Source: Parcubacteria bacterium DG_74_3
Lineage (GTDB): Bacteria > Patescibacteriota > Minisyncoccia > Minisyncoccales > DG-74-3
Length of the DNA stretch: 43,284 nucleotides
Assembly (NCBI GenBank): GCA_001302985.1
Contig: LJNG01000002.1
Location: 71,164 to 114,447, forward strand
Reading direction: 5' to 3'
The notes beneath the pieces were generated by a model. That model was not told the origin of the DNA. It did no database searches and saw nothing but the letters and a program-made list of their open reading frames with translations. Position numbers and translations under genes: made by a program. Below are positions 1 to 43,284 of this stretch, one piece after another (position 1 is the first letter of the stretch; every line of letters begins with the position of its first letter).

Positions 1-2
1 TT

Positions 3-113
3 TTATTAATTGATGATGTTTTTACAACCGGTGCCACAATGGAAGAGTGTGCTCGAGTTTTGAAAAAGGCAGGAGCCAAAGAGGTAATTGGACTGGTGGT
101 GGCAAGGGGATAG
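3..113 (+). CDS. ComF-like phosphoribosyltransferase, C-terminal fragment (runs off window start)
   Basis: Frame reads LLIDDVFTTGATMEECARVLKKAGAKEVIGLVVARG*, containing the PRPP-binding signature (LIDDVFTTGAT). Confidence 0.8.
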   Translation, partial: LLIDDVFTTGATMEECARVLKKAGAKEVIGLVVARG

Positions 114-130
114 ATAAATTATTTTCAGTC

Positions 131-154
131 AAAAACCGGCAAAAAGCCGGTTTT
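131..154 (+). terminator. Hairpin terminator aaaaccggc-aaaaa-gccggtttt
   Basis: Perfect GC-rich inverted repeat with flanking A/T run after the ComF-like stop codon. Confidence 0.6.
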
Positions 155-218
155 AAGATGCGGTGGGAGAAGAATTCGAACCTTCGGTACCCTCATCGGA
201 TACACCTGTTTTTCTCGA

Positions 219-332
219 CCCCGTAAGAAAGCGGAGGGTGGAGGATTTGAACCTCCGAGGGGATTGCTCCCCAACTGGTTTTCAAGACCAGCGCTTTAAA
301 CCACTCAGCCAACCCTCCGCCTTTCTACGGGG
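219..332 (-). repeat. Clamp-bounded insert in the outer tRNA-Ser: CCCCGTAGAAAG-[tRNA]-CTTTCTTACGGGG
   Basis: Terminal inverted repeats at 219-231 and 321-332; same CCCCGTA/TACGGGG ends as the insert at 36961-37066. Confidence 0.75.
232..318 (-). tRNA. tRNA-Ser(TGA), nested
   Basis: GGAGGGT/ACCCTCC acceptor, anticodon arm TGGTCTTGAAAACCA (TGA), long variable arm, T-arm GGAGG-TTCAAAT-CCTCC. Confidence 0.9.
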
Positions 333-379
333 CAAGCAGGCCCGTTCGTCCACTCCGGCATCCCACCTTTTTAACTTTT

Positions 380-462
380 AGAATCCCCGGTGAAGGAAAA
401 ATAGCGAACAAAGCGAGCGCCAGAAACCGAAGGTGTCTGGAGTGGGGGTCGAGGGGATTTCT
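380..462. repeat. Copy 1 of a structured two-copy intergenic element (E1)
   Basis: agaatccccGGTGAAGGAAAAATAGCG...CCAGAAACCGAAGGTGTCTGGAGTGGGGGTCGAGgggatttct; highly similar to 19038-19131; ends complementary (AGAATCCCC/GGGGATTTCT). Confidence 0.75.
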
Positions 463-515
463 GCGGACTGTGTCCGCTGAAGCCCGACGAAACTTTAGCT
501 TCGGCGAGGCGCAGG

Positions 516-603
516 CGGAGGAGGTGGGACTCGAACCCACAAGCGGCTTTTTAGACCGCTACAGTTTAGCAAACTGCTACCTTACCATTCGGTGCACTCC
601 TCC
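516..603 (-). tRNA. tRNA-Ser(GCT)
   Basis: GGAGGAG/CTCCTCC acceptor, CAGTTTGCTAAACTG anticodon arm, long variable arm, GTGGG-TTCGAGT-CCCAC. Confidence 0.9.
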
Positions 604-744
604 AAACAATTTCTATTTTACTTTAAAAATTGCTAAAGTCAATTATTAATTTTATCAATAAACTTTTTAAATGAAATTGGTTGGTGGCTTAACAAAACCA
701 TAATTGCTTTTAGATAAATTTTGTGATAAATTTAAAAAGATTTC

Positions 745-816
745 GCCCCCATGGCTCAACGGACAGAGTACAAGTTTGCGGAACTTGAGATGTAGGTTCG
801 ATTCCTACTGGGGGCA
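745..816 (+). tRNA. tRNA-Arg(GCG)
   Basis: GCCCCCA/TGGGGGC acceptor; anticodon arm CAAGT-TTGCGGA-ACTTG gives GCG. Confidence 0.88.
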
Positions 817-869
817 CACTTTAAAGAAAAACAAGGTTTTTCTCTTTCTTTTTTTTATTTTCCTTTTTC

Positions 870-875
870 TATAAT
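870..875 (+). promoter_or_regulatory. Putative -10 box TATAAT for recG
   Basis: TATAAT ends 13 nt before the ATG at 889. Confidence 0.45.
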
Positions 876-888
876 TGGGTAAAAAAGA

Positions 889-3048
889 ATGGTGAATTTA
901 AATACTCCTGTACAAAAAATTCCCCGGATTGGGGTTCAATACCAGAAAAAGCTTAAAAAATTAGGAATTCAAACCGTTAGAGATTTGCTTTGGCATCTTC
1001 CTCATCGCTATGAGGATTTTTCTAATATAATTCCGGTTTCAGAAACAAAAATAGGAGAAAATGTTTGCGTCAAGGGAGAGATTACCCAAATAGAAAACAC
1101 CAGGACCTGGAAAAAGAAAATAATTTTAACTCGGGCGATAGTTAAAGATACATCGGGTCTCCTTAAGGTGGTTTGGTTTAATCAACCCTATTTAACAAAT
1201 GTTTTAAAAACAGGGGATTTTGTTTGTTTGGCAGGTAAGATTGCCCAGAGACCAGAGGGCTTATACTTATCAAGTCCGGCTTATGAAAAGATTTCAAAAA
1301 TAAAAAGTCAGGCTGGAGACCTTATTCATACAGGCAGACTGGTGCCCGTTTATCCAGAAACAGAAAGACTTTCTTCGAGGTGGCTAAGATATATCTTGAA
1401 ACCCTTGTTGGTTCAATTGAGAGAAGAAATTCAAGATCCCCTACCAGAAGAAATAAAAAAAGAATATAAGCTTTTGGACCTGAAAAAATCTCTCTGGCAA
1501 ATTCATTTTCCTGATTCTCGAAAGCTGGCCAAAAAAGCAGCCGAGCGCTTTTCTTTTGAAGAACTGTTTGTGCTCTCTTTGGTTGTTTTAAGAGAAAGAA
1601 TGAGACTGGCTAGAGAAAAAGCTATTAGCGTTTCCCTAAATCTTGAGGTGGTTAAAAGATTTGTTGATTCCTTACCCTTTAAATTAACAAATGCCCAAAA
1701 AAAGTCTACCTGGCAAATTTTAAAAGACTTAGAAAGGGAGCGACCAATGAATAGGCTTTTAGAAGGAGATGTGGGGTCTGGTAAAACAATAGTGGCTGTT
1801 ATTGCGGCTTTAAATGTCTGTAAGTCAAATTTCCAAGTAGCTTTTATGGCTCCAACCGAAATTTTAGCCAATCAACATTTTCAAGAAATATCAAAATTGC
1901 TCAAAAGTTTTAAGGTCAAGATTGGTCTTTTAACCGGTAAGGAAAATAAAATTTGCTATAGGGGGAGGACAACTAATATCTCTCGAAAAAAGTTGCTACA
2001 AAAACTAAAGGGAAAAATTGACTCCCACCACCAAAATTTTGGTGTGGGGGTTGATATTTTAATTGGAACCCATGCTTTAATCCAAGGGGGAGTAAAGTTT
2101 GGTCTCCCACCCGGTGGATTAGCTCTAGTAATTTTAGATGAACAGCATCGCTTTGGAGTCGAACAAAGGGCAAGATTGTGTCAGCAACCAAAACTTATTC
2201 CCCACCTTCTTTCAATGACAGCCACCCCCATTCCCCGAACCTTAGCCCTGACGGTTTATGGGGACTTGGACCTTTCCTTAATAGACGAGATGCCAAAGGG
2301 TCGAAAAAAGATAATCACTAGAATAGTCAACCCCTCGGAAAGAAAAACCGCCTACAATTTTATAAAAAAACAGGTGAAATCAGGAAGGCAAGTTTTTGTT
2401 ATTTGTCCCAGAATTGAACCTGCCTCAGCAAGAGAGCAAAATAAAGTCAGAAGTTGGGCAGATGTCAGGGCAGTAAAAGAGGAGTACAAAAAACTCTCAA
2501 AAGATATTTTTCCTGATTTAAGAATAGAAATGCTTCATGGCAGAATGAAATCTGATAAAAAAGAAAAAATCATGCAAGAATTTAAGGCAGGTAAAATTAA
2601 TGTTCTGGTGGCGACCTCGGTGGTTGAGGTGGGGATTGACGTTCCCAATGCTACCGTAATGATGATTGAGGGAGTAGAAAGGTTTGGCTTGGCTCAACTT
2701 CATCAGTTTAGAGGAAGAGTGGGAAGGGGAAAATACCGGTCTTTTTGTTTTTTATTTACTGAGTCTCCAGCTAAAAAAACAAGGCTTAGATTGAAAGCCC
2801 TGATATCTTCTGAAAACGGTTTCAAATTAGCTGAAAAAGACTTAGAAATTCGGGGGCCGGGTGAATTTTCAGGTGCCCGTCAATGGGGAATTCCTGATCT
2901 CCAGATGGCTTCTCTAAAAAATGTTTTTTGGGTTGAGAGAGCAAGAAGAGCGGCTAAAGAACTATTAAGCAAGGATCCGGGATTAAAAAAATATCCTTTA
3001 TTGCAAGAGAGATTGAAAGATTTTAGAGAGAAGGTACATTTAGAATAG
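889..3048 (+). CDS. recG: ATP-dependent DNA helicase RecG
   Basis: N-terminal wedge/OB region, LLEGDVGSGKT Walker A, DEQHRFGVEQR, MTATPIPRTLALT, QFRGRVGRG motifs. Confidence 0.97.
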   Translation: MVNLNTPVQKIPRIGVQYQKKLKKLGIQTVRDLLWHLPHRYEDFSNIIPVSETKIGENVCVKGEITQIENTRTWKKKIILTRAIVKDTSGLLKVVWFNQPYLTNVLKTGDFVCLAGKIAQRPEGLYLSSPAYEKISKIKSQAGDLIHTGRLVPVYPETERLSSRWLRYILKPLLVQLREEIQDPLPEEIKKEYKLLDLKKSLWQIHFPDSRKLAKKAAERFSFEELFVLSLVVLRERMRLAREKAISVSLNLEVVKRFVDSLPFKLTNAQKKSTWQILKDLERERPMNRLLEGDVGSGKTIVAVIAALNVCKSNFQVAFMAPTEILANQHFQEISKLLKSFKVKIGLLTGKENKICYRGRTTNISRKKLLQKLKGKIDSHHQNFGVGVDILIGTHALIQGGVKFGLPPGGLALVILDEQHRFGVEQRARLCQQPKLIPHLLSMTATPIPRTLALTVYGDLDLSLIDEMPKGRKKIITRIVNPSERKTAYNFIKKQVKSGRQVFVICPRIEPASAREQNKVRSWADVRAVKEEYKKLSKDIFPDLRIEMLHGRMKSDKKEKIMQEFKAGKINVLVATSVVEVGIDVPNATVMMIEGVERFGLAQLHQFRGRVGRGKYRSFCFLFTESPAKKTRLRLKALISSENGFKLAEKDLEIRGPGEFSGARQWGIPDLQMASLKNVFWVERARRAAKELLSKDPGLKKYPLLQERLKDFREKVHLE

Positions 3049-3050
3049 TT

Positions 3051-4583
3051 CTATTGACGGACTTTCTCGGTTGGCCAAAAACCAAGATGTCTCCCCAACA
3101 TTAACCTGGTTTGGGCTTCAAGGGCAGGGAGGGCTCCAAAGATGATTAAAGTCAGGGGTAAAAATAGCCATTGAAAAATTAGAGAAAACGTTTTCCATTT
3201 ACCGTAACGAGGGGGACGAGGTGGTAAAATTGACATACTGATAATAGCTCCGATTATCATACCAATCATAGCCAGACTCATTAGGTTAGAAGTTAGTCGT
3301 GGTAAATTATAAGAAAGTAAAGTAATATTAAACTCTTGCCCTCCCAAAACAAGCGGTAACCAACCTAAAAAGAAAATCAATAAAGCTGAGGTTGCCCAAG
3401 ACCAAAAACCCTCTAAAACAACTACTGAATGACGGAATTTCTCGTAAAGAGGAATTTTTTTGTTTTTAAAAAAACCATATAACAGATAAGGAATATTTTC
3501 TACCCCCCAGGCCCAGCGTCTCTGTTGTTTGTATTGATTAATTATTGTCTGGATTAGGTTTCGAGCCAAAACCGCATCCATAGAAACCGGATAATACAGA
3601 GGGGTAACTTTATAATTTCCGTTATAGAAAAGAAAAGCTTTCCAAAAAATTCTCGAGTCATCAGAAACCAAATTTGACGGATAACCCATTTCTTTGAAAA
3701 CCTGAAAAGGAAAAGAGTGAGAAGAGTAAGTTACCAACTGCTCTGGTCTTTCTTGTTGCATCATTTGCCAAAAACTGCCTGAAGTAGAAATTACTCGAGA
3801 AAAAGCCGGTGCCTCCCAGATATTATTATTGTAAAGAGGAATGGGTTGATAGCTTGATTGCAGGGGTAGGGTGGTGTTTAAATAGTGCCAGGTTAAGCAA
3901 GCGAAATATTGGGGATAAGGACGGGTATCAATATCAAAACTGGAAACAATAATATCTTTGTGAGGAATTAAAAAGGGGTTAATAATTTTTTCTCGGGCTT
4001 GCTTGAGAGCCCAGGCAACATTTGAACCCTTACCAGCTACTTCTCCTTCTATTTTCTCTGGATGGTAGGTTACTAAAAAGCGAAAAAAACTTTTCTGCCA
4101 CTTCTCTTGAATTCGTTGAGCAATCTCCCTTGCTTTCTCACCAGCCCTTTCTTCTATTGCCAGAATAACTATCATTTTCTCTTTGGGATAACTGGATTTT
4201 TCCAAGGCTTGGCAGGTGCTATCCACTATCTCGAATCCTTCTCTATACATTGGCAAAATAATTAAATGGTAGATGTTTTTCCAAGAGTCTGGATTTTTGC
4301 TTTTGAGTTTTTTGAGCCAATCAATTCTAAGGTTTTTCTGCATTTTTCTAAAACTGACTATTTGATGAAAAGAAAGATAGAAAATTCTGGCTAACCAAAA
4401 AAGATCAAAGATAATTATAAAAAGAGCTACCACTATCGGCGCCAAATAAGACAAAACAAAGGTGATTAATAGTGTTAACCAAGAAAAAGCTCCGGGTAAA
4501 AATTCAAGAAATCTAAAAAGGACTCGATCTCTCAAGCGGTATATTTGAGAACCTCTAGTGATTTCAAGATAATTTTTTTCCAC
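3051..4583 (-). CDS. Membrane glycosyltransferase, GT2 family
   Basis: Multiple TM segments, SSFDIDTRPYPQ (DxD-like), VSDDSRIFWKA, QQRRWAWG (QxxRW) motifs. Confidence 0.8.
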   Translation of the reverse strand: MEKNYLEITRGSQIYRLRDRVLFRFLEFLPGAFSWLTLLITFVLSYLAPIVVALFIIIFDLFWLARIFYLSFHQIVSFRKMQKNLRIDWLKKLKSKNPDSWKNIYHLIILPMYREGFEIVDSTCQALEKSSYPKEKMIVILAIEERAGEKAREIAQRIQEKWQKSFFRFLVTYHPEKIEGEVAGKGSNVAWALKQAREKIINPFLIPHKDIIVSSFDIDTRPYPQYFACLTWHYLNTTLPLQSSYQPIPLYNNNIWEAPAFSRVISTSGSFWQMMQQERPEQLVTYSSHSFPFQVFKEMGYPSNLVSDDSRIFWKAFLFYNGNYKVTPLYYPVSMDAVLARNLIQTIINQYKQQRRWAWGVENIPYLLYGFFKNKKIPLYEKFRHSVVVLEGFWSWATSALLIFFLGWLPLVLGGQEFNITLLSYNLPRLTSNLMSLAMIGMIIGAIISMSILPPRPPRYGKWKTFSLIFQWLFLPLTLIIFGALPALEAQTRLMLGRHLGFWPTEKVRQ

Positions 4584-4610
4584 GTGGCCACAACGGGAAT
4601 CCTCCTACGC
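4583..4610 (-). pseudogene. Orphan 3' end of tRNA-Glu
   Basis: Minus strand GATTCCCGTTGTGGCCAC matches the tRNA-Glu 3' end GATTCCCGTTGGGGCCAC with one mismatch; no 5' half nearby. Confidence 0.5.
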
Positions 4611-4691
4611 ATAAAACCTTGGAGGATGTCTCTGCTTTAAATGTCTTTACTTTTGCTTTGGCTTAGCATCTGAAGCTTCAGCGAAAGATGG

Positions 4692-4763
4692 TGGCCCCAA
4701 CGGGAATCGAACCCGTGTTTAGTGATTGAAAGCCACTTGTCCGAGCCACTAGACGATGGGGCC
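4692..4763 (-). tRNA. tRNA-Glu(TTC)
   Basis: GGCCCCA/TGGGGCC acceptor, CTTTCAA anticodon loop, T-arm ACGGG-TTCGATT-CCCGT; followed by encoded CCA. Confidence 0.9.
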
Positions 4764-4824
4764 ATCTACAAGATAGTCTGAATTTCCCTTTTATATTATC
4801 TGAAATTGTGATAAATGTAAAGAT

Positions 4825-5901
4825 ATGATTATTTTAGCAGTTGAAACAAGTTGTGACGAGACCGCAATCGCCCTTGTCGAGACTAAAAGAAACAATTCAT
4901 CAAACTTTAAGATTTTATCCAATATTATTTCCTCTCAAGTTAAAATCCATGCAAAATATGGTGGGGTTCATCCTTTTTTAGCCCAGAGAGAGCATCAAAA
5001 AAACCTGCCGCTAGTCCTAAAAAAGGCCTTAAAAGAAGCTAAATTTGCTAGTGACCAGACTAAAATTGATTTAATTGCCGTGACCATGGGTCCGGGATTA
5101 GAGCCATGTCTCTGGAAAGGAATAAATTTTGCCAAAGACTTAGCCAAAAAATTCAATTTGCCTCTTGTGCCGATTAATCACATTGAGGCTCATTTTTTTG
5201 CTAATTGGCTTGCTCCAGCTAAGTTAGAACCCAAAAAAGTCTTTCCTGCCATTTTTCTTCTTGTTTCAGGTGGTCATACTCAGCTGATTTTGGCCAAAAA
5301 TTTTGAGAATTACAGAATTCTGGGCGAAACCCGAGATGATGCAGCCGGTGAATGCTTTGATAAGGTGGCAAGAATTTTAGGGCTCGGGTATCCAGGAGGA
5401 CCTGCTATTGAAAATGAAGCCTCTAGATTGAAAATTTCAAATTTGCAATTTCAAATTAAATTACCCAGACCGATGCTTCATCAAAAAAATTATGATTTTA
5501 GTTTCAGTGGCTTAAAAACTGCGGTCTTATATCATTTTAAAAGGCAATCTCCCAAAACACAGAAATCAAAAGACTATATTGGAGAAATGGCAAAAGAAAT
5601 TCAGCAGGCCGTAATTGATGTTTTAATTAAAAAAACTTTTTTCGCTGCCCAAAATTATAAAATCAAAACCATAACGCTAGGAGGAGGGGTGGCTTCTAAT
5701 AAAGAGTTAAGGAAACAATTTAAGGAAAAAATAAAAGAAGAAAAAAACAAGGTTAAATTATTGATACCTCCGCCAAAATATTGTACTGACAATGCGGTAA
5801 TGGTGGGAATAGCGGGTTTCTTTCGATTCTCAAAAGACAAAAAGAAAATGAAGAAAAAAATAGAGGCTAAGGCCAACCTGAAAATATCCTCAGGTCTTTA
5901 A
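4825..5901 (+). CDS. tsaD: tRNA N6-adenosine threonylcarbamoyltransferase TsaD
   Basis: AVETSCDETAIA, NHIEAHFFANW, LLVSGGHTQL, TLGGGVASN motifs. Confidence 0.97.
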   Translation: MIILAVETSCDETAIALVETKRNNSSNFKILSNIISSQVKIHAKYGGVHPFLAQREHQKNLPLVLKKALKEAKFASDQTKIDLIAVTMGPGLEPCLWKGINFAKDLAKKFNLPLVPINHIEAHFFANWLAPAKLEPKKVFPAIFLLVSGGHTQLILAKNFENYRILGETRDDAAGECFDKVARILGLGYPGGPAIENEASRLKISNLQFQIKLPRPMLHQKNYDFSFSGLKTAVLYHFKRQSPKTQKSKDYIGEMAKEIQQAVIDVLIKKTFFAAQNYKIKTITLGGGVASNKELRKQFKEKIKEEKNKVKLLIPPPKYCTDNAVMVGIAGFFRFSKDKKKMKKKIEAKANLKISSGL

Positions 5902-5926
5902 CTTTAAATTGGGGCTTAGCCGATGA

Positions 5927-5932
5927 TATAAT
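5927..5932 (+). promoter_or_regulatory. Putative -10 box TATAAT for valS (leaderless configuration)
   Basis: TATAAT ends 9 nt before the ATG at 5942. Confidence 0.5.
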
Positions 5933-5941
5933 AATCTTATA

Positions 5942-8059
5942 ATGAAACAATTGTCTAAAACTTATAATCCCAAAAAAATAGAAAGTAAAATATATTACCT
6001 TTGGGAAAAGAGCGGCTTTTTCAATCCCGACAAACTTCCCAAAAGACACAAAAAACCCTACACCATTTTACTCCCCCCACCCAATGTTACTGGTTCTTTG
6101 CACATGGGGCATGCCCTAAACGCTACTATTCAGGATATTTTAATCCGCCAAAAACGGCTTGAGGGTTTTAAAACTTTGTGGCTTCCGGGAACAGACCATG
6201 CCGGTATTGCCACTCAAAATGTGGTGGAAAAAGAATTAAAGAAAGAAGGAAAAACAAGATTTGATTTGGGTCGCAAAAGGCTGATTGAGAAAATCTGGCA
6301 GTGGAAAGAAAAATATGGCGATGTCATTTTAGATCAGTTAAAGAAACTGGGGGCTTCTTGCGATTGGTCAAGAACCCGCTTTACTCTAGACAAAGAATAT
6401 GCCGATGCAGTAAAAAAGGCTTTTCTTTATTATTATAAAAAGGGTTGGATTTATCGAGGAAAACGAGTAATAAACTGGTGTCGGAGATGCGCCACTAGTT
6501 TATCAGAACTTGAGTTAGAATATAAGCAAGAACGCGGAACTCTCTGGTATATTCGCTACCCCCTTAAAAAACCAGAGAAAAAACTTAAGGAAAAATACGT
6601 TGTAGTAGCTACCACCAGACCAGAAACAATGTTGGGAGACACAGCGGTTGCTGTTAACCCCAAAGATAAAAGATATAAAAGTTTAGTTGGTCAAAAAATT
6701 ATTTTGCCCCTGGTTAATAGAGAAATTCCAATTGTAGCTGACAATCTAGTAGACCCAAAATTTGGAACCGGAGCGGTCAAGGTTACATCGGCTCATAACC
6801 TAACTGATTATCAAATTTCTCTCAAACATAAATTACCCTTAATCCAGATCATCAATGAGGGGGGCAAATTGACCAAAAAGGTTCCTTCCCTTTATCACGG
6901 TCTATCAGTGGAAGAAGCCCGCAAAAAAATTATTAGTAACCTAGAAGAGTTAAACCTAATCCAAAAGAGCGAGCCCTATTTCCACCAGCTTCCCTATTGC
7001 TACCGCTGCGACACTAAAATTGAAATTTTACCCTCTGAGCAGTGGTTTTTAAAAATGGATAAATTAGCCAAGAAGGCAATTACTCCGGTAAAGAAGGGGA
7101 AGGTAAAATTTTACCCTAAAAATTTTAAAAAAACTTATCTCGATTGGTTAGAAAATGTAAGGGATTGGTGTATTTCAAGACAACTCTGGTGGGGTCATAA
7201 AATTCCTTTGAAGGGAGAAAATGATGTTTTAGACACCTGGTTCTCTTCTGCTCTTTGGCCCTTCGCTACTCTGGGTTGGCCACAAAAAACCAAAGACCTG
7301 GAAACGTTTTATCCTTCAGATGTACTTTCCACCGCCCGTGATATTATTCATCTCTGGGTAGTAAGAATGATGTTTTCCGGAATAGAACTTATGAAAAAAA
7401 ATCCCTTTAAACGGGTTTATATCCATCCAATTGTCTTAACTAGAACAGGCCAAAGAATGTCAAAATCATTGGGGACTGGTATTAATCCTCTGGATTTAAT
7501 TGAAAAATACGGAGCTGATGCGACCCGCTTTGGCTTAGCCTGGCAGATTATGGGCGGTCAGGACATGAAATTTGTTGAGGATAACATTATTATGGGAAAA
7601 AAGTTCTGTAACAAAATCTGGAATGCTTCCAGGTTTGTCTTAATGCAAACTAAGGGTTTAAAGAGCAAGAAGCAAAACTATGATTTAAATTTTCAGACCA
7701 GAAATTTAACTTTAGCTGACAGAAAAATCCTTAAATCCTTAAACAAAACCATTGGTTTAGTCAATAAATACTTAGAAAATTTTCTCTTTGGAAAAGCAAC
7801 CCATGCTCTTTATGATTTCTTTTGGCATGATTTTTGTGACAAATATATTGAGATTAGTAAATCTCAAATCTTAGAAGCTAAATATCAAAAAGAAACAAAG
7901 AAGATTTTATTATATATCTTATCAGTCTCTCTCGTGCTTTTACATCCTTTTATTCCCTTTATTACCGAAGAAATTTATCAGACGCTACCCTTAAAAAAGA
8001 AAAGGGGTTGTTTAATGATAGAAAAGTGGCCCAGCTCCCAAATAATAAGAGATTCTTAA
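5942..8059 (+). CDS. valS: Valyl-tRNA synthetase (short form)
   Basis: PPPNVTGSLHMGHALN, WLPGTDHAGIATQ, DVLDTWFSSALWPFATLGWP, RMSKSLGTGINPLDLIEKYGADATRF. Confidence 0.96.
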   Translation: MKQLSKTYNPKKIESKIYYLWEKSGFFNPDKLPKRHKKPYTILLPPPNVTGSLHMGHALNATIQDILIRQKRLEGFKTLWLPGTDHAGIATQNVVEKELKKEGKTRFDLGRKRLIEKIWQWKEKYGDVILDQLKKLGASCDWSRTRFTLDKEYADAVKKAFLYYYKKGWIYRGKRVINWCRRCATSLSELELEYKQERGTLWYIRYPLKKPEKKLKEKYVVVATTRPETMLGDTAVAVNPKDKRYKSLVGQKIILPLVNREIPIVADNLVDPKFGTGAVKVTSAHNLTDYQISLKHKLPLIQIINEGGKLTKKVPSLYHGLSVEEARKKIISNLEELNLIQKSEPYFHQLPYCYRCDTKIEILPSEQWFLKMDKLAKKAITPVKKGKVKFYPKNFKKTYLDWLENVRDWCISRQLWWGHKIPLKGENDVLDTWFSSALWPFATLGWPQKTKDLETFYPSDVLSTARDIIHLWVVRMMFSGIELMKKNPFKRVYIHPIVLTRTGQRMSKSLGTGINPLDLIEKYGADATRFGLAWQIMGGQDMKFVEDNIIMGKKFCNKIWNASRFVLMQTKGLKSKKQNYDLNFQTRNLTLADRKILKSLNKTIGLVNKYLENFLFGKATHALYDFFWHDFCDKYIEISKSQILEAKYQKETKKILLYILSVSLVLLHPFIPFITEEIYQTLPLKKKRGCLMIEKWPSSQIIRDS

Positions 8060-8080
8060 TTCATTGATGGTAATCCTAAA

Positions 8081-8782
8081 ATGATTTCTTCTCTATATAT
8101 TTTCCTTGGTTTAGCTCCTAGTATTATCTGGTTGCTTTTTTATCTCCGGCGAGACGTTCATCCTGAGCCGAAATCAGAAGTAATAAAAGTTTTCTTTTAT
8201 GGAATGCTGGTGGCTCTCGGAGCTATTTTCCTGGAAAGAGGAGTTTTTAAGATTTTTAAGAATTTAAGCCCCTCTCCTTCTATCCTGTTAATTTTGAATA
8301 CTTTTCTTGGAGCAGCTCTTATTGAAGAAGTGCTAAAATATCTAGTGGTAAAAGAAAAGATACTAACCAGCCCAGAGTTTGATGAACCCATTGATGCTAT
8401 TTTATATATGATGATAGCTGCCATGGGTTTTGCCGGTCTTGAAAATATCTTAGTTTTGTTGCAGTTAAGCTCATCTCTCTTGTTGAGGCAGACCCTTTTT
8501 ATCTTAAGTCTTCGATTTTGGGGAGCAACTTTTCTCCACGTTTTGTGCTCGGGCACAGTAGGGTTTTGGTTAAGTCTTTCTTTTGAGGAAAAAGAAAAGA
8601 AGATGAAAATACCTTTTTTGGGTCTGGGGATAGCTATTTTCTTGCACGGTCTTTATAATTTTTTTATAATAAAAGGAGGTAAGGGTTTTTTAGTTGCGGC
8701 CTTAATCTTAATTAGCTTAGCTCTTTTTGTTTCTTTCGGTTTAAAAAAACACGGGTCTAAGCCCGGGAAAGAATTAACCTAA
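8081..8782 (+). CDS. PrsW-family intramembrane metalloprotease
   Basis: Multi-TM protein with ALIEEVLKYLVVKE and FLHGLYNF motifs. Confidence 0.8.
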   Translation: MISSLYIFLGLAPSIIWLLFYLRRDVHPEPKSEVIKVFFYGMLVALGAIFLERGVFKIFKNLSPSPSILLILNTFLGAALIEEVLKYLVVKEKILTSPEFDEPIDAILYMMIAAMGFAGLENILVLLQLSSSLLLRQTLFILSLRFWGATFLHVLCSGTVGFWLSLSFEEKEKKMKIPFLGLGIAIFLHGLYNFFIIKGGKGFLVAALILISLALFVSFGLKKHGSKPGKELT

Positions 8783-8799
8783 AAATTATTCGCTAAAAC

Positions 8800-9408
8800 A
8801 TGAATTCTGAATCTTTTTTTGAGAAATTAAAAAAGGGCATGGGGGCGGAAATTCCCCAGGAAACAGAAAAGGGGATGAAAAAAAAAGAATTAATTAAGAA
8901 AGAAAAACAAAACAGGGTGAAAAATCCCTCCCCGTCTTCAAATTTAAAAGAATCTTCTAAAAAACCCCAGAAAATAGAAATGAAAACTATTCCGGTTGAA
9001 AATACAACAAAAAAAGAGTTAAAAGAAGAACCAGAGAAAGCAGAAACCACCAAGAGCAAAGAAAAATGGTTTGAACCGGAAGGACAATTGGCGGTTGATG
9101 TTTATCAAACCGAAGAAGAGCTGGTTATCCAATCTGCAATTGCCGGAATCAAACCAGAAGAAATAGATATTTTAATAGAAGGAGATGTTATAACCCTGAG
9201 AGGAAGAAGGGAAAAACCTCTCAACGAGCAAGGAGATTACTTCACCCAAGAATGTTATTGGGGACCTTTTTCTCGGGAAATAATTTTGCCAGTCGAGATT
9301 GACCCCGGCCACATTACCGCCACAATGAAAGAGGGAATTTTAATTATTAGAATGCCTAAAATCTTGCGAGATAAAAAAAGAAAGATAGCAGTCAAACAAT
9401 CAAAATAA
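8800..9408 (+). CDS. Hsp20/alpha-crystallin family chaperone with charged N-terminal extension
   Basis: LAVDVYQTEEELVIQSAIAGIKPEEIDILIEGDVITLRGRRE ... ITATMKEGILIIRMPK. Confidence 0.92.
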   Translation: MNSESFFEKLKKGMGAEIPQETEKGMKKKELIKKEKQNRVKNPSPSSNLKESSKKPQKIEMKTIPVENTTKKELKEEPEKAETTKSKEKWFEPEGQLAVDVYQTEEELVIQSAIAGIKPEEIDILIEGDVITLRGRREKPLNEQGDYFTQECYWGPFSREIILPVEIDPGHITATMKEGILIIRMPKILRDKKRKIAVKQSK

Positions 9409-9427
9409 AGAACAAAATAACCTTAGC

Positions 9428-9454
9428 AAAAAAGCCGTCAAAGGCGGCTTTTTT
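9428..9454 (+). terminator. Rho-independent terminator
   Basis: aaaaaagccg-tcaaagg-cggctttttt. Confidence 0.75.
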
Positions 9455-9544
9455 AGTTTTTAGTGTGGGGAATTAGAGTTTGTTTTGCACTAAAATAAAT
9501 CAACGAGAGCTCTTTTCTGCCCATGCTAATCCTGAAACACAGTG

Positions 9545-9627
9545 TGGGCAAGGTGGGATTCGAACCCACAACCCTAAAAGGGATACGGTCCTAAGCCGTA
9601 GGCGTATTCCAATTCCGCCACTTGCCC
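9545..9627 (-). tRNA. tRNA-Leu(TAG)
   Basis: GGGCAAG/CTTGCCC acceptor, TAG anticodon in ACGGCTTAGGACCGT, long variable arm, GTGGG-TTCGAAT-CCCAC. Confidence 0.88.
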
Positions 9628-9720
9628 TATTAGCTCTTTCTTTTTTTGAAGAATGATTAGGTGGTTTTCTAATTTTACCGCGTCTATCTTGCTTTATTTT
9701 ATCTTGCAAGGGTTAAAAAA

Positions 9721-9740
9721 TCAACCCCTTTCGGGGTTGA
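9721..9740 (-). terminator. Hairpin tcaacccc-tttc-ggggttga
   Basis: Perfect inverted repeat downstream of the minus-strand pilin-like gene; followed on that strand by a T-rich run. Confidence 0.65.
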
Positions 9741-9808
9741 TTAGGGATTAACTAAACAGACCTTCCCTTGAGGTTCTATTGGAAATTTTAATTCCGGCTT
9801 AATTTTCT

Positions 9809-10252
9809 TTACATTCCTAATATATTTCTAGCAATAGCAGGAATGGCACGAGCCATAAGAGCAACAATAAATCCTATAGCTGCCCAAAGTATGTAGTTCT
9901 TTCCAGTAGTTACTTTTTCCGGACTTCCGGCAGCTGTCACCATATTATAAGCTCCCAGTAAAACCATAATTACTGCCACAAATGTTATTCCGACAAATAT
10001 CCAATCGGTCACGGTATAAACTGAATCCATCAAGCAACAAACTGCACAAGTGAAAGTTGTGCTATCAAAAGGACAAGAACTTCCTACAGCAGGACAAACA
10101 AATCCTTTTGATGTCCAGGCAGAACCAGTTAAGTTGTGGCGCATTGTACATCCGGTAACTTCAGCAGGGGGGGCCTGAGCTAAAACCAGTAGTGGCAATG
10201 CCAATACAGCCAGGATACTCAATGAGCCTAACACCGATAATCTTTTTTTCAT
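9809..10252 (-). CDS. TrbC/VirB2-like pilin or small membrane protein, Cys-rich N-terminal region
   Basis: Signal peptide plus two hydrophobic helices; layout shared with the 10329 gene. Confidence 0.5.
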   Translation of the reverse strand: MKKRLSVLGSLSILAVLALPLLVLAQAPPAEVTGCTMRHNLTGSAWTSKGFVCPAVGSSCPFDSTTFTCAVCCLMDSVYTVTDWIFVGITFVAVIMVLLGAYNMVTAAGSPEKVTTGKNYILWAAIGFIVALMARAIPAIARNILGM

Positions 10253-10328
10253 ATTTTTTCTTTTATATTGTTGTATATTCTTCCCTAGGAGAATTTTCCC
10301 AGGGGTGTGTTATGCTCGACCTTTAATT

Positions 10329-10655
10329 TTATCTTCCTCCTAATAATTGTTTTATTATACCAAGAACGCCCTTGGAAAGCAAAATAATAGTAAACCCAAC
10401 TATTGTCCATAAAATCATTCTTTTGGCTTGTTCAACCTGGGAAATATTTCCACCTGAAGTAATAAACAAAGCTCCGCCAATAAGTATCATTAAAGGAGCT
10501 AACAAAACCGCCAGCCCAAAGATGAAGTTAATAACATTGTTAATAATTGCATCAAAAGAGGTAGCATTCAGGGGGTTGGTTATTTGAATGCCAAGTTGAG
10601 CTAACGCCCCCCAAGGTAAAACCATAAGCAATGAAACTACTAACATTTTTTTCAT
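10329..10655 (-). CDS. TrbC/VirB2-like pilin or small membrane protein
   Basis: Signal peptide, two TM helices separated by GGNISQVEQAKR. Confidence 0.55.
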   Translation of the reverse strand: MKKMLVVSLLMVLPWGALAQLGIQITNPLNATSFDAIINNVINFIFGLAVLLAPLMILIGGALFITSGGNISQVEQAKRMILWTIVGFTIILLSKGVLGIIKQLLGGR

Positions 10656-10709
10656 TATTTTATTTTACCCTGTAGTAGAAATTTGACAAGTGTTTTGCTT
10701 TGTAAAATA

Positions 10710-11264
10710 CTATGGACTGTGGGCAGTCAAATTTTCACTACCTGGTTTTACCAAAATTAAACCCCAATGATAAATACTAGCGTCAAATTCCTTTTCTATT
10801 TTTAGATTGAGTTCTCGGGCTATTTTTTTAATTTCTTTTATTGAAACTCTTTCTTCCTTTGGCCCCAAGAGCGCATCGGGTTTCCAGTCTAAAACTAAAA
10901 TTTTTCCTCCTGTTTTTAAAACTCTCTTTCCTTCCTCCAAAACCTTGTTTTTGTCTTCAACCTCAAATAAAAGATTTGTCATTAAAACCAGGTCGCAACT
11001 CTCGTCAAAGAGTTTAGAGGTTCTTTCTATATCTGACTTAATGGTTTCAACATTAAAAACCTTTTCGAATCTAGCCTTGCTTCTCAGGGCAGAAAGTGGT
11101 TCTTCCAGTATGTCTATTGCATAAACCCTGCCCTCTTCTAATTTTTTAGCTAAAGGCAGGGCCCAACCCCCGGATCCTGAGCCAAAATCAGCAGCTATCA
11201 TATTTTCTCGCAGTTCAAGTTTTTTCAAAATCTCATTTGGGTTTAAAAATCCTTCCATTTTCAA
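10710..11264 (-). CDS. Class I SAM-dependent methyltransferase
   Basis: MIAADFGSGSGGWALPLAKKL (motif I), VYAIDI, DLVLMTNLLFEV. Confidence 0.85.
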   Translation of the reverse strand: MKMEGFLNPNEILKKLELRENMIAADFGSGSGGWALPLAKKLEEGRVYAIDILEEPLSALRSKARFEKVFNVETIKSDIERTSKLFDESCDLVLMTNLLFEVEDKNKVLEEGKRVLKTGGKILVLDWKPDALLGPKEERVSIKEIKKIARELNLKIEKEFDASIYHWGLILVKPGSENLTAHSP

Positions 11265-11303
11265 TCTTCCGAGGCTACCCCGGAAACCTTTAACTTAAAG
11301 ATG

Positions 11304-13793
11304 TTATATACAAATTATTGAAGCCACCTTATCTCCCTCTTCTAATCTCATTATTCTTACTCCCTGCGTGGGTCTTGAAAGCTTTGAAATCTGAGAGATT
11401 TTTGTGCGAATAACCTGGCCCTTTCGAGAAATAACAATTAGGTCTTTTTCCTCGGTTAAAACTTTTGATGCTGCAATCATTCCCGTCTTTGAGGTAATTT
11501 GAGCTGTTTTTATCCCCAATCCTCCTCTTTTTTGGGGTCGATATTCTACCAAATCAGTTCGTTTACCATATCCCCTTTCTGTTACTACCAATAGATAGCT
11601 TTTTATTTTTCTTTTTGGGCCTGAATCCCGAGATTTAACTTTCTCAATAATGCCCATCTCTATGACCTCATCTCCTTTTTTTAACCTAATACCCTTCACT
11701 CCCATAGAAGCTCTCCCCATTGCCCTAATTTCTTTTTCAGGGAAACGAATAGATTGCCCTTTTTGGGTTATTAAAATGATTTCCTCTCCCTCTTTGACTT
11801 CTCGTACTTCTCTTAAGATATCTCCTTTTTTAAGAGAGATTGCTTTCAATCCCGACCTCCTAACATTTTCAAAGGCCTGAAGCTTGGTTTTTTTAATTAT
11901 ACCGTTTTTGGTCACCATCACCAAGTACTCTTTGCTAGAAATTTGTTCTTTTTCTTTCAAAACAAAGATTGATAAAACTTTCTCTTCAGTAGAAATTTCT
12001 AAAAAATTCAGAAGGCCCCTTCCCTTGGCTACTCGAGGAGCTTCAGGAATCTCATAAGCTGGTATTCTGAAAACTTTTCCAGAGTCTGTAAAAAAGAGAA
12101 GGTGGTCGTGGGTGTTAGTTAGTAAAAAGTGCTCAACGAGATCTTCTCCAACGGTTTTCATTCCTAAGATTCCCTTCCCTCCCCTTCTTTGAATCTTGTA
12201 AACAGCGGGGCTGGATCTTTTAATATACCCTCCTCGAGTCAAAGTAATAATGGCTCTTTTTTGAGGAATTAGATCTTCTAGGCTAATTTCGCCAACCTTT
12301 TGAAGATAAATTTCTGTTTTTCTTGCATCCCCAAAATTCTCTTTTAGGGTATTAATTTCTTTCTTAATAACTTCGCTTATCTTTTGGGGACTTTTTAAAA
12401 TGGCAGAAAGTTCTTTGATCTTGATTTGAAGTTCTTTTAACTCATCAATAATCTTTTCTCTTTCCAGTCTGGCTAAAGCAGAAAGCTTTGTTTCTAAAAT
12501 AGCATTAGCCTGAATAGTGGTTAATTTAAAACGTTTAATTAGGTTTCTCTGGGCTTCCTGACGATTAGCTGACTTTTTAATAGTTTGAATAACCTCGTCA
12601 ATGTGGGCTAGGCATTTTACAAGACCCTCCAAAATATGAGTTCTTTCTCTAGCTCTATCTAAGTCGTATTTTGTTCTTCGAAACAGTATTTCCCTACGGT
12701 GTAAAAGAAAATAATTTAAAAGGTCTGACAGAGGCAAAACCTTGGGCTGAATCCCATCTACCAGGGCCAACATGTTTAAATAAAACTTCCTCTGGAGATT
12801 AGTAAACTTATAAAGGCGATTAAGGATTCTTTGGGGAGCTACACCCTTTTGTAAGTCGATTACAATTCTCATTCCTTCTTTATCCGACTCATCTCTAATG
12901 TCTTTTACTCCCTGAAGTTTTTTGTCTTGGACTAATTTTGCAAACTCCTCAAGTAGAGAGGATTTTTTTATTTGATAAGGAATTTCAGTAATTATAACCT
13001 GATCTCTCTTTAATTTTTCATTTTTAATTATCTCTGTTCTTCCTCTGGTGATAATTGGTCCCTTGCCTTGAGAGTAAGCTTGGAGAATTTCATCTTGATT
13101 AAAAATTTGACCGCCGGTTGGAAAATCTGGCCCCCTTACAAACTCCAAGAGATCTTCGGTAGATGCCTTGGGGTGGTCTATTAAATAAATTAAGGCGTCG
13201 CAGACCTCAGAAAGATTGTGGGGAGGAATATTGGTGGCCATACCAACAGCAATACCCAAGGAACCATTCAATAAAAGTTGGGGGAGAGGAGAGGGTAAAA
13301 CAATAGGTTCTTTTCTTGTTCCATCATAATTATCAACAAAATCAACGGTATTTTTCTCGATGTCTTTTAACATTTCTTCTCCGGCTTTGGAGAGTCGAGC
13401 TTCGGTATAACGATAAGCAGCTGGCGGATCACCATCAATGCTACCAAAATTACCCTGTCCATTAATTAGAGGATATCTTAAAGAAAATTCCTGGGCCATT
13501 CTTACTAGAGCATCGTAAATCGCCAGATCGCCATGCGGATGGTAGCGCGACATACAATTACCCACGGTCGTTGCTGATTTCTTAAATTTCGCGGTATGTC
13601 CCAGACCATCATCTCTCATCGTATATAAAATTCTTCTTTGAACGGGCTTTAAACCGTCTCGAACATCGGGTAGGGCCCGAGAAATAATCACTGACATGGC
13701 ATAACTCATGTAAGATTCTTTCATTTCCTCGGTTATTTCTCGGGGTTTTAATTGACCTATTTCTTTATTTTGTTTTTGGGGGTTTTTGGACAT
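11304..13793 (-). CDS. gyrA: DNA gyrase subunit A
   Basis: [50 protein letters not shown]-terminal beta-pinwheel repeats. Confidence 0.97.
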
Positions 13794-13824
13794 ATTTAAA
13801 AAACAATAATTGTTTAGGGAATAG

Positions 13825-14481
13825 TTACTGGGGTTTCAGAATAATAATTTTCACCTCTTCTTCGGAAATGTTTCTCTTTCTAATTGATAGAGTGTTTAGA
13901 GGCTCAACTGATTTAATTCCCAGTGTTTTTAAAAATTCATCGAGACCAGCTAATTTGGTCTTTAGTCTTGGAATGAGATAGTGCATTGGAATTATAATTT
14001 TGGGCTCAATTTGAGATAATATCTTAATGGCTTCTTTGGCTGATATGGTATATTTTCCACCGATTGGAATCATCAAGATATCAACATCGCCTATTTTTTC
14101 AAGTTGCTCGGTAGTAAGCTCTTTCTGTCCTAAATCTCCTAAATGACAAACAGAGAGATCCTCTGTCTCAATAGTATAGATGGTCGTGACGCCCCTCTCT
14201 TGACCCTGCGACTCGTCGTGAAAACCTGAAATGCCTTGAATAAAAATCCCTTTTATCTCGTATTCTCCAGGGCCTTCAAATAAAAATGGGTGGCCAGAAA
14301 CTGCTTTGATATTATTATGGTCCGAATGCTGATGGGTAATCAATAAAATATCAGCCTCAAGCTTTGGAACCCTTAAACCAATCTCTTCTGAAAAGGGGTC
14401 AATTACTATGTTGACTTTTCCTTCCTTATTACCCTGGGTAACGATTTGAAAACAGGATTGTCCGCGCCAAGTAATTTTCAT
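13825..14481 (-). CDS. MBL-fold metal-dependent hydrolase (UlaG-like)
   Basis: [28 protein letters not shown] motifs. Confidence 0.88.
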
Positions 14482-14614
14482 ATATTTTGAGTTTACTATA
14501 AGAGAGTATTTTTTTCAACCGTTTTCCTCTGAAAATTTATCTCTCTTTGGTTCTTACATCTCCTGTTTTGGTCTCTGGGGGTTGAAAAAATAACTAGAAT
14601 TGTGTAAACTTGGA

Positions 14615-15670
14615 ATGATGAAAAAGTTACTAGAAAAAAACGATCAGCCCAAACCCTTAAGAGCGGGCCAAATTGTTGAAGGAAGGGTTATTGGTACGGG
14701 TCGCTCGGCTCTCTTTTTAGACCTTGGCGCTTTTGGTACTGGAGCCATTTACGGAAAAGAGTTTTACGATGCCAAAGAAGAACTAAAAGACCTAAAAATT
14801 GGAGACAATATCTTTGCCAAGGTCATAGATTTAGACAACGAACAGGGTTTTGTTGAATTATCAGTAAGAGGAGCCTCTCAAGAATTAGCCTGGGAAAAAC
14901 TTAGACTAAAAAAAGAAAGAGAAGAATCTATAACTATTAAAATTTTAGGAGCAAATAAGGGAGGATTATTAACAGATATCTCAGGAATTCCGGCTTTTTT
15001 GCCTGTTTCTCAATTAAAAGGGGAGCACTATCCCAGGGTAGAAGGAGGAGACACATCAAAAATCTTAAAGGCCCTTCAGACGTTTGTTGGCCAAGAAATG
15101 GAGGTAAAAATTTTTGACCTTTCTCAAAAAGAAGAAAAGTTAATTTTATCTGAGAGGGCGAAAGAAGCAGAAAAAATTAAAGAAATTTTAGGGGAATATA
15201 AGGCTGGAGACGTGGTAGAAGGAGAAGTAACAGCCCTCTGTGATTTTGGAGCTTTTGTGCGTTTCGGTAAAGAAGGATTGGAGGGATTAATTCATATTTC
15301 AGAACTTGATTGGGCGCTTGTCGAAGACCCCTCTGAAATTGTAAAAGTGGGTGATAAAATTAAAGCAAAAATTGTTGAAATTGCAGATGAAAAAGTATCT
15401 CTTTCACTTAAGGCTCTAAAAAAAGATCCCTGGGAGGGAATAGAAAAAAAATACAAAAAAGGAGATATTGTTTTGGGAAAAGTGGTCAAATTTAATCCTT
15501 TCGGCGCCTTTGTCCAGGTTGACAAAAAAATTCAAGGGTTAGTCCACATTTCCGATTTCGGCACCCAGAAAAAAATGACAGAAACTTTGGAGTTGGACAA
15601 AAAATACAATTTTAAAATTCTATCTATTAGTTCAGAAGAGCATAAAATAACTCTTACCTTAAAATCGTGA
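14615..15670 (+). CDS. S1 RNA-binding domain protein (ribosomal protein S1-like); ORF track extends to a TTG at 14600
   Basis: Repeated S1 motifs, e.g. [34 protein letters not shown] and [33 protein letters not shown]. Confidence 0.9.
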
Positions 15671-17553
15671 GAAATTTGATTAAAAAGACTATATTTGTTT
15701 TATTGCTTTTGCTAACCCTATCTTTTGCCTTCAACCTGTTAGAACAATCTTTTGAAAAAGAAAAGGAGGTTTCTTTAACTCAATTAGCAACTGATATTAA
15801 TCAAGAGAAAATTCAAAAAATTAGTATTTCTGGAAACGAGCTTTCTCTTTTATATCAAGAAGGAACAAGAGCTCACTCTCGAAAAGAAGAAGACTTGGCT
15901 CTGTCTCAATCTTTAATTAACTGCGGAGTGAGTCCGGAAAAAATAAGCCGGGTTGAGATTGAAACCAAAGAGTCAAACAGCCTCTGGATTTGGCTGGGAC
16001 CCCTAATATCTATTTTCCTTCCTCTCTTACTATTTTCTTTCTTTTTCTGGACTCTTTTAAGACAGGCAAGGACAGGTGCTATGCAGGCTTTTGATTTTAC
16101 CAAGGCTCGAGCCAGACTGTTTGGAGCCGAGGGTCATCCAAAGGAGAAGATTACTTTCAAGGATGTAGCTGCCCTAGATGAAGCTAAAGAGGAATTAAAA
16201 GAAATTGTCGATTTTTTAAAAAATCCCAAAAAATATTTACAAATGGGAGCAAGAATTCCCAGAGGAGTTTTGCTGATGGGACCTGCTGGAGTAGGCAAAA
16301 CTTTATTGGCAAGAGCGGTAGCTGGAGAAGCCAATGTATCTTTCTTTTCAATCTCAGGCTCTGAGTTTGTTGAAATGTTCGTTGGCGTGGGAGCGGGCAG
16401 AGTAAGAGATTTGTTCGCTACCGCCAAAAGGGTAGGTAGATCCATAATATTTATTGATGAATTAGATGCGGTTGGTCGAGTAAGGGGAGCGGGCATTGGT
16501 GGAGGCCACGATGAAAGAGAACAAACTTTAAATCAAATTCTAGTTGAAATGGATGGTTTTGAAAGAGACGATACCAGAATAGTCATGGCAGCTACAAATC
16601 GTCCAGACATATTAGACCCTGCTCTTTTACGACCGGGTAGATTCGATAGAAAAATAGTTTTAGACCTCCCTGATATTAAAGGAAGAGAAAAAATTTTAAA
16701 AATTCACTGCCGGGGAAAACCCTTAGCCCTTGATATCAATCTGAGAGAGGTGGCAGAACGGACTCCGGGCTTTTCAGGCGCTGATTTAGCCAACCTTGTG
16801 AATGAGGCAGCTCTTTTCGCTGCCAGAAAAAATAAGCGTCAGATTTTTCAAAAAGAACTTTTAGAGTCAATTGAAAAGGTTTTATTAGGTCCGGAAAGAA
16901 AAAGTCATATTCTTTCAAAAAAAGAGAAAGAGTTTGCTGCCTACCACGAAGCAGGACACGCCTTGGTGGCCTCTCATCTTCCCGAATCAGAACCTGTCCG
17001 AAAGGTCTCAATTGTTGCCCGAGGTGCAGCTGCAGGTTATACCCTTAAAATGCCAAGAGAAGAAAGACAAATTAAGACAAAATCAGAATTTTTAGCAGAA
17101 ATGGCAGTTTTATTAGCTGGTTTTTCTGCTGAAAAAATGCGTTTTGGTGAAATTAGCACCGGAGCTACCAATGACTTGAAGCAAGCCACGGAATTAGCTA
17201 GAAAATTGATAAAAGAATACGGGATGTCTTCCTTGGGACCAATTGCTTTTGGAAAAAAGGAAGAGTTGGTCTTTTTGGGAAAAGAAATTTCAGAGCAGAG
17301 AACTTATTCTGAAATAGTAGCTGCCCAAATCGATAAAGAGGTTGCTAAATTTATCAATGAAGCCCAAAAGACGGCCCAAAAAATTCTAACTAAAAGGCGG
17401 AAATTATTAGATAGGCTTGCCACGACATTGATTGAAAAAGAAACAATTGAAAAAGAAGAATTTGAAAAAATAATAGGAGAAGAAAAATCTGAAAGTGCCA
17501 AGCCCTTGCCTCAAAAAGCAAGAACAATTAAAGTAAAGGTGAAACGATTATAA
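15667..17553 (+). CDS. ftsH: ATP-dependent zinc metalloprotease FtsH
   Basis: [39 protein letters not shown]; start overlaps the stop of the S1 gene (GTGA). Confidence 0.97.
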
Positions 17554-17584
17554 GAAAAAGGTAGCCCTAAAGCATATTCGCCAA

Positions 17585-17658
17585 GGGCGCATAGCTCAGT
17601 CGGTGAGAGCGCGACTCTTATAAAGTCGAGGTCCCTGGTTCGAGTCCAGGTGCGCCCA
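17585..17658 (+). tRNA. tRNA-Ile(TAT)
   Basis: GGGCGCA/TGCGCCC acceptor; anticodon arm CGACT-CTTATAA-AGTCG; T-arm CCTGG-TTCGAGT-CCAGG. Confidence 0.9.
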
Positions 17659-17679
17659 TAAGAAGAATGAATATTTTCT

Positions 17680-17752
17680 GGGCGCGTAGCTCAGAGGTTA
17701 GAGCGTCACACTGACATTGTGAAGGTCATAGGTTCAAATCCTGTCGCGCCCA
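17680..17752 (+). tRNA. tRNA-Val(GAC)
   Basis: GGGCGCG/CGCGCCC acceptor; TCACA-CTGACAT-TGTGA. Confidence 0.9.
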
Positions 17753-17759
17753 CAAAAAA

Positions 17760-18473
17760 ATGCAAAATGGGCCAGTGAAAAATGTTCACCAAGATTGTAA
17801 TCTTTTGGTTGTCGACAAACCAGGAGGAATAATTGTCTATCCGGAAAGAAAAACTATCGAAAAAACTCTAATTGATTTCCTTCTAAAAAAATATCCTAAT
17901 TTAAAAAATGTGGGGAAAGCTCCTCGCTATGGAATAATTCATCGTTTAGATAAGGATACTTCAGGACTTTTGTTGATCGCTAAAAATAAAAACTCCTTAG
18001 AATTTTTACAGAAACAATTTAAAGAAAAAGGGGTAGAAAAGAAATATCTTTTGCTGGTAGTGGGGGTGGTTAAAACCACCCAAGGAATAATTGAAACTTT
18101 CCTGGCTAGGTCACCAAAAGACAGAAGAAAACAAAAAGTCTTTCTTCCGTCTGAGCCTAAAGCTGAGGATAAAAAATTAAGAAAAGCGCTTACTGAATAT
18201 AGAGTAATTAAAAATTTTAAAAATTACACCTTAATTGAGGCTATTCCCAAAACCGGTAGGAAACATCAAATTAGAGCCCAAATGGTTTATTTGGGGCATC
18301 CAATTGCCGGAGATAAACTATACGGCTTTAGGAAGCAACCTTGCCCGAAGGGTCTTCGTCGTCATTTTTTACATGCCCATTACCTCAAAATAAAATTACC
18401 TTCTGGTCAAATAAAAGAATTCCATTCAAAATTAGCTGAAGATTTGAGAAGAGTGCTTAAAAACCTTAAATAA
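17760..18473 (+). CDS. RluD-family 23S rRNA pseudouridine synthase lacking an N-terminal S4 domain
   Basis: LLVVDKPGGIIVYP, GIIHRLDKDTSGLLLIAK, GRKHQIRAQMVYLGHPIAGDKLYG. Confidence 0.93.
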   Translation: MQNGPVKNVHQDCNLLVVDKPGGIIVYPERKTIEKTLIDFLLKKYPNLKNVGKAPRYGIIHRLDKDTSGLLLIAKNKNSLEFLQKQFKEKGVEKKYLLLVVGVVKTTQGIIETFLARSPKDRRKQKVFLPSEPKAEDKKLRKALTEYRVIKNFKNYTLIEAIPKTGRKHQIRAQMVYLGHPIAGDKLYGFRKQPCPKGLRRHFLHAHYLKIKLPSGQIKEFHSKLAEDLRRVLKNLK

Positions 18474-18485
18474 TATTTAAAGAAT

Positions 18486-18869
18486 ATGATTACTAAAATA
18501 GAAATTTTTAATCAGTCCCAATTAAAAAAAACCTTACCCGATATCAGGCCGGGTGACACGGTCAGGGTTTATCAAAAAATCAAAGAAACCCTAAAGAAAG
18601 ACAAATCTTCTAAGGGACAGGAAGAAAAAGAAAGGACCCAGGCTTTTGAGGGAATTGTTTTGGCTCGAAAACATGGCAAGGGTATCTCAGCTACCATTAC
18701 TGTAAGAAAAGTAAGTAGGGGTGTTGGGGTAGATAGAATTTTTCCAATTCATTCTCCTACTATAGATAAAATAGAAATCTTAAAACGAGGAAGGGTCAGA
18801 AAGGCTAAACTTTACTATTTAAGAGGAGCTAAAGGAAGGAAGGCAAGATTAAAGCAAAAAGGATTTTAG
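18486..18869 (+). CDS. rplS: 50S ribosomal protein L19
   Basis: DIRPGDTVRVYQKI ... RTQAFEGIVLARKHG ... VSRGVGVDRIFPIHSPTIDKIEILKRGRVRKAKLYYLRGAKGRKARLK. Confidence 0.95.
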   Translation: MITKIEIFNQSQLKKTLPDIRPGDTVRVYQKIKETLKKDKSSKGQEEKERTQAFEGIVLARKHGKGISATITVRKVSRGVGVDRIFPIHSPTIDKIEILKRGRVRKAKLYYLRGAKGRKARLKQKGF

Positions 18870-18945
18870 ATATCAAAAAAAGAAGAAAAACCAAAAAAGA
18901 AAGAATCTACAAAAGAAAAAGGGGAAGAAAAAAATCATAAAACAG

Positions 18946-19028
18946 GCCCAGGTGGAGGAATTGGTATACTCAGCAGCTTGAGGTGCTGTGCCCGTAAGGG
19001 CGTGTGGGTTCGACTCCCACCCTGGGCA
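18946..19028 (+). tRNA. tRNA-Leu(GAG)
   Basis: GCCCAGG/CCTGGGC acceptor; GCAGC-TTGAGGT-GCTGT; long variable arm; GTGGG-TTCGACT-CCCAC. Confidence 0.88.
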
Positions 19029-19037
19029 TCACTAATG

Positions 19038-19131
19038 AGAATCCCCCGCGAAGGAAAAACAGCGGTCAAGATGAGCTCTATAGATCTCTAAAGAAACCAA
19101 AGGTGTCTGGAATGGGGGTCGAAGGATTTCT
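19038..19131. repeat. Copy 2 of the structured two-copy intergenic element (E2)
   Basis: agaatcccccGCGAAGGAAAAACAGCG...AGAAACCAAAGGTGTCTGGAATGGGGGTCGAaggatttct; matches 380-462. Confidence 0.75.
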
Positions 19132-19204
19132 GGGCGAGTAGCTCAGTGGCTAGAGCGTCCGCCTTACACGCGGGAGGTCATAGGTTCAAATCCTGTCTCG
19201 CCCA
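19132..19204 (+). tRNA. tRNA-Val(TAC)
   Basis: GGGCGAG/CTCGCCC acceptor; TAC anticodon. Confidence 0.9.
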
Positions 19205-19295
19205 CCAGGTAGCTAAAGAAAAGTGTTGTTAGTAAAAACAGTTGTTGGTTTTTAGAAAATACTATAAACTAGTAATTGTTTGCAGAGGAGATCGA

Positions 19296-19368
19296 GCCGG
19301 GGTAGCTCAGTGGTAGATGCGCTTCTCTGAAAAAGAAGAGGTCGAGGGTTCGATTCCCTCTCCCGGCA
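19296..19368 (+). tRNA. tRNA-Phe(GAA)
   Basis: GCCGGGG/TCCCGGC acceptor; CTTCT-CTGAAAA-AGAAG; D-arm has an extra T (GATGC). Confidence 0.85.
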
Positions 19369-19436
19369 CCCTTGCACTAAAGCTAAGGTCGGGCACCAAA
19401 TAAGGTTGGTCTATCTAAGGAAGCTTGTTTTAGCGA

Positions 19437-19509
<73 letters not shown>

Positions 19510-19518
19510 AAAAAGGTC

Positions 19519-19546
19519 TTGACATGGGTTTTTAATAAGCTATTAT
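19519..19546 (+). promoter_or_regulatory. Putative sigma70-type promoter TTGACA-N16-TATTAT
   Basis: Consensus-like -35 and -10 upstream of the 3D-domain gene. Confidence 0.6.
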
Positions 19547-19551
19547 GATAT

Positions 19552-19570
19552 AACCCCAAAAGGGGTTTTT
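19552..19570 (+). terminator. Hairpin aacccc-aaaa-ggggtt plus T run
   Basis: Perfect stem followed by ttttt, immediately after the -10 box. Confidence 0.55.
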
Positions 19571-19608
19571 AAGGTAGTCTATAAAAGACCATATTTTATT
19601 TAACGAAT

Positions 19609-20109
19609 ATGAAGGGTTCCAAAAATTATATTATGACTAATGGGAAAACCCAAATTCTTTTGATGGCTTTTGGAATATTTTTGGGAATTTTCCCAATGCT
19701 TGAATCTAAAAATCTAGGGATTGAGACCGGTTTAACAATGTCAGATAGCTTGGGCGTTGTCCAGGGAAATAGTCTCTTGGCAACATCTAACCCATTAAGT
19801 TATAATTCTCAAATTCGGAAAATGGGGGTAGTAATAACAGGCTATTCCAGCTCTCCCTGGGAAACCGATGATAATCCCTATCTTACTGCAGCTGGAACTC
19901 AAGTAAGAGAAGGTATCATAGCTAACAACATGTTGCCCTTTGGAACAAAAGTTAAAATACCAGAATTATATGGAGATAAAATCTTTGTAGTTGAAGACAG
20001 AATGAGTTGGAAAAAGGGATATTATCATGTTGATATCTGGTTTTCTTCTTATTGGGAAGCATTAGATTTCGGCTCTGAAAGAACCTATATTGAGATTCTA
20101 GAGGGTTAA
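19609..20109 (+). CDS. Secreted or membrane-anchored 3D-domain protein
   Basis: N-terminal hydrophobic segment; ITGYSSSPWETDDNPYLTAAGT ... GTKVKIP ... FVVEDRM ... VDIWF. Confidence 0.85.
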   Translation: MKGSKNYIMTNGKTQILLMAFGIFLGIFPMLESKNLGIETGLTMSDSLGVVQGNSLLATSNPLSYNSQIRKMGVVITGYSSSPWETDDNPYLTAAGTQVREGIIANNMLPFGTKVKIPELYGDKIFVVEDRMSWKKGYYHVDIWFSSYWEALDFGSERTYIEILEG

Positions 20110-20126
20110 GCAAACTTAGAAACATT

Positions 20127-20155
20127 AAAACCCGCACCTAAAAGTGCGGGTTTTT
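20127..20155 (+). terminator. Rho-independent terminator
   Basis: aaaacccgcac-ctaaaa-gtgcgggttttt. Confidence 0.75.
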
Positions 20156-20159
20156 ACAA

Positions 20160-20243
20160 TGCCGAGGGAGGGACTCGAACCCTCACGGATTATGCATCCA
20201 ACGGATTTTAAGTCCGTCTTGTCTACCATTCCAACACCCCGGC
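20160..20243 (-). tRNA. tRNA-Leu(TAA)
   Basis: ACGGA-CTTAAAA-TCCGT; long variable arm; GAGGG-TTCGAGT-CCCTC. Confidence 0.9.
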
Positions 20244-20251
20244 AAAATTTG

Positions 20252-20323
20252 AGGCGCCGGCCGGAATTGCACCGGCGTAAGCGGTTTTGCAGACCGCTGC
20301 GTAAACTTCTTCGCTACGGCGCC
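20252..20323 (-). tRNA. tRNA-Cys(GCA)
   Basis: GGCGCCG/CGGCGCC acceptor; GCGGT-CTGCAAA-ACCGC. Confidence 0.9.
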
Positions 20324-20356
20324 ATAAAAATATCTTAGCAGTTTAAAAACCTATTT

Positions 20357-20698
20357 TCAATAATTGTTTTTAATTTCCTCTAAAAGCTCTTCGACCCTAC
20401 CGGCCTCCCTGGTTTTGAATTCTTGAACAAACTTTATCCGAGGAATGGGTTTCATTTTTAATCTTTTATTTAATTTTTTTTGAAGGGGGTAAACGAGCTT
20501 GCCCAAGATTTGGAGCACCCGAGAAACTTCATCATCGGGCAGACAGCTAACGTAAACTTTGACCTCTTTTAAATCAGAACTTGTTTGGACTCTTGTGATG
20601 GTTACCAAAAGATTTGAAGGAAATTCCACTTCTTTTAAAACAATCTGGCTTAGTTCTTTTTGGATTAATTGATTAACTCTCAAGATGCGCTTTTGCAT
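20357..20698 (-). CDS. rbfA: Ribosome-binding factor A
   Basis: RILRVNQLIQKELSQIVLKEV ... VTITRVQTSSDLKEVKVYVS; adjacent to infB. Confidence 0.92.
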   Translation of the reverse strand: MQKRILRVNQLIQKELSQIVLKEVEFPSNLLVTITRVQTSSDLKEVKVYVSCLPDDEVSRVLQILGKLVYPLQKKLNKRLKMKPIPRIKFVQEFKTREAGRVEELLEEIKNNY

Positions 20699-22191
20699 TA
20701 AAGTTCGCCTTTTTTCCTTTCTCTCTTGTATACTGAGAGAATGTCGCCCTCTTCAATTTTAGCGTCTCCTTCAAACAATATTCCACATTCTTCTCCCCTA
20801 GGAAGACGGGCTATATCTCTCTTGTTCCGTTGGAGGTTAATTATCTTTCCTCGACCCATAACCTCGTCTTTTCTTAAAATCTCAAGCAGGGCTCCTTTTT
20901 CCACCATCCCCTCAATAATCTTTCCACCGACAATCTGACGATTTTTTTCGGTTTTAAAAATTACTAAAGTTTTCACCTTACCTAAATCTTGTCTCACCAG
21001 CTCTGGCTCGAGTCGGCTAGCCATTAATTTTCTTACTTCTTCTACCAAATCGTAAATTAACTTAGCTCGAATTATTTTCACTCTTTCTCTCTCTAATAAT
21101 ATTTTTGCTACCGGGTTCATTTTAACTCGGAAACTCAAAATGGCAGCTCTTGCCTCTCTAGCTAATTCGAGATCTGATTTATTAATTTCTCCGACTTCAG
21201 ATTTTAAAATTCTCAAAACTATTTTCTCTTGAGGAAGACTCTTTAAAACTTCCTCAATGGCCTCAATTGAGCCCACCACATCGGCTTTTAAAATTAAGTT
21301 TAAAACCTTTTGTTCGGGAGAAATTTCCAAAACCCTGATCTCAGATATTTTCTCTTTAATTTGTAAATAGACCTTAGCCGTTTCTGGAGAATCAAAAATC
21401 TTAAAACTTTCTCCGACCCTGGGAACATCTTCAAGACCAAGCAAAACCACAGGTTCTGAGGGTTTAGCCTCAGAAAGAGAAAGACCTTGAAAACTCTCTA
21501 ATCTTTTAATTTTGCCAGAAGTCGAAGGAGTTCCAATAATATCTCCCGGTTTTAAAATTCCATTGTTCAAAAGTAAGGTAGCAATTGGTCCTCTTTTGCT
21601 GTCGAGATAAGCCTCAATAACTACGCCTTCGGCTGTTTTTGAAAGGTCGGTCTTAAGCTCTTCCATCTCAGCCACCAATAAAATCAAATCTAAAAGGTCA
21701 TAGATTCCCTCTCCTGTTCTTGCAGATACAGCCACCGAAGGTACCTTGCCTCCCAAGCTCTCTACCAAAACCTCTTCTTTCCGTAACTCTCTTTTTACTC
21801 TTTCTGGGTCGGCATCACTTCGATCGATCTTATTTAAAGCTACAATAAAAGGAATTTGAGCTTTTTTAATATGGGAAATTACTTCTTTGGTTTGAGTTTT
21901 TACTCCCTCTGAGGAATCTATAACTAAAATTGCAATGTCAGCTACTTTCGCTCCCCTTGAACGCATGGCTGAAAAAGCTTCGTGGCCTGGGGTGTCAATA
22001 AAGGTAATTTTCTGACCCTCTCGTTCAATTTGGTAAGCTCCGATGTGTTGGGTAATGCCCCCTGTTTCTTTTTCGGCAACATGGCTTTTCCTAATCTTAT
22101 CGAGTAAACTGGTCTTTCCGTGGTCAATGTGGCCCAAAACAACAACAATCGGCGGTCGGGAAACTAAATTTTTATCTTTGGTTTTAATCAT
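20698..22191 (-). CDS. infB: Translation initiation factor IF-2, N-terminally short (ORF track start at 22335 likely over-extended)
   Basis: PPIVVVLGHIDHGKTSLLDKIR, ETGGITQHIGAY, FIDTPGHEAFSAMRSRGAKVADIAILV, ALNKIDR. Confidence 0.95.
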   Translation of the reverse strand: MIKTKDKNLVSRPPIVVVLGHIDHGKTSLLDKIRKSHVAEKETGGITQHIGAYQIEREGQKITFIDTPGHEAFSAMRSRGAKVADIAILVIDSSEGVKTQTKEVISHIKKAQIPFIVALNKIDRSDADPERVKRELRKEEVLVESLGGKVPSVAVSARTGEGIYDLLDLILLVAEMEELKTDLSKTAEGVVIEAYLDSKRGPIATLLLNNGILKPGDIIGTPSTSGKIKRLESFQGLSLSEAKPSEPVVLLGLEDVPRVGESFKIFDSPETAKVYLQIKEKISEIRVLEISPEQKVLNLILKADVVGSIEAIEEVLKSLPQEKIVLRILKSEVGEINKSDLELAREARAAILSFRVKMNPVAKILLERERVKIIRAKLIYDLVEEVRKLMASRLEPELVRQDLGKVKTLVIFKTEKNRQIVGGKIIEGMVEKGALLEILRKDEVMGRGKIINLQRNKRDIARLPRGEECGILFEGDAKIEEGDILSVYKRERKKGEL

Positions 22192-22270
22192 AAAATTAGA
22201 ATGATGCCAATTTTTCTCCTTTTTAGCCTTTAGGATTTTATCATTTAATAGGTAAAAAACAAGAAAAGGA

Positions 22271-22654
22271 TTAACCAATTGCTTTTTTAATTGCCCCTTT
22301 TTCCTCTTGAGATAAGGGGTATTTTGAACCTCCATTTTTTATTGGCTTTCCAAAAATTCTGTTTCCCTCCCTAGTATAAAGGCTGGTAATCACTAGGCCA
22401 TCGTTATTGTCATCTAAAAGGGCAATAGAGAAGCTCTGGTCTCCCCCCACATCAGAAAATGGATTAAATCTTATCATTCCTACTTTTTTTAAGGAAAATC
22501 TGTTGCTATGTTTGAGTGCTTCTAGGTCTTGAGAAAGATTGTCAATGTTTTTCTCTAGCTTTTTCAGAAAAGCCAAAATCTCTCTAAAGTTCTTTGGTTC
22601 TTCCCTCTTTTTTTTAAAAAATTTAAGCATAATTTTATTACATTTTATCGTCAA
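22271..22654 (-). CDS. DUF4446-like protein
   Basis: KVGMIRFNPFSDVGGDQSFSIALLDDNNDGLVITSLYTREGNRIFGKPIKNG. Confidence 0.75.
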   Translation of the reverse strand: MTIKCNKIMLKFFKKKREEPKNFREILAFLKKLEKNIDNLSQDLEALKHSNRFSLKKVGMIRFNPFSDVGGDQSFSIALLDDNNDGLVITSLYTREGNRIFGKPIKNGGSKYPLSQEEKGAIKKAIG

Positions 22655-22664
22655 GACAAGAAGG

Positions 22665-22752
22665 CGGTGGGGGTGAGACTCGAACTCACATGAGTATTGC
22701 TACCCTCCGCTTTTCGAGAGCGGCACCTTAACCAAATTCGGTACACCCCACC
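22665..22752 (-). tRNA. tRNA-Ser(CGA)
   Basis: GGTGGGG/CCCCACC acceptor; CCGCT-CTCGAAA-AGCGG; long variable arm. Confidence 0.9.
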
Positions 22753-22762
22753 ATATTTTCAA

Positions 22763-23353
22763 TTACCATCTAAAAGAAATTTTGGGTTCTACCTTCTTTT
22801 TCAGCCGATTTATATTCTCGCGCATCGCAAAAGTAATTATAATAGCTCCCAAAATTCCATAAATAAAATAAGGTGAAGGAAAGAATAAATAAAGTAATAC
22901 AGACAATATCCAGGTAAATAGGATATTGGTCAAGCTCATTATTCTAAATAGAAACAAAATTATAATCCACAACAAGAAAGCAGATAAGAAAAATTTCACT
23001 CCTGTCAAAACTGAGGTAGCACCATAAAAACAAGCCGCTCCCTTTCCACCCCTAAAGTTCAGCCATATTGGAAAAATATGACCAATTGTTGGTAAAAGAG
23101 CAAAAAAGATAACCTGCCAAGTATTCGTAAGGTAATTTTTTGCCAAAAGCGTTGGAATAACTGCCTTAGAAATATCAAGAAAAGCAGAGATCACTCCCCA
23201 CCGCCAACCCAGAGCCCGAGAAACATTAGTTGAGGTGGTGGATTTACTACCAATTTCTCTAATATCAACCTTTTTTATTTTACCAATAAGAAAACCAAAG
23301 GGGATGGAACCTAACAAATAAGCAAAAGTGGCTAGCAAAACTAAATTTATCAT
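22763..23353 (-). CDS. plsY: Glycerol-3-phosphate acyltransferase PlsY
   Basis: YLLGSIPFGFLIGK, REIGSKSTTSTNVSRALG, LPTIGHIFPIWLNFRGGKGAA. Confidence 0.93.
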   Translation of the reverse strand: MINLVLLATFAYLLGSIPFGFLIGKIKKVDIREIGSKSTTSTNVSRALGWRWGVISAFLDISKAVIPTLLAKNYLTNTWQVIFFALLPTIGHIFPIWLNFRGGKGAACFYGATSVLTGVKFFLSAFLLWIIILFLFRIMSLTNILFTWILSVLLYLFFPSPYFIYGILGAIIITFAMRENINRLKKKVEPKISFRW

Positions 23354-23365
23354 CTGGTTAAAAAA

Positions 23366-24352
23366 TTATTTCAGGGCTCTTCCTAAGACCTTTTGATTTA
23401 TGGGAGTGGATATCCCGATTTTTTTACCCAAATTAACCACTGCTCCATTATAATACTTAATTTCCGCCAAGTCTTTGGGCTTTCCTTCCCTACCTTCGCT
23501 TATCAGACGAGAAAGGTATTTTCTTAAGGGTAAGAAAATCTTTATTGGTAAAACTTTAATGAAAAAAGTGATAAATTTTACTGGACACCAAGGAAAGTTT
23601 AAAAATTTTCCTCCCGAAGCCTGAACAACCCTAATATATTCTTTCAGAACCCCTATTTCTTCTTCAAGTGTCTCTGGATTTTGAAATCCCTGGCTAACCG
23701 ATAACTCTCTGGTGGCTGAAGCCATTCCCATTAAATTTAAAAAGAGTTTAGAAAACTCCATGTCTTGAATTTCTTCTGGGAGAAACTCTTTGGTAACAAA
23801 CCTTGATTTTTTAAACAAAAAGGTAATATTTTGAAGATTCCCGGGGCCAGAAATTTTTCCAAAAGCTACCCTAATTGGCAAAGAATAAATTATATCGGTC
23901 GAACCTTTAATTTCTTTTCTATCTATAGGGTTGAAAAGAACGAGTCTTGCCACTCTCACCTTATCACTATCTTTACCAAACACCTCCTTAAGGGTTTTAA
24001 GGGAGTCTTTGATAGCTGCGATACCGTTTTGAGAAAGAACTAAGGTGGGAGGGGGCAATCTTCTTTCCTTAATTTTTTGGTAATAGTGCTTTAGTGCAGG
24101 ACCCACAGGATTTTTAGTGGCTAAAAAAATAATCTCAGGTGCGGTTTTGTCAGGAAATTGCGATGCGGTAATTACTTGTTCTCTAAAGACCAAGGGAGCT
24201 CTTTCCTTTCTTTTAACAAAAAGTTTTTCTTTTTTTATTTGCTCAATCTCTTTTCCGACTCCTAAAACATCCGCTACCTTCCCCAGCTCAAAGGCAAACA
24301 TTGTTCCGGTTCTGCCACCAACTCCAATTACTACTATTTTCTTTTCTTGCAT
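23366..24352 (-). CDS. gpsA: Glycerol-3-phosphate dehydrogenase-like protein (start at MQEKKIVVIG; ORF track over-extends into tRNA-Ala)
   Basis: KKIVVIGVGGRTGTMFAFEL nucleotide-binding N-terminus, GpsA-like length and plsY neighbour; family assignment not certain. Confidence 0.65.
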   Translation of the reverse strand: MQEKKIVVIGVGGRTGTMFAFELGKVADVLGVGKEIEQIKKEKLFVKRKERAPLVFREQVITASQFPDKTAPEIIFLATKNPVGPALKHYYQKIKERRLPPPTLVLSQNGIAAIKDSLKTLKEVFGKDSDKVRVARLVLFNPIDRKEIKGSTDIIYSLPIRVAFGKISGPGNLQNITFLFKKSRFVTKEFLPEEIQDMEFSKLFLNLMGMASATRELSVSQGFQNPETLEEEIGVLKEYIRVVQASGGKFLNFPWCPVKFITFFIKVLPIKIFLPLRKYLSRLISEGREGKPKDLAEIKYYNGAVVNLGKKIGISTPINQKVLGRALK

Positions 24353-24388
24353 AAAAAGTATCAGAGGACGAACCTCTGTTAAGTCTTG

Positions 24389-24463
24389 TGGACCCGATGG
24401 GACTTGAACCCACAACCTCCTCAATGCCATTGAGGCGCTACTAGCCAATTGAGCTACGGGCCC
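24389..24463 (-). tRNA. tRNA-Ala(GGC)
   Basis: GGGCCCG/CGGGTCC acceptor with G3:U70; CCTCA-ATGGCAT-TGAGG. Confidence 0.9.
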
Positions 24464-24492
24464 TCAATTTTATGCCCCTGACAGGAATTTCA

Positions 24493-24594
24493 CCCCGCAC
24501 TATTTAATGCCCCCACCAGGACTCGAACCCAGATCAATGGCTTAGGACGCCACTGCTCTATCCATTGAGCTATGGGGGCCACAAGGGTGCGGGG
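24493..24594 (-). repeat. Clamp-bounded insert in outer tRNA-Arg: CCCCGCAC-[tRNA]-GTGCGGGG
   Basis: Perfect 8-bp terminal inverted repeat at 24493-24500 and 24587-24594. Confidence 0.7.
24508..24579 (-). tRNA. tRNA-Arg(CCT), nested
   Basis: GCCCCCA/TGGGGGC acceptor; GTGGC-GTCCTAA-GCCAT; CTGGG-TTCGAGT-CCTGG. Confidence 0.9.
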
Positions 24595-24711
24595 CGGGCC
24601 TGTATCAGAACCTTAGGAGGATTCTGTTCTATCCGTTGAACTACAGGGGCAGGTTTCGTTTTCGATTTCCAATAATAGCATTTTTTCTTTTAGTTGACAA
24701 TAAATTTATGG

Positions 24712-24717
24712 TATAAT
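24712..24717 (+). promoter_or_regulatory. Putative -10 box TATAAT for the HtrA-like gene (leaderless configuration)
   Basis: TATAAT ends 8 nt before the ATG at 24726. Confidence 0.5.
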
Positions 24718-24725
24718 TTATTCAT

Positions 24726-25751
24726 ATGACGGAACAAATATCAATTGTTGAAATAGTAAAAAAAGTTACGCCCGCCGTCATAACAATAGTTGTTAGTAGA
24801 GACCTCCCCAAGATAGAAGGTTTTTATTTTTTTCCTTTCGGTGGTCAAAAATTTATCATCCCGAAAACGGAAAAAGGGAAAAGAAAAACAAAAATAGGAG
24901 GAGGGTCAGGCTTCATTATTTCTCCAGATGGCCTTGTGTTAACTTCTCAGCATGTGGTAGCGGACCCCGGGGCCAGTTACACCGTAATTTTGGAACCCGA
25001 TAAAAAATATCCAGCTAAGGTTCTAGCTCGTGACCCAATTACTGATATTGCTGTTTTAAAAATAAAAGCTAAAAATCTTCCCTACCTAGAACTGGGCGAT
25101 TCTGGCAAAATTGAACTCGGCCAAACAGTAATTGCTGTTGGTAATGCTTTAGGAGAATTTCATGACACTGTTAGCACTGGAGTTGTTTCTGGGTTATCGC
25201 GATATATTACAGCGTATAGCGGATTAAACCAGCAGGCAGCAAGATTAAGGGGGTTAATTCAAACCGATGCTGCTATTAATCCTGGTAATTCCGGAGGCCC
25301 TTTGGTTAATTTAGAGGGAAAAGTAATAGGGATTAATACAGCCGTGGTCATGGGAGCTCAGAATATTGGTTTTTCCATACCTATTAATTATGCCAAAAAA
25401 GACCTGGAAGAGATAAAAAAATATGGAAAACTCAGGAAGCCCTTTTTGGGAGTGAGATACATCCTTTTAAATAAAGAGATAGCCGAAAGAAATAAGCTTC
25501 CGACAGATTGTGGAGCTTTAATAGTAAGGGAAACCCTGGGAGAATCAGCCGTGGTTAAGGGGTCAGCAGCTGAAAAAGCTGGTCTCCGAGAATACGACAT
25601 AATTTTGGAGGCAGATAGAGAAAAAATTACTGAAAAAAATTCCTTAGCAGAGATCTTACAAAAATCTGAAATTGGGAAAAAAATTAAACTAAGGGTCTTA
25701 AGGAGCGGAAAAAAGATAGAACTAGAAGTAGAACTTGAAGAAAGAAAATAA
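24726..25751 (+). CDS. HtrA/DegP-like trypsin-type serine protease with PDZ domain
   Basis: GGGSGFIISPDGLVLTSQHVV, DPITDIAVLKI, TDAAINPGNSGGPLVNLEGKVIGINTA; C-terminal PDZ region. Confidence 0.93.
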   Translation: MTEQISIVEIVKKVTPAVITIVVSRDLPKIEGFYFFPFGGQKFIIPKTEKGKRKTKIGGGSGFIISPDGLVLTSQHVVADPGASYTVILEPDKKYPAKVLARDPITDIAVLKIKAKNLPYLELGDSGKIELGQTVIAVGNALGEFHDTVSTGVVSGLSRYITAYSGLNQQAARLRGLIQTDAAINPGNSGGPLVNLEGKVIGINTAVVMGAQNIGFSIPINYAKKDLEEIKKYGKLRKPFLGVRYILLNKEIAERNKLPTDCGALIVRETLGESAVVKGSAAEKAGLREYDIILEADREKITEKNSLAEILQKSEIGKKIKLRVLRSGKKIELEVELEERK

Positions 25752-25787
25752 AAAAATCACTTCTTTAAGGTCCAGTTTGGTGTATTC

Positions 25788-25816
25788 AAAAACAGCTTTT
25801 CAAAAAAGCTGTTTTT
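25788..25816 (+). terminator. Rho-independent terminator
   Basis: aaaaacagctttt-c-aaaaaagctgttttt. Confidence 0.7.
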
Positions 25817-25844
25817 GATTTGGGGATAAAATCTAGAAATAATG

Positions 25845-25918
25845 GGTGAGCGAGGAGATTCGAACTCCCAACAACCTCGGCCACAGCGAGGCGCTCTACC
25901 GGTTGAGCTACGCCCACC
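25845..25918 (-). tRNA. tRNA-His(GTG)
   Basis: GTGGGCG/CGCTCAC acceptor with G-1 and C73; CCTCG-CTGTGGC-CGAGG. Confidence 0.9.
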
Positions 25919-25960
25919 AAATAGATCTGGCACGTCGAATGTGGTTACTGACTTTCGTAG

Positions 25961-26032
25961 TGCCCCCAGCAGGAATCGAACCTACATCAATGGCTTAGAA
26001 GGCCACTACTCTATCCGTTGAGCTATGGGGGC
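25961..26032 (-). tRNA. tRNA-Arg(TCT)
   Basis: GCCCCCA/TGGGGGC acceptor; GTGGC-CTTCTAA-GCCAT. Confidence 0.9.
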
Positions 26033-26134
26033 AAGTAATCGTTATTTTAAAAGAAATTATTAATTCGGTCAACCCCGCGTAAAAGAATTTTAAATGGCCC
26101 TCGTTCAAATTCAATATTATTGTTCAAATTTTCA

Positions 26135-26704
26135 CTACGGGGTCAATTCTTTTTGTAATGCTTCCAATAATTTTAAGTTTTGATAGCGAGAACCAATATA
26201 TTCATAGGCCAAACCCAGTCCTTTTTCTTGCCAAAGCCCTGCTCTTACATATAAAGGAGGTAATTTCTCTCCTTTTATGCTGTAGAATTCTGTTAGATTA
26301 GTGGCTGCCAGAAGTCTGTCAATTTCTTGGGTTGGCGTCTCTGGCGGTTCTTCTTCTGGTATCTCAGGGGGAATTTCGGGGATTGGCTTTGGGACTTCTC
26401 CTTTTATGCCCCTAAAGGGGTCGGGGTATTTTTTCAAATCTATTTCTATAAGTTTTTGCTTTTTCTCTTGCCAGACCTCTAAAATATTTTGATATGTTTT
26501 TTCTTTAAATTGAAGTGGTTTTTCAGAAACCTCGGGCGCCTCTTTTTGGGCTAAGATACTATATCTCTCAAAAATAATACCTCCCAGGACAAGAGCAAAA
26601 ACGAAGAGGAATAGAAAAGTTAAGAGAGTATGACTACCTAAGGTTCTAGGTAGTTTTATTAAGAAGTTCTTGGTTTTTTGGAATTTTATTTTGGGAATTT
26701 TCAT
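26135..26704 (-). CDS. Membrane-anchored protein of unknown function at the end of the pilus operon
   Basis: N-terminal TM helix and a Pro/Glu-rich linker; downstream of pilO-like gene. Confidence 0.5.
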   Translation of the reverse strand: MKIPKIKFQKTKNFLIKLPRTLGSHTLLTFLFLFVFALVLGGIIFERYSILAQKEAPEVSEKPLQFKEKTYQNILEVWQEKKQKLIEIDLKKYPDPFRGIKGEVPKPIPEIPPEIPEEEPPETPTQEIDRLLAATNLTEFYSIKGEKLPPLYVRAGLWQEKGLGLAYEYIGSRYQNLKLLEALQKELTP

Positions 26705-26733
26705 AACTTGGCGGGCTCAGTATAGCCTTGAGT

Positions 26734-27306
26734 TTATCGAGGGGTTATATGGGTAAAAACTTTTATTGAAAAAACAACCCTAACGTCTCCTGTTACAAAA
26801 CCTTTCATGGCTTCTGTCAGAAAGTCAACTTCTGTCAACCTCCGGATGTTCAGCACTTGAATTCTTATCAGGTAGGGACTAGCTTCTAATTTTTCTAAAA
26901 ATTTTAAAAACTTAGGAAAAGAGCCAATAGAATTTATTTGAAAAACCAGGGCTGGCCAGGGATCTTCTTTGGCTTTTGTTGGTAGGGCCGAAGAAATATC
27001 AATGAAAAGTTGGCAGCTACTGGCACTGGTCTCTAAAAAATTAATAAATTCCACTGGCACCTCAGGGTTAATAAAAAGATTGGAGATTTTTTCTAAATTA
27101 GGTTCAATTTCTTGATACAGATTTTTAAATCTGTTGAGACTTTCCAGTTGGGCCTCAAAAGAGACAAGGGTTTGCTTTTGAGAAACCAGATCTTGAGAAT
27201 TCTTTTTTATACCAGAAAAAAGGGGTGAAATAACAAAAACAATGAAAATAATGTATATCAGACAAAAAATTATGATAGATAAATTGAGCTTATGTTTTGG
27301 GGTCAT
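26734..27306 (-). CDS. PilO-like type IV pilus assembly protein
   Basis: N-terminal TM plus coiled coil, small C-terminal domain; position after pilM-pilN. Confidence 0.65.
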   Translation of the reverse strand: MTPKHKLNLSIIIFCLIYIIFIVFVISPLFSGIKKNSQDLVSQKQTLVSFEAQLESLNRFKNLYQEIEPNLEKISNLFINPEVPVEFINFLETSASSCQLFIDISSALPTKAKEDPWPALVFQINSIGSFPKFLKFLEKLEASPYLIRIQVLNIRRLTEVDFLTEAMKGFVTGDVRVVFSIKVFTHITPR

Positions 27307-27848
27307 TTTGAAATCTTGAAATTTACCGAGAAAATAATGTCAGTTGGCCTTACCCAGTTTTGGGGCGGAAAATAAATCTCTTGAAAAAGTTTTTCAGCTT
27401 CAAGGTTTTTCTTAAATTCCAACAGGGTTTCTCTGTTGGGAGAAAAACCGGTCAGGGCTACCTGGGCTGGATATTCTCCTTCCAAAAGACTGAGGTCAAA
27501 GCCGTGGATATAGCTTCCCGAGGGTAGAGCTTGAGAAATTTTCTCTAAAATCTCAGTTATATCCAAGTTTTGCTGGTAGAATGAATTTAAATTAGAGAAA
27601 ACAAGATTGCTTTCTTTAATTTTTTCAGCCAACTCTTCTATTTGGGGGCTTTCAAGCTCTTTTTGAGAAAGAAGAATTTTTTGAGCTTCTACCTGACCAG
27701 AAATATAAGTTTTGACTGAGAATAAAATTAAAACTAAAGATATAAAAAAGGCTAGAAGGATAAAACCCAAAATCAGAGTTAGTTTCCAGCGCTCTTCTTG
27801 AACTAACAAGTCCTTTTCTTTTGGCGGTAAAAGATTGATTGTACTCAT
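27303..27848 (-). CDS. PilN-like type IV pilus assembly protein
   Basis: MSTINLLPPKEKDLLVQEERWK (INLLP motif) plus TM; overlaps neighbouring genes by 4 nt. Confidence 0.8.
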   Translation of the reverse strand: MSTINLLPPKEKDLLVQEERWKLTLILGFILLAFFISLVLILFSVKTYISGQVEAQKILLSQKELESPQIEELAEKIKESNLVFSNLNSFYQQNLDITEILEKISQALPSGSYIHGFDLSLLEGEYPAQVALTGFSPNRETLLEFKKNLEAEKLFQEIYFPPQNWVRPTDIIFSVNFKISK

Positions 27849-28933
27849 TTTATTTCCACGCCTCTTAATGCTAAACCAAAGGCCGTGGTATAGCTTAAGG
27901 ACGTTTCAAGAGAAAGTTTGGATTTTTCTTTTTTAAATTCGGGTAAAATGTTTATCCAGGGATTTCCAATTTCAACCGGGATTTTTAATTCGCTAGAAAG
28001 GAGTTCAGGCAGACCCTTAAGATTTGCTCCTCCCCCACAAAGAAGGACTTTGCTGATTTCTTTACCGTCAGCTGGTAAGTGCTCGAAAGAAGCATGGGTT
28101 TGATAATAGCCAATACACCTTTTTATTTGCTGGGTTAAATCGGTTAATGCCGGAACCAAAGCCTCAAAAACCTCTCTCTTTCCCATTTTTCTTTCAAGAC
28201 CTCTGGTGATTTTTAATTTTTCAGCTTCGGCGAGATTGGTGTTTAAGGTTTTAGCAATAATTTCTGTAAAAATTTGGTTAGAAACCGGAATAGAAGAGGT
28301 GAATCTGACAGACCTTCCAGAAAAGACAATAAAGCTAGTCCGGGTTGCTCCCAAATCAATTAAAAGTAAGGGTGAGGTGCTAAATTCGTCTTTCACTAAA
28401 GCTCGAGCTATAGCTAAAGATTCTATCTCTAAAGAGACTAATTGAAAACCTGCCTTTTTAATACAAGACACATAAGAGTCAACTATCTTTTTGGGAAGGG
28501 CAGCAATTAAAACTTCAAGTTCTTTTAAGTGGTCAACCGGTGGAACAATTTGAGAATCTAGATAGACCCCTTCAATAGGTAGGGGAATATAATTTTCAGC
28601 CTCATAAACCACAGCTGACTTTAAATCTTCTTCTGGCATTCTGGGCATTTTTATTACTTGCAAAAAGGCTTTTTCTTCTGGTAGAGAAGCTATAACGTAT
28701 TTTGTTTTAAGTACCTGTCCCTTGACTTGAGCAGGAGATTCCCGAAGAATTTTTACCAAATCTTCTTCTTTTTTAATCTCTCCTTCTTTAATTATTCCTG
28801 GCTTAATTTCTACCTCCCCAATAGAAGCTAAATCTAAACCCTTTCTTCTTTTTTTGAGCTTGATAATCTTTAAAGATAAATCAGAAATGTCTAAGCCAAA
28901 AATTTCTGGTTTTAAGGTTAAAAATTCTAACAT
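27845..28933 (-). CDS. pilM: PilM-like type IV pilus ATPase (actin-like fold)
   Basis: FGLDISDLSLKIIKL, LLIDLGATRTSFIVF, VLLCGGGANLKGLPELL. Confidence 0.92.
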   Translation of the reverse strand: MLEFLTLKPEIFGLDISDLSLKIIKLKKRRKGLDLASIGEVEIKPGIIKEGEIKKEEDLVKILRESPAQVKGQVLKTKYVIASLPEEKAFLQVIKMPRMPEEDLKSAVVYEAENYIPLPIEGVYLDSQIVPPVDHLKELEVLIAALPKKIVDSYVSCIKKAGFQLVSLEIESLAIARALVKDEFSTSPLLLIDLGATRTSFIVFSGRSVRFTSSIPVSNQIFTEIIAKTLNTNLAEAEKLKITRGLERKMGKREVFEALVPALTDLTQQIKRCIGYYQTHASFEHLPADGKEISKVLLCGGGANLKGLPELLSSELKIPVEIGNPWINILPEFKKEKSKLSLETSLSYTTAFGLALRGVEIK

Positions 28934-28958
28934 CTTTTGATATTTTTATTATAAATTC

Positions 28959-30251
28959 TCATTCGATTTCTTTCCAGCTTGCCACCTCCCAGGACCCCCC
29001 AGGACCACTGGAAAATTCAGCGTCTTGAAGTCCATATTCATAACTAACCACTGCATTCTCTTCAAGATAAACCTTATAACCTGTTACCTGACGAGTACTA
29101 ACGTTGTTTCTGATTACAATAACTCCTCCATTTCTTCCATCATAAATATTTGGTGTATAAAAAATTCCTCCGAGAGTAGTATTGTCGATATTAATAGCTG
29201 GAGATAACGGGTCTAAGGAAGCATTGGTTGAAAGAAGCAAAAGATAACTTCCTTCTTCTCCCGAGCCCCCCAAGCTCGCTCCAGGTTTTATGTCTATTTT
29301 TCCATCAGCGATTAAAACTCCACTGAGACCTCCGTAAGAATTGAGGTCAAGTTGAATGCCAGCCCCATTTTTAACAAATATGTTACCTTCCACCCAAATA
29401 CTACCTGTCATAATTAAGGTAGCTTTATTATCTAACGTCATATTTCCAGTAATTTTCTTGGGTCCAAGATAACCAGTCACTTTTCCATCTAAAACATAAT
29501 CACCATTAATAATGCATCCTGGATTATCACTGCAACTAGCTTCGGTCTTCCAATTATCAATTTGGCTTTGGGGGATGGGCAAATCTTTAGATTCTTGAAC
29601 CGGATGTTCCTTGAGAGAACCTGTTACCGTACAGTTCTCCAGGCTTCCTCCAGAATAATAGAGAACGCCTCCAATTGTACAATTTTTACAAATGTGGGTA
29701 TAGGCGTCTTTACCAACTTCCAAGCCTTCAATCTTGCCACCTATGGTGGCTACCTTGATAGTATCTTGAATTTTGCCTTTTTGAATAGAGATAACGCTCC
29801 CGTTAGAAAAAACATTGCCCTGAATCTGGGCATTATTGCCCATTTCCATGCCACCGTCCCCAATTTGGGCTCCATAGTGAAAAGAAACATCCTGAGTACT
29901 AACTTTATGAATGACCCGTATTTTTCTAATTCTATTCTCAGCATTACCCATAGAGGTGATACTTCTTGAGCCTCCCAGAATGTCTGATATTTCTATGGTC
30001 GAGGTAGCTCCCCCAACCTTTAAAACATATGAGCTAGACCAATTCATGATATTTACTAGGCGCAATAGAGCGTCTTCAATTCCGGCTTCAGCCGTAAAAT
30101 AGGCTTGATTAGATTTGGTAATGCTTTGTAAAATTTTTTGCTCTCCTCGAGTTACAATAAAAATACTAATCCCGATACTAAGCATTGTCATCAAAACCAA
30201 AATAACCAAATAAAATGCGATAAAACCTTTTTCCTTCTTTTTATTTAGCAT
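28959..30251 (-). CDS. PilX-like minor pilin fused to a long repeat-rich, probably beta-helical region
   Basis: KEKGFIAFYLVILVLMTMLSIGISIFIVTRGEQ pilin-like N-terminus, then AQIQGNVFSNGSV/ITGNMTLDNKATLIMTGSIWVEGNIFVKNG repeats. Confidence 0.6.
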   Translation of the reverse strand: MLNKKKEKGFIAFYLVILVLMTMLSIGISIFIVTRGEQKILQSITKSNQAYFTAEAGIEDALLRLVNIMNWSSSYVLKVGGATSTIEISDILGGSRSITSMGNAENRIRKIRVIHKVSTQDVSFHYGAQIGDGGMEMGNNAQIQGNVFSNGSVISIQKGKIQDTIKVATIGGKIEGLEVGKDAYTHICKNCTIGGVLYYSGGSLENCTVTGSLKEHPVQESKDLPIPQSQIDNWKTEASCSDNPGCIINGDYVLDGKVTGYLGPKKITGNMTLDNKATLIMTGSIWVEGNIFVKNGAGIQLDLNSYGGLSGVLIADGKIDIKPGASLGGSGEEGSYLLLLSTNASLDPLSPAINIDNTTLGGIFYTPNIYDGRNGGVIVIRNNVSTRQVTGYKVYLEENAVVSYEYGLQDAEFSSGPGGSWEVASWKEIE

Positions 30252-30252
30252 T

Positions 30253-30768
30253 TTAGTAGTTCCTCAAAGAAGCGGTGGAACTTAAATTAACTGAGGCTTG
30301 GTATTCTGGTAAATTAGACGGATTTTTATAATCAATCGTCAGACTAACCCGAATGGAAGGAAGAGTAGAGGTTGTAGCCACCTGGGTAAAAAACAGGTTT
30401 TTCACCTCTACTCTTTCTGAAGTTAAAGCTATGGGACTTTGGGACTCTTTTTTTAGACAAAGTTGAGTTCCACAAAGATAAAAATCAATATAAGATATCT
30501 TTTCTCCCTGGGGCAAATAATGGGTAGTTTCAAGAGAAAGCTGGCTTGAGCTGGAAGTTGGTGTATAAACGCTTTGGGCTTCTTTTATTTCATAGATGAT
30601 TATTTCCATGCTTCTTCTGCTGTTGTCTAGAGTTTCTCGTGTTACTCTTGTCTTGGTGTTGGAGCGAATTGCCCAAAGAAAAAAAGAAGAAATAGCAACA
30701 ATAATAACAGACAAAACCCCAATATAAACCAATATCTCCATTAGAGTAAAACTTTTATTTTTCGTCAT
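30253..30768 (-). CDS. Type IV pilin-like protein (prepilin N-methylation motif)
   Basis: MTKNKSFTLMEILVYIGVLSVIIVAISSFF. Confidence 0.8.
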   Translation of the reverse strand: MTKNKSFTLMEILVYIGVLSVIIVAISSFFLWAIRSNTKTRVTRETLDNSRRSMEIIIYEIKEAQSVYTPTSSSSQLSLETTHYLPQGEKISYIDFYLCGTQLCLKKESQSPIALTSERVEVKNLFFTQVATTSTLPSIRVSLTIDYKNPSNLPEYQASVNLSSTASLRNY

Positions 30769-30790
30769 TTACAATTTAGAATTTAGGTTT

Positions 30791-31288
30791 TTATTGCTTT
30801 GCCCAGTTAGTAAAGTAAGTAATAATCTCTAACTGTTTTTCTTGCCAAGAAACAGTAACAGTTGCTTTTTTTGTATTAGGGTCATTTATGCCTCCTGTTT
30901 CAACAATATTATCTGTGGCATCTCGAAAGGTGTTTTCAAAAACAACTTTTCGAGTAAAACTATTAACATCTTCTTCTCCTTGAATTAACATCCATCTCGG
31001 GGAAATATCTGAAGATTTCTCGGGATGATAGGCAACACCGGTAGTAAGTATACCCAGTCCATCGTATTTATTCTCGGGGTCATCGAAATTCCAACCGGTT
31101 CCATCACGATAATTTCTAACAGCTTCCAATGTTTCTTGGGCTAAAGCATTAGCCTGGGTGTTTTTTTTGATTGAAATAGAGGCTTTTAGGGAAAGGGTGG
31201 TCAGGCTTAAAATTCCAACCAGGGCCATGCCAATAATGACAATAACCGCTAAAATTTCAATTATGGAAATTCCTTTTTGATTTTTCAT
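30791..31288 (-). CDS. Type IV pilin-like protein
   Basis: MKNQKGISIIEILAVIVIIGMALVGILSL. Confidence 0.8.
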   Translation of the reverse strand: MKNQKGISIIEILAVIVIIGMALVGILSLTTLSLKASISIKKNTQANALAQETLEAVRNYRDGTGWNFDDPENKYDGLGILTTGVAYHPEKSSDISPRWMLIQGEEDVNSFTRKVVFENTFRDATDNIVETGGINDPNTKKATVTVSWQEKQLEIITYFTNWAKQ

Positions 31289-31291
31289 GTA

Positions 31292-32170
31292 TTACTGCCA
31301 CTCAGGCTCTGAAACATAGATTGAACTACCTTTATTGGTTGTTAAACCGTCAGCACTAAAGCTAATGAGATTAGGACTGGTTCCCAAATCTCCACTGATA
31401 TCTATAGATAGAGCTTTATCGTTATATCTTCTATCTCGATGAATGCAAAATTGCGTATCGTTGGTATAGGGGTCGTTAAGTCTGTGGGTATGAATTTTCA
31501 GTTTTTGAATACTGTCTTCTACCTCTACTTCCCCTTCCCAGTAAATTTGGTCATCTTTTAAATTGTCAGCAATAATAATTTCTTCTGTAACAGTGGTATC
31601 AAATTTCAAGATTAATTTTTCAGTGGTGGTGCTAATGGTGCGACCGCTATAAACAAAATGAACATGTCGGGAGTCTTTTGTTCGATTGGCATCCGAGGGT
31701 GTAGGTAAAGAGCTCAAATTTACCTGGCCTGAGTTTTCAATATAAATTGTTCTTGTTTTTGAGGCATCTGTTTTCAATCTCAGAGAGGTACTACCAAATT
31801 GGGAAGTGGTTCCTACCAGTTTATCAAAAACTATTTCTGAGCCCCCTCCGGCTAAACTGATTTCGTAAATCTCAAGTCGCTTTCTCAGATTATGAATGTC
31901 ATTATCCGGGGCTAAGGGGTCGTAGCTGACTCCCTTAAATAAAACAAATTTGTCACTTTCAAAATAAACTCCATAATTTGAAGCTCTTTCCGAGGCTAAG
32001 GTTTTGTTTTGGGAAAGTCTGAGAATATTAATAATTTCTTCTGCCGTCTCATTCAGTTCTGATTCTCCCCGGAAAAATTGAAAGGCCGGAACCGCCATTG
32101 TCATCAAAACGGCCAGAATCCCGACCGTAATCAGTAATTCAACAAGGGTAAAACTAAGGTTCTTTATCAT
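31292..32170 (-). CDS. Type IV pilin-like protein (GspH/FimT-like)
   Basis: MIKNLSFTLVELLITVGILAVLMTMAVPAFQFFRGESELN. Confidence 0.8.
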   Translation of the reverse strand: MIKNLSFTLVELLITVGILAVLMTMAVPAFQFFRGESELNETAEEIINILRLSQNKTLASERASNYGVYFESDKFVLFKGVSYDPLAPDNDIHNLRKRLEIYEISLAGGGSEIVFDKLVGTTSQFGSTSLRLKTDASKTRTIYIENSGQVNLSSLPTPSDANRTKDSRHVHFVYSGRTISTTTEKLILKFDTTVTEEIIIADNLKDDQIYWEGEVEVEDSIQKLKIHTHRLNDPYTNDTQFCIHRDRRYNDKALSIDISGDLGTSPNLISFSADGLTTNKGSSIYVSEPEWQ

Positions 32171-32176
32171 TTTAGA

Positions 32177-33397
32177 TTATTTAATTGCTCCCAGCATCGA
32201 ATACAATGGCTGAATCATTGAAATGGCGAAAAACCCTATAGCTGCTCCAATAATAAGCATAATGACAGGCTCAATAACTGCTGAGAGATTTTTGGTTGCA
32301 TTGGTTACCTCCTCTTCATAAAAATCAGCTAGTTTGGTCAATATATCTGATGTCTGACCGGTTTCTTCTCCAACCTCGACCATTTGAATAACTAATAGGG
32401 GATAAATATTCTGATGGTCTTTCAGGGTCTCGGAAAGCTTGGCCCCTTTTCTTACTTTTTCAGCAGCATCGATTAAGGCTTCTTTATAATAAATGTTTCC
32501 TAGAGCGCCGGCAGTTACCTCTAAAGACCTAACAATCGGTACCCCAGAAGAAATTAAAGAGCCCAGGGTCCTGACAGCATAAGCAGAATTGGTCTTTCTA
32601 ATGATGGGAGAAATAATGGGAATTTTCAAAAGCGCCGCGTCAATTGCTCTTTTCCCGGTTTTTGTCTGAGAAATAAGTCTAAACAAAAAAAGAAGTCCTA
32701 AGACAATGAGGGGAAGCAAGTACCAGTAACGGGCTAAGAAGTTGCCAATTGCAATCACAAATCTTGTGGTGGGGGGAAGTTCAACTTGTAGTTCCTCAAA
32801 GGTTGCGGCGAGCTGGGGAATCACCACAATCATCATTAAAATTCCAACCACTATCATTGCTGCGATAATAATAGCAGGATAAATCATGGCTCCCTGTACT
32901 TTCGATTTCAACTCATGCTCTCTTTCCATCTGTTCTGTCAAAATCTGTAAAACATCTTCTAGCGTTCCCGCCTCTTCTCCAACCTTTACCATACTCTGGA
33001 AAATTTCAGAAAAAACATTGGGGTGTTTACTCAAACTTTCAGAAAAGCTCTTTCCCTTAACAATCTCTTCTGCCACATTATCGAGAGCTATCTTTAATTC
33101 TTTGGCACGAGCCTGTCCAGCCAAAATCCGAAGAGCTCGAGGAAGAGGAAGGCCGGCGGCAATCATTACCCGAAGGTTTCTAGCAAACATCATTTTTTCA
33201 GTCAAAGGAACGCCGCCCAAAAACGGAAGGGAAATTCTCAGGGCTCTTGGTTTTTTTTCTTCTTCCAAAATAGCCTTAATTAAAATCAAACCTTCACTTC
33301 TTAATCGTTGGACTAATTGAGAAACATCCTTAGCTTCTAAAGTGCCAGATTTTGTTTCCCCCTCTAAGGATTTGGCAGTATAAAAATATCTTGGCAT
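32177..33397 (-). CDS. pilC: Type IV pilus inner membrane platform protein PilC/GspF
   Basis: MPRYFYTAKSLEGETKSGTLEA, duplicated T2SSF domain, FSEIFQSMVKVGEEAGTLEDVL. Confidence 0.95.
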   Translation of the reverse strand: MPRYFYTAKSLEGETKSGTLEAKDVSQLVQRLRSEGLILIKAILEEEKKPRALRISLPFLGGVPLTEKMMFARNLRVMIAAGLPLPRALRILAGQARAKELKIALDNVAEEIVKGKSFSESLSKHPNVFSEIFQSMVKVGEEAGTLEDVLQILTEQMEREHELKSKVQGAMIYPAIIIAAMIVVGILMMIVVIPQLAATFEELQVELPPTTRFVIAIGNFLARYWYLLPLIVLGLLFLFRLISQTKTGKRAIDAALLKIPIISPIIRKTNSAYAVRTLGSLISSGVPIVRSLEVTAGALGNIYYKEALIDAAEKVRKGAKLSETLKDHQNIYPLLVIQMVEVGEETGQTSDILTKLADFYEEEVTNATKNLSAVIEPVIMLIIGAAIGFFAISMIQPLYSMLGAIK

Positions 33398-33402
33398 TTA
33401 TT

Positions 33403-35151
33403 TTACTCAATAATTACTCTAAGCACTTCTTCGATTGAAGTTACGCCTTGGGCTACCTTAACAAAACCGTCTTCAATCATCGTTCTCATTCCCTCCCTTT
33501 GAGCCTGAGCTGAAATTTTATCAGAAGTTGCTTTCTGGACAATTAACTCTTTAATCGTTTCGGTAACCACTAAAGCCTCAAAAATTCCAATCCGGCCTCT
33601 GTAGCCCTCTGGACATTCTTCCGAGGCTTTTGGCCGATAAAAATCAATATCTTTAAGAGTGTCTTTGGGTTTTGCTAATTTCTCTTCTTTTAAGATTTGT
33701 AAAACTCTATCCAGGTTACAGAAATTAGCTAAATCTTTAAGTTCTGAATCGGTTAATCTGTACTTTTCTTTTTCTTTACAAAGTTTTCTAATTAATCTCT
33801 GGGCTAGAATAACACTTAAGGTAGAAGAGATTAAAAAGGGCTCAGCTTCCATATCAATTAATCTGGGAATGGCACCCGCAGCATCAGTAGTGTGGAGAGT
33901 AGATAAAACCAAGTGGCCAGTAAGGGCAGCGTTGATAGCAAGACCGCAGGTTTCGTTATCTCGAATCTCTCCAACCATAATAATATCTGGGTCTTGTCTA
34001 ACCAGAGACCTTAAGCCAGAGGCAAAAGTTAAACCAATTTGAGGCCTAACTTGGGTCTGGTTTATCCTGGGCATTCGATATTCAATTGGATCTTCAACCG
34101 TGGAAATATTAACACCGGGAGTATTCAAAATTTCCATCATGGCATAAAGGGTGGTGGTCTTTCCACAACCCGTAGGCCCTGTCACTAAAATCATGCCTAC
34201 TGGTTTCCTTAAATTGTTTTGAACTTCTTCTAAAGATTTAGTTCTAAGACCTAGTCCCTCTAAGGTAAAAGCTTTGGCGGTTTCGGATAATAATCTCATA
34301 ACAATTTTTTCTCCATCAAAAACTGGCAAAATTGAAACTCGAACTGAATATCTATATTCTTCGGTTTCTACTTTAAAGCGACCATCCTGAGGTAAGCGGT
34401 GTTCATCGAGTTTTAAATTAGCAAGAACCTTAACCCTGGCAACAATACCAGAAGATGCTGTTGTGGGTAGGGTCATGGCGTTATGCAAGATACCATCGAT
34501 TCTATAACGAACTAAAACCTCCTTTTCCAGAGGTTCAATATGAATATCGGATGCTCTTTGTAAAATGGCGTGTTTTAAAAGAGTATCAACAATTCTTATA
34601 ACGGGTAATTCTTCGGCAACCTTTTTAAGATCTTCTTTCTCTTCAATCATTTCTTCTTCTTTTATTGGACGGAGAACTCCGGCTTCCTTTCTAATAATCT
34701 CTCCAAATTCAGCCTCTAGGGTCTTTTGGTACTGACGGAGAACGTTTTTAATACCCTCTGGGGTGGTTAATCTCGGCAAGATTTTTAGGGGGGTTGTCTT
34801 TTTAATGAATTCAATGGTTCTTAAATCTTCGGGATCGAGCATGGCAATCTCAAGATTGTTTCCTCTTTTTCTGAAGGCTACAATATTATGGGAACGAGCA
34901 ATTGGTTCGGGTATTATTTTTAAAACTTCGGGTTTGATTTTCTCTTTTTCTAAACTGACGAAAGGAATTCCTAAAATATAGGCCTCAAGTTTAATTAATT
35001 CTTCCTGAGAAATTAATCCTTTAGCAACTAAAATGTCGCCAACTTTTTGATCCTTTTTTTCAGCCACCCTTAAAGCTTCGTCAAACTGATTTCCGGTAAT
35101 CAATCCCGCATCTAAAAGAAAAGCTTTTAGTTGTCCTGGTTCTACTTTCAT
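33403..35151 (-). CDS. pilB: Type IV pilus assembly ATPase PilB/GspE
   Basis: ASDIHIEPLEKEVLVRYRIDG, LVTGPTGCGKTTTLYAMM, VGEIRDNETCGLAINAALTGHLVLSTLHT. Confidence 0.95.
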   Translation of the reverse strand: MKVEPGQLKAFLLDAGLITGNQFDEALRVAEKKDQKVGDILVAKGLISQEELIKLEAYILGIPFVSLEKEKIKPEVLKIIPEPIARSHNIVAFRKRGNNLEIAMLDPEDLRTIEFIKKTTPLKILPRLTTPEGIKNVLRQYQKTLEAEFGEIIRKEAGVLRPIKEEEMIEEKEDLKKVAEELPVIRIVDTLLKHAILQRASDIHIEPLEKEVLVRYRIDGILHNAMTLPTTASSGIVARVKVLANLKLDEHRLPQDGRFKVETEEYRYSVRVSILPVFDGEKIVMRLLSETAKAFTLEGLGLRTKSLEEVQNNLRKPVGMILVTGPTGCGKTTTLYAMMEILNTPGVNISTVEDPIEYRMPRINQTQVRPQIGLTFASGLRSLVRQDPDIIMVGEIRDNETCGLAINAALTGHLVLSTLHTTDAAGAIPRLIDMEAEPFLISSTLSVILAQRLIRKLCKEKEKYRLTDSELKDLANFCNLDRVLQILKEEKLAKPKDTLKDIDFYRPKASEECPEGYRGRIGIFEALVVTETIKELIVQKATSDKISAQAQREGMRTMIEDGFVKVAQGVTSIEEVLRVIIE

Positions 35152-35248
35152 GATGAACTATTTAATTCTTGACTATTCAAACCTCTTAATCTGTTAATTA
35201 TTTAAATAATCAAGTAGTAAGTGGTTAACGGTTTGGTAGTCGGGTTGG

Positions 35249-35617
35249 TCAGTCGCCAATGGTTTTTTTAATCTTTTCCATCACCTCTTCTAAGGAATAA
35301 CTTGCTTTGACCAAGTAAGTGGTAGCTCCAAGCTCTAGAGCTTTTTCTACGTCTCCCATTCCCTCGAGATTAGTTAAAACAATAATAGGGATGTCTTTTG
35401 TCTCCTTGTCTTCTTTTAACTCTTTTAAAACTTCAAATCCGTGGACCTTCGGTAAAATTAGGTCAAGCAAAATCAAATCGGGTTTTTCTGTTTTAGCTAT
35501 TCTTAATCCTGATTCTCCGTCTAAGGCAGAAATCATTTTATAACCCTCGTCTTTTAAAATATCTCCGAAGGTCTTTTGAAGAGCTGACTCATCTTCAATA
35601 AAGAGTACTGTTTTCAT
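35249..35617 (-). CDS. Single-domain response regulator (CheY-like)
   Basis: TVLFIEDESALQKTF, PDLILLDLILPKVHG, PIIVLTNL, YLVKASYS. Confidence 0.93.
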   Translation of the reverse strand: MKTVLFIEDESALQKTFGDILKDEGYKMISALDGESGLRIAKTEKPDLILLDLILPKVHGFEVLKELKEDKETKDIPIIVLTNLEGMGDVEKALELGATTYLVKASYSLEEVMEKIKKTIGD

Positions 35618-35686
35618 AAATTATGGAAACCTAAAACGTGAAACGTGAAACTTCTAAATATTGTTTCCTGCTTCATGCTTCATGTC

Positions 35687-36637
35687 TCATGATGTAATAG
35701 GTAAAGTAAACCAGAAGGTCGACCCCTTTCCCTCCTGGCTAATGAACCCTATTTTACCTCCTGATTTTTCAATGATTGATTTGGCAATATACAGTCCTAA
35801 ACCCGATCCCTGAGTTTGATATTTCATTATGTTTTCTGATCTAAAAAATTTTTGAAAAATATATTTTTGATCGTTTTTTGGAATTCCAACTCCGTTGTCT
35901 TTTATTTCAAAGTAAATTTTATTGCCCCTTTGTTCAAGACGCATTTGAACCTCGCCTTTATCTTTTATATAGCGAATGGAATTGTCTAAAAGATTTTCAA
36001 TGACCAATTTTATTTGAAAAGAATCTGCCCAGACCTTAGAGAGCTTCTTGGGGGCTTTAAACTTTAAATCCACATTTGAGGCTTTAGCAAAAGTTGTAAA
36101 TTCCCAAATTAGCTTTTTTACTATCTCCGATAAGTCAAATTCTTTATTGGTAAAAGATAGTGTTTTGGTTTCCAGTCTGGAGACAATTAGTAGGTCTTTT
36201 ACCAATTCTCCCATTCTGGTGCTATTTTCCTTTAGAATCTTGAAATATTCTGTCTGCTTTTTTTCAATTTTCCCCAGTTTGCCCGACATTAAAAGCTCCG
36301 CTGCCCAGCTTAAGTTAGAAAGGGGGGTTCTTAATTGATGAGAGACTACGCTAATAAATTCTGACTTCATTCGATTGGCCTCAGTCAACCTCTCAAAACT
36401 ATTGGTAATGGTAAAGGCAATAATGAATAAAATCAGGGTTATCCCAATAACAATTAAAGCTACTATTTCGGGTTCAGCAACGTAACGGTTTCCAATAGCA
36501 TAAGCCACAAGCCCCGTTAGAATAATAATTATCCCCATTATCAAAAAAAGAAACTGGGGACATTGCCAGAGAGAAAGCCCATATTTCCGGCATTGACTAA
36601 CAATATCTAATTGTTTTAAAATTTTTAGGGACTTCAT
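35687..36637 (-). CDS. Membrane sensor histidine kinase (start at MKSLKILK; ORF track over-extends to the tRNA)
   Basis: Two TM helices, EFISVVSHQLRTPLSNLSWAAE H-box, HATPase motifs DNSIRYIKDKGEV, IKDNGVGIPK, GSGLGLYIAKSI. Confidence 0.93.
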   Translation of the reverse strand: MKSLKILKQLDIVSQCRKYGLSLWQCPQFLFLIMGIIIILTGLVAYAIGNRYVAEPEIVALIVIGITLILFIIAFTITNSFERLTEANRMKSEFISVVSHQLRTPLSNLSWAAELLMSGKLGKIEKKQTEYFKILKENSTRMGELVKDLLIVSRLETKTLSFTNKEFDLSEIVKKLIWEFTTFAKASNVDLKFKAPKKLSKVWADSFQIKLVIENLLDNSIRYIKDKGEVQMRLEQRGNKIYFEIKDNGVGIPKNDQKYIFQKFFRSENIMKYQTQGSGLGLYIAKSIIEKSGGKIGFISQEGKGSTFWFTLPITS

Positions 36638-36809
36638 TAGTAAAATTATATCATATCGTATCCAAGAGATAAACAAAAATTCAGAAGGTTTATCCGTAGA
36701 ATAATTTCGCCAAGATTTTCTGAAAGAAACTCTTAGGTTGTAGAGCAGGGTTAAAATTTCTCGACGAGGTTTACATAATAAGAATTTTTGGCTAAAATAT
36801 GAAACAGGA

Positions 36810-36882
36810 CGGGGCATGGTGTAATGGTTAACATTCACGCTTTGGGAGCGTGCGATTCCCGGTTCAAATCCGGGTGCCCCGA
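36810..36882 (+). tRNA. tRNA-Pro(TGG)
   Basis: CGGGGCA/TGCCCCG acceptor, A73; CACGC-TTTGGGA-GCGTG; CCCGG-TTCAAAT-CCGGG. Confidence 0.9.
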
Positions 36883-36960
36883 CTTTATAAGCCAGATCGA
36901 CTCTGTAGAATGAGGTTACGGTGCGGGAGTAATTCAGCGGTAGAATTTCTCGCTTCCAAG

Positions 36961-37066
36961 CCCCGTATAAATCTTGCGGGATTAGTTGAGCGGCTCAACG
37001 TCACCCTTCCAAGGTGAAAAGGTGGGTTCAACTCCCATATCCCGCTTAATACAATTTTGTACGGGG
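36961..37066 (+). repeat. Clamp-bounded insert in outer tRNA-Gly: CCCCGTA-[tRNA]-TACGGGG
   Basis: Perfect 7-bp terminal inverted repeat at 36961-36967 and 37060-37066. Confidence 0.75.
36976..37046 (+). tRNA. tRNA-Gly(TCC), nested
   Basis: GCGGGAT/ATCCCGC acceptor; TCACC-CTTCCAA-GGTGA; T-arm GTGGG-TTCAACT-CCCAT. Confidence 0.88.
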
Positions 37067-37147
37067 GCAGAGAGAGGGTCGTGGGTTCAAATTCCGTCTC
37101 CCGCTCCCCGAAAAATTCGCTTCGCTCATCTCGGGATGAGCCAAAAT

Positions 37148-37178
37148 CAAAACAGGCCACCATGGCCTGTTTTTTGGT
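37148..37178. terminator. Bidirectional hairpin terminator
   Basis: aaaacaggcc-accat-ggcctgtttttt between the tRNA-Gly locus and rny. Confidence 0.75.
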
Positions 37179-37191
37179 TTTATAGTTTTGG

Positions 37192-38721
37192 TTACTTTGC
37201 GTATTCAACAACTCTGGATTCTCTTATCACATTCACCCTTATTTCCCCTGGATATTTTAAATCCTCTTCAATTTTCTTAGCAATATTTTGAGCCAATTGT
37301 TTTGCTCCAAGATCATTTATTTCTTCGGGTTTTACAAAAATTCTTAGTTCGCGACCAGCCTGAATCGCATAGGCCTTTTCAACCCCGGAAAACGAAGTGG
37401 CAATGTCTTCAAGATCAGATAGTCGCTTAAGGTAGTTTTCCAAAGTATCTTTTCTTGCTCCGGGTCTAGCACCTGAAATTTGATCTGCTGTTTGAACTAA
37501 AATCGCTTCAATTGTCTCTGCTGGATATTCTTCATGATGGGATTTCATTGCACTAATGACCTCTTTTTCTATCTCAAATTTCTCTAAAATCTTAATTCCG
37601 ATATCTACATGAGAGCCCTCAACTTGTTGGTCAACAGCTTTACCAATATCGTGTAAAAGTCCTGCTTTTTTACAAATTGTAGTGTTGGCCCCAATCTCAG
37701 AAGCTAAGGCGGTGGCGAGATGAGATACTTCTATTGAATGGAGTAAAACATTCTGGCCATAACTGGTTCTAAATCGCAATCTGCCAAGTAGGTGAATCAG
37801 TTTAGGATCCAACCCCAAAACCCCGGTTTCATAACAAGCGGTCTCTCCTGTCTCTTTAATGATATCGGTAATTTCTGATTTGGCTTTTTTAACCTGCTCT
37901 TCAATGCGGGCAGGCTGAATTCGACCATCAGCAATTAATCTTTCTAAAGCCAATTTAGCAACTTGGCGTCTAATTGGGTCGAAACCAGAAATAACAACTA
38001 TTTCTGGTGTTTCATCAATAATAATTTCTACGCCTGTTAATTGTTCCAAAACCCTAATATTTCTTCCTTCTTTACCGATTATTCTACCTTTTACTTCCTC
38101 ATTGGGTAAAGAACAAGTAGTAGTAGTAATTTCTTGGGCTTGGCTTAAGGCGTATCTTTGGATTGCTGTTGCTAAAATTTCTTTGGCCCTTCTTTCGAAT
38201 CTTTCCTGTCCTTCTTTATCTAATTTGCGCATCCTTTCCAAAACTTCTTTTTGATGCTCTCTCTCCAAATCCTTAAACAATTCTTCTTTTGCTTCTTTTC
38301 TAGAAAGGTGAGAGGTTCTTTCGAGATTCTCAAGGGATTTTTCTCTTAAGACCTCTATTCCTTCTTTTATCTCTCTAAGTTTTTTTGCTTTATTCTGAAA
38401 TTCTTTTTTCTGCTCTTCAAAATCAGCAATTCTTTCATCTAATGCTTGCTCTCTTTTTAATAAAAGTTTTTCGCCATTGAAAAGATCACGCCGTCTAGCG
38501 TCTATTTCTCGTTTTATCTTTTCTCTTGTGCGAAAAGCAACTTCTTCAGCTTCGGCAATAATTTTCTTTGCCTGAGCTTTGGTTTGAGAAATTTTTTGTT
38601 GAAGTTTTTGTTCTAAGGTACCAGCTCTTTTTTGAGCAATTGATTGACGGGCATAGTAACCCAAAATAGAGCCTATTGATAGGGAAACTATACCCACTGT
38701 TAGGGGGATAAATTGATTCAT
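37192..38721 (-). CDS. rny: Ribonuclease Y
   Basis: N-terminal TM plus coiled coil, KH domain (VKGRIIGKEGRNIRVLEQLTGVEIIIDETPE), HD domain (AGLLHDIGKAVDQQVEGSHVDIG). Confidence 0.97.
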   Translation of the reverse strand: MNQFIPLTVGIVSLSIGSILGYYARQSIAQKRAGTLEQKLQQKISQTKAQAKKIIAEAEEVAFRTREKIKREIDARRRDLFNGEKLLLKREQALDERIADFEEQKKEFQNKAKKLREIKEGIEVLREKSLENLERTSHLSRKEAKEELFKDLEREHQKEVLERMRKLDKEGQERFERRAKEILATAIQRYALSQAQEITTTTCSLPNEEVKGRIIGKEGRNIRVLEQLTGVEIIIDETPEIVVISGFDPIRRQVAKLALERLIADGRIQPARIEEQVKKAKSEITDIIKETGETACYETGVLGLDPKLIHLLGRLRFRTSYGQNVLLHSIEVSHLATALASEIGANTTICKKAGLLHDIGKAVDQQVEGSHVDIGIKILEKFEIEKEVISAMKSHHEEYPAETIEAILVQTADQISGARPGARKDTLENYLKRLSDLEDIATSFSGVEKAYAIQAGRELRIFVKPEEINDLGAKQLAQNIAKKIEEDLKYPGEIRVNVIRESRVVEYAK

Positions 38722-38873
38722 GTTTTAAATTGAAGATTTGGACATTCATCATCTTAAATAGATGGAATTAGTAAATTAGTAAGAGAATCTTTGGTTTCAA
38801 ATTAAAATGTGAAAATCCAAAAACTCAAGATTATTTTCCTGAATTAATAATAATAAATATTTCCCAAATTGTC

Positions 38874-38900
38874 AAAACCCACTTCTGGGGTGGGTTATTT
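38874..38900 (-). terminator. Hairpin terminator
   Basis: aaaaccca-cttctggg-gtgggtt stem downstream of the Cys-rich gene. Confidence 0.55.
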
Positions 38901-38987
38901 TATTCGCTATTTTTTCTATCAATTTTATCTAAAGAAAAATTAAATCCTCAATCTTAACTTCTAAAAAGTTTATTATTCTTATTCGCT

Positions 38988-41069
38988 TTAAAGTGGGGGG
39001 ATTTCCTTCCATTCGGGAAGAGAAATAGATACCGAAATTATGTAACTCTGAGAATCAATTCTTCCTGCACTGTCGGTTGTGGTCAGGGTAACTGTTCTAC
39101 CTCCAGTTGATTGAAATCGGGTTGAGGGGTTGGTGGCATTATCAACATTGCTAGCTGGATTGCCGTTTTGAAAGGTCCAGGAGCGACGAATAATAGTAGC
39201 TCCCTGAGAGGGTAAAGATTGGTCTAAAAAATAAACCATCTCACCTATAGTGGGTCTAAGGGTTTCACAGTTCCGCCAATTTGAGTTATCTAAAGAACAT
39301 TCAAAATCGGCAATGGTATCTTGTAGTATTGTAAGGGTTTTAGTTGTGGTAGCAAAAAGCCCGTGGCGATCTTGAACATAAAGTTCTCCTTGATAATTTC
39401 CGGCACCAAAAATAGCGGGAAGTGTCCAGTTGCAAAGAGGATTACCAGATAAGCTACAATCTGAGGTGTCTTTAATGATTGTACTTTCTTTTATAGTCCA
39501 AATTGAGTTTTCAATGTCACCAACACCGTCAGGATCAGTAGATTCATTCTTTAAGCAAAAGTTAGATTTGGTATAACCAGTACAAAAACCTGCAGGATTT
39601 TCGCAACCTGTAGGGTGGCAAGAAATTATAGCTACAGGAGGAGAAGAGGTGGCGCAACCTGGATAATTGGGAATGCATTGGTATTCTAAATAAGTACAGG
39701 TTCCACAGTCCCTGGTTTGATACATTTCAATAAGCCCACACCCGCCAAGGCCACAACCCTGATTGGTCCAAGAGGTACAACAAGATTCTTCACACGCACA
39801 CCTTAATTCTAGATCACAACCGCTTGGAACACAGGTTCTGGTTTCACCTGTTTGATACCAGGGGCAAGTAGAATAATCACAACTACGGGTTATCCAACCA
39901 TCACATGAGCAGTCGCAAGCTGGAGGAATACAGTCTTGGCAGGTTCCTGATCCGTCACAATATCTTGTACAACATTGACTAGGACAGGCTGGATTACAAT
40001 TCACTCCACACCCCAATCCGTTGCAGGCCGAATCATTATCAGAATTTGTACCATTACAGTTTCCATTACTATCACAGGTATAGCTTGTTTTGTGACCATC
40101 GCATACTCCACCGGAATGAGTATCACAGTAATAGTCAGTACTCGCACATCTTAATCCATTACAAACTGAGTCATTATCAGAATCTGTGCCCTTACAGTTT
40201 CCATTACTATCACAGGTATAGCTTGTTTTGTGACCATCGCATACTCCTCCTGAGTAGGTATCACAGTAATAGTTTGGAGTGTCACAGGTTAGACCATTGC
40301 AAGCTGAGTCATCGTCATAGCTTGAGCCACTACAACTGCCTGCACCATTACAATAGTAAACTGTTCTATGTCCATCGCACGCTCCACCGGAATGAGTATC
40401 ACAGTAATAGCTTGGGGTGGCACAGGGGCCAATAGAACACGTTCCTCCCGAACAAACATCCCCTGCCCCACAGAACTCAGAACAGGTTGTGGTTATCCAA
40501 TTACAAGGACAGTCAGGGTAAGTGCCGCTTTCACATCTATAATTCTTTCCTGTTCCAATCCTGTCACATTTATCAGCTGAACAACCGGTTAAAGAACAGG
40601 GGACATCTGTGCCGCAATCAGTCCCTACTGATTTACATCTGTTTTCTCCAGTATCTACCCAATATTTTGGGTGGCCAGAATATACACAATCACCCCCGCT
40701 ACAAGAATAATCCCGGTATTGCACTTCTTTTTGTCTTTTCTCCGTACATTCGCCGGTACTTACCCAACGAGTTGGCCCTGTATCATAGATTCCATCATAA
40801 TCATCGCAATCTTCCTGTGAGAAACCACACTTAATAACGCAGTAACCACACAAAGCGCTGGTGACACAGGAGCCGCTACAGGTTTTTTTCACATTGCCAG
40901 AGGCACACCAGGAACCAGCCTGACGACCAATGCAGTTGATGTTGGAGCAAGTCCAGGAACAAGCACTACAAAGGCAGGCTTGAGCATTTATTTCTTTAAG
41001 TGCTGTAATAAAAACCAAAAAAATTGCACAAAAAATAAAGAAAAATATAGTAAGGTTTTTTAATTTCAT
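38988..41069 (-). CDS. Secreted Cys-rich repeat protein with C-terminal PKD-like domains
   Basis: Signal-like hydrophobic N-terminus, dozens of Cys, three 46-aa repeats, PKD-like C-terminal half ending LPEWKEIPPL*. Confidence 0.7.
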   Translation of the reverse strand: MKLKNLTIFFFIFCAIFLVFITALKEINAQACLCSACSWTCSNINCIGRQAGSWCASGNVKKTCSGSCVTSALCGYCVIKCGFSQEDCDDYDGIYDTGPTRWVSTGECTEKRQKEVQYRDYSCSGGDCVYSGHPKYWVDTGENRCKSVGTDCGTDVPCSLTGCSADKCDRIGTGKNYRCESGTYPDCPCNWITTTCSEFCGAGDVCSGGTCSIGPCATPSYYCDTHSGGACDGHRTVYYCNGAGSCSGSSYDDDSACNGLTCDTPNYYCDTYSGGVCDGHKTSYTCDSNGNCKGTDSDNDSVCNGLRCASTDYYCDTHSGGVCDGHKTSYTCDSNGNCNGTNSDNDSACNGLGCGVNCNPACPSQCCTRYCDGSGTCQDCIPPACDCSCDGWITRSCDYSTCPWYQTGETRTCVPSGCDLELRCACEESCCTSWTNQGCGLGGCGLIEMYQTRDCGTCTYLEYQCIPNYPGCATSSPPVAIISCHPTGCENPAGFCTGYTKSNFCLKNESTDPDGVGDIENSIWTIKESTIIKDTSDCSLSGNPLCNWTLPAIFGAGNYQGELYVQDRHGLFATTTKTLTILQDTIADFECSLDNSNWRNCETLRPTIGEMVYFLDQSLPSQGATIIRRSWTFQNGNPASNVDNATNPSTRFQSTGGRTVTLTTTDSAGRIDSQSYIISVSISLPEWKEIPPL
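40011..40424 (-). repeat. Three tandem 138-bp (46-aa) Cys-rich repeats
   Basis: Unit: C(A/D)(T/S)PxYYCDTxSGGxCDGHxTxYxCxxxGxCxGxxxDxDSxCNGL; near-identical DNA between units 2 and 3, period 138. Confidence 0.85.
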
Positions 41070-41572
41070 TTAATTTCTTGGGCTAAAACAATTGTAATGT
41101 CTTGTCCCTCTATTTTTCCCACGGCCAAATATTTATTTTCCCAAGTTGCTATACAAACACCGAAATTACACTCAAAATCTAATTTCTCGGGAAGCAACAA
41201 ATATTTAGCTGCTTTATCTTGGGCTGAATTGATATCTACTTGGTAAATTTCCTTGTCTTCAATAGCCAAAATTATGTCTAAATTTGGCTTATAGAGAACC
41301 TTAAACTGAATATCATCTTTTTCCCAATCAAGATTATACCAATTATATAGTCTCAACCAAATTAGGGCTTTTGGAGCTCCGTATTCGGAATAAATAGGAA
41401 ATAAAGAGGTTTTACTATTTCGATGTTCAGATTTCAAATTTTGATTTACAAATTCGTTTACTACGGGTCTATAATATAGAGCTAATCCAAATTTTAAAAG
41501 AAAAACAACTGCTCCTATTAAAATCAAGATTATCAACGTCAATAAAATTAAGGTTTTCTTTTTGATTTTCAT
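41066..41572 (-). CDS. Membrane-anchored protein of unknown function
   Basis: N-terminal TM; overlaps the Cys-rich gene start by 4 nt. Confidence 0.5.
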   Translation of the reverse strand: MKIKKKTLILLTLIILILIGAVVFLLKFGLALYYRPVVNEFVNQNLKSEHRNSKTSLFPIYSEYGAPKALIWLRLYNWYNLDWEKDDIQFKVLYKPNLDIILAIEDKEIYQVDINSAQDKAAKYLLLPEKLDFECNFGVCIATWENKYLAVGKIEGQDITIVLAQEIK

Positions 41573-41605
41573 TTTAGAAATCTCTGATTTATTTTAGCAC
41601 ATTTA

Positions 41606-41634
41606 AAGACCCTACCCCATAGTGGGTAGGGTCT
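41606..41634. terminator. Strong hairpin agaccctaccc-catagt-gggtagggtct
   Basis: 11-bp perfect stem between 41572 and 41681. Confidence 0.7.
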
Positions 41635-41680
41635 TATCTTTTGTTTTTTTTTCAGGGGTCTTGTTTCTTTAGCTAATAAA

Positions 41681-42943
41681 TTAAAATGGTGGAACTTCTT
41701 TCCATTCAGGAAAGGGAAGAGTAGCTACAATGCTGTGTTCTTGATAATCGTTTCTATTCTCACTATCGGTCACAGTGAGTCTGATGATATTGGAGCCTTC
41801 AGTGAGATTAATCGAAGGGGTAGAATTATTATCAGAGTCGAAAATAGCTCCGTTTATTCTCCACTCGCGAGAATCGATAATAGCCCCCTCTGTAGGAGAA
41901 GTGTGTTCATTCGGATCCGGGAGATTATCTTTAAAATAAACTAACCCACCTTGACTTACGAAACCCGATAGGCTTTCACAAACTCGCCAATTTGAATTAT
42001 CTAAAGAACACATAAAGCCTGCTTCGATTTCTTTTCTCATGTAGAGGGAATGGGTAGTTGAATCCGAATCTCCTGCCTGGTCTTTTACATACAGTTTAAC
42101 ATCATAAATTCCAGGCGCTACATCTGGCTGGAGAGTATAATTACATACTCCAACACAAGACAATTTAAGAACATAAGAGCTTTCTGGTTCACCCTGTTGT
42201 TTGAGATACCACTCGGACCTGACAATATCATCGTTGCAGGGAATGGGACAATTAGTAGAGTCTACATCGGTGGAGTTGTTTTTTATTGTATAAATACAGG
42301 GAATGGGATTAGCCGTGGCTCTAAATGCTATCCAGTTAGCATTGCAACTGCCCCCCGAACATTGAGAGCTATCGCAAGAAATCGCTGCGCTCGGGGGCTG
42401 ATTAAGAGTGAAGGAAGCATATACTTTATAGTTTGATTGGAGGCAAACATTTCCTGTTTCGGGATTATTGCAATTGAAACTCATCCAACCAATCACCTGA
42501 TCTGACCAGGCCCAACCTTCCATTTCTTGAGTAGAGTCATTCCAGGAAACTCCGTAATTGGTATCTCTTAATCTTATCCAGCCTGGCCAACCACCACCAT
42601 CGGTTAAGGCTTTTGCCCAACCAGAAACTTGTTTTGTTACAAAATCAAGTTTTGCCTGGCAGGGGGCTACCGGGCAACCTACGAGATCTCCTTCATTAAA
42701 ACTAATCCAGCCAATATTTTCTGACCAAGCATAACCTGAAAAAACACCAGTAGTGTCGTCAATATTTACTCCATAATTTGTGGTTCCCCCGCCTGTTGTA
42801 TTATTAAAACTAATCCAGCCAATATTTTCTGACCAGGCATAACCTGAAAGATTATGCTCTGGCCCGGCTTGAACATTTAAAAAAACAAGAAAGCCAAATC
42901 CAATAATAAGAACTAAGGCCAAAATTAGTACAAGCTTTGACAT
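41681..42943 (-). CDS. Secreted GWISFN-repeat protein with PKD-like C-terminal domain
   Basis: Signal-like N-terminus, two exact GYAWSENIGWISFN repeats plus a diverged GWAWSDQVIGWMSFN, C-terminus FPEWKEVPPF*. Confidence 0.7.
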   Translation of the reverse strand: MSKLVLILALVLIIGFGFLVFLNVQAGPEHNLSGYAWSENIGWISFNNTTGGGTTNYGVNIDDTTGVFSGYAWSENIGWISFNEGDLVGCPVAPCQAKLDFVTKQVSGWAKALTDGGGWPGWIRLRDTNYGVSWNDSTQEMEGWAWSDQVIGWMSFNCNNPETGNVCLQSNYKVYASFTLNQPPSAAISCDSSQCSGGSCNANWIAFRATANPIPCIYTIKNNSTDVDSTNCPIPCNDDIVRSEWYLKQQGEPESSYVLKLSCVGVCNYTLQPDVAPGIYDVKLYVKDQAGDSDSTTHSLYMRKEIEAGFMCSLDNSNWRVCESLSGFVSQGGLVYFKDNLPDPNEHTSPTEGAIIDSREWRINGAIFDSDNNSTPSINLTEGSNIIRLTVTDSENRNDYQEHSIVATLPFPEWKEVPPF

Positions 42944-42948
42944 AATTT

Positions 42949-43284
42949 TTAATAATTAGAAACTATGATTCCTCCTAAGCTTTGGTCCTTGGCTAAATTA
43001 TCCCATTCTTCATAGTCAACTCTTGGAGCAGATAGTCCATAAGAAACCTCACCACTTTCATCTCCATAGATGGTTATGGTATTTCCGTTTTTTTCATACC
43101 AAACCCGTCCTTCAAAACTCGGCGTTAGCAAAACTACAAAATCTTTCAAGTTTTTATTAGAGGTTTGCCAGAATAACCACAAGTCTGAACCCTTTTCAAG
43201 TTCGTCAAAGTCAATCACATATTTGCCATCTCTTAATATCACAATCTCTGAGGTTTCGGTTCTTACTCCGCCAGCAAAATCTGC
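42949..43284 (-). CDS. Unknown protein, C-terminal part; frame stays open to the window edge (ADFAGGVRTETSEIVILRDGKYVIDF...)
   Basis: No stop upstream of the ORF-track GTG start at 43242. Confidence 0.6.
   Translation of the reverse strand, partial: ADFAGGVRTETSEIVILRDGKYVIDFDELEKGSDLWLFWQTSNKNLKDFVVLLTPSFEGRVWYEKNGNTITIYGDESGEVSYGLSAPRVDYEEWDNLAKDQSLGGIIVSNY

Follow-up and report, generated by a model that had tools for sequence, protein, structure and literature searches.

Integrative elements and prophages that occupy tRNA genes supply tRNA sequence and keep their host alive, restoring the end of the interrupted gene through att-site recombination. Rickettsia palindromic elements are described as carried within the gene product. 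The latter elements (named in PMC2635572), the intron-containing and split tRNAs of Archaea (reviewed in PMC4090602 and PMC4390854) and the synthetic home-and-rescue and cleave-and-rescue gene drives (PMC7968924; PMC7951863) are the systems with which we compare the locus presented here, a complete tRNA gene lodged within another one. In the open-licence literature, a coverage with subscription papers and preprints mostly outside it, we found no description of a tRNA nested in a tRNA.

The window, by which we mean the whole stretch of 43,284 nucleotides analysed, contains at positions 161-367 of the minus strand an intact tRNA-Ser(TGA) placed between the two halves of another tRNA-Ser, an arrangement that we call a nested locus (locus A; table 1). 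The inner gene is called by ARAGORN at 231-318 and reaches 63.7 bits with the Rfam tRNA model. The insert that holds it, of approximately 115 bp, is bounded by inverted repeats (CCCCG…CGGGG) and contains the tRNA and short repeats only, being too small for an integrase gene; no Rfam match to a group I or group II intron was obtained, and within the window only tRNA models reach threshold. As the earlier note had described, the outer tRNA retains every element of its pairing on the minus strand: the acceptor stem (GGTGGGA/TCCCACC), the D stem, the anticodon stem halves (CCTG/CAGG) and a 6-bp variable arm are all paired, and so are the five positions of the T stem (5/5, one pair being G·T). Folding agrees with the further proposal that the inner tRNA projects on one long helix from the outer anticodon stem, the inner cloverleaf being predicted atop a helix continuous with that stem (MFE -99.7 kcal/mol; z -5.6; equally good folds in 0 of 200 shuffles).

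The same note had considered that the outer anticodon could not be assigned with certainty. Relatives of the same order now permit the assignment. Intact tRNA-Ser(TGA) genes orthologous to the outer one and of its sequence type are present in G004, G037, G109, G082 and G007. Relatives carry such a gene at the same place, and in G004 and G037 it adjoins tRNA-Ser(GCT) and tRNA-Arg(GCG), as it does at locus A. Thus, the outer sequence is the resident gene of this locus, and the claim of a complete tRNA-Ser(TGA) lodged in another tRNA-Ser, at its anticodon loop, is upheld, with this outer gene identified by orthology as a tRNA-Ser(TGA). The suggested option of a CTTG-AAA junction giving TGA was not borne out. 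The intact orthologues read GCTG-TCTTGAAAA-CAGC across the anticodon loop, versus CCTG-CTTG ... TCGAGAAAAA-CAGG in the flanks at locus A, and rejoining the latter produces neither TCTTGAAAA nor a clean TGA loop. ARAGORN scans of joined outer sequences discriminate little, since some anticodon arises at many junctions. In G007, the intact gene of the outer type itself sits inside the remnants of a still older tRNA-Ser.

Looking for the same locus in related genomes, which had also been suggested, yielded an orthologous nested locus in G027 besides these intact genes. Between the source genome (G000) and G027 the inner tRNAs are 66% identical and the outer ones 81%, while the repeats are nearly the same; within locus A, inner and outer share 67% identity. 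The lower similarity of the inner genes relative to the outer ones marks the inner tRNA as a newcomer and not a duplicate of the outer. The outer tRNA of G027 is also perfectly paired, with compensatory differences relative to that of G000. The pristine outer tRNA at locus A is best read as the mark of a recent insertion, although the well-paired outer of G027 casts some doubt on this reading. In the nested inner tRNA-Ser of G027 (L376), position 33 is occupied, unusually, by a C.

The source genome (544 kb in 21 contigs, 97% complete) groups with the Patescibacteria, to judge from the organism names attached to matching loci (Parcubacteria, Wolfebacteria and others). It contains four nested loci, three of them (A, B and C) in the window and the fourth (D, L035) on contig C2. 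At locus B (24473-24650, minus strand) both genes are tRNA-Arg(CCT), the inner one lying in the T loop of the outer; at locus C (36923-37105, plus strand) both are tRNA-Gly(TCC), the inner one lying in the anticodon loop of the outer; and locus D has a tRNA-Arg(CCG) within the T loop of a tRNA-Arg. There are 46 tRNA genes in the genome, tRNA-Ile(TAT) included, with one gene per anticodon except for CAT, which is found twice. Intact copies of Ser(TGA), Arg(CCT), Gly(TCC) and Arg(CCG) are present only as inner genes. Judging from this gene complement, the four inner copies would very likely be essential to the cell, as each of these isoacceptors is intact only in the inner position. With one gene per anticodon and the inner gene as the only intact copy, a working outer copy is thus not needed. 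A tRNA-Ser(CGA) elsewhere in the window (22663-22752, minus strand) scores 34.4 bits, which is weak next to the rest of the tRNA set.

Table 1. Positions in the window of the parts of nested loci A, B and C and of an empty copy of the element.
Feature	Position	Strand	Basis
Locus A, resident (outer) tRNA-Ser(TGA), 5' half	337..367	-	Orthology to intact tRNA-Ser(TGA) in G004, G037, G109, G082, G007
Locus A, CTTG tetramer and left inverted repeat CCCCGTAGAAAG	321..336	-	Sequence; similar ends in G027, G011
Locus A, inner intact tRNA-Ser(TGA)	232..318	-	ARAGORN and Rfam; sole intact Ser(TGA) found in genome
Locus A, right inverted repeat CTTTCTTACGGGG	219..231	-	Sequence
Locus A, resident (outer) tRNA-Ser(TGA), 3' half	161..218	-	Orthology; acceptor 7/7, T stem 5/5 paired
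Locus B, outer tRNA-Arg(CCT), 5' part up to T stem	24599..24650	-	Best match Arg(CCT) of another genome
Locus B, CCCG and left repeat CCCCGCAC	24587..24598	-	Sequence
Locus B, inner tRNA-Arg(CCT)	24508..24579	-	ARAGORN and Rfam
Locus B, right repeat GTGCGGGG	24493..24500	-	Sequence
Locus B, outer tRNA-Arg 3' end (TGAA, T stem, acceptor, discriminator)	24473..24492	-	Sequence
Locus C, outer tRNA-Gly(TCC) 5' half	36923..36960	+	Sequence
Locus C, left inverted repeat CCCCGTATAAA	36961..36971	+	Sequence
Locus C, inner tRNA-Gly(TCC)	36976..37046	+	ARAGORN and Rfam
Locus C, right inverted repeat TTTTGTACGGGG	37055..37066	+	Sequence
Locus C, outer tRNA-Gly 3' half	37067..37105	+	L241; acceptor 7/7, T stem 5/5 paired
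Empty copy of the element	26073..26142	-	TTGA direct duplication on both sides; next to end of an ORF

Nested loci are not confined to this genome. The search pattern consisted of repeat, T loop and repeat, and required CCCCGT, so that loci B and D would escape it and the counts are lower bounds. At least 120 stretches match the pattern in a one-genome-per-species collection. In a sample of 384 genomes from across the phylum, 16 contain it and 0 contain the reversed control pattern. Among the matches listed there are 73 loci of Patescibacteria type with a tRNA inside the repeats, after removal of two dubious entries; a few of them come from genomes titled only "bacterium," and the named ones include Parcubacteria and Wolfebacteria. 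When compared with a pool of intact tRNAs, the outer remnant has its best match in the amino acid of the inner tRNA at 59 of these 73 listed loci, versus a mean of 8.3 and a maximum of 21 in 20,000 shuffles. At several of the other 14 the best match is drawn off by an intact neighboring tRNA. Inner and outer genes lie on the same strand in 70 of the 73, with none clearly opposite. The insertions fall mostly in tRNA loops: an automatic rule applied to the 73 listed loci places 35 in the anticodon loop, about 12 in the T loop and about 8 in the D loop, leaving others unclassed. We rejected tandem neighboring tRNAs as an explanation, given that the insert lies between the two halves and these are of its own isotype. 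In viral contigs the same pattern returned only minimal repeats of 6-8 bp and nothing nested; these matches are at chance level and phage was rejected as a vector.

The condition of the outer tRNA differs among loci. It is canonical (acceptor 7/7, T stem 5/5, standard T loop) at 22 of the 73 listed loci, by a test that loci with a T-loop insertion are unable to pass. The kept pairing of locus A had been taken in the earlier note to speak against decay, a view that this count and the stepwise decay in one family (f99) do not sustain. The four loci of this family are syntenic; their inner tRNA(CAT) has the same 75 nt in G319, G333 and G288, and that of G389 differs by a single base. The outer tRNA is intact in G319 and has lost its T arm in G333; in G288 its 5' half is split and the 3' half is lost together with the right repeat, and in G389 no trace of it is left. 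We infer the direction of the last step, the vanishing of the outer in G389, and a lone gene of the inner type might also arise by another route. At tRNA-Ala(CGC) loci, at least five in number, the outer anticodon is gone, with ATTTTCA-C(G/A)AGTT in place of ATTCGCATT. Elsewhere the outer tRNA lies itself within an older element and outer half, in the manner of Russian dolls (L157, L224, L228 and L232), and the inner and outer roles of two tRNA-Ala(CGC) types are interchanged between L139 and L171. Overall, these comparative sequence data favor replacement over a retained function of the outer tRNA.

Some outer tRNAs show additional peculiarities. Those of L128, L172 and L238 have also been struck by extra empty hairpins, located in the D loop, the T loop or the acceptor/D junction. 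In two loci with a nested tRNA-Ser (L243 and L059) the outer is without the stretch from anticodon loop to T loop, as if fused at TTCGAA, and L243 presents a perfect CGAA duplication.

The repeats that enclose the tRNAs also occur without them. Perfect terminal inverted repeats measure 6-21 bp (mode 13) in the 73 tRNA-hosted copies listed, and most empty copies, that is, elements with the same ends and no tRNA, have common ends of about 13-14 bp. Empty copies are dispersed in many of these genomes; within a genome they are 75-98% alike (G072, G082, G041 and G040), their flanks are mostly unrelated, and they are accompanied by 4-bp direct duplications (TGAA, TTCA, TAAA, TTGA and TGGA). Such dispersal is, at the sequence level, a signature of MITE-like transposition. 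The tRNA-hosted copies are flanked by identical tetramers at 1 of the 73 listed loci; their ends are commonly unlike, with CTTG or another YYYG on one side and TRAA on the other, or the reverse complement. Simple transposition thus fails to account for them. Moreover, tRNA-bearing copies that are not nested are practically absent from the sample, whereas neutral hopping would predict otherwise. A non-exhaustive search of long repeat pairs found no transposase or autonomous partner; the ORFs enclosed by the only such pairs that it yielded (L161 and L072) are host-like and were discarded as candidates.

Taken together, we consider that locus A is probably a tRNA gene midway through replacement, in which a cognate tRNA borne by a hairpin element takes over from a disrupted resident. 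An element of about 115 bp, with CCCCG...CGGGG ends and a complete tRNA-Ser(TGA), would have entered the anticodon loop of the single-copy resident tRNA-Ser(TGA), leaving it broken and probably non-functional. Sharing the orientation of the resident, the inner tRNA would probably be transcribed from the resident's promoter; the usual maturation of tRNA 5' and 3' ends would set it free, and it would now decode UCA codons. The repeat helix would lengthen its acceptor stem and may hold its folding apart from the homologous outer halves. Such an insertion would survive only when the cargo matches the gene that it breaks, with the element becoming essential as a consequence. The outer halves would subsequently decay and the repeats erode until a lone foreign tRNA remains, and the new gene would in turn be open to further insertion, yielding Russian dolls. 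Should the resident promoter be required, selection alone could impose both the cognate and the sense-strand rules.

The main functional rival is that the insert is a tRNA-bearing intron, with the outer tRNA spliced and both tRNAs made: the repeat helix would align the exons, nucleases would cut out the inner gene product, and the halves would be sealed by RtcB or another ligase. Several observations are in line with this scenario, namely the perfectly paired outer stems of locus A and G027 with their compensatory differences, the preference for tRNA loops, the further hairpins in other loops of some outers (L128, L172 and L175), and a full-length RtcB gene in the genome (contig C2:25539-26834; L380). 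We nevertheless regard splicing as clearly unlikely. Outer anticodons are often destroyed, as at the Ala(CGC) loci, and the flanks of locus A give no TCTTGAAAA loop; 51 of the 73 outers listed are non-canonical, and in family f99 the outer decays as the inner stays constant. G027 holds a second intact Ser(TGA) elsewhere, so its outer would not be needed either. The archaeal-type splicing endonuclease (PF01974) is absent from the genome and was detected in archaeal controls. The products of RNase P and RNase Z carry 3'-OH and 5'-P ends and are not known to be substrates of RtcB, which also speaks against joining by this ligase. Finally, narrow patterns, restricted to the T loop, to a single orientation and to an exact TGAA flank, found no solitary empty T-loop insertion in 247 + 384 genomes, and the single empty T-loop insertion seen (L128) is in an outer that also bears a nested tRNA.

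A different origin with the same outcome, replacement, is that the nesting arose through recombination instead of transposition of a tRNA-bearing unit, a foreign tRNA gene with repeat flanks being exchanged into a resident already hit by, or homologous to, such elements. The missing target duplications of tRNA-hosted copies would fit such an exchange, as would the strict co-orientation of inner and outer, the different inner tRNAs between repeat ends common to G000 and G027, the swapped Ala(CGC) types of L139 and L171, and the stretch lacking in L243 and L059, as if joined at TTCGAA. On the other hand, this requires an earlier viable interrupted tRNA or two precise crossovers, and the narrow T-loop patterns revealed no empty interrupted tRNA outside nested loci in the same 247 + 384 genomes; we view it as a credible but rather improbable route. 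An assembly artefact or a chance pairing of two tRNA genes is scarcely conceivable. Metagenome-assembled genomes are error-prone and tRNA genes do cluster, but the same arrangement recurs in dozens of independent assemblies and the reversed control is silent, which indicates that locus A is neither; the matches in viral contigs show just the minimal repeat, and one family includes four syntenic loci.

Because tRNA-bearing copies are scarce outside nested loci and the tRNA-hosted ones lack target duplications, there is room for the recombination route or for dedicated homing. In this context, we put forward, as a tentative possibility, a home-and-rescue system of natural origin. In it, a selfish hairpin element would home specifically to the loops of tRNA genes cognate to its cargo, in sense orientation and without target duplication, possibly through RNA-guided or RNA-level insertion, and would drive essential tRNA genes across Patescibacteria through successive replacements. 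If replacement does take place, reduced genomes with one gene per anticodon could still exchange essential tRNA genes, the newcomer arriving inside the very gene that it disables. This would be a natural counterpart of engineered rescue drives, and would bring in foreign tRNAs, a complication for phylogenies based on tRNA. Nested loci are a class that tRNA finders report as ordinary inner tRNAs only, and the decay series makes the replacement process datable.

Each of the known systems shares some features with these loci. The synthetic rescue drives likewise break an essential gene while supplying a diverged rescue copy, which prevents loss of the element; they are engineered with Cas9, whereas the present case is natural, no nuclease was found, and any bias in inheritance is hypothetical. 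With MITEs the element has in common a short, non-coding constitution, terminal inverted repeats and dispersed copies, the empty ones having 4-bp direct target duplications. In contrast to MITEs, it holds a complete tRNA within a cognate tRNA gene, its tRNA-hosted copies are without target duplication and no autonomous partner was found. These last two points, target duplication being a defining feature of MITEs, are why we do not class it as one. The archaeal intron-containing and split tRNAs also have halves parted by an intervening sequence capable of forming a helix, with insertions in anticodon, D and T loops, but here no gene for a bulge-helix-bulge splicing endonuclease was found, the outers decay and the insert is a cognate tRNA. 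Similarly to integrative elements and prophages, tRNA genes are the target and the supplied tRNA sequence would keep the host alive; unlike them, a whole second tRNA lies inside the broken one, in about 115 bp and without an integrase, and the outer gene is not restored. Finally, Rickettsia palindromic elements are also small palindromic mobile elements inside the genes of reduced genomes, whereas those described here break an RNA gene and appear to take over its function.

Follow-up and report, generated by a model that had tools for sequence, protein, structure and literature searches.

Palindromic elements that lie within genes are known from Rickettsia, and in this respect they resemble the cassettes described here; unlike those cassettes, none has tRNA cargo to our knowledge. 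The palindromic REP/BIME repeats are mobilised by TnpA-REP transposases of the Y1/HuH type (PMC8266576, PMC3733652), and REP palindromes bear tetranucleotide tags (PMC8266576). Genes for tRNAs are themselves established targets of mobile DNA, as integrative elements and prophages use them as attB sites via tyrosine recombinases, inserting at the anticodon and T-loops (PMC2647930) such that tRNA function is preserved. Archaea possess split and intron-containing tRNAs (PMC4390854, PMC4090602), the split forms consisting of tRNA halves with complementary flanks at the anticodon loop, and group I introns occupy an anticodon-loop site in bacterial tRNAs.

The locus considered here has points of likeness to each of these systems. 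The window, that is, the whole stretch of DNA analysed, comprises 43,284 nucleotides from Parcubacteria bacterium DG_74_3, a small-genome CPR bacterium (544 kb, 97% complete). At 36923-37105, one Gly(TCC) gene encloses a second, complete Gly(TCC), an arrangement (locus C) that was proposed by a sequence-only reading of the window and that the sequence, ARAGORN and Rfam confirm:

36810 to 36883, plus strand: tRNA-Pro(TGG), called by ARAGORN; upstream syntenic anchor, a neighbour also in L476
36923 to 36960, plus strand: 5' half of the outer, putatively native tRNA-Gly(TCC), GCGGGAGTAATTCAGCGGTAGAATTTCTCGCTTCCAAG through CTTCCAAG, from sequence, ARAGORN and comparison with G003
36961 to 36971, plus strand: left arm of the cassette, CCCCGTATAAA, an inverted repeat with the conserved ends CCCCGYA
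36976 to 37046, plus strand: inner, complete tRNA-Gly(TCC), from ARAGORN and Rfam RF00005
37056 to 37066, plus strand: right arm of the cassette, TTTGTACGGGG, inverted repeat
37067 to 37105, plus strand: 3' half of the outer, putatively native tRNA-Gly(TCC), with CTCCCGC at 37098-37104, from sequence, ARAGORN and as counterpart of the G003 gene
37192 to 38721, minus strand: RNase Y-like (rny) gene, an ORF identified by eye; downstream syntenic anchor, its 3' end also following Gly(TCC) in L476

The cassette is 106 bp long, splits the outer gene in its anticodon loop, and is fully occupied by its arms and an intact tRNA, with no integrase gene inside. Its arms form an 11-nt inverted repeat that is 91% complementary, and the inner tRNA scores 59.2 bits against RF00005. 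When introns are allowed, ARAGORN also calls the outer Gly(tcc), placing a 102-nt intron at position 37. As read from the sequence, the rejoined outer tRNA has 7/7 acceptor pairs, 4/5 anticodon-stem pairs, with the 31:39 pair lost, and three G:U pairs in its T-stem; the sequence-only reading was accurate on the last two features, and the anticodon that it found common to inner and outer is general among related loci. The 183-nt strand folds with -67.9 kcal/mol (z = -3.8 against dinucleotide shuffles), and in the minimum-energy fold the arm helix lies below the inner cloverleaf and is closed beneath by the outer acceptor stem. On sequence comparison, the locus is probably the work of a palindromic non-coding cassette that spreads laterally, enters a matching tRNA gene and persists by supplying the replacement, the outer halves being relics.

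Set against the known systems, such a cassette is distinctive. Integrative elements are kilobases long, carry an integrase and restore only the interrupted part of the gene, whereas the cassette is ~100 bp, possesses no ORF and brings a complete second tRNA. Group I introns share the anticodon-loop site, but the insert at locus C is too short and has no group I catalytic core, only tRNA reaching the Rfam gathering score, and other cassettes lie in D- and T-loops. Unlike archaeal split tRNAs, the arrangement occurs in a bacterial host, with a dispensable outer gene, an empty allele in relatives and an intact tRNA as the insert. The likeness to REP/BIME elements extends to small palindromes that favour particular 4-nt words at their flanks and are putative non-autonomous elements, and cassettes here also occur free of cargo; however, the cassettes end in CCCCGYAC, lack a GTAG-like tag 5' of the palindrome (their flank words being CYYG/TRAA-like), carry a whole tRNA and are located in tRNA loops, and the DG_74_3 genome has no Y1_Tnp. 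A hairpin with a complete replacement tRNA differs from all of the systems compared, and a mobile cassette so tiny is apparently undescribed. That statement is provisional, as the literature searched, in which no matching description of nested tRNA genes, CPR tRNA introns or such palindromic elements was found, consisted largely of openly accessible papers.

The genome has four nested loci, three of them within the window. The pattern CCCCGYA-N80-110-TRCGGGG has three matches in the window, as against none in 100 shuffles, and five in the genome, as against none for a reversed control pattern. Four of the five genome matches contain a tRNA, namely Gly(TCC) at locus C and Ser(TGA), Arg(CCT) and Arg(CCG) at the following loci:

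161 to 367, minus strand: locus A, outer tRNA-Ser halves at 333-367 and 161-218, cassette at 219-332, inner Ser(TGA) at 231-318; inserted in the anticodon loop, CTTG-cassette-TCGAG
24473 to 24650, minus strand: locus B, outer tRNA-Arg(CCT) halves at 24595-24650 and 24473-24492, cassette at 24493-24594, inner Arg(CCT) at 24508-24579; inserted in the T-loop, CCCG-cassette-TGAAATT
contig C2, outside the window: locus D, nested Arg(CCG)

The fifth match has no tRNA and lies at the 3' end of gyrB (contig C4:13615-13718; L035, L037), where the gene ends in EVFPRKKFIQIHAKKVKNLDI before its stop codon and is followed by an inverted CCCCGCAAG and then by a second copy of the end, AKKVKNLNI and stop; the locus looks like a displaced gene end, but its left arm is ordinary gyrB coding sequence. 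Elsewhere in the genome, at contig C17:19979-20100 (L017), GATGCGGGG and a solitary 3' tRNA end, TCGGTTCGATTCCCGATAGGGGCACCA, come after Glu(CTC), and no 5' tRNA half was seen just upstream; this is possibly an old nested locus that has since lost its left side. At contig C6:21868-21970 (L013), Lys(TTT), at the end of the contig, precedes another solitary 3' tRNA end, GTTCGAGTCCTATCGCCGGAGCA, and the window's Ser(CGA) (22663-22752, minus strand) reaches just 34.4 bits against the tRNA model, far under its neighbours.

The tRNA complement of the genome bears on which copy works. In stretches spanning about 539 of its 544 kb, the host possesses 46 intact tRNA genes, essentially one per anticodon; for Gly(TCC), Ser(TGA), Arg(CCT) and Arg(CCG), the nested inner tRNA is the one intact copy. 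In G088, all 47 tRNAs are single-copy except Met and Ser(CGA), and each of eight nested inner tRNAs is the sole copy, again except Ser(CGA); the eight include Val(TAC), Ile(GAT) and Ser(TGA), presumably essential tRNAs. Being sole intact copies, the inner tRNAs must, to judge from these gene sets, be functional. The same sets suggest no requirement for the outer tRNAs, and the outer gene at locus C appears redundant. Outer genes keeping every stem pair occur at locus B and in L111, L243 and L277; these could still be in use, or could simply be young.

An empty version of the site exists in a relative. In G003, of the same family and a different genus, Pro(TGG), an uninterrupted Gly(TCC) and the 3' end of rny follow one another in the host's order, with no inner tRNA (L476). 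Over the 5' half, the outer gene is identical to this syntenic Gly(TCC) at 33/38 positions and the inner at 29/38, the 3' halves being non-discriminating. The synteny and the closer match of the outer half argue that the outer gene is native and at its ancestral position, and that the insert came later. The converse case is found in G001, also of the same family, where the Gly(GCC) of a Leu-Val-Phe-Gly array is nested (L475, G001:C11:5845-6004; arms CCCCCCACTTTT/AAAAGTGGGGGG, with the entire anticodon arm replaced), whereas the corresponding array in the window has an intact Gly(GCC), at 19437. As the L475 arms differ, the search pattern captures just part of the cassette family. Similarly, the Asp(GTC) nested in G201 has an uninterrupted counterpart at the syntenic position in G131, and that of G044 is uninterrupted too.

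These observations bear on an alternative that treats the insert as an intron: the transcript of the outer gene would be cut at the base of the hairpin and ligated to yield a second functional tRNA, with the inner tRNA as a by-product, in essence a cis version of archaeal split tRNAs. The arms keep the outer halves together, the outer tRNA of locus C has its full acceptor stem and a normal T-loop, and RtcB is encoded here, by a full-length RNA ligase gene at contig C2:25539-26834 that is also present in the host family. Splicing of outer tRNAs is nonetheless unlikely because RtcB is missing from 12/21 genomes tested; its distribution is patchy in the class, and the RtcB-less genomes include the 100%-complete, cassette-bearing G010, G027, G054 and G086. 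Many related outer genes are half lost or contain further hairpins, the T-loops of rejoined B-type loci, as read from their sequence, lack T54-T55-C56, and no group I intron was found with Rfam. The functional spliced outer tRNA implied by the sequence-only reading is thus not supported, given that the inner tRNA is the sole intact Gly(TCC), that related outer genes range from perfect to half deleted, and that RtcB is so often missing. That reading had also named, beforehand, an uninterrupted outer gene without an inner copy in a relative as evidence against it, and this is what the G003 locus presents. Taken together with the redundancy of the outer gene, the intron explanation is very unlikely.

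The bare pattern is present in 113/383 genomes of the class. A stricter search, which required a tRNA T-loop between the arms and covered 71 pattern-positive genomes, was positive in 29/71, with no hit for the reversed-pattern control in the same 71. When cassettes from other scans are included, roughly 38/383 genomes possess tRNA cassettes, a minimum figure that should not be taken as an estimate from a random sample. In all, 80 distinct tRNA-bearing cassettes with common ends were collected, representing 14 amino acids, from hosts that are essentially all CPR (Patescibacteria). A named-genome scan placed the nested arrangement in Parcubacteria, Portnoybacteria, Kerfeldbacteria, Doudnabacteria, Falkowbacteria, Uhrbacteria, Wolfebacteria and Kazan, and it also occurs on contig L176, labelled Elusimicrobia (the label is as given, and binning may differ); chance matches are abundant in GC-rich genomes in the genome-collection scan.

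By eye, nearly all 80 cassettes lie in the D-, anticodon or T-loop of a tRNA for the matching amino acid. The best match of the flanks among other inner tRNAs agrees in amino acid in 60/80 cases, where chance gives 11%, a statistic that partly reflects general tRNA similarity within isotypes. Amino-acid similarity was used in place of automatic rejoining by ARAGORN, which recovered 31/80 outer tRNAs and scrambled anticodons at anticodon-loop junctions; for rejoined outers with D- or T-loop junctions, the anticodon agrees in 9 of about 10. Compared with tRNAs for the same amino acid, 67/80 cassettes have one or both outer halves above the 99th percentile of shuffles, and 33 have both; the other 13 are mostly outers with one half missing. 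Extra GC-rich hairpin inserts are often seen in outer D- and T-loops (L119, L121, L223, L226, L228, L076). Cassette arms without a tRNA occur at intergenic places, and tRNA-less cassettes with matching ends lie, by eye, within the RNase P RNA gene (rnpB) of two related genomes (L230:986-1087 and L236:501-603).

Positions 1-5 and 7 of the arms are set by the search pattern, and covariation was judged on the variable positions: position 9 is Watson-Crick in 72/80 cassettes (shuffle maximum 43), and positions 11 and 12 in 68 and 65 of 80 (shuffle maxima 53 and 49). Such compensating changes, in counts that kinship inflates, show an apparently maintained helix rather than providing evidence of helix function. 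The flank words are CCYG-cassette-TGAA at T-loop sites, CTTG-cassette-TCGA at Ser anticodon-loop sites, TTTA-cassette-CG at Leu D-loop and Pro anticodon-loop sites, and CAAG-cassette-CAAG at Gly(CCC) sites. A clean 4-bp duplication of the flank exists at four loci only, three of them Gly(CCC) loci with CAAG and the fourth with CGAA, and removal of the cassette and one CAAG yields a perfect Gly(CCC) tRNA. The junction of locus C, CCAAG-cassette-GCAGAGAG, can be interpreted as a Gly(CCC)-type site that has since diverged, in which case the loss of the 31:39 pair would be explained.

The choice of site also helps weigh an alternative without homing, in which tRNA-carrying palindromes land randomly, copies elsewhere are deleted, and only those that break a matching tRNA gene become indispensable. 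CPR genomes are small, arms without a tRNA do occur at intergenic places and in rnpB, and dispensable C34 anticodons make up 34/80 cassettes, all in keeping with such lock-in. Yet tRNA-bearing cassettes are almost never seen outside a matching tRNA, and an isoacceptor keeps one site across families, as with Ser(TGA) at CTTG-TCGAG and Gly(CCC) at CCCAAG-CAAG, and does so again in three-level nests; random landing is, on balance, unlikely. The outer genes are graded from perfect (L111, L243, L277) to half-lost (L220, L227, L263), as expected if relics decay. Serial nesting is observed at a single site: L178, from Falkowbacteria, contains Gly(CCC) in Gly(CCC) in Gly(CCC), each at CCCAAG-CAAG, and L244 (Ala) and L275 (Ser) are, by eye, also multi-level. 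Each later cassette in a stack presumably hit the copy that was functional at that time.

The closest match of cassette A is a full-length cassette in G088, from another order, with 82% identity over 114 bp including the arms; the next is in G201, at 76%, and same-family G002 and G003 have no match. This distribution supports movement of cassettes between lineages, and it stands against a local origin, in which template switching or duplication at a tRNA hairpin placed a gene within its own loop independently of any mobile element. The isoacceptor common to inner and outer, and inner and outer 3' halves that are near-identical at L228 and L225, would fit such an event. However, the arms are common to different isoacceptors and families, and the inner 5' half at locus C is further from the family's Gly(TCC) than is the outer, so that a local origin is highly improbable.

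For the laterally spreading cassette, the following course of events is proposed. A native, single-copy Gly(TCC) gene would have been split by a ~106-bp non-coding cassette in which ~11-15-bp complementary arms (CCCCGYACYAAA.../...TTTRGTRCGGGG) enclose a complete tRNA of the same isoacceptor as its target. Ordinary tRNA-end enzymes would process the inner tRNA out of the hairpin, and the inner tRNA would take over decoding, leaving the outer halves as a displaced relic. The cassette presumably travels between cells as DNA and may reach the matching tRNA gene through a process akin to homing, the simplest being recombination of incoming DNA with the recipient's intact tRNA gene via the outer halves. 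Recombination of this kind would explain the isoacceptor match, the identical sites and the stacking, and would make a dedicated enzyme unnecessary. As in MITE-like non-autonomous transposable elements, the cassettes have terminal inverted repeats in multiple copies, and the combination of flank words and palindromes led to consideration of IS200/IS605-REP logic; a Y1/REP transposase was rejected as the mover given its absence from the host genome and weak association elsewhere (Y1 transposase in 11/15 cassette-bearing and 7/17 other genomes tested). A tyrosine integrase was likewise rejected, the host genome having one Xer-like recombinase only, on contig C18. As for a viral carrier, 0/121 of the viral pattern matches listed had a tRNA on the matched strand.

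A bolder reading, which we hold tentatively and somewhat short of an even expectation, is that these are isoacceptor-specific homing tRNAs, a new class of selfish DNA in which a ~100-bp hairpin invades, kills and replaces a resident gene, is itself invadable, and spreads across the CPR. How so small a cassette is brought to the correct tRNA gene is the testable question that it raises. Nested cassettes confound the annotation of CPR tRNAs, and their stacked relics would record successive invasions. If the reading is true, essential single-copy tRNA genes would be repeatedly replaceable by a parasite whose sole cargo is the replacement, a kind of gene drive that has no protein of its own, and the cassettes may help to explain why tRNAs are replaced and laterally exchanged in reduced genomes.
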